A DNA stretch of 53,918 nucleotides from an uncultured Rhodospirillaceae bacterium (GTDB taxonomy: Bacteria; Pseudomonadota; Alphaproteobacteria; UBA8366): positions 1 to 53,918 of the forward strand of contig CAJWLM010000018.1 of the NCBI GenBank assembly GCA_913043025.1, written 5' to 3'. The number at the start of each line of letters is the position of its first letter. The stretch's first letter is position 1. The notes under the pieces were generated by a model, which worked only from the letters and a program-made list of their open reading frames with translations, was not told where the DNA came from and made no database searches. Position numbers and translations under genes: made by a program. Shown here one piece after another: positions 1 to 53,918 of this stretch.

Positions 1-83
1 GTTAGAGATATATCACGAAGACACACCGCCTCAAACTGGGGGGGTTTTGCTTTCTTAAAGGTACTTAAAAAATAGAAGGGGGG

Positions 84-293
84 TCAGAACTGAGAGGGGT
101 TTTGTGTCTTAACGGGTAGGTCAGTCTTTGAAGTACTTCGGATAAACAAAAGGTTTACTAGAGGGTTAACAAACACAAGTATCACAGATATCCAGAGGAA
201 AGGGTCTTCATACTGTGAGGGAGCGATGAAGTAGGACACAAACATGATGACAAGAAGTACGTTTAGAATGATTGCAATCGTCTTCAGTTTCAT
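84..293 (-). CDS. Small two-helix membrane peptide, unknown function
   Basis: A 69-residue protein that I do not recognise. Two hydrophobic segments (about residues 6-24 and 32-50) predict a small inner-membrane protein with a short hydrophilic tail rich in Ser, Thr, Lys and Gln. The ATG is preceded by only a weak purine stretch (GAAAG), so translation is not strongly supported. It lies on the tRNA-proximal end of an integrated element and is read in the same direction as the integrase and the neighbouring lipoprotein gene. A repeat shared with that gene lies 66 bases upstream of the start. It is probably accessory cargo; a spurious ORF is possible because the region is AT-rich and lightly coding. 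Confidence 0.4.
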   Translation of the reverse strand: MKLKTIAIILNVLLVIMFVSYFIAPSQYEDPFLWISVILVFVNPLVNLLFIRSTSKTDLPVKTQNPSQF

Positions 294-358
294 CGTCTAA
301 CTTTCTTCATCTGGTTTGTAACAAAAAACGATGTTTCTATTATAAATTAGTATTTCTG

Positions 359-397
359 GATTTTGAGTGTGAGAGTAAGAGAGAGGGATGAGGACTA
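359..397 (-). repeat. Direct repeat copy 1, upstream of the small membrane peptide gene
   Basis: About 39 bases, purine-rich on the plus strand, beginning GATTTTG and ending GATGAGGACTA. It matches 754-797 closely apart from a few substitutions and a small indel. It lies upstream of the small gene ending at 84. It could be a shared promoter or regulatory block, or a duplicated cassette edge. Confidence 0.6.
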
Positions 398-440
398 GAG
401 AGTTCCTAACTCAACACCCTCTGTATTTTAAATATAGAAT

Positions 441-737
441 TCATCTTATTTTTTCGTAACATTGGGAACCTTTTCGGATGGTGCAACAAATATAGGACCA
501 TCCATCATTACGCCCTAAATCTTTTTGGCGAGCATATGAATAAGACTTATTTCCACAGGAACGTGCGCCCCTCGTGCTCCCAAGAAAAATTTCCTTGTTG
601 TTCGGAAAATAGAAATAGACATTAACGTCTACATTTTCATATTCCGATAAAGGCAATAATCCATCGCTGTCATCACACGCTGTCATCCCAAGAAGCACGG
701 CAATCGTTAGGCAGAGTGTTGTGGTCAGTTTTCTCAT
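441..737 (-). CDS. Small putative lipoprotein, unknown function
   Basis: A 98-residue protein without a recognised family. The N-terminus is a convincing lipoprotein signal: MRK, a hydrophobic core, then LGMTAC at residues 16-21, with Cys21 as the predicted lipidation site followed by two acidic residues. Asp at +2 would favour inner-membrane retention by the usual Lol rule. The mature part is short and contains several cysteines (about residues 61, 83, 84 and 92), which could form disulfides in the periplasm. No strong ribosome binding site is visible. It is co-directional with the integrase, and a repeat shared with the next small gene lies 17 bases upstream of its start. Likely cargo of the integrated element. 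Confidence 0.45.
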   Translation of the reverse strand: MRKLTTTLCLTIAVLLGMTACDDSDGLLPLSEYENVDVNVYFYFPNNKEIFLGSTRGARSCGNKSYSYARQKDLGRNDGWSYICCTIRKGSQCYEKIR

Positions 738-753
738 AAAAATGAGTTTAGTA

Positions 754-797
754 GATTTTGGGTATGTGAGTAAGAGAGAGTGGTGAGATGAGGACTA
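754..797 (-). repeat. Direct repeat copy 2, upstream of the small lipoprotein gene
   Basis: Second copy of the repeat at 359-397, same orientation. Both copies share GATTTTG, GAGTAAGAGAGAG and GATGAGGACTA in the same order; this copy carries a few extra bases before GATGAGG. It begins 17 bases upstream of the lipoprotein start codon, so it would cover the promoter or leader region of that gene. Confidence 0.6.
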
Positions 798-1106
798 CAA
801 CAGACCCTCTACCCCAAAAGTCTAATGGAACGCATTTGACTTAATGGGTCCCATATCCAAACACAGTCTACAATTACTCATCTAAGTTAGAGAGAAATAA
901 GGAAGACCCCCTACCCATTTTCCTATCGGGTATGCGTGAAACTTCCGTGTAAAAAAATCACCGCACATTTTTATGGGAACTGACCCTTACACACATTATC
1001 CAAGTGCTTCTCTGACTGACGCATATACTTCCAACCACCGCCAAATACCCTGCCAAAACCCCGAGGATAGTCACACAGACGCATAAGGATGTTGGTTGGG
1101 GAAAAT

Positions 1107-1197
1107 CCTATCTCCGTGCAAGAACCTGTCGGTAGTTGAGGTTTTCACGGTGCCGATAATGCCCATATAAAGTTTGCGGCGATGTTCCCACAATTCT
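1107..1197 (-). pseudogene. Possible remnant of a tyrosine recombinase C-terminus
   Basis: Directly downstream of the integrase stop, in a different frame, the minus strand reads about 29 codons containing VGTSPQTLYGHY and ending at TAG (stop codon at about 1107-1109). The spacing Gly-Thr-Ser, Leu four residues later, then Tyr four later matches the AGTSVDQLERFY segment that holds the catalytic Tyr in the intact integrase next to it. There is no start codon or upstream domain, so if real it is a fragment left by an older element or a recombination scar. A chance match cannot be excluded. Confidence 0.25.
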
Positions 1198-1205
1198 AAT
1201 GCTAA

Positions 1206-2432
1206 TCAGTTCTTTACAAGGAGGTTCTGTCTTTCTTTGCCTGTCAATTCCATATCACTGATATAAAATCTCTCTAATTGATCAACACTTGTTCCAGCAT
1301 TTTTCGCAAGAATGAAGACATTGATCTCACCACCACTCTTCTTCAATCGTGTTCTTAAACAATAATGACGAAGGGAATACGGCACCAATTTTTCATCGTT
1401 TGCATTTGTTTTCAAAGATGCAACATCCAACACATAATTGAATAACCGATTTACATTTCGTAACGCAGTGCTGCGATTTTTGTATTGAGGAAAGAGGATG
1501 TAATCATCGGTCGTATGATCAGGATGTAACTCTTTAAGGTGTTTATACATTCCTACAGCATCGGTTGTAGTGTTAAGCGTCCTACTACCAGTTTTACCTT
1601 CAATACACTTGATTTCTAATGAGGTTGGATTTTTCACCAGTCTAATATCTCTATGCTTGATATTGAATATCTCTCCCTCTGTTGGACGCATAAAAGAATG
1701 AACCACCATCGTTATGAAATAATATAATTCCATAGTGAGTGGCACACCTCTGACTTTAATACCCTCACTTGATAGTTCCCTCGTTGTTTTGAGCAGTTTT
1801 TTGTATTCTATCTCTGTGAAAGCAACTCTTGGATTATCTTTCCTTGGAATTTTAGGTTTCAAAGGAAGTTGTTGAATAATTCCTTCTTCATATGCGTAGG
1901 TCAGCACCTTACGCAAGGTAATCACTTGTTTCTCTTTCGTTGAGGGTGCGAGTGGTTTTTCTCTACGATCATCAAGAAAATTCAAATATTCTCTTATTTT
2001 TGGAGTGTTGATTTCTGCAACATCCATTCTTCCAAAATATGAAAGCAATCCATCAGGGTCACGATTTAGAATTTGTTCATCATTTTTAGAAAATGATTTT
2101 GCTCGTTCTTTCCCTGCAATCCTTCGTTGATCTTTCACAAGTTGTTCTGCGTAATATCCAAACTGCCTTTTTATAGGGGTGCCCTGAAGTTGCTGACCCC
2201 TGCTCAAATCTTCTAATAACTCTTCAGCAGCAGTCGTTGCTTGAACTCTGGAAGTTTCATTAGTGGAACGAACAACATATTTTCGTTCCCCTCTTACAAG
2301 CATCCTTGCATACCAATAAGGCGAACCACCTGTTTTGTAGATAGACAAACCTTTTCTTATTATTTTTTTGCCTATCTTGCTGTTCTTGCTGACATTTTTT
2401 TTCTGTGCCATCAAAATAAATGCCTGTTCCAT
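1206..2432 (-). CDS. Tyrosine recombinase / integrase of a tRNA-associated element
   Basis: Site-specific DNA recombinase that would insert and excise the element by strand exchange at attachment sites. With the ATG at 2432 it has 408 residues: an N-terminal DNA-binding part, a SAM-like core-binding domain (about 90-185) and a C-terminal catalytic domain. Visible catalytic residues are Arg249 (MRPTEGE), Lys280 (EGKTG), Arg355-His356 (SLRH) and the nucleophile Tyr390 (ERFY). The second His/Trp position of the usual GHxS motif is replaced in AGTS, a variant known in some phage-type integrases. An in-frame TTG at 2450 would add six residues; neither start has a strong ribosome binding site. The gene lies downstream of the 3' end of a tRNA-Met gene, the typical place for an island integrase. 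Confidence 0.9.
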   Translation of the reverse strand: MEQAFILMAQKKNVSKNSKIGKKIIRKGLSIYKTGGSPYWYARMLVRGERKYVVRSTNETSRVQATTAAEELLEDLSRGQQLQGTPIKRQFGYYAEQLVKDQRRIAGKERAKSFSKNDEQILNRDPDGLLSYFGRMDVAEINTPKIREYLNFLDDRREKPLAPSTKEKQVITLRKVLTYAYEEGIIQQLPLKPKIPRKDNPRVAFTEIEYKKLLKTTRELSSEGIKVRGVPLTMELYYFITMVVHSFMRPTEGEIFNIKHRDIRLVKNPTSLEIKCIEGKTGSRTLNTTTDAVGMYKHLKELHPDHTTDDYILFPQYKNRSTALRNVNRLFNYVLDVASLKTNANDEKLVPYSLRHYCLRTRLKKSGGEINVFILAKNAGTSVDQLERFYISDMELTGKERQNLLVKN

Positions 2433-2458
2433 TAGATCACTATATTTCAATCAAATAT

Positions 2459-2478
2459 ATTGTCTAACATTGTCTAAC
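2459..2478. repeat. Tandem 10-bp repeat upstream of the integrase
   Basis: Two perfect copies of ATTGTCTAAC (2459-2468 and 2469-2478) lie just upstream of the integrase start. Tandem short repeats in this position are often arm-type integrase sites or binding sites for an excisionase or regulator; that role is inferred here. Confidence 0.55.
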
Positions 2479-2501
2479 TCAATGGCAGATATTTTAAAAA
2501 G

Positions 2502-2539
2502 AAAAAACTCCCAAATAACCTATGTTTTCCGAGAGTTTT
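2502..2539 (-). terminator. Probable intrinsic terminator after tRNA-Met
   Basis: On the minus strand AAAACTC (2539-2533) can pair with GAGTTTT (2510-2504) around a loop of about 22 bases, followed by a T-rich run. It sits immediately after the tRNA 3' end and before the integrase, so it would separate the two transcription units. The stem is AT-rich and modest. Confidence 0.4.
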
Positions 2540-2615
2540 GGTGGCGGAGCAGGGATTTGAACCCCGGACACATGGATTATGATTCCACTGCTCTAACCAA
2601 CTGAGCTACTCCGCC
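2539..2615 (-). tRNA. tRNA-Met (anticodon CAT), elongator type
   Basis: A complete 77-base cloverleaf including an encoded CCA. The acceptor stem is GGCGGAG/CTCCGCC, the D arm GCTC/GAGC, the anticodon stem GTGGA/TCCAT around loop ATCATAA with CAT at the anticodon, and the T arm has TTCAAAT. A CAT anticodon also occurs in initiator tRNA and in lysidine-modified tRNA-Ile. The paired first acceptor position argues against initiator, and the body resembles alphaproteobacterial elongator tRNA-Met. The gene is intact although an integrase gene follows its 3' end, as expected when an integrating element restores the tRNA 3' segment. Confidence 0.93.
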
Positions 2616-2636
2616 ATCCACAATATAGAGCCGTAG

Positions 2637-2665
2637 CAAATACTGCTCACCCCATCTGCTGTCAA
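2637..2665 (-). promoter_or_regulatory. Sigma70-type promoter of tRNA-Met
   Basis: On the minus strand TTGACA (2665-2660), a 17-base spacer and TATTTG (2642-2637) are placed about 20 bases before the mature tRNA 5' end at 2615. A perfect -35 with ideal spacing supports this; the -10 is imperfect. Confidence 0.6.
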
Positions 2666-2774
2666 GCGTACTTATTTGCGGGAGGGGACAGATGAATCCA
2701 GCAAGCCGCAATGTCCTTATTTGCAAAAGATCTTACTTTTAAACGATAATTAGCCAGCCCATCAGAGATAGAGC

Positions 2775-3890
2775 TCAATGCCGCTTTATCCACCCTCCAC
2801 CCAACACTCTTTCATTCCAGTAAAATACGCAGGCCTGACCAGAAGATATGCTGAATTGTGGCTCGGGAAAATGCACCTCTGCTTGCTCACCCGGAAGTAA
2901 TTTGACCGAAGCTGGCACTGGCTCCATCGCTGATCGGAACTTTACCATCACCTTTTCAAGCCGTCCTATTTCATCTAACCCAACCAACAAATTCACCTGA
3001 TCAATTCTTATTTTTGGAACTTCTAGAGCTTTGCGAGGACCAACAACTACTCGTTTTTCTTTTGGTTCGAGGCGAATAACGTACAGCGGTTCCGAATTTG
3101 GCCCTCGCCCTCCAATATGAAGACCTCGGCGTTGACCAATAGTAAAACCTATTATCCCTTTATGGTGCCCAAGCACTCGACCGTTGCAGTCTACGATATC
3201 GCCAGGCTCTATTGATTCTGGCCGAAGTTTTTCAACAATATTTGAGTAGGAGCCATTGGGAACAAAACAAATATCCTGACTATCTGGTTTTGCTGACACG
3301 GAAAGGTCAAATCGTTCGGCGTGAGCGCGTGTTTCAGCTTTCGGCAACTCACCCAACGGAAACCGCAGATACTCCAACTGCTCCTGGGTTGTCGCAAAAA
3401 GAAAGTAACTTTGATCTTTCCCCTTGTCAGATCCTTGATAAAGCTCCGCACCATTTGGACCACCAACCCGCCTAATATAATGCCCAGTTGCTAGAGCGTC
3501 AGCACCAAGTTCACGGGCTGTTGAGAGTAGATCTCTAAATTTCACAGTTTGATTACATCGCACACATGGAATAGGCGTTTCGCCCGCGACATAGCTATCC
3601 GCAAAATCTCGTATTACCGATTCTTGAAATTTAGTCTCGTAATCTAGTACATAATGCGGAATTCCAAGTTTGTCCGCAACATTACGAGCATCATGTATGT
3701 CTTGACCGGCGCAACAGCTGCCCTTTTTTTTTGTCGCTTCCCCATGATCGTATAGCTGTAGGGTAATGCCTATGACGTTATAACCTGCTTCCGATAAAAG
3801 AGCGGCGGTTACGGAAGAATCAACTCCGCCTGACATTGCCACCACAATCTTACTATCTTTGGGTTTTTTATTTTTTATTAAACAATCCAT
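2775..3890 (-). CDS. mnmA: tRNA-specific 2-thiouridylase MnmA
   Basis: Cytosolic enzyme that activates U34 of tRNA-Lys, tRNA-Glu and tRNA-Gln with ATP and inserts sulfur to give 2-thiouridine. The 371 residues are near the usual length. The N-terminal PP-loop SGGVDSS lies at about 20-26. The conserved PCVRCN segment places one catalytic Cys at 109, and the partner Cys lies in SGQAC close to the C-terminus. [21 protein letters not shown] and GQRRGL are further family signatures. It needs persulfide sulfur, which the two cysteine desulfurases at 6.9-9.2 kb could provide, though nothing here proves that route. It is transcribed alone, with a TATAAT-like -10 just upstream. Confidence 0.96.
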
Positions 3891-3923
3891 GACTCAAATA
3901 TAAGCTTTTCCAATCCAAACGCA

Positions 3924-3943
3924 ATTATACGTGTTTTAAACAC
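3924..3943 (-). promoter_or_regulatory. Putative mnmA promoter -10 with adjacent palindrome
   Basis: Minus-strand TATAAT (3929-3924) lies about 33 bases before the mnmA ATG. One base upstream is the 13-base palindrome GTGTTTTAAACAC (3931-3943), falling in the -10/-35 spacer. No good -35 is visible, so an operator or activator site is possible. Inferred from sequence only. Confidence 0.35.
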
Positions 3944-4027
3944 TAGTAAGCCTTGCTCTACACTATTGACCCCAGGCTTGCTATCCGCAACATTGGAAAA
4001 TAAACGCGTTATAGAGAGCCTCCCAGA

Positions 4028-4294
4028 ATGACCGAAATAATCGGCGGAAACATTCTTTCCACAAATTTCTTTTCTTTTACACCCATTGCGCGGGCCGCAG
4101 GTAATGGTGTTTTTGTATCGGCAGAAGCAAGCGCGCTGGGTTTTGCATCAGATAACGCCGGCCGAAATTCAGCTTCTTTTGCAAGAGGAAGCTCAAGGAT
4201 ACAACCTCAGTTCATTGCTTTTGACCCAAGCGGCCGGCTTGTTGGCAGTCAAGTTTCACAAATACGAGGTGTGCTAATAGATATTACAGCATGA
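4028..4294 (+). CDS. Hypothetical small protein
   Basis: An 88-residue ORF on the strand opposite its neighbours, filling the gap between the mnmA start and the tenA stop. I recognise no family. It is rich in Ala, Gly and Ser (AAGNGVFVSAEASALGFAS) and has no signal peptide or membrane segment. No clear ribosome binding site precedes the ATG, and a second overlapping frame of 63 codons exists in the same stretch. Its base composition is more GC-rich than the flanking spacer, which mildly favours coding. It converges on tenA with only four bases between the stops. Confidence 0.35.
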   Translation: MTEIIGGNILSTNFFSFTPIARAAGNGVFVSAEASALGFASDNAGRNSASFARGSSRIQPQFIAFDPSGRLVGSQVSQIRGVLIDITA

Positions 4295-4298
4295 AAAA

Positions 4299-4976
4299 TC
4301 ATTTGCCTGCGCCCAAACCCATTTGCCAGAAATTTATTTCAAGTTGAGTCGCAATCTGAAAATTTGCAGCTAGGGCGTCAAATCTGGTGTCACCACCATA
4401 CCGCATCGCTAAATCGTCAAGTTTCTTTATTGCTGCCTGTCCAATCGCTTGGTATTCTTCACCTGAATACATATCAATCCAACGTTTATAGGGGTTATTG
4501 AGACGCTGTGTTGATAAGCCTTCTGCAAGCCAAGAACCTATTTCTGCATACCCGACTATGCATGGCAATAACACCACTTGTAAATCTAACAAGTCCCCAA
4601 CCATACCTCTCTCGAGCACGAAACGAGTGTAGGCCAAGTTAGCTGGCGCTTCTTTCGTATTTGCTAATACTGTCTCAGTTATTCCCCATTCTTTACAGTA
4701 GTCGATGTGCAGTTTCATTTCGTAATTAGCAAGCGCGCTCACCGTAGCTGCTGCATCTCGTATATCTTCAATCCGGTCCGCTTTAAAAGCTGCAAGTGCG
4801 TGAGCTCGGGAAAAATGTATAAGAAAAATATAATCCTGCTTGAGATAGTAACAAAAAGATGCCTTTGAAAGAGTTCCATTACCTAATCCTGCTACGAATG
4901 GGTGGTGGGTGTATGCCTCCCATGTATCCGGACAAGTTTCTTTCAATCGATGAAAAAAGGTAGGGCGATCAATCAC
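4299..4976 (-). CDS. tenA: TenA-family aminopyrimidine aminohydrolase (thiaminase II)
   Basis: Salvages degraded thiamin by hydrolysing the aminopyrimidine to the HMP precursor used for thiamin synthesis. The 225-residue all-helical TenA/HemO-fold protein keeps the expected active-site residues: Asp48 in QDY, the nucleophile Cys139 in LLPCIVGY, and Glu213 in LEINFWQMGL near the C-terminus. Tyr143 follows the catalytic Cys as in active members, so this looks like a catalytically competent TenA rather than a Cys-less variant. It begins 24 bases downstream of the outer membrane protein gene on the same strand and may be cotranscribed with it. No other thiamin genes and no TPP riboswitch are nearby. 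Confidence 0.93.
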   Translation of the reverse strand: MIDRPTFFHRLKETCPDTWEAYTHHPFVAGLGNGTLSKASFCYYLKQDYIFLIHFSRAHALAAFKADRIEDIRDAAATVSALANYEMKLHIDYCKEWGITETVLANTKEAPANLAYTRFVLERGMVGDLLDLQVVLLPCIVGYAEIGSWLAEGLSTQRLNNPYKRWIDMYSGEEYQAIGQAAIKKLDDLAMRYGGDTRFDALAANFQIATQLEINFWQMGLGAGK

Positions 4977-5000
4977 TGGCGCTACGGTAAAAAAATATTG

Positions 5001-6260
5001 CTAGATACCATAGCGAAGACCTAACATTATATCATGGCTACGCAGTCCGCCACGGTCAAAGCGACGATTCGTGTTCCCGCCGGAACCTAGAGCCGTGCGC
5101 AAACTTCCTGAGTCGATGTATCGATATAATAAGTCTACAAGCCAACGCGGAGAGACTCTGTAGCCCGTTCCTGCCATCAATGAATAGGCAAAACCTATTG
5201 ATGCATCTGACTCATATGTTTGTGAGACGCCGTTAAGCGTTGTACTCACTTCAAGTTCATTTTGAGACACTCCCAAACCCAAGCCTATAAAAGGCGAGAA
5301 CTTTGAGTGTATTGGAAAATCGTAAAAACTATTTAGCATAAAGTTAACGCTGCTGATTTCGGCAGTTCCAGCCTGCGCAACCCCGCTAGTTCGATTTGTT
5401 GTAGTTATGTCGGTGTCAGCCTTCATTCTATAGGTGAACTCGAACTCATTCCGGACAGGCAACCCGTATGTCGCCCAACTAATTCCAAAAGCACCACTAA
5501 ACACACCGGACGTAAGCGGTGCATCTGTTTCGACATTATGAGAAGCAGCTGGATCATCGAGATCAAGTGAACCGTCACTAGCAAAGAAAAACCCACTTTT
5601 AAGCGCAATGTAGGGGTCCAACCGAGCGGGCCCAATTTCGCTTGCCATCTTCTTGGTATGCATCAATGTGGGCGTTTTCTGCGGTGCTTGAGATGCAATA
5701 TGACCGGATGCAGCCATCTTTACTGATTTAGGTACGGCAGACAGAACTGATTGAACTGCCTGGCCTTTAATATCGCGGACCGCATTTCGGATGACGGTTG
5801 CTTTTGATGGCAGAGTTCTTGATTTTTTTGGCACAACGTCAAACGCTAGCCGATGTCCATATTTACCACTCGGCTTCAAGCCTCTTATCCAACGCAAACC
5901 AAGTTGCCTTTTCCCTTCTATTAACAAAGAGCCGCCACCTCCGGCAGCAGGTACAAACTCTATTCTATCAATATTTTTGCTTCTCAAGTACGCGTAGGTA
6001 TTCCGGGCTTTCCATTTCACTTTTGGAAGTACAATAGCAATAGTTTTTCCGTCTGGACTTGTATCATACTTGATATTTACTTGACCAGTAGTGTCGAGAA
6101 CAACGCGTGAGAAATTCGCATGCTCTCCACTTCGAAGTTGAGTAACACTAACATTCGTATTGGCAGAGTAGTTTTCACCAACGGAAGCTTTCGCGCCTGG
6201 CAAGGATCCCGAAGCACATAAAAACAGCCCAACCACCAGACTGCCTAAAAAATACTTCAT
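5001..6260 (-). CDS. AMIN-domain outer membrane beta-barrel protein
   Basis: A 419-residue envelope protein. The longer frame begins at 6377, but the Met at 6260 is preceded by GTAGGA and starts a clean signal peptide (MKYFLGSLVVGLFLCASGS, cleavage near AKA), and a promoter overlaps the upstream ATG. Mature residues of about 35-145 form an AMIN-like domain: LRSGEHANFSRVVLD parallels ARLGTHPGLTRLVLD in the AmiC of this window. A linker of about 70 residues follows. The last 190 or so residues look like an opacity/OmpA-type barrel, with alternating strands, PFIGLGLGVS, YSLMAGTGYR and a C-terminal IMLGLRYGI. AMIN domains target proteins to peptidoglycan or the envelope, so this could anchor the outer membrane to the wall. 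The barrel lacks the usual terminal Phe. Confidence 0.8.
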   Translation of the reverse strand: MKYFLGSLVVGLFLCASGSLPGAKASVGENYSANTNVSVTQLRSGEHANFSRVVLDTTGQVNIKYDTSPDGKTIAIVLPKVKWKARNTYAYLRSKNIDRIEFVPAAGGGGSLLIEGKRQLGLRWIRGLKPSGKYGHRLAFDVVPKKSRTLPSKATVIRNAVRDIKGQAVQSVLSAVPKSVKMAASGHIASQAPQKTPTLMHTKKMASEIGPARLDPYIALKSGFFFASDGSLDLDDPAASHNVETDAPLTSGVFSGAFGISWATYGLPVRNEFEFTYRMKADTDITTTNRTSGVAQAGTAEISSVNFMLNSFYDFPIHSKFSPFIGLGLGVSQNELEVSTTLNGVSQTYESDASIGFAYSLMAGTGYRVSPRWLVDLLYRYIDSGSLRTALGSGGNTNRRFDRGGLRSHDIMLGLRYGI

Positions 6261-6348
6261 TATCCTACCGATTTTAGTCAAGCACTGATATATCAACAAA
6301 ATTGATCCACCCACCATATTTTGTATCTTGTAGCGTAATACATACAAA

Positions 6349-6377
6349 ATATTAGCTAGCGATGGAAAAGTGGTCAA
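6349..6377 (-). promoter_or_regulatory. Sigma70-type promoter of the AMIN-barrel gene
   Basis: Minus-strand TTGACC (6377-6372), a 17-base spacer and TAATAT (6354-6349) lie about 90 bases before the chosen start at 6260. Close match and ideal spacing. It overlaps the ATG at 6377, which argues against that start. Confidence 0.6.
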
Positions 6378-6522
6378 ATCGAGTTATTTTTTTTTTTACC
6401 CCATTTCATGAAAAAGGCCATCGCGTGGTGTTTACAGCTCTCGATGTTTACGAAGGAGATCCTGCCAACCGACTGATTCTATACTATTAAAATAAACTTT
6501 GTTTAGACTTCAGAGTAAAAAG

Positions 6523-6861
6523 CTAATCTTCGAAAATTAAATTGCTCTTTCGGCGCGGCAATTGCAAGGTGAGGCCATTTAATGCCTCAATCATTGTTAG
6601 TTGGCATCCGAGTCGGGATGTTTGGGTAAGGCCTTTAACCAGATCAAGCAACCCTTCTTCCTCCTCACATGGTGCTGGTAACTTTGAAACCCATGCTGGG
6701 TCAACAATCACATGGCAAGTAGAACAAGCCATTTGACCTTCACAAGCTCCCTCTATGTCTATACCGTTACGATGTGCTATGTCTAACACCGAACACCCCT
6801 CTGGCGCCTCCACTTCCTGAGCATCGCCTTCAGCACTGAGAAATACTATTTTGGCCATCAT
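6523..6861 (-). CDS. fdx: [2Fe-2S] ferredoxin, adrenodoxin/Isc type
   Basis: A small cytosolic electron carrier, 112 residues, with the adrenodoxin-type cluster ligands Cys40, Cys46, Cys49 (CEGQMACSTC) and Cys86 (GCQL). Members of this family supply electrons during Fe-S cluster assembly or to P450-type oxygenases. The position here, its ATG overlapping the stop of a cysteine desulfurase gene by one base (TAATG), points to cluster assembly and translational coupling. It is the last gene of the apparent cysE-desulfurase-desulfurase-fdx operon. A second ATG one codon downstream is equally possible as start. Confidence 0.93.
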   Translation of the reverse strand: MMAKIVFLSAEGDAQEVEAPEGCSVLDIAHRNGIDIEGACEGQMACSTCHVIVDPAWVSKLPAPCEEEEGLLDLVKGLTQTSRLGCQLTMIEALNGLTLQLPRRKSNLIFED

Positions 6862-8033
6862 TAATTTTTCTCATAAATTTGTGTAACGTTCTTAAGCGAT
6901 AACACCGCCTGAATAATTTCTTTAGCAGCGAAGTGCACTTCTTTTTCAACTGTGAACCTGCCAAATCCAATGCGAATAGCATTGTGCAATAGACGTTTCT
7001 CCACACCTATCGACTGCAACACATGCGATGACGCTACTGAGGACGTAGTGCACGCTGACCCCGAGGACAGTGCTATACTCGGCAATCGCATCATTAAATC
7101 CTGTGCGTCTATGTCTGGAAATGATAGATTTAGATTTCCGGGAATGCGTTTTTCGAGATCCCCGTTTAATTTTACATCATCTAAACTTCCGAAAATCTGA
7201 GCTAAAAATTGATCCCTTAAGAGCGTAATGCGGTGCGCTTCTTCAGAAATATTTTCCAAACCTATACGACATGCCTCCCCAAAACCTATAGCAAGTGGTG
7301 CGGGGACAGTGCCCGAGCGCAATCCACGTTCCTGTCCGCCACCATCTAATAACGGTTCGATTTCGATTTTTGGCTTCTGACGAACGTACAATGCCCCGAT
7401 GCCCATTGGTCCATAGAGTTTGTGCGCGCTAATACTAAGCAGGTCTATACCCATCACGTTAACGTCAATGGGCATTTTTGCGACAGCTTGCGCAGCATCA
7501 GTATGAAACAACGCACCGACCCTCGTGCACAGACTCGCTATTTCCGTTAGAGGCTGAATCACTCCTATTTCATTATTTACCGCCATAATCGAAACAAGCG
7601 CCGTGCGGTCACTCAATACATTTTCCAACAGTTCAAGATCAAGCAAGCCATTCTTTTCAACTGGAAGGTAAGTAACGGTAAATCCTTCTCGTTCCAAACG
7701 AGCACAACTCTCTAGCACACATTTATGTTCAGTCGCACAGGTGACGACATGATTACGATCAGGTGTAATCGCCCGTACAGTGCCTTTCACTGCTAAATTG
7801 TTGGCCTCCGTTGCGCCAGATGTAAAGGTTATCTCATTCGGTTTAGCGCCTATTAATTCAGCAATATGAATTCGCGCTTCCTCAACTGCTTGTTCAGCTG
7901 CCCAGCCATAAGCGTGATCACTAGAATGCGGATTACCAAACATTTCATCGAACCACGGCAGCATAACATCACGCACGCGAGGGTCTATTGGCGTTGTCGC
8001 TTGATAATCAAGGTAAACAGGTTCATCTGTCAT
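6861..8033 (-). CDS. Cysteine desulfurase, class I (IscS/NifS family), second copy
   Basis: PLP enzyme that removes sulfur from cysteine as a protein persulfide for Fe-S clusters and thiolated tRNA, leaving alanine. The 390 residues carry the N-terminal YLDYQATTP, the SGATEANNLA cofactor loop, His103 (TEHK), the PLP lysine Lys205 (SAHKLYGP) and the catalytic Cys328 on the mobile loop SSGSACTT, so all essential residues are present. It starts 26 bases after the first desulfurase gene and overlaps fdx by one base. The Cys-loop context resembles IscS more closely than the upstream paralogue does. Neither IscU nor Suf scaffold genes are in the window, so partner assignment remains inference. Confidence 0.93.
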   Translation of the reverse strand: MTDEPVYLDYQATTPIDPRVRDVMLPWFDEMFGNPHSSDHAYGWAAEQAVEEARIHIAELIGAKPNEITFTSGATEANNLAVKGTVRAITPDRNHVVTCATEHKCVLESCARLEREGFTVTYLPVEKNGLLDLELLENVLSDRTALVSIMAVNNEIGVIQPLTEIASLCTRVGALFHTDAAQAVAKMPIDVNVMGIDLLSISAHKLYGPMGIGALYVRQKPKIEIEPLLDGGGQERGLRSGTVPAPLAIGFGEACRIGLENISEEAHRITLLRDQFLAQIFGSLDDVKLNGDLEKRIPGNLNLSFPDIDAQDLMMRLPSIALSSGSACTTSSVASSHVLQSIGVEKRLLHNAIRIGFGRFTVEKEVHFAAKEIIQAVLSLKNVTQIYEKN

Positions 8034-8059
8034 ATCGGACCACCGAACTCATTCTTCGA

Positions 8060-9169
8060 TCAAGCGGCATCCATTTGCCGTTTAATCATTTTTAAACTCG
8101 ACACCCAGGCATCTACAAAACGCTCTATTTCCTCTTCTTTTGTTTCAACGCCAATACTTACCCTCACAGACGAAGCCGACATAGTTTCAGATTGCCCCAT
8201 CGCTCTCAGGACGTGGCTAGGAGTAACTTTTCCAGATGAACATGCGGAACCAGAGCTAATGGCAATCCCTGAAAGATCAAGTGCTATTACTTGAGTTTCT
8301 GCCGATACTCCGTCAACCCCAAATGAACTTGTATTTACTAGACGTGGTGCTTTGTGTCCGTGAATTACAACTTCCGGTGCCTGCTCGAGGATAGCCTGCT
8401 CCATTCCATCCCGAAGCCTTGCAATATGCCCAGCATTATTCAACATCTCATGTATATCCATTACGGCAGCACCAAAACCAGCGATGGCCGGAACGTTCTC
8501 GGTGCCGCCACGGCGCCCTCGTTCTTGACCGCCGCCGTTAAATATTGACGTAATCTCAACCCCAGGCGCTAGGAATAACGCACCGATGCCTTTGGGTCCG
8601 CCTATCTTGTGCGCAGAAAGCGTCATCATATCTACGCCTAACTCTGACATATTTAGCGGAATCCGGCCGGGTGCTTGAACAGCGTCACAATGAAATAACG
8701 CTCCATGCTCGTGCGCAATACGCGCCAACTCAGCAATAGGCTGAATAACACCGGTCTCATTATTGGCCAGCATAATTGAAACCAGCACAGAATTCGCATC
8801 ATATCGTAAAAGAGTGTCGAGACATTCCGGACTAACAAGGCCAGTTTGGTCAACAGCAATTTTTTCCACATTGCCCAAGACTTCAAGAACCGAGAGATGT
8901 TCGACGCCCGAAACAAGAACCCGCCTACGTTTGGTGCCAGCTAACGCCAAAGTGTTTGCTTCGGTAGCACCGCTGGTGAAGATAATATTTTCATGTGTTA
9001 CACCAAATGCACCGGCAATTTCACCACGTGCTTTTTCAACCATAGCGCGAGCACTCCTTCCGCTACTATGAATCGATGATGGATTACCTAAGGCATCCAA
9101 TGCGTCGATGACGCAACGTTTTACCGCAATCCTCATTGGTGTTGTTGCGTTGTAATCAAGATAAATCAT
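8060..9169 (-). CDS. Cysteine desulfurase, class I (NifS/IscS family), first copy
   Basis: A 369-residue PLP-dependent desulfurase, paralogous to its downstream neighbour. It keeps YLDYNATTP at the N-terminus, SGATEANTLA, His91 (GVEH), the PLP lysine Lys188 (SAHKIGGP) and the catalytic Cys310 in SSGSACSSG. The start at 9169 (MIYLDYNATTP) fits the family; an in-frame TTG at 9187 would add six residues. It lies between cysE and the second desulfurase in a tight minus-strand array. A tandem pair of this kind occurs near suf genes in many alphaproteobacteria; the usual Rrf2 regulator is not seen and cysE takes the first position. The two copies may serve different sulfur acceptors, which the sequence cannot tell. 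Confidence 0.92.
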   Translation of the reverse strand: MIYLDYNATTPMRIAVKRCVIDALDALGNPSSIHSSGRSARAMVEKARGEIAGAFGVTHENIIFTSGATEANTLALAGTKRRRVLVSGVEHLSVLEVLGNVEKIAVDQTGLVSPECLDTLLRYDANSVLVSIMLANNETGVIQPIAELARIAHEHGALFHCDAVQAPGRIPLNMSELGVDMMTLSAHKIGGPKGIGALFLAPGVEITSIFNGGGQERGRRGGTENVPAIAGFGAAVMDIHEMLNNAGHIARLRDGMEQAILEQAPEVVIHGHKAPRLVNTSSFGVDGVSAETQVIALDLSGIAISSGSACSSGKVTPSHVLRAMGQSETMSASSVRVSIGVETKEEEIERFVDAWVSSLKMIKRQMDAA

Positions 9170-9227
9170 GGTTGAAGCAGCACACAACGTTCAGACGAAA
9201 AGTGTATAATAATTTTTAACATGGTAT

Positions 9228-9941
9228 TCATTTTGTTTTTTTTATCTTCTGTTCCGAAGCTTTTTCTAATAATGTTATTCGCTCCTGTAAGTTTGTAACA
9301 TGCTCAATTAATCCCTCTAACGATCGCACTAATGGATCGGGAAGATCGCCGAGCGGTGTGCCATAAGGTCTGAAATCCTCTGCAACATCGATATCTTTGC
9401 TTTCCACTACCCGAGCCGGAATTCCTACAACTGTAATAGCTGCTGGCACATCTTGGGTGACGACGGCATTTGCACCAATGCGCGCTCCAGCCGAAACATT
9501 TATCGGGCCTAAAATTTGAGCACCTGAACCAACAATAACGCCGTCACCAAGTGTCGGATGACGGTTCCTTTCGCGCTGACTTTCTGAGTCAATTGATGGA
9601 GCAATTCCTCCTAGGGTTACGGCCTGATAAATTGTCACATCATCACCAAGTTCAGCTGTCTCACCGATCACTACACCCATGCCGTGATCAATAAATAAGC
9701 GCTTGCCTATTGTAGCACCCGGATGAATTTCTATCCCCGTCAAAAATCTTCCTAATTGAGATATTAACCGCGCAAAAAATCGAAAACCCCGCTGCCATGC
9801 AATGTGAGCTAACCGATGTAAAACCACGGCGTGGAATCCAGAATAACAGAAAAAAACTTCGGCTCGTGACCGAGCCGCAGGGTCGCGTCGCATCATAGCA
9901 TCGATTTCATGACGTATAACTTTGAACATTGGCATATGCAC
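9228..9941 (-). CDS. cysE: Serine O-acetyltransferase
   Basis: Acetylates L-serine with acetyl-CoA to O-acetylserine, the carbon skeleton for cysteine. The 237-residue short form has an N-terminal helical part (about 1-65) and a left-handed parallel beta-helix of hexapeptide repeats (about 70-185), with catalytic [27 protein letters not shown] and the VVGIPARVV end of the acyl-CoA site. It is the first gene of the likely operon with two cysteine desulfurases and a ferredoxin, 58 bases ahead of the first, so cysteine supply and sulfur mobilisation would be coexpressed. A good sigma70-type promoter lies about 110 bases upstream. The C-terminal tail ends in a Lys-rich stretch, and whether cysteine feedback applies cannot be judged. 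Confidence 0.94.
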
Positions 9942-10049
9942 TGGTGTTCCGGTGTAATACAGTTATTTTTCACTTCAGCAAACAAACATGCTAAACTGAT
10001 ATCTTAACGCTAACTAAAAATTTTATTTCAATCCTGATAATATTAAGTG

Positions 10050-10078
10050 GATATATAATCCTCGACTCCAAGGGTCAA
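10050..10078 (-). promoter_or_regulatory. Promoter of the cysE-desulfurase-fdx operon
   Basis: Minus-strand TTGACC (10078-10073), a 17-base spacer and TATATC (10055-10050). A second TTGAC-like element lies 10 bases upstream of the -35, forming a direct repeat that might bind a regulator. Located about 110 bases ahead of cysE in the divergent spacer. Confidence 0.5.
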
Positions 10079-10174
10079 GATTAGTCAATTATACATGCGA
10101 ATGCACCATTAACGTAACAATATGACGACATTGATGAGATTGCATCAATGCCGAGGAGAATAATAAAAAACATC

Positions 10175-10828
10175 ATGCCCGAAGTTATTATAAATGGACC
10201 TGAAGGTCGTATCGAGGGGCGTTATCGCCACAACAACAATGCAGCCGCTCCTATCGCTTTGTTTTTACATCCTCACCCGCAACATGGCGGCACGATGAAC
10301 AATAAAGTCATCTATACATTGTACTATATGTTTGTACGACGTGGGTTCTCTTGCCTTCGTTTTAATTTTCGCGGCGTGGGACGATCACAAGGAACATTCT
10401 CACGCGGCGAAGGGGAACTCTCTGATGCTGCAGCTGCCCTAGATTGGCTCCAAGAATATAATGAGAATGCAGGTCAATGTTGGATTGCCGGGTTCTCCTT
10501 TGGCGCTTGGATCGGGATGCAATTGCTGATGCGTAGACCTGAAATAGCTGGATTCATCTCCATAGCACCACCAGCCAACATGTATGATTTTAGCTTCCTC
10601 GCTCCATGCCCGTCATCTGGAATTATGGTAACGGGCAGTAAGGATGACATAGTGCCGCCTGACTCAGTTGAAAAACTTGTTGAAAAATTACGCCAACAAA
10701 GAGGCATACGCATTGACCATACAACTATCCCTGGAGCTAATCATTTCTTTACAAATAAGATGGAACAGCTGGAAAAGGAAGTTGCAAGCTATGTTGATGA
10801 ACGTCTTCTCAGCGGCAAAGACAACTAG
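10175..10828 (+). CDS. Alpha/beta hydrolase of the suf-associated family
   Basis: A 217-residue single-domain alpha/beta hydrolase. Motifs: HPHPQHGGTMNN (33-44) with the oxyanion region, the nucleophile elbow GFSFGAW with Ser108, an acid in SKDDIVPP (Asp157/158) and the catalytic His190 in GANHFF. The substrate is unknown. Close relatives are commonly found next to suf/isc genes in alphaproteobacteria, and here it is divergent from the cysteine desulfurase operon, which supports that family assignment. The start at Met 10175 (MPEVIINGPEGRIEGRY) matches the conserved N-terminus; an in-frame ATG at 10148 would add nine residues. An AGGAG at 10153-10157 is rather far from the chosen start. Confidence 0.85.
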   Translation: MPEVIINGPEGRIEGRYRHNNNAAAPIALFLHPHPQHGGTMNNKVIYTLYYMFVRRGFSCLRFNFRGVGRSQGTFSRGEGELSDAAAALDWLQEYNENAGQCWIAGFSFGAWIGMQLLMRRPEIAGFISIAPPANMYDFSFLAPCPSSGIMVTGSKDDIVPPDSVEKLVEKLRQQRGIRIDHTTIPGANHFFTNKMEQLEKEVASYVDERLLSGKDN

Positions 10829-10846
10829 AAGGTTTGTCAGTTTAGT

Positions 10847-11920
10847 TTACCGTCTTCCCTTAAACAGGCGTCCGCCGGTTAAAGGTGAAGGAACACCGGT
10901 GGTGCTGGGCCAGCTTATTGGCAGTTTGTACTTTGACCTTAGAGCTAAGTATGCAAATGCTTCTGCCTCAAGCAAATCGCCATTCCACCCCAGACTTTCA
11001 ACACTAGTAAAAGGTAACTTCAGCGATGAGGTTAAAGATTGCATAATAAAGGTATTCTTTCGCCCACCACCCGTAACCAGCCACCTCAGCGGGACACTAG
11101 GAAAAAATTGAGTTGCAGCCTGAACAGACTTGACCGTAAAGTCGGTCAAAGTTGCTGCTCCATCTTCTGTTGACAAATCCGTTAAAGGCTCAGAGTTAAA
11201 AAAATCTCTATCAAGTGATTTAGGAGGCCTGCGACTAAAGTAATCGTTATTCAGCCATGCAGTAACAAAATCAGTGTGCGAAATACCCTTTGCTGCCCAC
11301 TTACCATCTTGGTCATATGCAATGCCAACTTTCCTGTCCATCCAGTCATCAATGAGAGCATTGGCAGGCCCGGTATCAAAAGCCAAAATGCTACCGACGT
11401 CACCCAACCAGGTCACATTAGCTACGCCACCAAGATTAAGAATTGCTAATGGCTTTTGTATGCCTTTGCACAAGGCATAATGATAAGCAGGGGCAAGGGG
11501 AGCTCCCTCCCCACCTGCGGCTACATCAGCACTTCGAAAATCACACACGACATCTATGCCAGTAACATTAGCCAATTGAGCGCCATCCCCTAGTTGCCAG
11601 GTAAAACGGTGCTCTGGTTGATGACAAATGGTATGACCATGAAAACCAATCAAACCAACTTGTTTTGGCCTCACACCGAGCTTATCCAAAAGCAACGATA
11701 CTGCATTTGCATGAAGGTCCGTCAGTTCAGTTTCAATGGACTGGATTTTGGGATCATAGGTAGTAGAACCTAGACATGCCCGCAAACGATCACGAAATTT
11801 ACACTCATAGTCCAGTGACATACCACCTAGGCGACCCTCTATCCGCTCGCCATCGGTTTTTATTAAAGCGACATCTATACCATCTAGAGACGTGCCGCTC
11901 ATGAGTCCAAGTATCAACAT
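10847..11920 (-). CDS. anmK: Anhydro-N-acetylmuramic acid kinase
   Basis: Phosphorylates and opens 1,6-anhydro-N-acetylmuramic acid, the muropeptide released by lytic transglycosylases, so that recycled cell-wall sugar re-enters metabolism. The 357 residues begin with the ATP-binding MSGTSLDGIDVAL and continue with GFHGHTICHQP, the sugar-binding DTGPANALIDDWM and the ATPase motif VTGGGRKN near residue 300. The length is normal. It is divergent from tyrS with 57 bases between start codons, an arrangement common in proteobacteria, and converges with the hydrolase gene. Confidence 0.95.
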   Translation of the reverse strand: MLILGLMSGTSLDGIDVALIKTDGERIEGRLGGMSLDYECKFRDRLRACLGSTTYDPKIQSIETELTDLHANAVSLLLDKLGVRPKQVGLIGFHGHTICHQPEHRFTWQLGDGAQLANVTGIDVVCDFRSADVAAGGEGAPLAPAYHYALCKGIQKPLAILNLGGVANVTWLGDVGSILAFDTGPANALIDDWMDRKVGIAYDQDGKWAAKGISHTDFVTAWLNNDYFSRRPPKSLDRDFFNSEPLTDLSTEDGAATLTDFTVKSVQAATQFFPSVPLRWLVTGGGRKNTFIMQSLTSSLKLPFTSVESLGWNGDLLEAEAFAYLALRSKYKLPISWPSTTGVPSPLTGGRLFKGRR

Positions 11921-11977
11921 AAGTAGATTATACCAGCATTATTACCACTCGTTGTCGGATTCTGTTGATTGTGCTAA

Positions 11978-13240
11978 ATGGCATACATGGTTGAGTATAC
12001 ATCCACATTTCTTCAACGTGCGAATTCACGGGGTTATATTAGTGACTGCACTAACCCTGGCAGGCTAGACGCTCTTGCTGCAGACACTTCAATTACTGGT
12101 TACATAGGCTTTGATGCAACTGCAGACTCACTTCATGTCGGAAGCTTGGTGCCAATCATGTTGCTGCGCCTTTTACAACAAACAGGCCACAAACCAATCG
12201 TACTCGTTGGCGGTGGGACGACCAAAGTCGGTGACCCTTCTGGTAAAGACGAAAGCCGCAAATTACTTACTGACAAGGATATTCAGTCTAATATTGACAA
12301 TATTAAAGGGATTTTTGAGCGGTTCCTCTCATTTGGAGATAATCCAACAGATGCAATTCTGGTCAATAATGCGAACTGGTTAGATAATCTACAGTACATA
12401 CCTTTCTTGCGTGACGTCGGGCGCCATTTCTCGGTTAATAGAATGCTTGGCCTTGATTCTGTCAAGCTCAGACTCGAGCGTAAACAGCCACTAAGTTTCT
12501 TAGAGTTTAATTATATGATCATGCAAGCATACGATTTTGTAGAATTGGCGAGAAACCACAATTGTCAGCTTCAAATGGGTGGCTCAGATCAGTGGGGAAA
12601 TATAGTAGGTGGTATAGAACTTGGGCGGCGTATTGAAGGTAAAGAATTGTTTGGCCTAACAACCCATCTGATAACTACTGCAAGCGGCTCTAAAATGGGT
12701 AAAACCGCCGAGGGGGCTGTTTGGCTAAACAAGGAACGTCTACCACCATACGAATATTGGCAATTCTGGCGAAATACCGAGGATACAGATGTAGGCCGCT
12801 TCATGCGGTTATTCACTGAAATACCGGACTCCGAAATAGCCAAATATGAGAAACTTGAAGGTGCAGATATTAATGAAGCGAAGTCGCTTCTCGCGACTGA
12901 AGCAACGGCGCTGTGCCACGGCCGCGCAGCGGCTATAGCTGCCTCTGAAAGTGCTCGTAGAACGTTTGCTGAAGGCGGCATAGGGGATGACCTTCCGTGT
13001 ATTTCGCTTAAGAGAGAAGAATTAATAGAGGGACTTCCAGCATTTGTACTTTTTACAAGAGCAGGGCTCGCAAAATCCAACAGTGAGGCACGAAGGTTGA
13101 TCAAGAGCGGCGGTGCGAAACTGAATGATGAAAAAATCAATGAGGAACTCGCTCAGATAACAGCTACCGACGTCGATCAAGACGGAGTAATAAAGCTCTC
13201 GGCAGGCAAAAAACGTCACGCCCTTCTATTAGCAAAATAG
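11978..13240 (+). CDS. tyrS: Tyrosyl-tRNA synthetase
   Basis: Class I aminoacyl-tRNA synthetase charging tRNA-Tyr. The 420 residues show the Rossmann catalytic domain with the HIGH-type motif HVGS (53-56), the tyrosine-binding [11 protein letters not shown] (199-209) and the KMSKS-type loop KMGKT (239-243), then an alpha-helical domain and a C-terminal S4 RNA-binding domain (about 350-420, [20 protein letters not shown]). The KMGKT form and length are typical of bacterial TyrRS type 1. Met4 (MVEYTST) is an alternative start. It converges on the AsmA-like gene with about 23 bases between stops. Confidence 0.96.
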
Positions 13241-13263
13241 ACTAAGCTCGAGACATCATTTAA

Positions 13264-16200
13264 TTAAGGCGGGCTGCCAGTATTAGCATTCCCGGGTTTC
13301 CCTTTTAAGGCAGCCGGAGAATCTGGATTAGAAATGGCCGGAGCATTTGGATCACCAGTCTCGGCATCGAACACTCCTAAGAATTTTCTTAATAAACCTG
13401 GGGCAAGAGCAGACAATGGATTCACAGAAACATCTGGATCGGCGAGTGCACCCCTAACTGAATAGGTGGCTGCGAACAAACCCTCATCGTCCCCTCCTGT
13501 AAGAATAGGCCCAAGGAGAGGGATTTGTCCAAGGATGCGGTTCAATGTGTAGGCTGGTATTAAAGCACCACCAAGATCAGCGCTATCATTTTTCAAATTT
13601 AAGGTGCCCTCGGTTGTTATCCCAATTGAAGATCCAAAAGTGCGTGTATTATCCAGTCGCAAAAGTTTTGATTCGTAAGCATACCGGCCTTCAAGTGTGT
13701 CAAACTCTAACCCCTCTCGATCAAATGCATCAACAATACCGGTCAATGAGGCAATCTGAAATATTCTTGCGAACAATGGTACTTTTCTGAGTCGATACTT
13801 GCTGACGATGAATTCGCCTTCCATAGGCGCATTTAAACTCGGTCGCTCACCCTTTATTATCAGTTTCCCCCCGCTTACATTCTTGGCAATGTCGAGTGCT
13901 TTGAGCGACGCTCCAAAGTCATCCGTTTCTACAGATAATTTGTACCCTATCGAGAAAGGCTGAAAGTCTATCAAAAGTTTAGCCTCTTTACCCACACCGC
14001 CGGATAACTTGAATTTTTGGACGCTATTGTTATCAAACCTGAGTGAGAGATCCACACCCTGTAATTTTCTTTTAATGCCCCAACTTAATAATCCAATACT
14101 GGCGTCGATGTTTAGCGCGATAGGCGGTTTTGTATTTTCCGCCATAGCCTCATCTTCAAGCATTTCCATAATGTATTGAACATCAAACCTATCAAGCCCT
14201 AACGACCCGGCATAAACTCCGTCGTCCTGACAAACGAGTACTCCATCAACTCTGTTGTTAACAGTTGTCAATTGATTGAATTTTATTTTCCACCTTTCAT
14301 CCGGCGCTGAGTTCATCTTTAGGTCTGCGCTGCCGGAGGACCCCTCACCTGAAAACTTAGTGCTAGCAAATGTTACCACCCCATTTTGATCGAATTCAGC
14401 ACGTACTTGCGCCGCAGCGCTCGTTCCAACTTCTTTAGTTAAACCGAACTCGGGCCAATCAAGTGACGCTTTGCTGAAATCGATATTACCTTTCAACTTT
14501 CGATTTCCATCTTTTTGCACTGCATACTTTACATCGGCACTCATAGCCCCAGTCATTATGTTTGCCCTCAAAATTCCCAGCCCTTCTAAGGTGGCAGAAT
14601 CCAACGAAGCGCGTAGGCTATAATCACTTTTGATTTTGTGTTTTTCAGAAAAAAACTCGCGCCATACTATCTGAGTTGCCGCTCCGTTGATTCTTGCTGG
14701 CCCCCTTACGGACATTTCATCCTCAACCATCTTGAATTTGAAGTGACCATTCCGAATATCGAGACCAAATGGCCCATGAGCAAAAGCAACATCTTTGAGG
14801 GTAGCGCTTGATCGAACCGTCAGTTCATCCCTATCTACATTCGTATCAAGTGGGAAATCCATCCGAAGTCGAATTGCCGCTGAACCACTTACATCTCCGG
14901 CTGACAAACCGAGTTCCCGAATATAGCCCAAAGGCCTATGATCAAGCACTTCAAGTGCGGTTCGGAGGGGTCCACGCATAAGAACGTCAACGGAAATTTG
15001 CTCGTTGTCAGTGTCGAGCTCATACATATTCACTTGCGCCTGATCGATTTGAATATCCCGTAATGTACCGCTAGAAATAACCATATCGAATCGTTTGTCA
15101 GAGAAAGTAGCAGTGCCGCCTGCTCCCTCAATCTTTGGCAGCGGCGACCAGTACGCAACTTTAAGATCCTCATACCGCATTGTGCCTTTTACACTTGACG
15201 TCTTGAATTTATTCAAGTTGTTACCGGGCATCCAACCCACTATTTTTAGATTCGTCTCCCGTGCAAAGCCGTTACGTATATTTCGTGTAACCCAGCGACG
15301 GGCAGATTGAGCTAATTGTTTTGGCCAATAATTTGTTAGTCCGCCAAACGGTAAATCAAACAGATTAGCATTTATTTGGACCCGTGCCTCACCACCAATA
15401 CGCTCCGCCTGTGCTTCTGCCTCAATCTTCGGCCCACCAAAATCAACAAGTGCTTCAGCTATCTCTATTTTTTCTAAATCATTGCTTATATTACCTTTTA
15501 ACCGCACCTGCTTAATTTTGCGTGACGATTCCCACAAATACGGGATATCTAGTGTTCCGCTACCTGAAGCGAGATTAAATTCCAACTCGTTAACATCACC
15601 GTTTACGGTCGCTTTTCCTCCAATGCTTCCATTGAGATTAACCTGTAATCCAGCCAAATTTTTTAGCCAAGATACACGTTTAGAAACCTCAGCCACATTG
15701 ATCCCTTTAAAGCGAGCCAATCCAACAATCTTGCTTTTAAGAGGATCTATCTCAAATTCCCCTTCCATCCCTCCCACCGGAGTTGCAATATTCCCGCCAA
15801 TTTTTGTGATATTCCCATTTTTGGAACCACCAATGGCGACCTCACCGGTGACAAGCATATTAAAGTTAGCTAGATCGTTAAGACCACTTACAGACCGAGC
15901 TACAAGAGAGGGATTCAAGTTCTCGAAGCGAGTTCGAGCTAAAAACTCGCCTGTTCTTACTTCATAAACGAATTGAGCGAATAAATTTGCACGACTTTTG
16001 TTGGCTTCTATAACGATCGCAGCATCAGTCTTTAAGCCTGCAGCCTCGCGTGACATTACAATATCAGCACGAGGAGAGTGCCAAACTATTCCTGCCAGCC
16101 GATCATCGAAGGTTAACTGGGATTGTATTACATTGACACGTTTTAAGTAGCCGAGCGGCCCATCAGTTGAACCATATTGGCCCGATAATTCGCGGGCCGC

Positions 16201-16644
16201 GCCTTTTAAAAGGCCACCAATATTTTGGGCTTTCCCCTCTTTCGGTTGCAAGTCAACTGTGAATACACCATCTGGAAATCGTGCTATTGAGCCTCGAAGT
16301 GATCGTATTCCCAAAGTGGCCACTGCTAAACGCCCCTTGACTAGAGCACGCATTGATAGCCCTATAGAAACTTGTGGTAGACTCACCAGCAATTTCCCAT
16401 CGCGGCTAAAAATCTCAATATTACGGGCTCTAATATCAACTGGACGACGCCATCCATCCCAAATAAGAACGGTTTCGTCGACACGCACAACGTAGGACTT
16501 GTCAACAGCGCTAAAATTGCGTTCGATGAAAGGCGTAGCAAAATTCAGCGACACTGGTGAGGTTGATAACCGCCAGGCCAACAGAGCACAAAGTATCAGA
16601 CCGCCCAAAAGGAGGCCCGAAAAAATTTTTATAAACGTTTTCAT
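13264..16644 (-). CDS. Large AsmA/YhdP-like envelope protein
   Basis: A 1126-residue protein with one N-terminal membrane anchor (FIKIFSGLLLGGLILCALLAW) and a long periplasmic part of repetitive beta-rich sequence, typical of YhdP/AsmA-like proteins (DUF3971 and AsmA C-terminal-like regions). Such proteins form long grooves bridging the inner and outer membranes and are implicated in phospholipid transport. C-terminal signatures include IVDAFDREGLEFDTLEGRYAY-type text, TTEGTLNLKNDSADLGGALIPAYTLN and RGALADPDVSVNPLSALAPG. The frame extends upstream to 16812 but would overlap glnE; Met 16644 directly precedes the membrane helix and is preferred. The ribosome binding site is weak. It is divergent from glnE, and substrate assignment is inference. 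Confidence 0.85.
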   Translation of the reverse strand: MKTFIKIFSGLLLGGLILCALLAWRLSTSPVSLNFATPFIERNFSAVDKSYVVRVDETVLIWDGWRRPVDIRARNIEIFSRDGKLLVSLPQVSIGLSMRALVKGRLAVATLGIRSLRGSIARFPDGVFTVDLQPKEGKAQNIGGLLKGAARELSGQYGSTDGPLGYLKRVNVIQSQLTFDDRLAGIVWHSPRADIVMSREAAGLKTDAAIVIEANKSRANLFAQFVYEVRTGEFLARTRFENLNPSLVARSVSGLNDLANFNMLVTGEVAIGGSKNGNITKIGGNIATPVGGMEGEFEIDPLKSKIVGLARFKGINVAEVSKRVSWLKNLAGLQVNLNGSIGGKATVNGDVNELEFNLASGSGTLDIPYLWESSRKIKQVRLKGNISNDLEKIEIAEALVDFGGPKIEAEAQAERIGGEARVQINANLFDLPFGGLTNYWPKQLAQSARRWVTRNIRNGFARETNLKIVGWMPGNNLNKFKTSSVKGTMRYEDLKVAYWSPLPKIEGAGGTATFSDKRFDMVISSGTLRDIQIDQAQVNMYELDTDNEQISVDVLMRGPLRTALEVLDHRPLGYIRELGLSAGDVSGSAAIRLRMDFPLDTNVDRDELTVRSSATLKDVAFAHGPFGLDIRNGHFKFKMVEDEMSVRGPARINGAATQIVWREFFSEKHKIKSDYSLRASLDSATLEGLGILRANIMTGAMSADVKYAVQKDGNRKLKGNIDFSKASLDWPEFGLTKEVGTSAAAQVRAEFDQNGVVTFASTKFSGEGSSGSADLKMNSAPDERWKIKFNQLTTVNNRVDGVLVCQDDGVYAGSLGLDRFDVQYIMEMLEDEAMAENTKPPIALNIDASIGLLSWGIKRKLQGVDLSLRFDNNSVQKFKLSGGVGKEAKLLIDFQPFSIGYKLSVETDDFGASLKALDIAKNVSGGKLIIKGERPSLNAPMEGEFIVSKYRLRKVPLFARIFQIASLTGIVDAFDREGLEFDTLEGRYAYESKLLRLDNTRTFGSSIGITTEGTLNLKNDSADLGGALIPAYTLNRILGQIPLLGPILTGGDDEGLFAATYSVRGALADPDVSVNPLSALAPGLLRKFLGVFDAETGDPNAPAISNPDSPAALKGKPGNANTGSPP

Positions 16645-16729
16645 GCGTCGTTGCGACACAGCTGTTTGCCGAATTGTTACGCCTTCAGCAATAGCATTGC
16701 GACATTCGATTGCATAGGGAAACCAGCAG

Positions 16730-19666
16730 TTGACAGAAAGATTTTCAAAATTTTTTGGATCTATCAAAAAACTTCCATCTGCAGGACGTGTTCGCCAAGC
16801 GGAGGCTGGCATAGATAGGTGGCTTGCTCAGGCCTCTGAAGATGACGCCCCATTTCGGCGATACCTTGTCAAATATGACGGTGGTAATTTCCTGAGAGCA
16901 ATCTTTGGCAACAGTACATTCCTAACCCAGTGCATCATGAGTGAGACCTCCTTATTTTTTCAAATTCTTGAAAAGGGGCCCAAAGCTATAAGCAACGCTA
17001 TCATTGATAAAATAGAAGTTGAGATCGGACAGGAAAACAATCTCACCAATTTAATGTTTGGCCTGCGCCGCGCTAAGCGACAAATCGCGATGTTGGTTGC
17101 AATAGCAGATATTGCAGATCTTTGGTCTGTCGATCAAGTCACCTCAACACTGAGCCAATTTGCCGATACTGCCACTAACATCGCGGTTCGGTTTGGACTT
17201 CGCCAGCTGTCGAACGCAAAAGTCTTGAAGATATCAACCTCAAAAACTCCGGAAAAGGGTGGTGGATACGCTATTATTGGTGTGGGTAAGCTTGGAGCGC
17301 AGGAACTCAATTATTCAAGTGATATTGATTTAATAGCGATCTATGACCCAGGGCACATAACCACCCCACAACCGGACAAGCTTAGTCGCGGAATGGTGCG
17401 CCTTACAAGGCTCATAATAAAGATTTTGGAAGAACGCACCCAAGACGGATATGTTTTCCGAACTGACTTTCGAATACGTCCTGCACCTGGCTCGACTCCC
17501 CTAGCAATACCAATCGATAGTGCTATTAGGTACTACGAAAGCATCGGACAAAATTGGGAACGACTAGCAATGATTCGCGCCCGCCCGGTTGCTGGAGACA
17601 CCAGGGTTAGTGACGATTTTATTGCGCGTATCCGGCCTTTTGTATGGCGGCGAAATTTAGATTTCGCTGCCATACAAGACATTCACTCAGTCAAAAGACA
17701 GATCGCCGCTTTTCGTGGGGGGGACAAAATATCTATAAACGGACACAATATTAAAGTGGGTCGTGGCGGAATACGGGAAATAGAATTTTTTGTTCAAACA
17801 CAGCAACTTATATGGGGCGGACGCATCCCAGCACTCCGCACACGCGACCTAGTTGAAACACTTTATGCCCTGGCCGCAGAAAACCGTGTCTCGGTAAAAA
17901 TATCCGACGACCTTTGCAAGGCTTACGTATTCCTTCGCCATTTAGAACACCGCTTACAGATGGTTGATGATCGCCAAACTCATGACTTACCAAAAACTGA
18001 CGAAGGAATTGAAGCAATTAGTAAGTTTGCCGGTTTTCTAGACGCCATGTCATTTAGAGAAAAATTAAGGAAAACTCTGAAGACAGTGGAGTTCCATTAC
18101 GCAAGACTCTTTGAAGAATCAACAAATCTGGGGGCTGAAGGTAATCTTGTTTTTACCGGGGTAGAGAATGATGCGGACACTTTGGTGAATTTGCGTAAAA
18201 TGGGTTTCGCTGATCCGAAGTCCATATCCGAAGCGGTGCGCAACTGGCATAGGGGGCAATATCGTGCAACACGCACAGAACGCGCTAGACAGATCATTAC
18301 TGAATTAATGCCTCACCTTCTGAAAACATTTGGTTCACGCACTCAACCCGACAGGGCATTCATGCGTTTTGATGCTTTTCTGAAGGCGCTTCCGAGTGGA
18401 GTACAAACATTGTCGATGTTTGCGAATTCACCATCGGTTTTAGAACTGGTTACAGATATTATGGGAAACGCACCAAAACTCGCAGCACGACTTAGTAAAA
18501 ACCCCGGTCTTCTCGATCATGTGCTTTCCCAAGACTTTTACTCGCCACTTGGTGATCGTAAGAATTTAATCGAGGACCTTCATACAAATCTTCAGTACGC
18601 AAACGACTTTCAAGATCAACTCGATATAGTCAGACGTTGGACCAATGATAAAAAATTTCAAAATGGCACGCAGTTGTTACTTGGTGCGGTTAAAGGCCAT
18701 GAATGCTGCGAAACTCTATCTGATATTGCAGAGACAGCCCTGCAGGCAATGTTTGAATGTGCGAATAACAAATTTAAGGAAACGCATGGGTCTTTTGAGA
18801 CGGGCAGCATGGCAATCATAGCTTTTGGCAAACTTGGCGGTCGCGAGCTAATGCAGGGCTCTGACCTTGATTTAGTTTTTGTTTACAGCCACTCACCATC
18901 AGAGAAGAGATCAAATGGCGCAAAACCATTAGATGCCAATATCTACTTTATGCGATTAGCCCAAAGAATAATCACAGCTCTTACGGTGCTTACCGGAGAG
19001 GGAAGACTTTACGATGTAGATACCAGACTACGTCCAAATGGTAAAAAAGCACCTATCGCAACACATATTCTATCATTCGAACAATACTACGCGACTTCTG
19101 CCTGGACATGGGAGTATATGGCCTTAAGTAAGGCGCGCGTCATTGTCGGACCCACTGAGTTGTCAAGTCGATTGGAAACTATGCGGCATGTGGTTCTTTC
19201 TCACGAACGGAAGCAGACGAAACTAGTTAGCGACGTACGTGATATGCGTAATCGCATAGCGATCGAATTTCCTGGCCGTAATATTTGGGATGTTAAACAT
19301 AGACCGGGTGGTCTTGTTGATGCCGAGTTTATCGCTCAATACCTTCAATTACTGCATGCCGCTGCATGTCCAGAAGTCCTGTCACCCAATACTATTCATT
19401 CTCTTCATCAATTGCACGAGCATGGGTTTTTGAATTCAAAAGCTGCTAATGACCTTATACAAGGACTCACATTTTGGTACGATTTAGGATCAGCACTCCA
19501 AATTACTACGACAGAGGCCCCAGAAAATAAATCGCACAATTCAGGCCCGAGGGAAATGTTGGCACAAGCTGGGAACACAACTAATTTTGAAGAGCTTGTC
19601 AAAAAAATGCAGGGCACGGCTAACATGGTTCGTAAACATTTTAATCAACTTATCCGTATTTCTTAA
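16730..19666 (+). CDS. glnE: Bifunctional glutamine synthetase adenylyltransferase / adenylyl-removing enzyme
   Basis: Controls nitrogen assimilation by adding AMP to, or phosphorolytically removing it from, a tyrosine on glutamine synthetase under PII control. The 978 residues contain two nucleotidyltransferase domains: GVGKLGAQELNYSSDIDLI near residue 183 (adenylyl removase half) and FGKLGGRELMQGSDLDLVF near 698 (adenylylating half), each with the paired metal-binding Asp-x-Asp. A helical regulatory linker lies between. The start is TTG at 16730 with AGGGA nine bases upstream, which fits well; no better ATG exists before conserved sequence. It is divergent from the AsmA-like gene by 85 bases. 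glnA and the PII genes are not in the window. Confidence 0.95.
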   Translation: MTERFSKFFGSIKKLPSAGRVRQAEAGIDRWLAQASEDDAPFRRYLVKYDGGNFLRAIFGNSTFLTQCIMSETSLFFQILEKGPKAISNAIIDKIEVEIGQENNLTNLMFGLRRAKRQIAMLVAIADIADLWSVDQVTSTLSQFADTATNIAVRFGLRQLSNAKVLKISTSKTPEKGGGYAIIGVGKLGAQELNYSSDIDLIAIYDPGHITTPQPDKLSRGMVRLTRLIIKILEERTQDGYVFRTDFRIRPAPGSTPLAIPIDSAIRYYESIGQNWERLAMIRARPVAGDTRVSDDFIARIRPFVWRRNLDFAAIQDIHSVKRQIAAFRGGDKISINGHNIKVGRGGIREIEFFVQTQQLIWGGRIPALRTRDLVETLYALAAENRVSVKISDDLCKAYVFLRHLEHRLQMVDDRQTHDLPKTDEGIEAISKFAGFLDAMSFREKLRKTLKTVEFHYARLFEESTNLGAEGNLVFTGVENDADTLVNLRKMGFADPKSISEAVRNWHRGQYRATRTERARQIITELMPHLLKTFGSRTQPDRAFMRFDAFLKALPSGVQTLSMFANSPSVLELVTDIMGNAPKLAARLSKNPGLLDHVLSQDFYSPLGDRKNLIEDLHTNLQYANDFQDQLDIVRRWTNDKKFQNGTQLLLGAVKGHECCETLSDIAETALQAMFECANNKFKETHGSFETGSMAIIAFGKLGGRELMQGSDLDLVFVYSHSPSEKRSNGAKPLDANIYFMRLAQRIITALTVLTGEGRLYDVDTRLRPNGKKAPIATHILSFEQYYATSAWTWEYMALSKARVIVGPTELSSRLETMRHVVLSHERKQTKLVSDVRDMRNRIAIEFPGRNIWDVKHRPGGLVDAEFIAQYLQLLHAAACPEVLSPNTIHSLHQLHEHGFLNSKAANDLIQGLTFWYDLGSALQITTTEAPENKSHNSGPREMLAQAGNTTNFEELVKKMQGTANMVRKHFNQLIRIS

Positions 19667-19924
19667 ACAGGATCATCTAGACCGGAAATTATATCATATT
19701 TTGTAAGTTGGTGGGCAACGTAATTCCGTTAAAATTAATGAACGTTGCGACCAATGAAATTAAAGAGGATCACCTGAAGTTTTTCATCATCAGACCCAAA
19801 TCTTTTGAAAGAGTGCTTAGGAAGTGACAGACATGTCTGGGTATCCGCTGAAACATATTTGCAGCCTAATTTTTCAAATTATGCTCTATGCTGCTCAAAA
19901 TATCACGACATCCGGAGCATTAGT

Positions 19925-21053
19925 TTATTGCCCTTGCACCTCATTATCGCAATTACCTAAAACTCTTTCCGCTAGCGCAGCTTCAAGAAAATCATCAATA
20001 TCACCGTCGAGAACTCCTTCCGCATTACTTTTTTCAACAGCTGTCCGGAGGTCTTTGACCATCTTGTAAGGATGCAGAACGTAGGAACGTATCTGATGGC
20101 CCCAACCTATCTCAGTCTTAGCCGCGTGGTCAGCTGCTGCTTTGTCCTCTCGTTTTTTTAGCTCCAACTGGTAGAGTCTCGCTTTCAGCATTGTCATTGC
20201 AGTGGCACGATTGCGATGTTGTGAGCGGTCATTTTGGCATTGCACGACAATTCCGGTAGGTTCATGCGTGATACGCACGGCACTGTCTGTTCTATTTACG
20301 TGCTGACCGCCCGCACCTGAGGCACGATAGGTGTCGATGCGGATCTCACTATCGACTATATCTATCGCGATTGATTCGTCGATAACCGGATAAACCCCGA
20401 CCGAGGCAAAACTTGTGTGTCTGCGTGAGGCCGAATCGTATGGCGAGATGCGAACCAAACGATGAACACCGCTTTCAGTCTTGAGCCATCCATAAGAGTT
20501 AATACCAGAAATCTTAAACGTAATCGATTTTATGCCTGCCTCCTCACCAGCGCTCTCCTCCAAAAGCTCAACTTTACAGCCGTGGTTATCCGACCAGCGT
20601 GCGTACATTCTGGAGAGCATTTCTGCCCAATCCTGAGACTCGGTACCCCCCGCGCCTGCGTGCACTTCAAGATAGCAATCGTTCCCATCCGCCTCACCTG
20701 AGAGCAGGCTCTCTAGTTGACGTCGTGCGGCCTCTTTCTTCAATTGAATCAATGACTTCTCAGCGTCTGCAGCAACTTCATGATCTCCCTCGGCCTCCGC
20801 CATTTCAATGAGCTCGAGATTGTCCCTAAGGCCCTGTTCCATATGCCGAAAACCGTCGATAGCTTCGGTGAGCCGTGTACGATCACGCATAATTTTTTGT
20901 GCGGTCTCAGGATTGTCCCAAAGGTTAGGGTCTTCTGCACATTTATTGAGACGTTCTAATTCTATTTGTGACTTTTCGAGGTCAAAGATGCCTCCTTAGC
21001 AGCTCTAAAGACTGCTGAAATTCATCGACAATGTTTTGCAAATCTGCACGCAT
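19925..21053 (-). CDS. prfB: Peptide chain release factor 2, with programmed +1 frameshift
   Basis: Recognises UGA and UAA stop codons and triggers peptide release. The frame is split: ATG at 21053 opens 23 codons ending ...LLRRHL, then in-frame TGA (20984-20982). Around it are AGGAGG (20996-20991) and CTTTGAC, the classic RF2 autoregulatory site; slipping one base forward at CTT continues into the long frame to give 375 residues. When RF2 is scarce the ribosome pauses at TGA and shifts, restoring RF2. The downstream part carries the catalytic GGQ (GAGGQHVNRTDSAVRITH) and the stop-recognition region SPYDSASRRHTS, where Tyr replaces Phe of the textbook SPF motif. GGAACGG lies before the ATG. 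The gene follows mrcA on the same strand. Confidence 0.96.
20981..20996 (-). promoter_or_regulatory. RF2 programmed frameshift site
   Basis: Minus strand: AGGAGG, three bases (CAT), then CTT TGA C. The internal Shine-Dalgarno-like element at this exact spacing, a slippery CTT and an in-frame TGA followed by C are the three known determinants of RF2 +1 frameshifting. Codon 24 of prfB is the TGA. Confidence 0.95.
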
Positions 21054-21324
21054 TCGGTTTCACCGTTCCAATTAATAATTAAACCAGTTCAAAGAAAATT
21101 TGATGTTAGCAAAGTTGCTCTCACGTTTTTCGTCTCTTAGTTTTAAACTCTCTTACCCAAACATGTTAATAAGCAGAATGACAAGTAGCAGTTTTTCTGT
21201 GTCGACCACCAAAGCCATAATATCTGCCAGCGATTGAAAGTGCTTAAAGACGAAGGGATTGTGCGATAGGAAAATTTCATTTTAATGCTCTCTGTTCGAC
21301 TTGGTCGGCAAACTGCTAAAGGAA

Positions 21325-23775
21325 CTAGTATAGGCCGCTTGGACTTTCTATCGTTGATGTCGCGGGAAGAGCACTCTTCCCCTGACCTCTGTGAGTTCCA
21401 TCAATAACTGTATATCGTGTGCTATCATCAGGTACTGTCCCATCTTTGTAAGCTTCGAGGATAAACGTTTTATCTTGCGGCTGAGCACGCATACCGGTCC
21501 GCGGATTCACTCTAACCATACGAATTCCAGATGGTATTCTGAATGGTACCGCTGGCTGATCGGCAAGTTGTTTCTTCATAAACTGCTGAAAAATTGGTGC
21601 CGCCACCGAACCACCTGTCTCGCGTTTACCAAGCATCTGACGATCATCAAAACCCACGTATACGCCTACCACTAGATCAGGAGAAAAACCTATAAACCAG
21701 GTCTCACGACTATTGTTAGAGGTCCCAGTTTTGCCAGCTAAAGGTTTACCAATAGCAGATACCTTTTTCGCCGTGCCTCTTTGGACCACTCCTTCGAGCA
21801 TAGAGACTACTTGGTAGGCACTTGACGGGTCGACAATTTGCTCTCTAGTGTCAGGAATTACCGGCGAAGCTTGATTTTCCCAGCCGTTTGTCCGACACTC
21901 CTCACAGGGCCTAGCGTCGTGTCTATATACAGTCTTGCCATTACGGTCTTGCACACGGTCAATGAGTGACGGCAGGATGCGTTTACCTCCGTTAACCAGC
22001 ATAGCATAGCCGGTCGTGATCTTAAGAAGTGTAGTCTCGTTGGCTCCGAGAGCCATAGCGAGATGTGGCGGAAGGCTATCGGTAATACCAAAGCGCTTTG
22101 CAATATCAACAATTGGAACCATTGAAATCTTCTGTGCCAATCGCACCGTCATCAAATTTCGCGATTTTTCCATACCGATCCGCATCGGGCTCGGCCCATA
22201 AAATTTATTCGAATAATTATGCGGCTTCCATTTACCTTGGCCCGGCCCTTGATCGATTACAAATGGCGCGTCCATTATATACGTAGAGGGCGTAAAACCG
22301 GCCTCTAATGCCGCCAAGTAGACGAAAGGCTTAAAGGCCGAGCCAGGCTGCCGTTGAGCCTGTGTTGCACGATTGAATTCACTGGTTTCGTAATCATACC
22401 CACCTGACATTGCATATACCCTACCGGTATGAGGGTTGAGTACTACGATAGCTCCATTTACTGCCGGAACTTGTCGTAAGCCATATCTTTTTGGCCCGCT
22501 GTGCTCCGAAATATCATTTTTTGCTAATTGCTCCACAAGCACCACGTCGCCTATTTTCACCGCGTCAGATGCCTTCATTACTCGAGGACCCATTTTTTGC
22601 GGATCTAACCACTCACGTGCCCATTTTAATTCGCTCAATGGAATACTGCCAATCGTTCCAGTTTTCATACCCACGAAAGCTGCCTTTTGATTAACCCTTA
22701 GAACTATTGCTAAAGACCACCCACCTGCACCTGCGGGCTTCTCCATATTGCTTAACAATTTCCGCCATTGCTCTGTAGCTTTAATTCGCGCTAACGGACC
22801 CCTGTAACCATGACGACGGTCATATTTTATCAACCCATCACGTAAAGCTTGCTCCGCAATTCCTTGCATAGCAGGGTCAAGCGTCGTCCGAACCGAAAGC
22901 CCTCCTTTATAGAGCCCTTCATCACCGAAGCGTCGCGTAAGTTCTCTCCGCACCTCCTCCAAAAAGTATTCCGCCTCAACAATTTGCACCGCTTCGCGCG
23001 GCACCACTTTAAGAGGCACAGCCCTTGCTTCATGGGCCGTCACCAAATCGATAAAACCTTCCTCCAGCATTCGACGAACGACCCAGTTCCGTCTATCTAT
23101 CGCGGCATCTAGCCGACGGACCGGATGATAATTATTCGGGGCCTTGGGTAACGCAGCAAGATACGCTGCTTCGGCAATTGATAATTCATCCAGAGATTTG
23201 TTAAAATAATTCAGCGCAGCAGCAGCAACACCATAAGACCCGTAACCTAGATATATCTCATTTAGGTAAAGCTCGAGAATGCGCTCTTTATCGAATGCTT
23301 TTTCCATGCGGAAAGCCAAAATAGCTTCTTTGATTTTTCTCTCTATCGATACCTCATTGGTCAATAAAAAGTTTTTGGCGACTTGCTGTGTTATTGTGGA
23401 AGCTCCGACGGGACGGCGTTTTAAAAAATATAGACGGACATTCTGCAAGCTCGCACGTAATAGAGCTTTAAAATCAACACCCGGATGAATAAAAAAATCC
23501 TGATCCTCGGCTGCGATAAAAGCGTTTATTAGGTGTTTCGGCATAACCCGGACCGGCACAAAAACTCTGCGCTCAGTAGCGTATTCTTTTATCAGGCGGC
23601 CATTTCCAGCATGAACCCTTGTGAGGGTAGGTGGTTTATAATCAGCTAATTGTTTGTAATCTGGCAATTCCTGCCCGTAGTGCCATAATAAATATGTAAC
23701 GCCTGAAACGGCTAGAACCGCTAAAAGCAGACCAACTGAGCAAAGAAAAGTAATTACTCGCAATATTTTACGCAT
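21325..23775 (-). CDS. mrcA: Penicillin-binding protein 1A (bifunctional transglycosylase/transpeptidase)
   Basis: Inner-membrane class A PBP that polymerises lipid II and crosslinks peptidoglycan. The 816 residues begin with a short cytoplasmic stretch and one membrane helix (about 7-32). The glycosyltransferase domain shows EDQDFFIHPGVD with catalytic Glu90, then RPVGASTITQQVAKN (121-135). An OB-like insertion follows. The transpeptidase domain has SAFK (nucleophile near residue 479), SRN (near 540) and KTGT (near 681). The C-terminal tail is short. Gene order amiC-mrcA-prfB, divergent from rne, is widespread in alphaproteobacteria. It lies 114 bases downstream of amiC and is probably cotranscribed with it. 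Confidence 0.96.
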   Translation of the reverse strand: MRKILRVITFLCSVGLLLAVLAVSGVTYLLWHYGQELPDYKQLADYKPPTLTRVHAGNGRLIKEYATERRVFVPVRVMPKHLINAFIAAEDQDFFIHPGVDFKALLRASLQNVRLYFLKRRPVGASTITQQVAKNFLLTNEVSIERKIKEAILAFRMEKAFDKERILELYLNEIYLGYGSYGVAAAALNYFNKSLDELSIAEAAYLAALPKAPNNYHPVRRLDAAIDRRNWVVRRMLEEGFIDLVTAHEARAVPLKVVPREAVQIVEAEYFLEEVRRELTRRFGDEGLYKGGLSVRTTLDPAMQGIAEQALRDGLIKYDRRHGYRGPLARIKATEQWRKLLSNMEKPAGAGGWSLAIVLRVNQKAAFVGMKTGTIGSIPLSELKWAREWLDPQKMGPRVMKASDAVKIGDVVLVEQLAKNDISEHSGPKRYGLRQVPAVNGAIVVLNPHTGRVYAMSGGYDYETSEFNRATQAQRQPGSAFKPFVYLAALEAGFTPSTYIMDAPFVIDQGPGQGKWKPHNYSNKFYGPSPMRIGMEKSRNLMTVRLAQKISMVPIVDIAKRFGITDSLPPHLAMALGANETTLLKITTGYAMLVNGGKRILPSLIDRVQDRNGKTVYRHDARPCEECRTNGWENQASPVIPDTREQIVDPSSAYQVVSMLEGVVQRGTAKKVSAIGKPLAGKTGTSNNSRETWFIGFSPDLVVGVYVGFDDRQMLGKRETGGSVAAPIFQQFMKKQLADQPAVPFRIPSGIRMVRVNPRTGMRAQPQDKTFILEAYKDGTVPDDSTRYTVIDGTHRGQGKSALPATSTIESPSGLY

Positions 23776-23889
23776 TAATGCTCGCCCTTTGAAGCGCTTT
23801 GCCTAGACACTATGAACTGCAAATTCCTCGAGGCCAAGTGCTATTAAACAAATGTCATAACCTGATCTGTACCTAAAAATATGGTTAAG

Positions 23890-25140
23890 TTATGACCGAT
23901 TCAATGCTGTCTTGCGCTGAAAATAACGCTCTACTGAACGGTAAATAGATTTGGCGAGTTTCTTGTAAAAACCTTTTGTCCGAAACATTCGCTCATCACC
24001 CACACTAGACAAATAACCTAATTCCATCAAAACTGACGGAGTGTCCGGCGATTTCAGCACTGCAAATCCTGCAAATCTGTGCGTATTCCTTAAAACTCGA
24101 ATGTCACGGGCCAACTCATCTATTAAAACTTCTCCGAAAATTGCTGATTCATTCATTGTCTGACGTTGACGGAGTCCAATGAGAATTGAAGCAACAGTAT
24201 CGGATTGACGTGAGAGATCTACACCGGCAATTACGTCCGATCGATTCTCTCGAGCAGCTAAAGCAGCCGCCTCCCTATCTGAGGATTTCTCAGAAAGGGT
24301 GTACACTGACGCACCCCGTATGCGACGATTTTTGTGACTATCGGCATGGATGGATATGAACAATTCCGCGCGAACCTTTTCAGCCAATTGATAACGACGC
24401 CTTAAAGGGACGTATGTATCTTTGTTGCGAGTAAGAAAAACCCTATATCGGCCGGTTGACTTCAGCAAGCGGCGAACTTCTTTTGCTGCCCGCATAGTCA
24501 CAACTTTTTCACGCAAACCACCTACACCAATTGCACCAGGATCGGGACCACCGTGACCGGGATCAAGCATGATAACGCGCATGCGATTTCTTGTTTGACG
24601 GGGTTTTGGCTTTGGAATCTCAGCCGATGGTGGCGCACCCCTGCGCACGACTGTTGGATCAATCGGCTTAACCCACCCGGGTGATTGAAAACTTTTTTTG
24701 CTGGCACGATATGCCTGCTTGGTTATAATTTTTAAATCGATAAGGAACCTATGCTTGCCCAAACTATTGATCGGCAAAAATTTATGCCGAGCAATTGCCA
24801 CTGGCTCTTTCACATCTATAACTAGCCTGCTTATTCCGGCTTGAAAAAGTCCGTAACGGTAACTGCTGACAACGCCAGCCCCTCGCCGGCGGTCTTTTTT
24901 AGCAACACTCCATTTCAGCGCGGGAAAGTCTACTACTACCCTGTAGGGTGCTGACAAAGTAAAGATTTTGTATGGAACAATTTGATCAACATCCAGTACC
25001 AACCTAGTGAGACCAGGATGGGTTCCGAGCCTTGCATCACTGACCGTAGTTTTGCTTACCCCCGGCGATGCGAAAAAAACACAAAGGACTATGGCATTAG
25101 CCACTTTAGAAAATAATGTCTTCACAGACTGAAATACCAC
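23890..25140 (-). CDS. amiC: N-acetylmuramoyl-L-alanine amidase with AMIN domain
   Basis: Periplasmic zinc amidase that cleaves the bond between N-acetylmuramic acid and L-alanine of peptidoglycan, needed for septal splitting. The 416 residues start with a signal peptide (about 1-29), an AMIN targeting domain (about 33-140; ARLGTHPGLTRLVLDVDQIV), a Pro/Arg-rich linker, and an Amidase_3 catalytic domain from about 187. Zinc ligands are visible as His196 (LDPGHGG), Glu211 (LREK) and His265 (SIHAD), with catalytic Glu373 (LMELGYLS). The insertion between His265 and the catalytic Glu (about residues 285-330) fits the regulatory helix that blocks the site in AmiA/B/C until activated by a LytM protein. 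Confidence 0.94.
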   Translation of the reverse strand: MVFQSVKTLFSKVANAIVLCVFFASPGVSKTTVSDARLGTHPGLTRLVLDVDQIVPYKIFTLSAPYRVVVDFPALKWSVAKKDRRRGAGVVSSYRYGLFQAGISRLVIDVKEPVAIARHKFLPINSLGKHRFLIDLKIITKQAYRASKKSFQSPGWVKPIDPTVVRRGAPPSAEIPKPKPRQTRNRMRVIMLDPGHGGPDPGAIGVGGLREKVVTMRAAKEVRRLLKSTGRYRVFLTRNKDTYVPLRRRYQLAEKVRAELFISIHADSHKNRRIRGASVYTLSEKSSDREAAALAARENRSDVIAGVDLSRQSDTVASILIGLRQRQTMNESAIFGEVLIDELARDIRVLRNTHRFAGFAVLKSPDTPSVLMELGYLSSVGDERMFRTKGFYKKLAKSIYRSVERYFQRKTALNRS

Positions 25141-25774
25141 TGCGTGTTATCGAGTCACAGATTTAGATTCATAAATATCTTAGTAAAAGGAACCTACTCT
25201 TGTCCAGTATTTTTAGTACAGTTGAAGTTAATAGTTTTATTTTTACTTATAAAATTTTATTTTTATATGATATGCGACAATTTTAACTAAGGTAAGCATA
25301 AATTATTTTAATTTTTACTTGAATAAAATTTGCAAGGGCAGGGTTTTAAAGTCCAATCACTTCAAGTATCGTTAGTTTATCGCAGAAAAACCATGTAAGG
25401 TTAATTACACATTGTGAAAAGGTGCCTCATAGGCGTATTTTAGAATCATAATTTTATCGTCATTGATTACGCTGACCAATTTTTTAAACAAGCTTAAAAG
25501 CCCATGGATAAATCACTACTGACCACATGCACAACAGCCACCCATAATACCACTGGGTGGGCGCAGGCAAAATTTATGCGTAGTGCACTTCAGGATAAAC
25601 CCAAGCTCAACCAATTTGGGAAAGAAACATTTATTCATGAGGCTACAACAATGCAATTTACAGACGGTTATCAACTACATAACCACATAGCCTTGACGAT
25701 CAACCATAACAACCCAACCCGGCCGGCGGCCGCTCAATCAGCGCCCTGGTTCCAGTTGATGGAGATAAATCAAA
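25141..25774. other. Divergent amiC/rne spacer, probable long rne leader
   Basis: 634 bases between the amiC and rne starts. The part at 25200-25330 is very AT-rich and probably holds both promoters; for amiC, TGGACA-18-TAAGAT on the minus strand is a candidate. Near rne there is an abrupt GC-rich patch (25718-25733, containing GGCCGGCGGCCGC) followed by GGAGA eight bases before the rne ATG. Known enterobacterial rne mRNAs have structured leaders used for autoregulation; a similar role here is inferred. A 120-codon frame at 25504-25866 overlaps the rne start and is judged spurious. Confidence 0.5.
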
Positions 25775-28006
25775 ATGAACAAACAAATGCTTATCGACGC
25801 ATCTCAGCCCGAGGAGACGCGTGTCGTAGTTATGAAGGACAGTCGTATCGAGGACTTCGATTATGATTTCGAGGCTAAGAAACAACTTAAAGGCAATATA
25901 TATCTAGCAAAAGTCACTCGGGTGGAGCCATCACTGCAGGCAGCCTTTGTCGATTATGGTGGGAACCGTCACGGTTTTTTAGCTTTCAACGAAATTCATC
26001 CCGATTATTACAAAATTCCAATTGCTGATCGAGAAAAGCTCATCGCAGAAGAGACAGATAACGATGAGGCCGGTGAGGAAACAGATGATGTTGATACCGT
26101 AGAGACTGTCGGCGGAGATGACCTAGAGGATTTAGAAAAAAGGCGTCGGAGGTTAAGACGGCGTTATAAAATTCAGGAGGTGATAAAGAGAAGTCAAATA
26201 ATCCTGGTTCAAGTTGTAAAAGAAGAACGTGGCAATAAGGGTGCTGCCCTCACCACTTATCTTTCGCTACCTGGGCGTTACTGTGTGTTAATGCCTAACA
26301 CGGCTCGCGGAGGTGGTATTAGCCGCAAAATTACCAATCAAAATGATCGTAAAAGATTAAAAAATATTCTTGATGAATTTGGCATCCCAAGCGGCATGAC
26401 GGTTATCGTCCGAACTGCTGGCTCAGAGAGAACAAAGGCCGAGATCAAACGGGATTATAATTACCTGATACGGTTGTGGAATACGATCCGGGAGCAAACA
26501 CTGCAGTCGATTGCACCCACGCTAATTTATGAAGAAGCAAATCTGGTCAAACGCGCCATTCGTGATCTCTACAGCAAGGAAATTGACGAAGTCTTTGTTG
26601 ACGGCAATGAGGCTTACCGTATTGCCAAAGACATGATGAAAACTCTGATGCCAAGCCACGCAAAGAAAGTTCAACCCTACAAAAATGGTGGCACTCCCCT
26701 ATTCCACAAATATCAAGTAGAGGGCCAACTGAACAGCATAAATAGTCCTCAGGTACAGCTTCGCTCTGGAGGTTCTGTTGTTCTCCATCAGACCGAAGCT
26801 TTGGTGGCAATTGATGTCAATTCTGGCCGCGCAACGCGGGAACGTCATATCGAAGAAACAGCACTTAGAACAAATTTAGAAGCTGCTGAAGAGATCGCGC
26901 GCCAGCTCAGACTGCGAGATTTGGCAGGGCTTATAGTGATTGATTTCATAGACATGGAAGAGAACCGGAATAATCATGCAGTAGAACGCCGACTGAAAGA
27001 CTCATTACGGGCCGATAGAGCTCGTATCCAAGTCGGCAGGATAAGCCACTTTGGATTGCTCGAAATGTCCCGCCAGCGATTACGCCCGAGCTTGACGGAA
27101 ATTTCCAGCGAAATCTGCGCTCATTGCGGTGGCACCGGTCTACTGCGGTCAATAGAGTGGTCCGCATTGTACACTCTACGATCAGTTGAAGAAGAGGCAA
27201 TAAAAAGTAAGCCTGATAAAATCACCGTTTGTGTACATCCTGACTGCGCCCTTTACATACTCAATCACAAGCGAGGTGCGCTGGCCAATATTGAGGAACG
27301 ATATGACATTAATGTAACGGTTGTTGCAAACAACGATCTGGGTGGCGAAACTTGTATGTTTCAAGGTGAGAACGGCGAGAGAACCTCACCCACGGCACGG
27401 AAAAGTACTGATAGTGAAAATGATGGGAAGAGATACAAGCGATCTCGCAGGCGTAGGCGCGGTCGTAATGAAGAAACCCAATCTGAAAATGGGCCTGACA
27501 GCACTAAACAAGCCGACCAAAATAAAGATAATGAAAGCGATGAACGTGAAGGGCAGCGTAAACGTCATAGACGAGGTAGACGTGGAGGCAGGCGCCGCGG
27601 GCGCAAGAGTATTCAAGAGAACCTAGAAAATAACGAGGGTCAATCATCACCTGAATTAACTTCCGAGGGGAAGACAGGCACTCCCAGCCCTGAAAACAAT
27701 AACCTTTCTGGAAACGAGAAGCCCGTTCCTGAAAAAATATCAGAGAAGCAAAAATCGGCACCACGGTATCGCCAAAAAACTACAGACATTTCAAAACAGG
27801 TGGAGCCTGCAAAGGGAAAACAAAAAGAAATAAATACGCCCGAAATTCAGAAAACCGATTCTAAAGACAGCCCTAAATCGGGTATTACCCAGAAGAAGTC
27901 TAAGCCATCAGAAAAGAAGTCAGCTCCTACAAGTACTGCGACGTCTGCCGACAACAATGCTAAGACGGAAAAACGCAAGGGCTGGTGGAATAAGGTTCTT
28001 GATTAA
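25775..28006 (+). CDS. rne: Ribonuclease E
   Basis: Endoribonuclease initiating mRNA decay and processing rRNA and tRNA precursors. The 743 residues include an S1 domain (about 37-160) interrupted by an acidic-then-basic insertion (92-130, ending RRRRLRRR), the 5' sensor and RNase H-like regions, and the DNase I-like catalytic core with Asp347 (IDVNSG) and Asp390 (IVIDFIDM) as metal ligands. The zinc-link is CAHC (Cys448, Cys451). From about residue 540 the tail is disordered, with Arg-rich RNA-binding blocks and acidic/Lys-rich stretches, ending KGWWNKVLD, which resembles the Trp-Trp C-terminal motif of alphaproteobacterial RNase E. GGAGA precedes the ATG. Its stop overlaps that of the convergent aminotransferase by four bases. 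Confidence 0.96.
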   Translation: MNKQMLIDASQPEETRVVVMKDSRIEDFDYDFEAKKQLKGNIYLAKVTRVEPSLQAAFVDYGGNRHGFLAFNEIHPDYYKIPIADREKLIAEETDNDEAGEETDDVDTVETVGGDDLEDLEKRRRRLRRRYKIQEVIKRSQIILVQVVKEERGNKGAALTTYLSLPGRYCVLMPNTARGGGISRKITNQNDRKRLKNILDEFGIPSGMTVIVRTAGSERTKAEIKRDYNYLIRLWNTIREQTLQSIAPTLIYEEANLVKRAIRDLYSKEIDEVFVDGNEAYRIAKDMMKTLMPSHAKKVQPYKNGGTPLFHKYQVEGQLNSINSPQVQLRSGGSVVLHQTEALVAIDVNSGRATRERHIEETALRTNLEAAEEIARQLRLRDLAGLIVIDFIDMEENRNNHAVERRLKDSLRADRARIQVGRISHFGLLEMSRQRLRPSLTEISSEICAHCGGTGLLRSIEWSALYTLRSVEEEAIKSKPDKITVCVHPDCALYILNHKRGALANIEERYDINVTVVANNDLGGETCMFQGENGERTSPTARKSTDSENDGKRYKRSRRRRRGRNEETQSENGPDSTKQADQNKDNESDEREGQRKRHRRGRRGGRRRGRKSIQENLENNEGQSSPELTSEGKTGTPSPENNNLSGNEKPVPEKISEKQKSAPRYRQKTTDISKQVEPAKGKQKEINTPEIQKTDSKDSPKSGITQKKSKPSEKKSAPTSTATSADNNAKTEKRKGWWNKVLD

Positions 28007-29145
28007 TTTGATCTTTGAAGTTGAGCAATTGCCTGCTCTATAACGTCTGGCGCTTCCGCATAAGAGATGCGAACAGATGTTTTCCCAAAGTTAGGATCAA
28101 AATCACAACCTGGTGTTAGAGCTACTCCAGTTGCATTAAGAATGTCTTGGCAAAATTTCTCACTGTTATTAGTGTGAGCTGATACATCCGCGTAAATGTA
28201 AAAAGCTCCATCGGCTGGAGCGCATCTGTCAAACCCTACATCAGGTAAATTTTCGATTAGAAAATCCCTATTCCTTCGGTATTGTGCCACTAATTTTTCT
28301 AATTCATCATTACAATGGAATGCAGCTTCTGCTGCAACCTGCGAAATTGCAGGCGCACAAATAAATAGATTTTGCTGAAGACATTCTACCGAGTGCAAAA
28401 GCTCTGGGGGTATTACCATCCAACCAATACGCCAACCAGTCATGGAGAAATATTTTGAAAAACTATTGATAACAATAGCATCTGAGTTCAATGACGTAGC
28501 AGTAACTTCTTGGCGCTCATAAGATATCCCATGGTATATCTCGTCAGAAATAAGGCGAATATTCTCAACATCACAGAAGTCTGATAAAGACCCCAATTCT
28601 TCAGGAAGAAGCATAGTGCCGCTTGGATTTGAAGGTGACGCAATAATCAATCCGTCAAGCGGCAGAACTGTCTCCAATAGGCCCGGAGTTGGCTGAAATC
28701 TGCAGTTTGCATCGGTTTGAACAATTACTGGAGTTATTCCAAAAGCCTGCAAAATATGTCGGTAACAGGGATATCCTGGAGAAATTACCGCCACCCTATC
28801 TCCTATATCGAAAGCAGCGAGGAAGCTTAACACGAACCCTGCCGAAGAGCCGGCGGTAACAGCAATTCGTTCAACCGGCACATCAAATTTATAATGATCA
28901 CGGTAGTGTTTAGAAATCGCCTCTCTCAATGAAGGCAATCCAAACGCATCGGTATACCCCAATTGTTCTGAAGTGACCGCACTACCAACCGCTCCAACAA
29001 CTCCCCTTGGAGCGCCGGTGCCAGGCTGGCCAATTTCGAGGTGATAAACCGCTTCTCCATCAAGCTTTTTTTGGTTTGCTGCTTTAAGCACATCCATAAC
29101 CATGAATGATGGGATGCATCCCCTTTTGGAAGCCTTCAACGCCAT
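28003..29145 (-). CDS. Class I/II PLP-dependent aminotransferase
   Basis: A 380-residue fold-type I aminotransferase of the aspartate/aromatic group. The PLP-binding Lys231 lies in NSFSKYFSMTGWRIGW. Asn173 (SPSNPSGT), Asp201 and Tyr204 (SDEIYHG) hold the cofactor, and Arg near the C-terminus (VRISYAEA) should bind the substrate carboxylate. EIGQPGTGAP at the N-terminus is typical of the family. The exact amino acid substrate cannot be read from sequence; the family includes aspartate, aromatic and methionine-related transaminases. The gene is read towards rne, sharing four bases at the stops, and starts 17 bases downstream of the GGT-like gene, so cotranscription with it is likely. Confidence 0.9.
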   Translation of the reverse strand: MALKASKRGCIPSFMVMDVLKAANQKKLDGEAVYHLEIGQPGTGAPRGVVGAVGSAVTSEQLGYTDAFGLPSLREAISKHYRDHYKFDVPVERIAVTAGSSAGFVLSFLAAFDIGDRVAVISPGYPCYRHILQAFGITPVIVQTDANCRFQPTPGLLETVLPLDGLIIASPSNPSGTMLLPEELGSLSDFCDVENIRLISDEIYHGISYERQEVTATSLNSDAIVINSFSKYFSMTGWRIGWMVIPPELLHSVECLQQNLFICAPAISQVAAEAAFHCNDELEKLVAQYRRNRDFLIENLPDVGFDRCAPADGAFYIYADVSAHTNNSEKFCQDILNATGVALTPGCDFDPNFGKTSVRISYAEAPDVIEQAIAQLQRSN

Positions 29146-29162
29146 AAACTTGGTTCCTTTTA

Positions 29163-30653
29163 CTAATCCTTATCACGAATATCTTTTTTGAACCGGGTGC
29201 CAACACCGTAACCCCGTCTATCAGCCTTGACCTGACAAGCTGGATTTCCACGCGAAGCAGGTGGCAGCCCACTTGGACAGTAAAGTGCATTTATTCGGCC
29301 GATCGATCGTACATGCGAGATATTTGTGTTTGAATAATCTACGGTCTCAGTTTTTTCCGCACGACTGACTTTTTCCAAAATTATTGAGCCATCATGCTTT
29401 ATATGTGCTCTGGGATGATCGCTAGCTTGTTGTAGGCTGCCGGCGGACGCCAATAGTACCCTCGCAGCAACTCCTGTCAAAGCAGTAGACCCAGCAGCGC
29501 TGCTATACCCTGATGCGCCAAATAGAAACTTTTGATTTTGTGAGTCTATTGCCAGTAGAAGTGCATTGCTTCGGTTGCCGTTAATTGGTGATAGCGCAAA
29601 TCCTAATCCCGGAAGAAATTTTCCAGTGCCAAACTTTCGCCCCGTCGTCACAGAACAGACTACTGCCAGACCACCACCATCCACAACCACAAACCCACTA
29701 CCCACATTAGGAGTTGCTTCTTCTGCACTTGCAGGCCCCAACGTTTTCGCTAAATCAATGGCTCCAGTTCGGGTTTTCAAAAATGGTAAATCTTTTTTTT
29801 GGCTGAAACGCTGCCAAAACACGGCTGCCCGGTTTTGGTTTTCCGTTACAGGCAAAAAAATTGATTTTCCTTTTATGCGTATTTCTTTTGCGTTCAGCCA
29901 TCGAGGCTTATCAATGCCGAGTACTGTCTGATCAATTTTTTGTCCCTGTGTTCGGGCAATAGAAATAATCCTTTTGGCGAGGGCACCCCGATAAAAAACA
30001 CCAGCCCCCCGCGCACCAATATTGCCTAAAACGGCTCCAAGCTCGATTTGTTGCAAAATAATTCCCTCGCCAAATGGCGACCCAAGGCGATCAAAAAACA
30101 AAGATAGAGCGGTGGCATCATTGGCTAATCTAGGCACTTCTGATTTTAGGTCATTTATAAATCCGCGTGATGTCGTCACACCCTCGCGCGCTATACTGGC
30201 AATTCTATTCAGCAATGAACCCCAGCTCAAACGACCAAACCGGGCATGAAGCCATGCCATTCCACGAACCGACATGGGAATGGATAACTTATCGCCGATA
30301 ACCCCACGCGATGTATTACTAAAATCAAGCACCTTTACTGTTCTTACTTTAGGATCATATACCATACAGGTCCCACCGCTTCCTATTCCGGCTTGGGATG
30401 GGAACGTTACTGCAAGGGTGAAATAGAGTGCTACGGCAGCATCCGCTGCATTCCCTCCACGTGCTAGCATATCACGAGCTGTTAGAACTGCAGTTGGTTC
30501 GTCAGCCACAACAGCTGCGTAGAGTATGGATGGAGGTGTTTTGGGCAGTATCGAATTGGTTGCCTGTTCAATCGAAGAGCAAGCGGTAACGGCAACAAAT
30601 AATACCATTGTGATTAAACGGACGAAACCTTGGTTGCTCCATGCCACTGGCAC
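29163..30653 (-). CDS. Gamma-glutamyltransferase-like lipoprotein
   Basis: A 496-residue Ntn-hydrolase-fold protein related to gamma-glutamyltranspeptidase. The GTG start at 30653 has GAGGAC seven bases upstream and gives a lipoprotein signal (MPVAWSNQGF..., lipobox VTAC, Cys25). The frame extends further upstream without support. Family features: MLARGGNAADAAVAL, GIGSGGTCMVYD, DFSNTSR, and GSGFVVVDGGGLAVVC followed by FGTG and GLGFALSP. In GGT the nucleophile Thr directly precedes the xVVD strand; here the aligned residues are Gly-Ser-Gly, with Ser319 the only hydroxyl. The protein may be inactive, use Ser, or have another role. It is predicted to be envelope-anchored. It is divergent from the M48 protease gene by 37 bases. 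Confidence 0.78.
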   Translation of the reverse strand: MPVAWSNQGFVRLITMVLFVAVTACSSIEQATNSILPKTPPSILYAAVVADEPTAVLTARDMLARGGNAADAAVALYFTLAVTFPSQAGIGSGGTCMVYDPKVRTVKVLDFSNTSRGVIGDKLSIPMSVRGMAWLHARFGRLSWGSLLNRIASIAREGVTTSRGFINDLKSEVPRLANDATALSLFFDRLGSPFGEGIILQQIELGAVLGNIGARGAGVFYRGALAKRIISIARTQGQKIDQTVLGIDKPRWLNAKEIRIKGKSIFLPVTENQNRAAVFWQRFSQKKDLPFLKTRTGAIDLAKTLGPASAEEATPNVGSGFVVVDGGGLAVVCSVTTGRKFGTGKFLPGLGFALSPINGNRSNALLLAIDSQNQKFLFGASGYSSAAGSTALTGVAARVLLASAGSLQQASDHPRAHIKHDGSIILEKVSRAEKTETVDYSNTNISHVRSIGRINALYCPSGLPPASRGNPACQVKADRRGYGVGTRFKKDIRDKD

Positions 30654-30690
30654 TAGTACAGTCCTCAAAAAATACTGCTGGTTGGTTTTT

Positions 30691-32079
30691 ATGTGTTCAA
30701 AATTTTTTGTAAAACGTTTGTATAGTTCTAAAATCATATTGACCATCTTGTTGTGGGGTTGCCTTTCTATTGTGGCGTTTACAAGTACACAAGCTCAGGC
30801 GCAAGCCCCTAGGGTAGTTCGAGACACTGAAATAGAAAATACCATTCGTGCATACGGAGCGCCACTTTTTGAAGCAGCTGGTCTAAGTTTAAGCGCTGTA
30901 AAAATCCGTATTATTTTATCACAAGACCTTAATGCGTTTGTCGCAGGGGGACAGCAGATTTTTATAAACACTGGTCTTTTGAGTCGGGCCGATGACCCCA
31001 GTCAGGTAATTGGTGTGCTCGCCCATGAAATCGGGCACATCGCTGGCGGTCATCTTTCAAGAATCCAGGAGGGGCTACGCAATGCATCAAACCAATCGAT
31101 CATTGCTACAGTGCTTGGTGCTGCAGCAGCTATTGCGGCTGGCCAACCTGAAGGGCTAAGTGGCGCTATCATCGGGGGGCAAGCTCTCGGTCAACGCGCC
31201 TTATTTAAATATACCCAAGGTATGGAACAGGCTGCAGATCAAGCCGGCGTCAATTTTCTCGACAGCACCGAACAATCCTCCAGAGGATTGCTGAACTTTC
31301 TTAAAATATTACAAAAAAATGCTTTATTGTACACGGCCTCCCGTGACCCCTACGCGTCAACACACCCACTCACGCAAGACCGGATATTATTTCTAGAAAA
31401 TCATGTTGCGAGATCTCCCTATTCAAATGTGCCAATGCCACAGCAATATGTAGCGATGCACGCCCGTGCACGCGGTAAAATTAACGGATATGTAAACGAT
31501 CCAGTAAGAACTTTAGAGACCTATAAGGATAGAGATAAAAGTGTTGAGGCGCGTTATGCAAGGGCATATGCGTATATGAAACTTAATGACAAAAAAAATG
31601 CACTCTCCATCGTTGATGAGCTTATATCCGAATCCCCTAAGGATCCTTTTTTTCACGAACTAAAAGGTGACATTTTGAAAGATGCAGCTGATATTAACAG
31701 CGCCATCCTTTCATATACAAAGGCACTAAAAATCATCCCATGGGCAGCATTGATCCGTGTCAATCTTGCCCGCATGCAACTAGCGCTTAATGATCCAAAA
31801 GTGGACGAGGAAATTATCCGAAATGTAAGGAATGCTCTTCGATACGAAAATAAAATACCGGCGCTTTGGCGTCAATTGGCTACAGCGTACGGACGCAGTG
31901 GACAGACGGGAAAAGCATCCCTAGCACTCGCAGAAGAGGCCATGCTGAAAGGAGACTTAAATCGCGCCAAGCAAAATGTTAAGAGAGCGTTAGGAATTTT
32001 GCCTACAGGGTCACCGGAGCATATTCGCGCCCAAGACATTGAGAATGAAATTACAAATGCCTCTATCAAAGAAGATTAA
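30691..32079 (+). CDS. Periplasmic M48 metalloprotease with TPR repeats (BepA-like)
   Basis: A 462-residue secreted protease resembling BepA/YfgC, which helps outer membrane protein and LPS-transporter assembly and degrades misfolded forms. Met 30691 begins MCSKFFVKRLYSSK, a hydrophobic helix and a TQAQAQA cleavage region; the frame runs upstream to 30526 inside the divergent gene without a credible start. The zinc motif is HEIGH (112-116) and the third ligand is probably Glu179 in GMEQAADQAG. A plug-like PLTQDR segment lies near 228-235, then several TPR helices from about 280 to the C-terminus (RYARAYAYMKLNDKKNALSIV). It is followed two bases later by the DsbA-like gene, suggesting a joint envelope quality-control unit. 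Confidence 0.9.
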   Translation: MCSKFFVKRLYSSKIILTILLWGCLSIVAFTSTQAQAQAPRVVRDTEIENTIRAYGAPLFEAAGLSLSAVKIRIILSQDLNAFVAGGQQIFINTGLLSRADDPSQVIGVLAHEIGHIAGGHLSRIQEGLRNASNQSIIATVLGAAAAIAAGQPEGLSGAIIGGQALGQRALFKYTQGMEQAADQAGVNFLDSTEQSSRGLLNFLKILQKNALLYTASRDPYASTHPLTQDRILFLENHVARSPYSNVPMPQQYVAMHARARGKINGYVNDPVRTLETYKDRDKSVEARYARAYAYMKLNDKKNALSIVDELISESPKDPFFHELKGDILKDAADINSAILSYTKALKIIPWAALIRVNLARMQLALNDPKVDEEIIRNVRNALRYENKIPALWRQLATAYGRSGQTGKASLALAEEAMLKGDLNRAKQNVKRALGILPTGSPEHIRAQDIENEITNASIKED

Positions 32080-32081
32080 TA

Positions 32082-32858
32082 ATGGACAGAGTGAAGACTA
32101 ACATGAAGCGATTTTTTATTATACCGGCGTACGCCCTGTTGATTTTGGGGACTTTTTTGTTTTCCAGTTTTTCGGCTAAAGCCGAGTCTTTCACCCCTTT
32201 ACAAAAAAAAGCCATCCAACAGGTTATCCACAATTACCTTCTCGATAAGCCAGAGTTAATCGTCCAAGCAATGGAAAAACTTCGCGAGCGAGAACAGGCA
32301 GAGCAAAACAATAATACCAAAAAATTACTTAGGAAATATTCAAATCGCATTTACCACCATCCAATGTCGCCTTATACAGGTAACAAAGAAGGTGATGTAA
32401 CTTTGGTTGAATTTTTTGATTATCAATGCGGTTATTGTAAACAGGTAACTAAACCAATAATTGCGCTCATAAAAAATGACAAGAAACTACGCGTTGTGTG
32501 GAAAGAACTTCCGATTTTGGGCAAAACCTCGTTAATTGCAGCGACCGCTGCTATGGCTTCTAGAAAACAAGGCAAATACTTTGATTTTCACATCGCGCTA
32601 ATGAATAACCGTGGAGGTTTAAACCGTCAAAGCATTATGAAAATTGCAAAAAGCGTTGGCATAAATACAGTAAAACTTGAAAAAGATATGACTGATTCTG
32701 CAATCAGCACCTATCTTGAAGACACAACCAAGCTTGCACAAATGCTCGGAATAAAAGGAACACCGGGATTTATTATCGGCGAACAAGTCGTGCCAGGGGC
32801 GGCAAGCCTCCAGCAACTGAAAAAATTCATCGAAACAGAACGAAATCGCAAGAAATGA
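32082..32858 (+). CDS. DsbA-family thiol:disulfide oxidoreductase
   Basis: A 258-residue secreted thioredoxin-fold protein. A signal peptide (about 8-34, FSAKAES) is followed by a helical, charged N-terminal extension (about 36-92) like that of Com1/ScsC/BdbD-type proteins, which can oligomerise. The redox motif is C116-G-Y-C119 (DYQCGYCK), and the cis-Pro loop is KGTPGF near residue 228. GYC with an upstream DYQ is typical of the DsbA/Com1 branch that forms or shuffles disulfides in the periplasm. It starts two bases after the M48 protease stop, so translational coupling is likely. Met8 (32103) is an alternative start giving a more standard signal peptide. Confidence 0.9.
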   Translation: MDRVKTNMKRFFIIPAYALLILGTFLFSSFSAKAESFTPLQKKAIQQVIHNYLLDKPELIVQAMEKLREREQAEQNNNTKKLLRKYSNRIYHHPMSPYTGNKEGDVTLVEFFDYQCGYCKQVTKPIIALIKNDKKLRVVWKELPILGKTSLIAATAAMASRKQGKYFDFHIALMNNRGGLNRQSIMKIAKSVGINTVKLEKDMTDSAISTYLEDTTKLAQMLGIKGTPGFIIGEQVVPGAASLQQLKKFIETERNRKK

Positions 32859-32864
32859 TTTATA

Positions 32865-33515
32865 TCAAGGCCGGCAATCAGTAGCCATATCGTGTTGCTG
32901 ATCAGGCGCTGCCTTCTGGAAAGCTTGATGTCGAGCACAATGAGCATCAATGCTCTTTAATGTTGGGAATGCGTCCAAGTCCAGAAAATCATAGCGTTTC
33001 GCCGCATAAAGCTGTGGCACTAGGAAACAATCAGCCATCGTAGGAGTGTCACCGTGACAGAATTTACCTGTTGATGGATCTTTACTTAGCCAATCCTCAA
33101 GCATGTTCAGCCCCTGATTTGCCCAGTGTGCATACCATTCATCACGTGTGCTGGCGGTGAATTTCCTTGTAAGGTAATCTCTAGTTCGGCTTGCAAGGCG
33201 TGGATGCATTTCGCAAGCCACAGCTTGCGCGACCGAACGCACGCGCGCTCTTCCGCCCGGGTCTCCTGGTAGCAAGGAAGGTGTTGGATATGTCTCTTCA
33301 AGATATTCAAATATTGCTACTGATTGGCTTATCGTTAATCCATTGTCTTGTAAGGTAGGTACGATTGATTGGGGATTTACAGCTGCGTACTCACTTTTCC
33401 ATTGCTCGCGCTTAGCAAGGTTAATTGCCACAATTTCGCTCTCTAAACATTTTAATGCCAGAGCAATTCGTACACGGTAAGCAGCTGAGGATCGCCAATA
33501 TGTGTAGAGTTTCAA
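32865..33515 (-). CDS. maiA: Maleylacetoacetate isomerase (zeta-class glutathione S-transferase)
   Basis: Glutathione-dependent cis-trans isomerase converting maleylacetoacetate to fumarylacetoacetate in tyrosine/homogentisate breakdown. The 216 residues have the thioredoxin-fold GST N-domain with the zeta signature SSAAYRVRIAL (9-19) that supplies the catalytic Ser, NPQSIVPTL and ISQSVAIFEYLEE, and a helical C-domain with TMADCFLVPQLYAAKRY. The length is normal. No other tyrosine-degradation gene is in the window, so the physiological substrate could be another maleyl compound. The stop is five bases from that of the convergent DsbA-like gene; the S9 peptidase gene lies four bases upstream on the same strand, suggesting cotranscription. 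Confidence 0.9.
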   Translation of the reverse strand: MKLYTYWRSSAAYRVRIALALKCLESEIVAINLAKREQWKSEYAAVNPQSIVPTLQDNGLTISQSVAIFEYLEETYPTPSLLPGDPGGRARVRSVAQAVACEMHPRLASRTRDYLTRKFTASTRDEWYAHWANQGLNMLEDWLSKDPSTGKFCHGDTPTMADCFLVPQLYAAKRYDFLDLDAFPTLKSIDAHCARHQAFQKAAPDQQHDMATDCRP

Positions 33516-33519
33516 TAAA

Positions 33520-35454
33520 TCACTCCGTACTCAGGTTTTCAATAGGTAACGTTGGTATGCTATCCGCCGGCTTAAATCCAAAAACCCTACCATAAAAATA
33601 AAGTTCACCCTCTAGCGCGCGTTTTATGTTTGCAGACTGTCTAAAACCATGCCCTTCATCTAAAAATGGAAGATATGCTACCGGGATACCGTTTTCCCGA
33701 AGCGCAGCAACCATCGACTCGGCTTGAGAAGGCGGCACGACTTTATCCTCAAGGCCTTGAAAGAAAATCACTGGACAGGTGAGCATTTCAACAAATTTTA
33801 TGGGTGAGCGGTCAGAGAAATTTGGGTTTTCTTCTGGCAGCGAACCAATAAGAATATTCAGATAACTCGACTCAAATTTATGTGTTTCTTTTGCTAATTC
33901 TGAGAGATCTCCTATGCCGTAATAACTGGCACCCGCAGAAAAACAATCCTCAAATGTAATGGCACAAAGGGTTGTATAACCTCCAGCACTATTACCTGAA
34001 ATAGCCATACGGCCTCCATCAACCCAACCTTTTGCAGCTAGCCAATTTGCACCGCTAACACAATCTTCAACGTCAACCAGGCCCCATTTACCATTTAACT
34101 TTTCACGATATGCCCTACCGTAACCTGAAGAGCCGCGATAATTAACGTCAAGCATCGCAAAACCACGAGTTGTCCAATACTGTGTTTTCAGATTGAAAGC
34201 CGCTGAAGTCTGTCCAGTTGGACCTCCATGACATTTTACGATAAGCGGAGGGAGGGCATCCGAAGGTCCGACGCAAGAGGCGTTACGCGGGTGATAAAAA
34301 AAGCCATGCGTTGTTTCATTTTCGCCAACAGGGATTGAGACTGGAATCGGTCTTGAAATGTTTGAAACACCTAATTTTGGCTCTCCTGATCGATAAAGAA
34401 TATCAATTTCTTTTGTTTCTAAATTGATCGAAGCCACGGCAGGTAGCTCCGAAAGACTTCCACCTATAAAAATAACCCGTCCGTATCCGGCCTTTAATCC
34501 GCTTATGTCGACGAACGAGGAATGTATTGGGCTAAACGAGGATGTTCTGAGATCAATGGTCGCGAGTTTAGAAAGTCCATCCACGATATAACTGATCACC
34601 ACGATATGTTCGGAAGCGAATCCATATGTCGACAACCCGCAATTCCATTGAGGCACTCCACATTCCGCCTCTAACGGCAAGACCAACTCGATGTTGTTTG
34701 CCCGAAGTCTATACAAGTTCCACCAACCGGATCGGTCAGAAACAAAATACAATGTGCCATCTGGTGCAAATGTTGGCTGAAAAATAGACTCATTTGATCC
34801 ACCTGCTAATAGCACCCTATCGCCCAACAAACCGTCATTTTCCACCGGAGCGCGCCAGAGTAAAGTCCCATCCCAAGGCATGCACGGATGATCCCAAGAA
34901 AGCCAAGACAACCATTTGCCGTCATCGGATAGTGTTGGTGATGCATAAAAGTCTGCCCCTTCAACCAACGTAACTTCTTCACCAGTATCTCTTATTCCTA
35001 TCAACCGGTTGAAGGGCTCCTTGATACCCTCTATATGCTCCTCGGATACAGCAAACAGCTGGTTTCTGTTGGGGTCACGCACAAGATCAGCATACCGGCA
35101 ATTCTTGCTTGAAGTGATTGGACCAACCGTTCCCTCTCGCGATTTATGCCACACACGGCCATCGTTCACGTCACTATACCAAAGTTCGCCTCTCTCTACG
35201 AAATATGCCCCCCCGCCATACTCATGCACGCGAGACCGAACATTAACGTTTGGTGGCGAAAAATCTTCGGCTACACCTGTTTCTCGAAGCTTACAAACAA
35301 CACTGCGGCCTTTATCGTTCGCACGCACCTCATTCCAATATACATCTGATCCATCAAGACATAGCTGACCAAGAGAAACTATATCATTTGTAATCCAATC
35401 TACGCTTACGGGCGATGACCAACCACCGTAGGGAACAATTTTTCTTTCTAACAT
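33520..35454 (-). CDS. S9-family serine peptidase (prolyl oligopeptidase / acylaminoacyl peptidase type)
   Basis: A 644-residue cytosolic peptidase with no signal peptide. The N-terminal part (about 1-375) is a beta-propeller with repeated strands such as PTLSDDGKWLSWLSWDHP and PTFAPDGTLYFVSDRSG. The C-terminal alpha/beta hydrolase domain carries GGPTGQ, NYRGSSGYG, the nucleophile Ser489 in GNSAGG, an Asp in GLEDKVVPP and the catalytic His in DEGHGF. The spacing fits dipeptidyl- or acylaminoacyl-peptidase relatives that cleave short peptides. It lies four bases upstream of maiA on the same strand and is divergent from aroQ by about 156 bases. Substrate preference is not predictable. Confidence 0.92.
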   Translation of the reverse strand: MLERKIVPYGGWSSPVSVDWITNDIVSLGQLCLDGSDVYWNEVRANDKGRSVVCKLRETGVAEDFSPPNVNVRSRVHEYGGGAYFVERGELWYSDVNDGRVWHKSREGTVGPITSSKNCRYADLVRDPNRNQLFAVSEEHIEGIKEPFNRLIGIRDTGEEVTLVEGADFYASPTLSDDGKWLSWLSWDHPCMPWDGTLLWRAPVENDGLLGDRVLLAGGSNESIFQPTFAPDGTLYFVSDRSGWWNLYRLRANNIELVLPLEAECGVPQWNCGLSTYGFASEHIVVISYIVDGLSKLATIDLRTSSFSPIHSSFVDISGLKAGYGRVIFIGGSLSELPAVASINLETKEIDILYRSGEPKLGVSNISRPIPVSIPVGENETTHGFFYHPRNASCVGPSDALPPLIVKCHGGPTGQTSAAFNLKTQYWTTRGFAMLDVNYRGSSGYGRAYREKLNGKWGLVDVEDCVSGANWLAAKGWVDGGRMAISGNSAGGYTTLCAITFEDCFSAGASYYGIGDLSELAKETHKFESSYLNILIGSLPEENPNFSDRSPIKFVEMLTCPVIFFQGLEDKVVPPSQAESMVAALRENGIPVAYLPFLDEGHGFRQSANIKRALEGELYFYGRVFGFKPADSIPTLPIENLSTE

Positions 35455-35610
35455 GGCTTTCCATCAATTTCGCCGTCAAAAGTGCCTTAATTTAACCACT
35501 GACTAAGGGATATGAAAAGAGACGTTTTTTGCATAACTCACTCATCTTTTCTTTCCCACTGCTCCGAATTGATATAGTACGAGTAAAGAAAACTGTTCAG
35601 GATCTTTGAA

Positions 35611-36063
35611 TTGACCGCCAACAAGCGAATACTCGTCCTCAATGGACCAAATTTAAACATGCTCGGCGTACGGGAGCCAGACATCTACGGCTCTGCCACG
35701 CTCGGAGAAATTGAAAAAACCGTTCGGGCCACGGCAACCAAACTTGGTTTGGAATTGACATTTAAACAAACAAACCTTGAAGGTGAACTTGTAAGTTGGA
35801 TTCAAAATGCTCGTTTTCAAACGGAACTCATTGTTATAAACGCAGGAGCATTTTCCCACACCTCAATAGCTATACTAGATGCGTTACAGCTATTAGAAAT
35901 TCCGATTATAGAATTGCATTTATCTAATATATTCGCACGCGAGGAATTTAGGCATAATTCCTACATTTCAAAATGCGCGACCGGCGTGATTTGCGGTTTT
36001 GGTGCAGCTGGCTACAATTTGGCACTGGAAGCTGCAGCCCAAATATTGAGCGAACAGGATTGA
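35611..36063 (+). CDS. aroQ: 3-dehydroquinate dehydratase, type II
   Basis: Third step of the shikimate pathway, dehydrating 3-dehydroquinate to 3-dehydroshikimate. The 150 residues contain the type II core: LVLNGPNLNMLGVREPDIYG with catalytic Tyr26 and Arg21, NAGAFSHTS with the catalytic His near 103, and ELHLSNIFAREEFRHNSYIS. The start is TTG at 35611 with AGGA eight bases upstream; no ATG occurs before the conserved core, so TTG is secure. It leads the operon aroQ-accB-accC-aat, a grouping common in alphaproteobacteria. The accB start follows six bases after its stop. Confidence 0.95.
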   Translation: MTANKRILVLNGPNLNMLGVREPDIYGSATLGEIEKTVRATATKLGLELTFKQTNLEGELVSWIQNARFQTELIVINAGAFSHTSIAILDALQLLEIPIIELHLSNIFAREEFRHNSYISKCATGVICGFGAAGYNLALEAAAQILSEQD

Positions 36064-36068
36064 AACGC

Positions 36069-36530
36069 ATGGCTAAAATCAACCTCAACAAAGAACTTAT
36101 ACGGGAACTTAGCGAGCTCTTGGACGAGACGGGGTTATGCGAGATCGAAATAAGCGAGGGCCGTCAATCTGTCCGAGTTTCTCGACAGGGGGTAAGTAAA
36201 GTTTCATCTTTTGGGACTGAGGATCCCACCACTCAAAATAATGCTCCGCCAGCGCCAATCCTGCCTAGCGTTGAAGAAAATACCGGTGGAAACTTACCAG
36301 GTGTCGTAACATCACCAATGGTGGGCACTGTTTATCTCTCACCAAAACCAAATGATCCTGCTTTTGTTAAAGAAGGAGATAATGTCAGTGAAGGACAGTC
36401 AATAATGATCATTGAAGCAATGAAAGTCATGAATCCGATACCAGCGCCCCATTCTGGCAAAGTTACTAAGATTTTAGTAACCGATACCCAGTCTGTTGAG
36501 TTCGGAGAACCACTTTTAGTTATTGAGTGA
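36069..36530 (+). CDS. accB: Biotin carboxyl carrier protein of acetyl-CoA carboxylase
   Basis: Carries biotin between the carboxylase and transferase of acetyl-CoA carboxylase, which makes malonyl-CoA for fatty acid synthesis. The 153 residues comprise an N-terminal region (MAKINLNKELIRELSELL), a Pro/Ala linker (about 55-80) and a C-terminal biotinyl domain with EAMKVMN, where Lys119 is biotinylated. The frame is open upstream to 35973 inside aroQ, but Met 36069 matches the family start. Its TGA overlaps the GTG start of accC by three bases (GTGA), consistent with coupled translation of the two partners. Confidence 0.95.
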   Translation: MAKINLNKELIRELSELLDETGLCEIEISEGRQSVRVSRQGVSKVSSFGTEDPTTQNNAPPAPILPSVEENTGGNLPGVVTSPMVGTVYLSPKPNDPAFVKEGDNVSEGQSIMIIEAMKVMNPIPAPHSGKVTKILVTDTQSVEFGEPLLVIE

Positions 36531-37888
36531 AACCTTTGTTTGAAAAAGTTCTCATTGCTAACCGCGGCGAAATTGCACTGCGCATTCACCGGGCATGTAA
36601 AGAGCTCGGCATTAACACGGTGGCAGTGCACTCCACAGCGGATGCTGACGCCATGCATGTGCGGCTTGCAGATGAGGCGGTATGTATTGGCCCACCAAAT
36701 TCTGGAGAGAGTTACCTGAATATTCCCGCAATCCTGTCGGCTGCTAATATTACCGCCGCAGATGCCATACACCCGGGTATTGGTTTTCTCTCAGAAAATG
36801 CAAAATTTGCTAGAATGGTTGAAGAGCATGACCTTGTTTTCATAGGACCGACGCCAGAACATATACGGTTAATGGGTGACAAAATCACAGCAAAGCAAAA
36901 AGCAATCGAGATTGGCCTTCCGGTGGTGCCAGGATCAGATGGCCCGGTCACCACGATGGATGAAGCAGCGGAATTTGCTGCGCACGCTGGCTATCCAATT
37001 CTTATTAAAGCCGCTTCTGGAGGAGGTGGACGTGGAATGAAAATCGCGAAAACAGCTGAAGAGCTACCCGAGGCTCTTGCTGTTTGCAAACAGGAAGCAC
37101 TAACTGCTTTTGGTGACGACACTGTTTACATAGAAAAGCTTTTGCAGAAACCACGACATATAGAAATTCAAGTACTAGGAGATGGAAACGGAAGTGTTGT
37201 ACATCTTGGCGAACGGGATTGTTCAATTCAACGGCGGCACCAAAAAGTTCTCGAAGAAGCACCCTCGCCGGCCATCGACCAAAAAACCCGCGCGGATATA
37301 GGCCAAACAGTTACCAAAGCACTAGAAAAAATTAAATACCGCAGTGCTGGAACAGTGGAGTTTCTTTTTGACGAGGGTGATTTTTATTTCATCGAAATGA
37401 ATACGCGCCTCCAGGTTGAACACCCAGTAAGCGAGATGATAACCGGCTACGATCTTGTGCGTGCTCAGTTAAAAATCGCCGCGGGTGAAACACTTGGCTT
37501 TTCTCAGGCTGATATCCCACTTGAAGGGCACGCCATTGAATGCCGTATTAATGCAGAGCACCCGATTACCTTTGCACCCTCGCCAGGTACAATAACAGAT
37601 TTTCATGCTCCGGGTGGTCTCGGCGTGCGCGTCGACTCAGCTATTTATTCTGGCTACAGGGTCCCCCCCTATTACGATAGCATGATCGCTAAATTAATAG
37701 TTCATGGCCGGGATCGCCAACAATGCTTGATGCGATTACGGCGCACGTTGGATGAAATTGTAATAGGTGGTATTGACTGCACTATTCAATTGCATCAGCG
37801 GTTAATGGATGAACCAGACTTCATTGCGGGTCATTATGACATTCATTGGCTAGAAAAATGGCTTGAGTCTTCACCTAACGAAAAGTAA
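36527..37888 (+). CDS. accC: Biotin carboxylase subunit of acetyl-CoA carboxylase
   Basis: ATP-dependent carboxylation of the biotin on AccB. The 453 residues are a normal length. The N-terminal domain is FEKVLIANRGEIALR; the ATP-grasp domain has the Gly-rich lid KAASGGGGRGMK (about 159-170) and ERDCSIQRRHQK; the metal and bicarbonate site is EMNTRLQVEHPV; the C-terminal domain has ECRINAEHP. The start is GTG at 36527, inside the last codons of accB. It is followed by aat after eight bases. Confidence 0.96.
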   Translation: MKPLFEKVLIANRGEIALRIHRACKELGINTVAVHSTADADAMHVRLADEAVCIGPPNSGESYLNIPAILSAANITAADAIHPGIGFLSENAKFARMVEEHDLVFIGPTPEHIRLMGDKITAKQKAIEIGLPVVPGSDGPVTTMDEAAEFAAHAGYPILIKAASGGGGRGMKIAKTAEELPEALAVCKQEALTAFGDDTVYIEKLLQKPRHIEIQVLGDGNGSVVHLGERDCSIQRRHQKVLEEAPSPAIDQKTRADIGQTVTKALEKIKYRSAGTVEFLFDEGDFYFIEMNTRLQVEHPVSEMITGYDLVRAQLKIAAGETLGFSQADIPLEGHAIECRINAEHPITFAPSPGTITDFHAPGGLGVRVDSAIYSGYRVPPYYDSMIAKLIVHGRDRQQCLMRLRRTLDEIVIGGIDCTIQLHQRLMDEPDFIAGHYDIHWLEKWLESSPNEK

Positions 37889-37896
37889 CTAAGCTC

Positions 37897-38535
37897 ATGC
37901 CTGACGTAACGCCTGAAGTTCTTTTACGAGCCTATAAAGCGGGTATCTTCCCTATGTCCGACAGCTGTGATGACCCCGACATTTTTTGGGTTGACCCGCG
38001 TGTCAGAGGTATTCTCCCAGTTAAAAATTTTCATGTACCTCGTCGCCTCAAAAGGACAGTACGTTCGGAACGATTTGAAATAACCATCAATATGGAATTT
38101 AGGTCCATAATGGAAGGGTGTGCAGCATCTGTGGGTAACCGCCCAAAAACATGGATAAATGGCCAGATCATTGAACTTTATACCGCATTACACGACATGG
38201 GTTTTGCGCACTCAATTGAATGTTGGCGTAATGGGCTTTTATCTGGCGGTCTTTACGGAATTGCGCTCGGCGGAGTTTTTTTCGGTGAAAGCATGTTTTC
38301 TCGTGAACGTGACTCCAGCAAAGTAGCCTTAGTACATCTTATAGCCCGTATGCGCGCTGGGAATTTTATGTTTGTTGACACCCAGTTTATAAGTAAACAT
38401 TTAAGCAAATTTGGCGCTATCGAAATATCACGTTCTAGGTATCAATCACTATTGAAACAGGCGATTAGTATAAAATCTAATTTTAATGTACCGATTGATC
38501 AATCCAACCTGGACCTCGTACTCGACACTGGATAA
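37897..38535 (+). CDS. aat: Leucyl/phenylalanyl-tRNA--protein transferase
   Basis: Transfers Leu or Phe from charged tRNA to proteins with N-terminal Lys or Arg, creating primary N-degrons. The 212 residues include the family signatures AYKAGIFPMSD, WVDPRVRGILP, WINGQIIELYTALHDMGFAHSIE, LYGIALGGVFFGESMFS and FVDTQFISKHLSKFGA. The length is slightly short but complete. It closes the aroQ-accB-accC operon. ClpS and ClpA, which recognise and unfold such N-degron substrates, are encoded at 48.3-51 kb, so the whole branch of the pathway is present in this window. Confidence 0.95.
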   Translation: MPDVTPEVLLRAYKAGIFPMSDSCDDPDIFWVDPRVRGILPVKNFHVPRRLKRTVRSERFEITINMEFRSIMEGCAASVGNRPKTWINGQIIELYTALHDMGFAHSIECWRNGLLSGGLYGIALGGVFFGESMFSRERDSSKVALVHLIARMRAGNFMFVDTQFISKHLSKFGAIEISRSRYQSLLKQAISIKSNFNVPIDQSNLDLVLDTG

Positions 38536-38736
38536 CGCTTGTCCGCAGAGAAAGTCTCCAACCTAAATTTACTTCCTAAATAAAAAAATCAATAAACAAT
38601 CGCTTTTATGAGCCGTAAATGCCATATCTTCGAAGGCCAATGGCAATCGTTAACCAACTCTAACCTGAGCCTGTACTCATAATCAAAATCAATCTCTACA
38701 AATGCCGTCATTTAAAATGATTTCCTTATGAATTAT

Positions 38737-39120
38737 TTATCGCTTACAGTCTAACACCCATACATCGTAAACAGGATGCTCCAAGCCGCTAAGTCCCGGA
38801 CTTGAGCCGAACATCCAGCCATGGAAAAGATCAATACGTGCCTCTTTTGGTTTGGCCTCGTAAATGTCGAGATAAGCAGCAGACTCAGGTGGTTCCTCGG
38901 GAGGTGTGCGTTCACATTTTTGCACCACAATTTCCAACGTCCCAAAGCGCACCGTTCGTCCAATGGGCGCCTCAAATGACCACACTCTAGCTGTCACTTT
39001 ATCCATCCCTTGCAAAACAACGGTATCTCCTTCAAAACCCCGCCCCGGGTTCGCAAAGAAAAGCAGGCCAAATAAGGTCACAGGCAAATAGCGAAATATA
39101 AACATAATTAAGTAGCTCAT
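38737..39120 (-). CDS. DUF2155 family secreted protein
   Basis: A 127-residue protein of a conserved alphaproteobacterial family of unknown function. It has an N-terminal signal peptide (about 1-27, cleaved near GRG-FEG) and a small beta-rich domain with VVLQGMDKVTARVWSFEAPIG, GTLEIVVQKCERTPPEEPPESAAYLDI and IDLFHGWMFGSSPGLSGLEHPVYDVWVLDC; two cysteines (in QKCE and LDCK) could form a periplasmic disulfide. It is the last gene of the minus-strand operon behind NDUFA12 and the MCE proteins, a pairing seen in many alphaproteobacteria. The function is probably linked to the envelope. Confidence 0.88.
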   Translation of the reverse strand: MSYLIMFIFRYLPVTLFGLLFFANPGRGFEGDTVVLQGMDKVTARVWSFEAPIGRTVRFGTLEIVVQKCERTPPEEPPESAAYLDIYEAKPKEARIDLFHGWMFGSSPGLSGLEHPVYDVWVLDCKR

Positions 39121-39150
39121 GTACTTTGCACGAATAATGCAAGCGACGCC

Positions 39151-39672
39151 CTAGAGCTCCGGTGATTGAGTGGCCGGCCCTTCGCGTACCAATGCCAGTA
39201 CTCGCTCTAAGAGTTCGCCGAGCGATATAACGTCTTTTGTTTTTCTGAGCTCCGCTCCATCACCGACAGATTTTTTCCCACCGCCGGGCTCAAGTTTTAT
39301 ATAATTTCCGCCGAGAAGCCCATCATTACCTATTCTCACCCGCGTATCACTCGCTAGGCGAACATCGGACCTAATTGTCATTGTTACAACTGCTTTAAAC
39401 GTTTGGGGATCAACTTTTTGGTCAGTTACCGCGCCAACCTTAACGCCACCAATACGCACATCACTCCCTACCACCAGCCCATCAACAGCGGTAAACTGAG
39501 CAGTGACTTTATAACCACCCTCTGGCTTTAAGTCGGTCGATAAAAATGCGAAATAAACTGATATCCCAATAATGGATAAAACAACAAATCCAACAAACGC
39601 CTCTGCAGACTTTCGCGAGAATAGTGCTTGTGGTCCGATTTCCCGATCTTTTCCTTTAACATTTGATTTCAT
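39151..39672 (-). CDS. MCE/MlaD-like lipid-transport protein, third tandem copy
   Basis: A 173-residue inner-membrane-anchored periplasmic protein: one helix (about 27-45) and an MCE domain (about 53-130; GLVVGSDVRIGGVKVGAV, DTRVRIGNDGLLGGNYIKLEPGG), then a short helical tail (LGELLERVLALV). MlaD-type proteins form hexameric rings with an MlaFE ABC transporter and move phospholipids between membranes. The MCE core is closest to the classic MlaD. Its ATG overlaps the stop of the second copy by one base (TAATG), so translation is coupled. MlaE/MlaF are not in the window. Confidence 0.9.
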   Translation of the reverse strand: MKSNVKGKDREIGPQALFSRKSAEAFVGFVVLSIIGISVYFAFLSTDLKPEGGYKVTAQFTAVDGLVVGSDVRIGGVKVGAVTDQKVDPQTFKAVVTMTIRSDVRLASDTRVRIGNDGLLGGNYIKLEPGGGKKSVGDGAELRKTKDVISLGELLERVLALVREGPATQSPEL

Positions 39673-40127
39673 TAAAGACCGCCTCCCACACCCAAACCGA
39701 ATATTTCCTTCCCAACAGTAGTTTCAACCGGCTCTACGTCTTTAGTGTTTTTCAAGAAAAGTCCATTCTGGTCAGAAAGTTTGCCTTTACCCGGTACAAG
39801 AGCAATATATTTACCTCCAAGCACCCCCTCCGAAACAACTGCGGCTAAAGTATCAAACGGTAATTTCAATTCGTTAAGGATTTGCATCCTTACAAGCGCG
39901 CGGTAGTCTTTTTGATCTATTTTCAGGTCAACGACGGTGCCAACTTTCACGCCACCGATACGTACATCATTCCCGATACCGAGACCGTCAACAGAATTAA
40001 ACTTTGCTTTCAATTCCCAACCTTGAACCGGAGCAACGTTACCAACATTTTGTGCAAAAACGAGAAAAACACCTGCTACCAGAAGAACCATAGCAGCTAA
40101 AGTGGTCTCTAATACATTTCTTTTCAT
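39672..40127 (-). CDS. MCE/MlaD-like lipid-transport protein, second tandem copy
   Basis: A 151-residue paralogue: a membrane helix (about 8-25) and one MCE domain (about 36-115; GLGIGNDVRIGGVKVGTV, EGVLGGKYIALVPGKG). It lacks the C-terminal helix of its neighbours; the tail ends in GLGVGGGL instead. It shares the VRIGGVKVG core with the third copy, so the two probably arose by tandem duplication. It starts 17 bases after the first copy and overlaps the third by one base. Small size and a short tail suggest it might mix into a hetero-oligomeric ring, which is inference. Confidence 0.88.
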   Translation of the reverse strand: MKRNVLETTLAAMVLLVAGVFLVFAQNVGNVAPVQGWELKAKFNSVDGLGIGNDVRIGGVKVGTVVDLKIDQKDYRALVRMQILNELKLPFDTLAAVVSEGVLGGKYIALVPGKGKLSDQNGLFLKNTKDVEPVETTVGKEIFGLGVGGGL

Positions 40128-40144
40128 TTGACCACACCCACAGA

Positions 40145-40669
40145 TTAAGGATTGAGAACGCTAAACGGGTTATCAGTTTTCTTCGCCGATGCCGGTGCAG
40201 TTGCTCGCGCACGTTTTTCCTCAGCCTCAATCACAATTTTTTCTAAAAGTTCTAAAAGAGGTATAGAATCTTGGACAAATTCGAAGATATCGCCAGATTT
40301 CATATTGGCTTCAGATCCACCGGGTTCTATTTTAAGGTATTTTGAGCCAAGCAACCCATCGGAAACTATTGAGATTGTACTTTCATGGGGAACTGTAACT
40401 TTTTCCTGGAAAGCCATCTTCACTAGCACATTTTGCCGTTTGGTATCATATTCTCGCGCCGTCACTTGCCCAACCTTGATGCCCGTCAGAACAACCTCGC
40501 TGCCAACTGAAATACCATCAGTTGCATTAAAACGCGCGCTCAAAAGATAGCCCGCAGCCTCGCCCTTCGGCCCACTTTGATAGGACAGCAGAAATAGTGC
40601 CGCGGTTAACCCCATTACCAACATACCTAGCAAAATGTGTTTGATTTCGTGCCTTGACACCTCTCCCAT
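40145..40669 (-). CDS. MCE/MlaD-like lipid-transport protein, first tandem copy
   Basis: A 174-residue protein: membrane helix (about 12-30), MCE domain (about 40-118; GISVGSEVVLTGIKVGQV, DGLLGSKYLKIEPGG) and a helical C-terminal tail (IPLLELLEKIVIEAEEKRA). The Met at 40669 gives TGATG overlap with the NDUFA12 stop, the same coupling style as between copies two and three; an ATG at 40684 would add five residues. It is the most divergent of the three, with VVLTG in place of VRIGG. It leads the MCE trio downstream of NDUFA12. Confidence 0.9.
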   Translation of the reverse strand: MGEVSRHEIKHILLGMLVMGLTAALFLLSYQSGPKGEAAGYLLSARFNATDGISVGSEVVLTGIKVGQVTAREYDTKRQNVLVKMAFQEKVTVPHESTISIVSDGLLGSKYLKIEPGGSEANMKSGDIFEFVQDSIPLLELLEKIVIEAEEKRARATAPASAKKTDNPFSVLNP

Positions 40670-41025
40670 CAATTTGGCTTCCATGACTCATAGTCGCCCG
40701 TGGCGCTATCCCGTTGACCGTCTGCTAGAGTGTGGCCGGGTGGACGATAGGCACTTTCTGTCCCGGTCAGATTCGGAATGTGTTCCCTTTGCCAGGCGTG
40801 TGCCTTTAAATCGCCTGATGGTGGTTCATTGACGGTATAGTGAAGCCACCCATTCCATGGCGCCGGAACCTGACTGGCCTCGTCATCCCCGGCGTAAATC
40901 ACCCAGCGTCTCCGTCGTCCAGAGCCAGTAATACGTCGTTGTTGGTAGTATCGATTTCCCGACTCGTCCGAGCCCACGTAAGTACCGCTAAGCAACGTAA
41001 TCATTCGTGTGATCATCGTCGGCAT
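40669..41025 (-). CDS. Complex I accessory subunit NDUFA12 homologue
   Basis: Homologue of the mitochondrial B17.2/NDUFA12 accessory subunit of NADH:ubiquinone oxidoreductase, found in alphaproteobacteria. With Met 41025 it has 118 residues; GGAGG lies seven bases upstream, which decides this start over the ATG at 41049. Family features: GTYVGSDESGNRYYQQR, RRRRWVIYAGDDEASQVPAPWNGWLHYT, and the conserved C-terminal YRPPG. The protein sits on the matrix/cytosolic arm of complex I, where it may aid assembly. Its location ahead of the MCE genes and away from the nuo operon is typical for this group. Confidence 0.93.
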   Translation of the reverse strand: MPTMITRMITLLSGTYVGSDESGNRYYQQRRITGSGRRRRWVIYAGDDEASQVPAPWNGWLHYTVNEPPSGDLKAHAWQREHIPNLTGTESAYRPPGHTLADGQRDSATGDYESWKPN

Positions 41026-41500
41026 GAAGGAAACCTCCGTTCCATACAATTTGAATAGAATATGACATTGCCGCCCGCGTCAGTCCAGAGCTTCAAAACA
41101 AAATACAACTTATCACCTCTATATAAAATATTTGTTTCGGTACCAAAGTAATACAAACAACCCTGAGTCTGCAGAAATCCAATGTATTTGCTTTGACGTA
41201 ATGTATATCGTTATTGATGCAACAAATTTCGTAATATGGATAACAGTGGTTTTTTTGTAAATCACTCAATAATCACTTGCACCACCCACATCTAGTAGAT
41301 ACTATATTGATAAGGCTCTAAATGTTGTGTAACAGGGTTTGGTTGGTATGAATGGCGCTTAGGGTCCTACAGAAGTGTAGTCATTGGGTAATAGGGGATT
41401 AATTTCTAAAAGCCCAGGTTTTTTTGGTGCTGATTCCATGTTGGCCAGCACCCAGTGCGCGCTAAAATAAGCGCGTTTATGAGTTTTTGGGGGATATGAT
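41026..41500. other. Spacer upstream of nrdJ
   Basis: 475 bases with no credible gene. It holds a weak promoter candidate, TTGCAC (41277-41282), 17 bases, TACTAT (41300-41305), and a small perfect inverted repeat CGCGCT-AAAATA-AGCGCG (about 41457-41474) shortly before the GGGGGA ribosome binding site of nrdJ. No cobalamin riboswitch core is recognisable and no convincing pair of NrdR boxes was found. Confidence 0.4.
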
Positions 41501-44500
41501 ATGCGCATCGAAAAGCGCCACACAAAAGACAAAAAGACGCCCTTCGAGGGTATGGAATTTCGGTATGTAACCAGTGAGATCCGGAATCCTGACGGTTCTG
41601 TTGTTTTTCAGCACGAGGATATTGAGGTTCCTGAACATTGGAGTCAGGTTGCGGCGGACGTACTTGCACAGAAGTATTTTCGTAAAGCTGGAGTTCCAGC
41701 CGTATCGAAAGCCGTCAAAGAAAAAAATGTGCCTGAATGGCTGTGGCGTCAAGTACCAGATGAAAGCGCCATGTCCAACATTCCGGAGGAGGATCGATAT
41801 GGTGGTGAAACTAGTGCAAAACAGGTATTTCATCGTTTAGCGGGCACCTGGACGTATTGGGGTTGGAAGGGCGGTTATTTCGACACCGAAGAGGACGCGC
41901 TAACTTATTACAGTGAGATGAGCTACATTCTTGCCAAACAGAAGGGCGCCCCGAATTCCCCCCAATGGTTCAATACGGGACTTCATTGGGCTTATGGCAT
42001 TGATGGGCCAGCCCAAGGGCATTCCTACGTAGATTTCCAGTCCGGACGTTTGACCAAATCAAAATCTGCTTACGAACATCCGCAGCCACACGCATGTTTT
42101 ATTCAATCGGTCGATGATGATTTAGTCGGTGAAAACGGTATTATGAGCCTATGGCAAAGGGAAGCCCGACTGTTCAAATACGGATCAGGGACCGGCAGTA
42201 ATTTCTCATCTATTCGAGGAGAAGATGAACCGTTGTCCGGTGGAGGCAAATCCTCGGGCTTAATGAGTTTTTTAAAAATCGGAGATCGAGCAGCTGGCGC
42301 CATCAAGTCAGGAGGTACCACTAGGCGAGCGGCCAAAATGGTAGCCCTTGATATTGATCATCCAGACATTGAGGAATTTGTGAATTGGAAGTGTTTAGAG
42401 GAACAGAAGGTGGCTGCTCTAGTTACAGGTTCCAAAGTTTGCAATGAACAAATGAATTTGATCTTAGCTGCATGTAAAACTGGTGAGGAAAGTAACGCCG
42501 ACAGTTTTGACCCCAAAAAAAATCGTGAGTTGCGACGTGCCATCATAAAAGCCCGAAAAAGAATGGTTCCTGAGAGCTACATCCAACGGGTACTCCAATT
42601 TGCAGCCCAGGGCTTTACAGAGATTGAGTTTGAGACCTACAACACCGATTGGGACTCAGAAGCATATTTGACTGTCGCGGGCCAGAATTCAAATAATTCT
42701 GTAAGAGTTACAAATGAATTTTTGGAGGCGGTAGAGGACGATGAGAGGTGGGATCTCACGCAGCGCACGGATGGTAAAGTAGCAAAAACAGTCAATGCAC
42801 GAGAGCTCTGGGACCAGATTGGAAGTGCTGCATGGCAATGCGCTGATCCAGGACTTCAATTCGACACTACGATAAATGAATGGCACACGTGTTCAAATAC
42901 AGATCGTATATACGGTTCAAATCCTTGTTCCGAGTATATGTTTTTGGACGATACCGCATGTAACCTAGCCTCACTCAACTTAATGAACTTTCAGGACAGT
43001 CATGGTGAATTTAGTGTTGATGACTTTACACATTCAGTACGACTGTGGACCATAGCGCTGGAAATAGCAGTTTTAATGGCCCAGTTTCCATCGGATCGCA
43101 TAGCTAGATTGTCTTACGATTACAGAACACTCGGGCTTGGTTACGCCAATATTGGCGGATTGCTAATGGCCTCGGGAATTCCATACGATAGTGACGAAGC
43201 ACGGGCCTTCTGCGGTGCCATAAGCGCCCTAATGACTGGTACTTCCTATGCTACATCAGCTGAAATGGCGGGTGAACTTGGTGCTTTTCCTGGGTATAAA
43301 AAGAACCAAACTTCGATGCTGCGGGTCATTCGTAATCACCAGAAAGCTGCTCAAGGCATGAAAGATGGATACGAAGGACTTGCGACACCGCCCGTACCAT
43401 TAGACCACTCCAGCTGTCCGTCAGCAGGGCTATCAAAGGCAGCCGAAGACGCTTGGGAACAAGCATATAATTTGGGTAAAGAGCACGGGTACCGTAACGC
43501 GCAAGTTTCAGTTATTGCGCCAACAGGTACAATAGCACTGGTTATGGATTGCGATACTACAGGCGTTGAGCCAGACTTTGCTTTGGTAAAATTTAAAAAG
43601 TTGGCAGGCGGCGGCTACTTCAAAATCATAAACCGAATGGTTCCAGACGCCCTACGGCAGTTAGAATATAGCGAAACCCAAATCAATGAGATTATATCCT
43701 ACGCAGTTGGGCACGGTTCTTTAAAAGACTCGCCTTTTATTAACCACGATGCGCTTAAAAAACATGGGTTTGGTAAAGAACAGCTGGACGCAGTTGAAAA
43801 AAATTTGGAAAGCGCCTTTGATATAAAGTTTGCATTCAACAAATGGGCTCTTGGCGAAGATTTCTGCCGTGACACCCTTAATCTTTCAGAAGACCAATTG
43901 AACAATCCATCGTTTGAGATTTTACCAGCCTTGGGTTTCTCTCGCCACGAAATTGAAAAAGCTAACACCCACTGCTGCGGGGCTATGACTGTTGAAGGTG
44001 CTCCCCACATTAAAGAACGTCACTTGGCAGTGTTTGATTGTGCAAATCCCTGTGGGCGTGTGGGAAAACGCTATCTCTCATGGCAAAGCCACATTCTTAT
44101 GATGGCCGCAGCCCAACCGTTTATCACCGGAGCCATTTCCAAAACAATTAACATGCCTAATGACGCTACGGTGCTCGACTGCAAAGATGCGTACATGATG
44201 TCGTGGAAGTTGGGACTCAAGTCTAACGCCCTTTACAGGGATGGATCTAAGCTCAGCCAACCTCTTCAATCTGCATTAGTTGAAAGCACGGATGACTTAG
44301 AGGACGATTTGGTAGAATTACCTAAGAGCCAACAAGCACCCCTAGTGGCTGAAAGGATCGTTGAGCGGATCATAGAAAAAGCCGCTGAACAAGAGCGCAA
44401 ACGTTTACCACATCGACGTAAAGGTTATACCCAAAAAGCTAATGTCGGCGGTCACAAGGTTTATTTAAGGACTGGTGAGTACGAAGACGGCACTCTGGGG

Positions 44501-45181
44501 GAAATTTTTATAGATATGCACAAAGAAGGTGCTGCATTCCGAAGTCTAATGAATAATTTTGCAATAGCAATTTCGATTGGGCTGCAATACGGAGTGCCAC
44601 TTGAAGAGTACGTTGAAGCATTCACTTTTACCCGCTTTGAACCAAGCGGGATGGTCCAAGGAAATGATACGATAAAAATGGCAACCTCTGTTCTAGATTA
44701 CATATTCCGTGAGGTAGCCATTAGCTACTTGGGTCGTGATGACTTGGCACATGCTGAGCCCTCAGACGTGCTACCTGATGCATTGGGGACAGGTGCGGAC
44801 GAAGGCCATTTGCCAAAGGAAGCAGCTGAAACAATAGCGGCAATTCGGAAAGTTACAAGTAACGGATATGTTCGCTCCTCAAAACTTAGAGTAATTTCCG
44901 GCGGCGTCGGAGGAGAGGCTCCAGACATCGCTGAAACAAATGTGGCGGCTAGCTCTTCGGAGGGCCAGATAGCCGTCGCTTCCGAGGCTACGGCACCAGC
45001 CGCAGCAACGGAGGCTCTGGCGCATGATGACATGCTCGAAACTACACTTGAGCGGATACGTGAGGCCAGGGCCAAGGGGTATGAGGGTGACTCCTGCAGT
45101 GAATGTGGGAACTTCACACTCGTTCGCAACGGTACCTGCTTGAAATGCGACACTTGTGGCGCTACCAGCGGGTGTTCGTAG
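41501..45181 (+). CDS. nrdJ: Adenosylcobalamin-dependent (class II) ribonucleotide reductase
   Basis: Reduces ribonucleotides to deoxyribonucleotides with a radical generated from adenosylcobalamin, independent of oxygen. The 1226-residue large form carries an N-terminal region, the catalytic barrel with [22 protein letters not shown], the active-site motif [21 protein letters not shown], and [19 protein letters not shown] long C-terminal extension ends in a zinc-ribbon-like [18 protein letters not shown], whose cysteines probably relay reducing equivalents. GGGGGA precedes the ATG by about seven bases. It is monocistronic with its own terminator. Whether class I nrdAB is also present cannot be seen; dependence on B12 is a direct physiological implication. 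Confidence 0.96.
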
Positions 45182-45216
45182 TAAAGCCCCACTCTGGCAC
45201 GGTGCTCCCTGTGACT

Positions 45217-45252
45217 GGGGGATGGTGTTCATCACCATCCCCCGTTTTTTTA
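45217..45252 (+). terminator. Rho-independent terminator of nrdJ
   Basis: Perfect 11-bp stem GGGGGATGGTG (45217-45227) / CACCATCCCCC (45233-45243) with a five-base loop TTCAT, then G and eight T. It lies 36 bases after the nrdJ stop. A very strong intrinsic terminator. Confidence 0.92.
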
Positions 45253-45371
45253 ATCAATACCAATTAGGCCGTTGTAATTTAAAATTGACTTAAATTTAGA
45301 AACGATATTCATTGCTTAAGTAAATTTTTTCTTCACTTGCGGAAATTTAGAACCCGGTTTAATCGTTCCAC

Positions 45372-46334
45372 ATGCAAATTACAGAACGTATTGACGCGAA
45401 GTATCTTTCACTCATACAACGCGCACTAGAAAACGCGCACCCCGATTCGCACCTGCTCTCGCCGACATCATTACGTGCTGTTCGTAATGCGCAACAAACT
45501 ATTATTACACCTCCAGAGAATATGCTTATAAACGATGAAATCATTGTTCTATCTAAGCGCGAGATAAAGGTTCGTATATATAGGCAAACCCAGCAAACCG
45601 AACAAAACACGCCTGGTCTTATCTTTTTCCATGGTGGTGGGTTTGTGGTTGGAAATCTTGATACTCATCAAGGGAGTTGTATTCGTCTCTGTGAGGATAC
45701 CACATGGCCTGTAATCAGCGTAGATTATCGCCTGGCTCCGGAACACCCGTTCCCCGCAGCAACGGATGACTGTTACGATGCTTTTTGTTGGGTTACACAG
45801 CAGCAGGAACACCTTAACATAGACCCTGGACGCATAGCGGTTGTAGGTGAGAGCGCAGGAGGAAATCTCGCAACTGTTACCGCTCTTATGGCGCGCGACC
45901 AGCCTGGTCCTACGCCAGCGTTTCAATTACTCTTTTATCCCGTTACTGATTGTAATTTTAAAAACCCGAGCTACATCAATTATGGTGCTGGGCCTCTATT
46001 ATCTGCGACTCAAATGAAAGCCTACTGGACCTATTATCTTGATGGCGAAAATGCAACTGACAATCCCTATGCGGCGCCGCTACGTGCTAGTACTCTCAAA
46101 GGATTGCCTCCCACAGCGATCGTAACGGCAGAATTTGATGTTTTACGATCGGAAGCGGAGGCATATGCGGTACGCCTCAAAGCTGAGGGCGTAGCTGTAC
46201 AAGAATATAGAGCTGAAGGAATCATACACGGCTTTATGAAACATATTGGCTCGCACTCAGAGGCCAAACGCACTTACGTTGCTGCACGTGATAATATGGT
46301 TGCAGCACTCAAAATTAAGACCGAAGAAAATTAA
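45372..46334 (+). CDS. Alpha/beta hydrolase, hormone-sensitive-lipase-like esterase
   Basis: A 320-residue cytosolic esterase of family IV. The oxyanion motif HGGG lies at 87-90 (FFHGGGFVVG), the nucleophile Ser161 in GESAGG, the acid in TAEFDVL and the His in IIHGF near the C-terminus. YRLAPEHPFPA is also characteristic of the family. Such enzymes hydrolyse short-chain acyl esters; the true substrate is unknown. It leads a compact plus-strand group: the RidA-like ORF begins at the base after its stop and the DUF482 gene follows. No clear ribosome binding site is seen. Confidence 0.92.
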   Translation: MQITERIDAKYLSLIQRALENAHPDSHLLSPTSLRAVRNAQQTIITPPENMLINDEIIVLSKREIKVRIYRQTQQTEQNTPGLIFFHGGGFVVGNLDTHQGSCIRLCEDTTWPVISVDYRLAPEHPFPAATDDCYDAFCWVTQQQEHLNIDPGRIAVVGESAGGNLATVTALMARDQPGPTPAFQLLFYPVTDCNFKNPSYINYGAGPLLSATQMKAYWTYYLDGENATDNPYAAPLRASTLKGLPPTAIVTAEFDVLRSEAEAYAVRLKAEGVAVQEYRAEGIIHGFMKHIGSHSEAKRTYVAARDNMVAALKIKTEEN

Positions 46335-46799
46335 ATGGGAAATATAGAACAACGTTTATCTCAATTAGGCATTAAACTTCCAGACACAGCGGCGCCGGCC
46401 GGCACTTACGTGCCATATATTCTGGAAAAGAATCAGCTTTGGATTTCCGGCCAAGTACCTTTTTGGAATGGCAAGGTGAAGTACTGCGGAAAAGTTTGTA
46501 GCGAAGTTTCTATGGATGATGCTATCATGTCGGCCCGCATCTGTGGACTTAATATACTTGCTCAAATAAAAAAAGCACTTGAAGACCTTAACCGCGTGGA
46601 ACGGGTAATTAAGTTGAATGGTTTTGTTAATTCGGCCTCTGACTTTACCGACCATCCGAAAGTGATTAACGGCGCGTCGGATTTAATGGTTGATGTTTTT
46701 GGTGAATTTGGACGCCATACGCGGGTTGCCACGGGCGCATCCAGCCTTCCACTGAATTCGACAACTGAAGTGGATGCCCTAATTAGTATTCGCACCTAA
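46335..46799 (+). CDS. RidA/YjgF-family protein
   Basis: A 154-residue member of the Rid superfamily, whose best-known members hydrolyse reactive enamine/imine intermediates released by PLP enzymes. Visible features: LWISGQVPFWNGKV, an internal helix with LNRVERVIKLNGFVNS, and the C-terminal GRHTRVATGASSLPLNSTTEVDALI, which keeps an Arg at the expected catalytic position and the LP..(V/T)EV pattern. It is longer than E. coli RidA and belongs to the subgroup often found beside DUF482/GNAT and clpA genes in alphaproteobacteria. It begins directly at the stop of the esterase gene. Whether it has imine deaminase activity is unproven. Confidence 0.88.
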   Translation: MGNIEQRLSQLGIKLPDTAAPAGTYVPYILEKNQLWISGQVPFWNGKVKYCGKVCSEVSMDDAIMSARICGLNILAQIKKALEDLNRVERVIKLNGFVNSASDFTDHPKVINGASDLMVDVFGEFGRHTRVATGASSLPLNSTTEVDALISIRT

Positions 46800-46821
46800 C
46801 ATCATCAACGATGGCTGCGGT

Positions 46822-47997
46822 ATGCCCAACATTGTAAAACGTTATAAACTAGACCTTATTGCAAAGATGTCTGACATTGATCCTGAAGAGTGGGACGCCT
46901 GCCTCTCAGGACCGACAAGACAACCTGGCGCTCCTTTTTTAAGCCACGCCTTTCTTAATGCTTTGGAAATCTCTCAGTCCGCTAATAGCACAACAGGTTG
47001 GCTACCCCAGCATCTAATCTTACGAAAAGAAACTAACGAATTGGTTGCAGCGTGCCCTCTCTACGTGAAAAGCCATAGCCAAGGTGAGTATGTGTTTGAT
47101 CAGAATTGGGCTCAAGCGTTCGAACGTGCAGGTGGAGATTATTATCCGAAGCTACAGTGTGCGGTGCCTTTTTCTCCTGTTACAGGGCCACGACTACTTG
47201 CCTCTGCGGAGGCGGCAGAATATCTGGAATACCGCAAACGTATAGCGCAAGGGCTCATTGATGTTACCAGGAAGATGCAATTATCATCGTTACATGTCAC
47301 CTTTTGTACAGAAGCAGATGCAGAGTTGCTCAAAGACCAAGGTTTCCTAATTCGTCACGATACTCAGTTCCACTGGGAAAACGATAACTACGATGACTTC
47401 GAGGGCTTCCTTGGAGCTTTAACCAGCCGTAAACGGAAAAACATTAGAAAGGAGCGCCGATTTATCAATGAAAGTGGGATATACATTAATATGCTTACTG
47501 GTAATGATATAGAACCTCAACATTGGGACGCCTTCTTTAATTTTTACACAGAAACCTATGACAAAAAATGGGGATACCCTTATCTAACACGAGACTTTTT
47601 TACGCAACTTGGTGCAACCATGGCCGACCAAGTACTTTTGGTATTGGCTTATCGGGATGGGAAGCCAATTGCTGGCGCTATAAATTTCTTCGATGATCAG
47701 GCATTATATGGTCGCAATTGGGGGTGTTGCGAGGAACATAAATATCTTCATTTTGAGACATGCTATTATGCAGCAATTGATTTCGCGATAAGCCGCAATC
47801 TAAAAAGAGTCGAAGCAGGCACACACGGCCAGCATAAGTTACAAAGAGGGTACGCCCCAAAAAGAACCTACAGCGCACACTGGATAGAAAATAAAAATTT
47901 CCGAAATGCTGTAGCAAATTACCTCGAGGAGGAGACCAAATATCGAACTCATGAGGCGTCAGTGCTAAAAGAGTTTACACCCTTCCGCAAAATTTAA
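46822..47997 (+). CDS. DUF482 family GNAT/FemAB-like acyltransferase
   Basis: A 391-residue protein of the DUF482 (peptidogalycan biosynthesis/recognition-like) family with a GNAT-related fold. Typical sequence blocks: WDACLSGPTRQPGAPFLSHAFLNALE at the N-terminus, QHLILRKETNELVAACPLYVKSHSQGEYVFDQNWA, LTSRKRKNIRKERR in the middle, and EAGTHGQHKLQRGYAPKRTYSAHWI near the C-terminus. The substrate is unknown; an aminoacyl or acyl transfer is suspected only from fold similarity. It closes the esterase-RidA operon and faces clpA. The conserved HGQHKLQRGY segment is a likely functional site. Confidence 0.88.
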   Translation: MPNIVKRYKLDLIAKMSDIDPEEWDACLSGPTRQPGAPFLSHAFLNALEISQSANSTTGWLPQHLILRKETNELVAACPLYVKSHSQGEYVFDQNWAQAFERAGGDYYPKLQCAVPFSPVTGPRLLASAEAAEYLEYRKRIAQGLIDVTRKMQLSSLHVTFCTEADAELLKDQGFLIRHDTQFHWENDNYDDFEGFLGALTSRKRKNIRKERRFINESGIYINMLTGNDIEPQHWDAFFNFYTETYDKKWGYPYLTRDFFTQLGATMADQVLLVLAYRDGKPIAGAINFFDDQALYGRNWGCCEEHKYLHFETCYYAAIDFAISRNLKRVEAGTHGQHKLQRGYAPKRTYSAHWIENKNFRNAVANYLEEETKYRTHEASVLKEFTPFRKI

Positions 47998-48348
47998 ACC
48001 TCCGATCTTTATTTAATGGAATTCCTACTTATAGCCGCTGATGAACATGAACAACCTTAAGCGTCAGCACATTTTTTAGTCACAAAATTTAGGAAATGCT
48101 CAGGTGAGATTTTTTGAAAATCAAATGATGTGTGACTTCATATTGAGAAAAGATATTACCCAGTAGCTCAAGTATCATGTTGTTACAGCGACGCTAGCAA
48201 TAAAAGAACCAACCTCTCCTTGTACTATGTTAACTCGCATGCTTGTAACGTGGGTGGTAGCGTCATTGGTCGCACCAATGTAGCTAAAGCTCCGAGCATT
48301 CTTATCCGTAAATAATACTGTTCACCCTTTGCCACAATCTGGTTATTT
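47998..48348. other. Convergent spacer between DUF482 and clpA
   Basis: 351 bases between two stops with no plausible gene. It contains one short hairpin, CATTGGT-CGC-ACCAATG (48264-48280), and T-rich stretches close to the clpA stop that might help termination on the minus strand. I see nothing else in it. Confidence 0.4.
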
Positions 48349-50643
48349 TTATTTTTGACCTTTTTTTGTCCTGCTGATTTTATAATTTCTATTTTTCGCG
48401 CAGGAGAACGTTAAATGGCTACCCTTCAAACCAATCCGAACTGTGCCACCATTTTTAAGTTTACCGAACAATAACTCCTCCGCGAGTGGCTTCTTAACCT
48501 TCTCTTGAATAAGACGCGATAAGGGCCGCGCACCAAAGTGCGGTTCATATCCATGTTTTGCAAGCCAGGACCGGGCATTGCTTGAAAGAATTATTGTCAC
48601 CTTCCGGTCTGCTAGTTGTTCCTCTAACTGGATAACGAACTTATCCACTACACGTGCCACAACTGACGCAGGTAAGGAAGAAAACCCGATAATTGCATCA
48701 AGACGATTACGAAACTCAGGTGTAAAGAGTCTGTTAATAGCCTCAGTGTCCTCGCCACTCCTATTTTCGCGAGCAAAGCCAACGACCGCTTTCGCTAAAT
48801 CCGCAGCCCCTGCGTTGGTTGTCATTATTAAGATTACATTACGAAAATCAGCAGCTTTGCCGTTATGGTCTGTCAATCTTCCATGATCCATTATCTGGAG
48901 TAATATATTAAATACATCTGGGTGAGCTTTCTCTATCTCATCAAGGAGAACCACGGAATGTGGGGTTTTTTCTACGCAGTCGGTAAGAAGACCGCCCTGA
49001 TCGAATCCGACATATCCGGGCGGCGCACCGATTAATCGAGAAACACTGTGCCTTTCCATATATTCCGACATATCAAAACGAACTAGTTCGACGCCAAGGG
49101 TCACTGCGAGCTGCCGTGCAACTTCGGTTTTTCCAACTCCAGTTGGCCCCGAAAATAAGTAGGATCCAATAGGCTTTTCCGGTTCCCGCAGCCCGGCACG
49201 TGCAAGCTTGATAGATGCAGCTAAGGCTTCGATAGCGTCATCCTGCCCAAACACCGACATTTTTAAATCACGCTCTAGTGTTTTAAGGGCTTGGCGGTCA
49301 TCACTTGTAACTTGCTTCGGTGGAATACGAGCAATTTTTGAAACCACATGCTCAACATCTCTAGTACTTATTTTTTTCTTTCGTTGAGAAGGTGACAACA
49401 GCATCTGCGATGCACCAACTTCATCCATCACATCAATAGCCTTATCTGGTAACTTTCTATCTGTGATATAGCGCGCAGAAAGCTCGACGGCGCTCCGGAT
49501 AGCCGGCACAGTGTATTTTACTTTATGATGCGTCTCGTAGTACGGGGCTAAGCCGTGCAAAATTTTAATCGCATCAGTAACTGATGGTTCAGCAACATCA
49601 ATCTTTTGAAAACGCCGTACCAGTGCACGATCTTTTTCAAAATAATTTTTGTATTCCCTATATGTTGTTGACCCGATGCATCGCAACGACCCGTTTTGCA
49701 AGGCGGGCTTGAGGAGATTTGAGGCATCCATAGATCCACCACTAGTGGCGCCTGCTCCGATTATTGTATGTATCTCATCTATAAATAATACCGACTTGGG
49801 CTGCTCTTCCAACTCCTTGAGGACTGCCTTTAGACGCTCCTCAAAATCACCACGATATCGTGTTCCGGCTAGAAGTGAGCCCATATCAAGAGAATGAATT
49901 TCAACGTTGTTTAGAACCTCGGGAACTTTACCCTCAATTATATATCTAGCTAAACCCTCAGCAATTGCTGTTTTTCCAACACCTGGATCACCAACATAAA
50001 GCGGATTATTTTTCGTGCGCCGGCAGAGTATCTGAATTGTTCGTTCAACTTCACCTGAGCGCCCAATTAATGGGTCAATCTTACCAGCAGATGCCTTCCT
50101 ATTAAGGTTTATACAATAGGCTTCTAATGCTTTTACGTCGGCCTTTTTTGAATCTTCACCCGAAGACAACCCATCGGCATCAGCTCCAGGCTGGGGACCT
50201 TCCATTCCCGCTGTTTTGGTAATTCCATGACTCAAAAAATTCACGGCATCGAAACGCGTCATTTCTTGTTGCTGAAGGAAAAATACTGCGTGGCTCTCAC
50301 GTTCCGAAAAAAGCGCCACAATAACGTTAGCACCGCTAACTTCCTCCCGACCAGAGGACTGAACATGGATTGCCGCACGCTGCAAAACACGTTGAAACCC
50401 CATTGAGGGTTTCGGATCAGAGTAATCAGAGGTCTTCAATGCCTGTAATTCAGAATCAAAAAACTCTCTTATATTGACGTCCAAAATTTCAATATCTACA
50501 CCACAAGCTTTCAAAATGGCCGATGCATCATCATCTTTTAACAAAGCTAATAACAGGTGTTCGAGCGTCGCAAGCTCGTGTCCGCATTCACTAGCAACTG
50601 AAATTGCCCGGTGAAGCGTTTGCTCTAGATTTGCCGATAACAT
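48349..50643 (-). CDS. clpA: ATP-dependent Clp protease ATP-binding subunit ClpA
   Basis: AAA+ unfoldase that feeds proteins into ClpP. The 764 residues show the Clp N-domain (about 1-145), AAA-1 with Walker A GDPGVGKT (218-225), and AAA-2 with Walker A GPTGVGKT near residue 498 and Walker B VVLLDEIEKAH; sensor and Arg motifs follow (FNILLQIMDHGRLTD, RNVILIMTTNAG, FTPEFRNRLD). The C-terminal D2-small domain is PHFGARPLSRLIQE. There is no ClpB-type middle coiled coil, which identifies it as ClpA. It starts six bases after the clpS stop, so adaptor and unfoldase form an operon. ClpP is not in the window. Confidence 0.96.
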   Translation of the reverse strand: MLSANLEQTLHRAISVASECGHELATLEHLLLALLKDDDASAILKACGVDIEILDVNIREFFDSELQALKTSDYSDPKPSMGFQRVLQRAAIHVQSSGREEVSGANVIVALFSERESHAVFFLQQQEMTRFDAVNFLSHGITKTAGMEGPQPGADADGLSSGEDSKKADVKALEAYCINLNRKASAGKIDPLIGRSGEVERTIQILCRRTKNNPLYVGDPGVGKTAIAEGLARYIIEGKVPEVLNNVEIHSLDMGSLLAGTRYRGDFEERLKAVLKELEEQPKSVLFIDEIHTIIGAGATSGGSMDASNLLKPALQNGSLRCIGSTTYREYKNYFEKDRALVRRFQKIDVAEPSVTDAIKILHGLAPYYETHHKVKYTVPAIRSAVELSARYITDRKLPDKAIDVMDEVGASQMLLSPSQRKKKISTRDVEHVVSKIARIPPKQVTSDDRQALKTLERDLKMSVFGQDDAIEALAASIKLARAGLREPEKPIGSYLFSGPTGVGKTEVARQLAVTLGVELVRFDMSEYMERHSVSRLIGAPPGYVGFDQGGLLTDCVEKTPHSVVLLDEIEKAHPDVFNILLQIMDHGRLTDHNGKAADFRNVILIMTTNAGAADLAKAVVGFARENRSGEDTEAINRLFTPEFRNRLDAIIGFSSLPASVVARVVDKFVIQLEEQLADRKVTIILSSNARSWLAKHGYEPHFGARPLSRLIQEKVKKPLAEELLFGKLKNGGTVRIGLKGSHLTFSCAKNRNYKISRTKKGQK

Positions 50644-50649
50644 GTTGGG

Positions 50650-50970
50650 TTAGTCCTTTTCCATCGTACATTGCAGCGGATGTTGATGTTCTCTTGAAAA
50701 ATCCTGAACCTGATTTACCTTGGTTTCAGCCACGTCGAAGGGGAAAACACCACACACCCCGACACCACGCCGATGCACATGCATCATAATTTGCGCCGCT
50801 CTTTCCTCGTCCAACGAAAAAAACCGCTGTAAGACATGAACCACAAACTCCATTGGAGTATAGTCGTCATTCAATAATAACACCTTATACATAGACGGTT
50901 TTTTCGTTTTTTCATTTGTCTTATCCTTGGTGATTACACCAATTTCTGTGTCGTCATCCTTGTCTGACAT
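50650..50970 (-). CDS. clpS: ClpS adaptor protein
   Basis: Binds N-terminal Leu, Phe, Trp or Tyr and delivers such substrates to ClpA. With Met 50970 (MSDKDDD) it has 106 residues: a disordered charged N-terminal arm, then the ClpS core with [24 protein letters not shown], containing the acidic NDD of the binding pocket, and [24 protein letters not shown]. The frame extends to 51072, but the added residues do not resemble ClpS and AGGT lies eight bases before the chosen ATG. It is transcribed with clpA. Together with aat at 37.9 kb the N-degron branch is covered. Confidence 0.95.
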
Positions 50971-51041
50971 TGTTATACCTATTAATTCTACGCATAATCT
51001 ATAATATGAGATTAAATGGATCGGTTTAAAGGCTAAATAGC

Positions 51042-51818
51042 ATGCTGGAGAACATTGGACGATCTTTCCCAAAAATTCTTTCCGGAAGATATAGCGAACC
51101 CGAAATTTACGGTAACCCTTTATTAACCACTAACATAAGGCAAAAACGAAGAAGCGGGGGCTTATTTCTATGCCCTATTTGTATGGGAAGGTACCAAAAA
51201 TTTTTGCCTTTTGGCCTTAATGGTAGACGCAATGCATGCTGCCCGAGATGTGCCTCTCTTGAAAGGCACAGATTTCTATACCTTTATGTCAGAGATGTCC
51301 TGCGATGGACGCGTAGACGCCTTCGCATCCTGCATATTGCGCCGGAAGCCTGCATACGTAGCTGCTTGTCACGTTTGCCCCAAGTTAATTACACCGATAT
51401 TGATCTTTTCGGCACTGATGTGAAACAAAACATGAATATCACAGACCTGCGCTTCCAAGACGACCACTTTGATGGTGTTATATGCTCCCACGTCCTTGAA
51501 CATGTTATGGATGATCAAAAGGCTCTAAGTGAGTTACATAGGATTATAAAGGTTAACGGACATGTCCTAATCATGATTCCGCAAAACATGGACCTAAAAA
51601 AAACCGATGAAGACGATGCTGTATTGAGCCCAAAAGACCGTAATGCGCGCTTCGGACATCCATACCATGTGCGGACTTGTGGGTCGGACTATGCGGACCG
51701 GTTTGCCGAAGTTGGTTTTAAGGTTACTAAAATTGAGAGTAGCCGCTTATCACGGCAGAGGCGCCGTTTATATCGCCTCAACAAATGTACCATTTACAGT
51801 TGCAAAAAATTTGAATGA
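51042..51818 (+). CDS. Zinc-ribbon SAM-dependent methyltransferase
   Basis: A 258-residue protein with an N-terminal zinc ribbon (Cys44-x2-Cys47 in LCPIC and Cys67-x2-Cys70 in CCPRC, followed by SLERHR) and a class I methyltransferase domain (about 96-225). The usual Gly-rich SAM loop is replaced by [12 protein letters not shown], a variant known in this subfamily; the acidic DIDLFG, the [16 protein letters not shown] catalytic region and LKKTDEDD are present. Relatives with this layout are often near polysaccharide or LPS genes, but here it sits alone between clpS and a phasin. The substrate is unknown. It converges with the phasin gene at a perfect hairpin. Confidence 0.85.
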
Positions 51819-51821
51819 GAG

Positions 51822-51850
51822 GAGCAGTCTTGTCGGAGACAAGACTGCTC
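51822..51850. terminator. Hairpin between methyltransferase and phasin stops
   Basis: Perfect 13-bp stem GAGCAGTCTTGTC (51822-51834) / GACAAGACTGCTC (51838-51850) with a GGA loop. On the minus strand a T-run appears about 11 bases after the stem; on the plus strand there is none. Probably a bidirectional, mainly phasin-serving terminator. Confidence 0.6.
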
Positions 51851-51871
51851 GAACTCTACTCAGGCTTGCGC

Positions 51872-52336
51872 TCATGCGCCTTTCATGGTTTTTTCAATCG
51901 AGCCTTCCATCTGCTCTTTCAATGGCTCGAAAGCCTCATGCGCTACTTTAAGTGAGAGTTCACTAATTTTTGTACCCTCCGAAAATAACGTCTGGTAAGA
52001 CTCTCGCGCAAAATCATTCTGAACATCAACCACGTCATTAAGTGTTTTCGCGGCCAACACTGCTTTTGCTGCTTCAGCATTCCTCTCAGCAGTAGTCTTG
52101 GCTAATTTGAAATAGGCCTGCCCAATATTTTCTGCCCCTTTCACAAAAATTTCACCCGCCTTCATGTACACCCCTAACGTTTCCTGACCAAACTTTGAGA
52201 ATTCCCCATAAGCTCGCGTGTAATTCTCTTGTGCTTGCTCAACCTTTTCTTTTCCCATCGCCATTGCTGCTTCGACGGTATCGTTGACGTTATTTATAGT
52301 CGTTTTATTGTTATCCGCAGCTTTATTCGAGCTCAT
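51872..52336 (-). CDS. Phasin family protein
   Basis: A 154-residue amphipathic, nearly all-helical protein typical of phasins, which coat polyhydroxyalkanoate granules and control their size. Features: an Asn/Lys-rich start, then long helices (MGKEKVEQAQENYTRAYGEFSKFGQETLGVY, AYFKLAKTTAERNAEAAKAVLAAKTLNDVVDVQNDFARESYQTLF, EAFEPLKEQMEGSIEK). No cysteine or tryptophan. GAGGAA lies about nine bases before the ATG. The promoter is flanked by two TGC(A)(G/C)CGCA motifs that look like PhaR-type operators, which fits regulation by polymer availability. phaC and phaR genes are not in the window. Confidence 0.9.
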   Translation of the reverse strand: MSSNKAADNNKTTINNVNDTVEAAMAMGKEKVEQAQENYTRAYGEFSKFGQETLGVYMKAGEIFVKGAENIGQAYFKLAKTTAERNAEAAKAVLAAKTLNDVVDVQNDFARESYQTLFSEGTKISELSLKVAHEAFEPLKEQMEGSIEKTMKGA

Positions 52337-52423
52337 TTATCAATTCCTCTGTTGACTGACAAATCCCAATATTGGAATTTTGGTGTTTAATCAAAAATGG
52401 GTGAAACAAATTCATTGATTATG

Positions 52424-52436
52424 TTGCACCGCACAA
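52424..52436. promoter_or_regulatory. Operator candidate 2 (PhaR-like)
   Basis: TTGCACCGCACAA, sharing TGCA(G/C)CGCACAA with the upstream palindrome and located five bases past the phasin -10, so it overlaps the expected transcription start. A bound repressor here would block initiation. Confidence 0.45.
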
Positions 52437-52441
52437 ATAAC

Positions 52442-52470
52442 AATATGTGTCAGCTATATTAGTCCGTCAA
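52442..52470 (-). promoter_or_regulatory. Promoter of the phasin gene
   Basis: Minus-strand TTGACG (52470-52465), a 17-base spacer and CATATT (52447-52442). About 105 bases from the phasin start. Both flanks carry the candidate operators. Confidence 0.55.
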
Positions 52471-52477
52471 GATATTT

Positions 52478-52492
52478 TTGTGCAGCGCACAA
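52478..52492. promoter_or_regulatory. Palindromic operator candidate 1 (PhaR-like)
   Basis: TTGTGC-AGC-GCACAA, a perfect inverted repeat seven bases upstream of the phasin -35. The core TGCAGCGCA matches the TGC-N-GCA type of PHA regulator sites. The identity of the binding protein is inferred from the target gene. Confidence 0.5.
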
Positions 52493-52696
52493 TAAATGTA
52501 GTCTAAAACCAAACAAATCATACGGTTACTCACAAAAACCCACGAACTCAACCGTAGTTCAAATTCTCCGCCGAAAACTGTCGACATTTCTACGTTGCTG
52601 TCGTAGTATCGTGGCCAAATTGATTGAGAATAAATTGTAAGTAGTGTCGTAGTAGTATTAAGTCGCGGCTCGAGGAAAAATAGAATTTTTCAAGTA

Positions 52697-53905
52697 ATGA
52701 GAACTTTATGCCTCTTTTTTACTTTAGTTTTTTGCTTTTCATTTGCTCATCCATCTGAAGCTCGATATGCCGCGATAGTAATTGATGCGAAAGACGGTCA
52801 TGTTCTTCATTCAACGAACGCCGACACACTAAATTATCCAGCCTCCCTAACGAAGTTGATGACTTTGTTTATGCTTTTCGAAGCGTTAGAGCAAAATAAA
52901 TTAAAAATGGATACTAATTTAATTACCTCACCCCGGGCGAGTAAAGCCCAGCCTTCAAAGTTAGGCCTTCAGCCAGGAGATATGATTACGGTTAGAAAAG
53001 CTATCTCTGCACTTATTGCCAAATCTGCAAATGATGTTGCTGTAGTCGTTGCCGAACACTTATCGGGCTCCGTGCACTCTTTCGCAAAAGCCATGACACG
53101 TCGCGCGCGCGCACTGGGAATGAAAGATACAACGTTCCGTAACCCGCACGGGCTGCCTAATCGAGGTCATCTTTCCACTGCGCGCGATATGGCGTCATTA
53201 TCGCGTATTCTGGTCATTAAATTCCCCAAGTACTATAATTATTTTGCAACTCGTAAATTTCACTTTAAGGGTCGTAGTTTCAAAACTCATAACAAGTTTC
53301 TAAGGCACTATGATGGTGCTGACGGGATCAAAACTGGCTACACAAATGCGGCCGGCTATAATCTCTCTGCATCTGCTGAACGCGATGGAACGAGATTGAT
53401 TGCGGTTGTTTTTGGTGGGAAGACCGCAAAGTTCCGAGACAACCATGTAAAAAAACTTCTTAATAAGTGTTTCGCTAAAATCTCGACCACACGCCAGGAC
53501 GACATCCTGACAACAAACTCAAAACCAATACATTCGAATTCGACAATTTTTTTTGCAGACCCGCACCCAACACAATCTATCGCTGCAACCGAGGCACGAA
53601 AGTTGGCTCGCCAAATCGCTGAAGACGCTGAATTGCCCCCATTTTCTCAGCCCATTGCAAACCTTACCCCGCGCAGGACCTGGATGATCCAAATTGGTGC
53701 TTATTTTAATATAGCACCGGCTACAAAAAGAGCGGGCAAAGCAGCAGCAAAACTCTCTAAATCTGGAAAAAATTACGATATTGCTGTTATGACCGCAGAG
53801 CGAGAAAATCGAACCCTCTACAGGGCTCGCTTGGCAGGGCTTAGTCGTAAGGATGCATACGCTGCATGCCGCGAACTAAAGCGGCACGATTTTGATATGC
53901 TTTAA
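52697..53905 (+). CDS. D-alanyl-D-alanine carboxypeptidase with C-terminal SPOR domain
   Basis: Periplasmic PBP5/6-type D,D-carboxypeptidase (DacC/DacA family) trimming the terminal D-Ala of peptidoglycan peptides. The 402 residues have a signal peptide (about 1-22, cleaved after SEA), the nucleophile motif SLTK (Ser50, Lys53), SAN (110-112) and KTG (212-214). Instead of the amphipathic membrane anchor of E. coli PBP5, residues about 328-402 form a SPOR domain (WMIQIGAYFN, YRARLAGLSRKDAYAACRELKR), which binds denuded septal glycan and should recruit the enzyme to division sites. This fusion is common in alphaproteobacteria. The stop lies 11 bases before the window edge, so the gene is complete. 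Confidence 0.94.
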   Translation: MRTLCLFFTLVFCFSFAHPSEARYAAIVIDAKDGHVLHSTNADTLNYPASLTKLMTLFMLFEALEQNKLKMDTNLITSPRASKAQPSKLGLQPGDMITVRKAISALIAKSANDVAVVVAEHLSGSVHSFAKAMTRRARALGMKDTTFRNPHGLPNRGHLSTARDMASLSRILVIKFPKYYNYFATRKFHFKGRSFKTHNKFLRHYDGADGIKTGYTNAAGYNLSASAERDGTRLIAVVFGGKTAKFRDNHVKKLLNKCFAKISTTRQDDILTTNSKPIHSNSTIFFADPHPTQSIAATEARKLARQIAEDAELPPFSQPIANLTPRRTWMIQIGAYFNIAPATKRAGKAAAKLSKSGKNYDIAVMTAERENRTLYRARLAGLSRKDAYAACRELKRHDFDML

Positions 53906-53918
53906 TAACAGCACGACC

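Follow-up and report, generated by a model that had tools for sequence, protein, structure and literature searches.

In the window, the whole 53,918-nucleotide stretch of alphaproteobacterial DNA analysed here, three consecutive minus-strand ORFs lie between an NDUFA12 gene and a DUF2155 gene. A preliminary description had taken them for three tandem MCE/MlaD-like genes, and each was found to score above the Pfam MlaD cut-off (PF02470, 25.1 bits), with one matched stretch in each copy. The features of the locus are listed below.

40669..41049, minus strand: NDUFA12 gene, the first gene of the block (PF05071, 87.8 bits against a cut-off of 23)
40667-40671, minus strand: TGATG formed by the NDUFA12 stop codon and the alpha start codon (read from the sequence)
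40145..40669, minus strand: alpha MlaD gene (copy 1), 174 amino acids (PF02470, 58.8 bits), grouping with first-position copies elsewhere
40199..40258, minus strand: alpha residues 138-157, a long C-terminal helix (AlphaFold2 model)
39672..40127, minus strand: beta1 MlaD gene (copy 2, the middle one), 151 amino acids (PF02470, 65.8 bits), beta group
40095..40097, minus strand: codon 11 of beta1, encoding Ala instead of the Gly of the family (alignment to E. coli MlaD Gly11)
39702..39728, minus strand: beta1 residues 134-142, a short C-terminal helix (AlphaFold2 model)
39670..39674, minus strand: TAATG overlap of the beta1 stop codon and the beta2 start codon (read from the sequence)
39151..39672, minus strand: beta2 MlaD gene (copy 3), 173 amino acids (PF02470, 73.8 bits), beta group
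38737..39120, minus strand: DUF2155 gene, the last gene of the block (PF09923, 103.6 bits against a cut-off of 27)

The TGATG and TAATG couplings and the short gap of the preliminary description can be read in the sequence; the TGATG joins the NDUFA12 gene to copy 1, and a gap of 17 bases separates copy 1 from copy 2. The gap between the beta2 and DUF2155 genes is 30 bases. The alpha ORF has an ATG at 40669 and another in-frame ATG at 40684; the former is preferred because the counterpart ORF of a genome of another genus (G009) begins at that position. The top NCBIfam match of all three copies is TIGR04430 (MlaD), although the scores (105.8, 103.4, and 129.9 bits for copies 1, 2, and 3) lie below its cut-off of 135 bits. 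Several MCE domains per polypeptide, as in PqiB and LetB, were not found, each copy having a single matched stretch. Since all three genomes of the genus, as well as G009, have an identical gene order, the trio is not a chance arrangement. At most of the examined loci, also where no NDUFA12 was found, a DUF2155 gene adjoins the MlaD genes. Possibly, the DUF2155 protein is tied to the same transporter as the MlaD genes.

AlphaFold2 models of copies 1 and 2 (mean pLDDT 84.1 and 85.6, respectively) each have a transmembrane (TM) helix, an MCE barrel, and a C-terminal helix. Their top solved matches in Foldseek are MlaD, and the E. coli domain 5uw2 superposes at 1.1-1.8 A. Thus, the MlaD layout of an N-terminal TM helix, one MCE barrel, and a C-terminal helix is present in the trio, for copy 3 as judged from its sequence. 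The preliminary description had the middle copy lacking the C-terminal helix of the others. This turned out to be wrong, as a homologous segment is present in an altered and short form, with a predicted helix at residues 134-142; it is 9 residues long, with falling confidence, against 20 residues in alpha. The C-terminal segment of beta1 is almost identical in the two genera that carry this trio, and single-copy MlaDs likewise end shortly after this segment. The TM helix, the MCE domain, and the pore-loop glycine are kept in each paralogue. The alpha proteins of the window and of L039, L040, L042, L044, L046, and L047, all belonging to the window's family, end in NPF or SPF plus a following Ser or Gly, preceded by a charged stretch; this shared motif is missing from L041 and L045. 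The loops of alpha are more acidic than those of beta over the class (Mann-Whitney p 1.2e-6, from rows that are not independent of each other). An idea that MlaC docks on alpha only, based on this loop charge, was dropped, as alpha of the triplet lineage is itself nearly neutral (mean -0.25). The idea that the halves of the TM helix had decayed in a complementary manner was also considered and rejected: beta2 is off the consensus at 6-8 of 11 positions in the C-terminal half and beta1 at 1-2, and other betas reach 8.

In most bacteria, the MlaD ring protein is encoded by one gene. Is this also the case in Alphaproteobacteria? The locus was surveyed in 59 genomes including the window genome (11 of its family, 32 of the rest of its order, and 16 of other families). 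In the family, the locus carries three MCE genes in G009 and the three genomes of the genus, and two in six others; in G005, belonging to the same genus as G009, the contig ends inside the beta1 gene, and only two MCE genes are visible. In the rest of the order, 28 of the 32 genomes have two MCE genes at the locus, one (G016) has a locus cut by the contig end, and no short MCE gene was found in G021, G024, and G037. In the other families, one MCE gene was found in 11 of the 16 genomes, two in four (G044, G049, G050, and G058), and only a long MCE protein in G054. Both alpha-type and beta-type copies are present in 26 of the 28 genomes of the order that are at least 90% complete, the other two being cut by contig ends. 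Among 80 named loci found via NDUFA12, some of which are cut by contig ends and among which records very near the window genome are possibly absent, 55 have one MCE gene, 13 have two, 12 have none, and none has three. In a survey of 289 genomes of the class with an alpha-based profile (E 1e-20, matches anywhere in the genome), there was one match in 203 genomes, two in 51, three in four, and zero in 31; these counts are lower bounds, as 12 candidates were scored where a first look gave more than 12. More than three matches were seen in none of the 289 genomes among the candidates scored. Two of the two-match genomes (G065 and G323) have one gene at the locus. In summary, two MlaD genes, not one, are the rule in the order of the window genome. 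The statement of the preliminary description that Alphaproteobacteria commonly carry one MlaD-like gene at this locus is true outside this order, as the named loci indicate, but not within it.

Alpha and beta labels were given by gene position and afterwards checked on trees, except that the copies of G016 were labelled by their tree neighbours; copies of G030, G276, and G289 were re-labelled, as long open frames had misplaced them in sorting. In a tree of MCE domains (101 rows, without five long or off-locus MCE proteins, which were excluded from subsequent comparisons too, and the truncated G005 beta1), the first-position copies cluster together, and so do the second-position copies. When named loci were added (25 of the 66 single-copy rows used; the truncated G005 beta1 again excluded), 45 of the 46 alpha rows and the four triplet alphas formed one clade (SH-aLRT 97) that includes Telmatospirillum and Oleispirillum naphthae. 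Among the named relatives, Aestuariispira insulae (L104) and O. naphthae (L161) have the pair. Six named loci were omitted from one comparison, being taken, by their contigs, to be the same genomes as G007, G015, G025, G034, G040, and G058. The sole alpha row outside the clade is that of L127, whose pair (L127:1693-2734) looks like a separate duplication, although it retains the alpha and beta labels here. This MCE pair lies beside NDUFA12, the C-terminus of its second copy resembles that of beta1, and no DUF2155 match was found near it within the stretch examined.

Copies 2 and 3 of the window are 37% identical to each other and both fall in the beta group of the trees. Thus, the trio consists of alpha, beta1, and beta2. 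A second trio was found in an unrelated family, f78 (G116, G211, and G289; loci L202, L203, and L204). In a tree of 110 rows including it, its first copy sides with alpha and the other two with beta (support 96 each), and a beta subgroup containing beta1 and beta2 (support 97) excludes the f78 beta copies. These quick trees of about 150 columns have soft deep forks, and the alphas of G049 and G058 shift between trees. By these phylogenies, alpha and beta stem from an ancient duplication, and a later duplication of beta produced the alpha-beta1-beta2 order in two genera; beta was duplicated twice independently, each time yielding an alpha-beta-beta' set. The variant is not peculiar to this genome: the alpha/beta pair occurs widely across the class, and triplets have arisen two or more times. 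The count of MCE genes across relatives suggested in the preliminary description found the trio again in the genus and in G009.

All three copies are under purifying selection. The dN/dS values, limited to comparisons within genera (synonymous sites are saturated between genera), are 0.03-0.08 for alpha, 0.10-0.15 for beta1, and 0.14-0.30 for beta2, compared with 0.19-0.23 for NDUFA12 and 0.08-0.15 for DUF2155. Among the 38 alpha-beta pairs of the 59-genome locus survey, the alpha stop codon and the beta start codon overlap as ATGA in 21. In a chosen subset of genomes, the divergence ratio of the triplet lineage was 1.42 for beta1 and 1.37 for beta2, and 1.19 for alpha, 1.21 for NDUFA12, 1.41 for alr, 1.07 for DUF2155, 1.05 for MlaE, 1.03 for RadA, and 0.98 for MlaF. 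A co-acceleration in which alpha adapted to the split of beta was therefore rejected, alpha being no faster than control genes (1.19 versus 1.21 for NDUFA12).

Where is the permease? In the window genome (G000; 3.08 Mb, 97% complete), PF02470 matched four times, and there are two MlaE. The fourth MCE protein, of 349 amino acids, is encoded with its own permease on contig C24. The C24 set (L037:3974-7690) comprises an STAS-MlaE fusion, an ATPase, the long MCE protein, and an ORF whose start resembles that of a lipoprotein; the gene names other than MlaE and MCE are my own reading. This leaves a single permease for the three short MlaD-like proteins. The preliminary description had placed a permease elsewhere in the genome, and this was borne out: the second MlaE gene, followed by a gene for an MlaF-type ATPase, lies between alr and radA on contig C6. 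Adjacent MlaE and MlaF genes were found in all of the 21 genomes inspected, and both alr and radA flank them in 19; G058 has only radA, and G050 has neither. No separate MlaB gene was seen beside this orphan mlaE-mlaF pair in the block inspected. The Mla components MlaE and MlaF are accompanied in the window genome by MlaA and MlaC; there is one MlaA match, which one of five MlaC matches adjoins. The five MlaC-family matches, as opposed to the one MlaA, are spread over contigs C1, C2, C4, and C15 (L096-L100).

Three PF02470 matches and one MlaE were counted in each of the triplet genomes G009 (100% complete, 8% contaminated), G116, G211, and G289, and two PF02470 matches and one MlaE in G014, G023, G050, G058, G084, and G186. 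The last (L224) is a genome of 0.9 Mb, rated 100% complete, in which both alpha and beta MlaD are retained together with one MlaE. Since these genomes with several MCE genes have a single MlaE, the paralogues either share it or work without it. Several MCE paralogues on one permease is a strongly supported arrangement, and I infer that the orphan mlaE-mlaF pair is the partner of the three MlaD copies. It is very probable that alpha, beta1, and beta2 are MlaD-type subunits of this orphan MlaEF.

The TM helix offers a further clue. In the E. coli MlaFEDB complex, as described in part of PMC7790496, there are three non-equivalent kinds of contact between the MlaE dimer and the MlaD TM helices, each made by two of the six helices; in the four outer ones, Gly11 packs against a pair of glycines in the IF1 helix of MlaE. 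Gly11 is conserved in 218 of the 220 proteins other than beta1 (alpha, 64/65; beta, 63/64; single copies, 73/73; triplet alpha, 4/4; beta2, 5/5; f78 proteins, 9/9; two rows that duplicated another record of their own genome were left out of the tally). The two exceptions are G050 alpha, a strongly divergent row with Tyr, and the second L127 copy, with Ala. In beta1, Gly11 is found in none of the four sequences with a known start, and all four have Ala, to be counted as one inherited event. MlaE of the triplet genomes G000, G001, G002, G005, and G009 retains both IF1 glycines. A phmmer register that puts Thr9 of beta1 opposite E. coli Gly11 was set aside for the MAFFT register with Ala11, because three profiles (of the whole set, of the single copies, and of alpha) place E. 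coli Gly11 in a conserved Gly column; the local match of the beta profile to E. coli MlaD begins past Gly11. The change from Gly to Ala may be harmless, since E. coli Gly11 point mutants and IF1 truncations are reported in part of PMC7790496 to complement still. Nor is the loss of Gly11 a general mark of triplets, since the f78 trio has it in all nine proteins. The pattern fits beta1 at the two seats on the MlaE core and alpha and beta2 at the four IF1 seats, which is a lead rather than proof.

How might three MlaD paralogues use one permease? A hetero-hexamer appears to be the best explanation, and I consider it somewhat probable that alpha, beta1, and beta2 form one mixed six-membered ring on an MlaE homodimer. 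The three genes would then encode specialised subunits of one Mla-type phospholipid ABC transporter, with a stoichiometry of perhaps 2:2:2, two of each subunit being the simplest make-up; MlaC would exchange phospholipid with the mixed ring, with MlaA acting in the outer membrane. The mixed ring is favoured because several genomes pair two or three MCE paralogues with one permease, because alpha and beta are retained together even in the 0.9 Mb genome, because the genes are coupled and all three are under purifying selection, and because beta has been duplicated twice with at most three matches per genome among the candidates scored. On the other hand, the co-retention may partly reflect an operon inherited whole, and the unaccelerated alpha of the triplet lineage also counts against the mixed ring. 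The main rival, in which each paralogue would form its own homo-hexamer and take turns on the single MlaEF to serve different substrates or conditions, is unlikely but has to be taken seriously. All solved MlaD rings are described as homo-hexamers in part of PMC12436622, each paralogue keeps a TM helix, an MCE domain, and the pore-loop glycine, and alpha and beta differ in C-terminal length and loop charge. Yet the pairs are kept together and translationally coupled, also in the 0.9 Mb genome, and a homo-hexamer of beta1 would be devoid of Gly11 at all four IF1 contacts, though MlaE retains both IF1 glycines.

A reading in which a later beta copy is redundant, decaying, or acting away from MlaE, with alpha and the other beta being sufficient, is improbable. 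It would account for the loss of a near-invariant glycine and the weak C-terminal helix of beta1, as well as for the dN/dS of beta2, the highest of the three; but the values of both copies are well under 1, the C-terminal segment of beta1 is nearly the same in two genera, and both copies are present in the four triplet genomes with a whole locus. Least probable are stacked rings, with alpha and beta homo-hexamers piled up like the MCE domains of PqiB or LetB. Multi-ring MCE stacks of this kind exist in these two proteins (part of PMC12436622), but each protein here has its own N-terminal TM helix, and the linkers from the TM helix to the barrel in the two modelled copies are short (9 residues in alpha and 8 in beta1), leaving scant room for a second level; their similar lengths would suit one level of ring.

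For the mixed ring, a more specific seat-by-seat model can be drawn up. The two-fold MlaE dimer would offer three non-equivalent seats for six MlaD subunits, so that duplicated MlaD genes would specialise one per seat, with three as the ceiling. Having no Gly11, beta1 would occupy the two seats next to the MlaE core, and the four IF1-helix seats would go to alpha and beta2, both of which have Gly11. The central bundle would be interrupted at opposite points by the long helices of alpha and the short ones of beta1, so that two fixed lateral gates would arise as docking sites for MlaC. For E. coli, it is reported that lipids pass between the MlaD C-terminal helices and that one or two MlaC dock per ring, two of them on opposite faces (part of PMC11289387). 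Taken jointly, the seats, the ceiling of three, and the two lateral gates make a doubtful model.

Several known systems resemble the one described here. Like the window proteins, MlaD of E. coli MlaFEDB has a single MCE domain, an N-terminal TM helix, and a C-terminal helix, and its partners MlaE, MlaF, MlaA, and MlaC all have counterparts in the window genome; unlike it, the E. coli ring is a homo-hexamer made from one MlaD, and the mlaD genes of the window sit beside NDUFA12, apart from mlaE-mlaF. Isom et al. 2017 (part of PMC5561183) remarked on the neighbourhood of NDUFA12 and MCE genes. The NDUFA12-linked alphaproteobacterial MlaD shares the locus and the kind of protein, but it is a single gene in 55 of the 80 named loci, in contrast to two genes in the order of the window genome and three in its genus and sister genus. 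Mycobacterial Mce1 is described as having a hetero-hexameric MCE ring of Mce1A-1F (parts of PMC10665443 and PMC12436622). It likewise has several MCE paralogues in one cluster, and a mixed ring is what is proposed here; however, as far as those parts go, Mce1 has six long proteins and the permeases YrbE1A and YrbE1B, unlike the three short proteins and one MlaE gene here. The window genome, with three MCE genes at the locus and one orphan MlaE, does not have the Mce1-type set of six MCE proteins and two permease genes. The layout of Brucella Mpc, as given in part of PMC12436622, resembles the C24 set, which has its own permease and is separate from the three short MlaD proteins. According to the same part of that source, the rings of Mla, Pqi, and Let with solved structures are homo-hexamers.

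No paper on paired or tripled MlaD in Alphaproteobacteria was recognised by its title or the opening of its abstract, in a search with most subscription papers and all bioRxiv-only preprints outside its scope. At least 55 of the 289 genomes of the class survey have two or more matches to the alpha profile, so the picture of one MlaD may fail for a sizeable part of the class. A natural set of two or three MlaD paralogues with one permease would yield a mixed ring whose subunits have fixed places. Such a ring would make it possible to ask which of the six subunits touches the permease, which one receives MlaC, and where lipids enter, all of which a homo-hexamer conceals.
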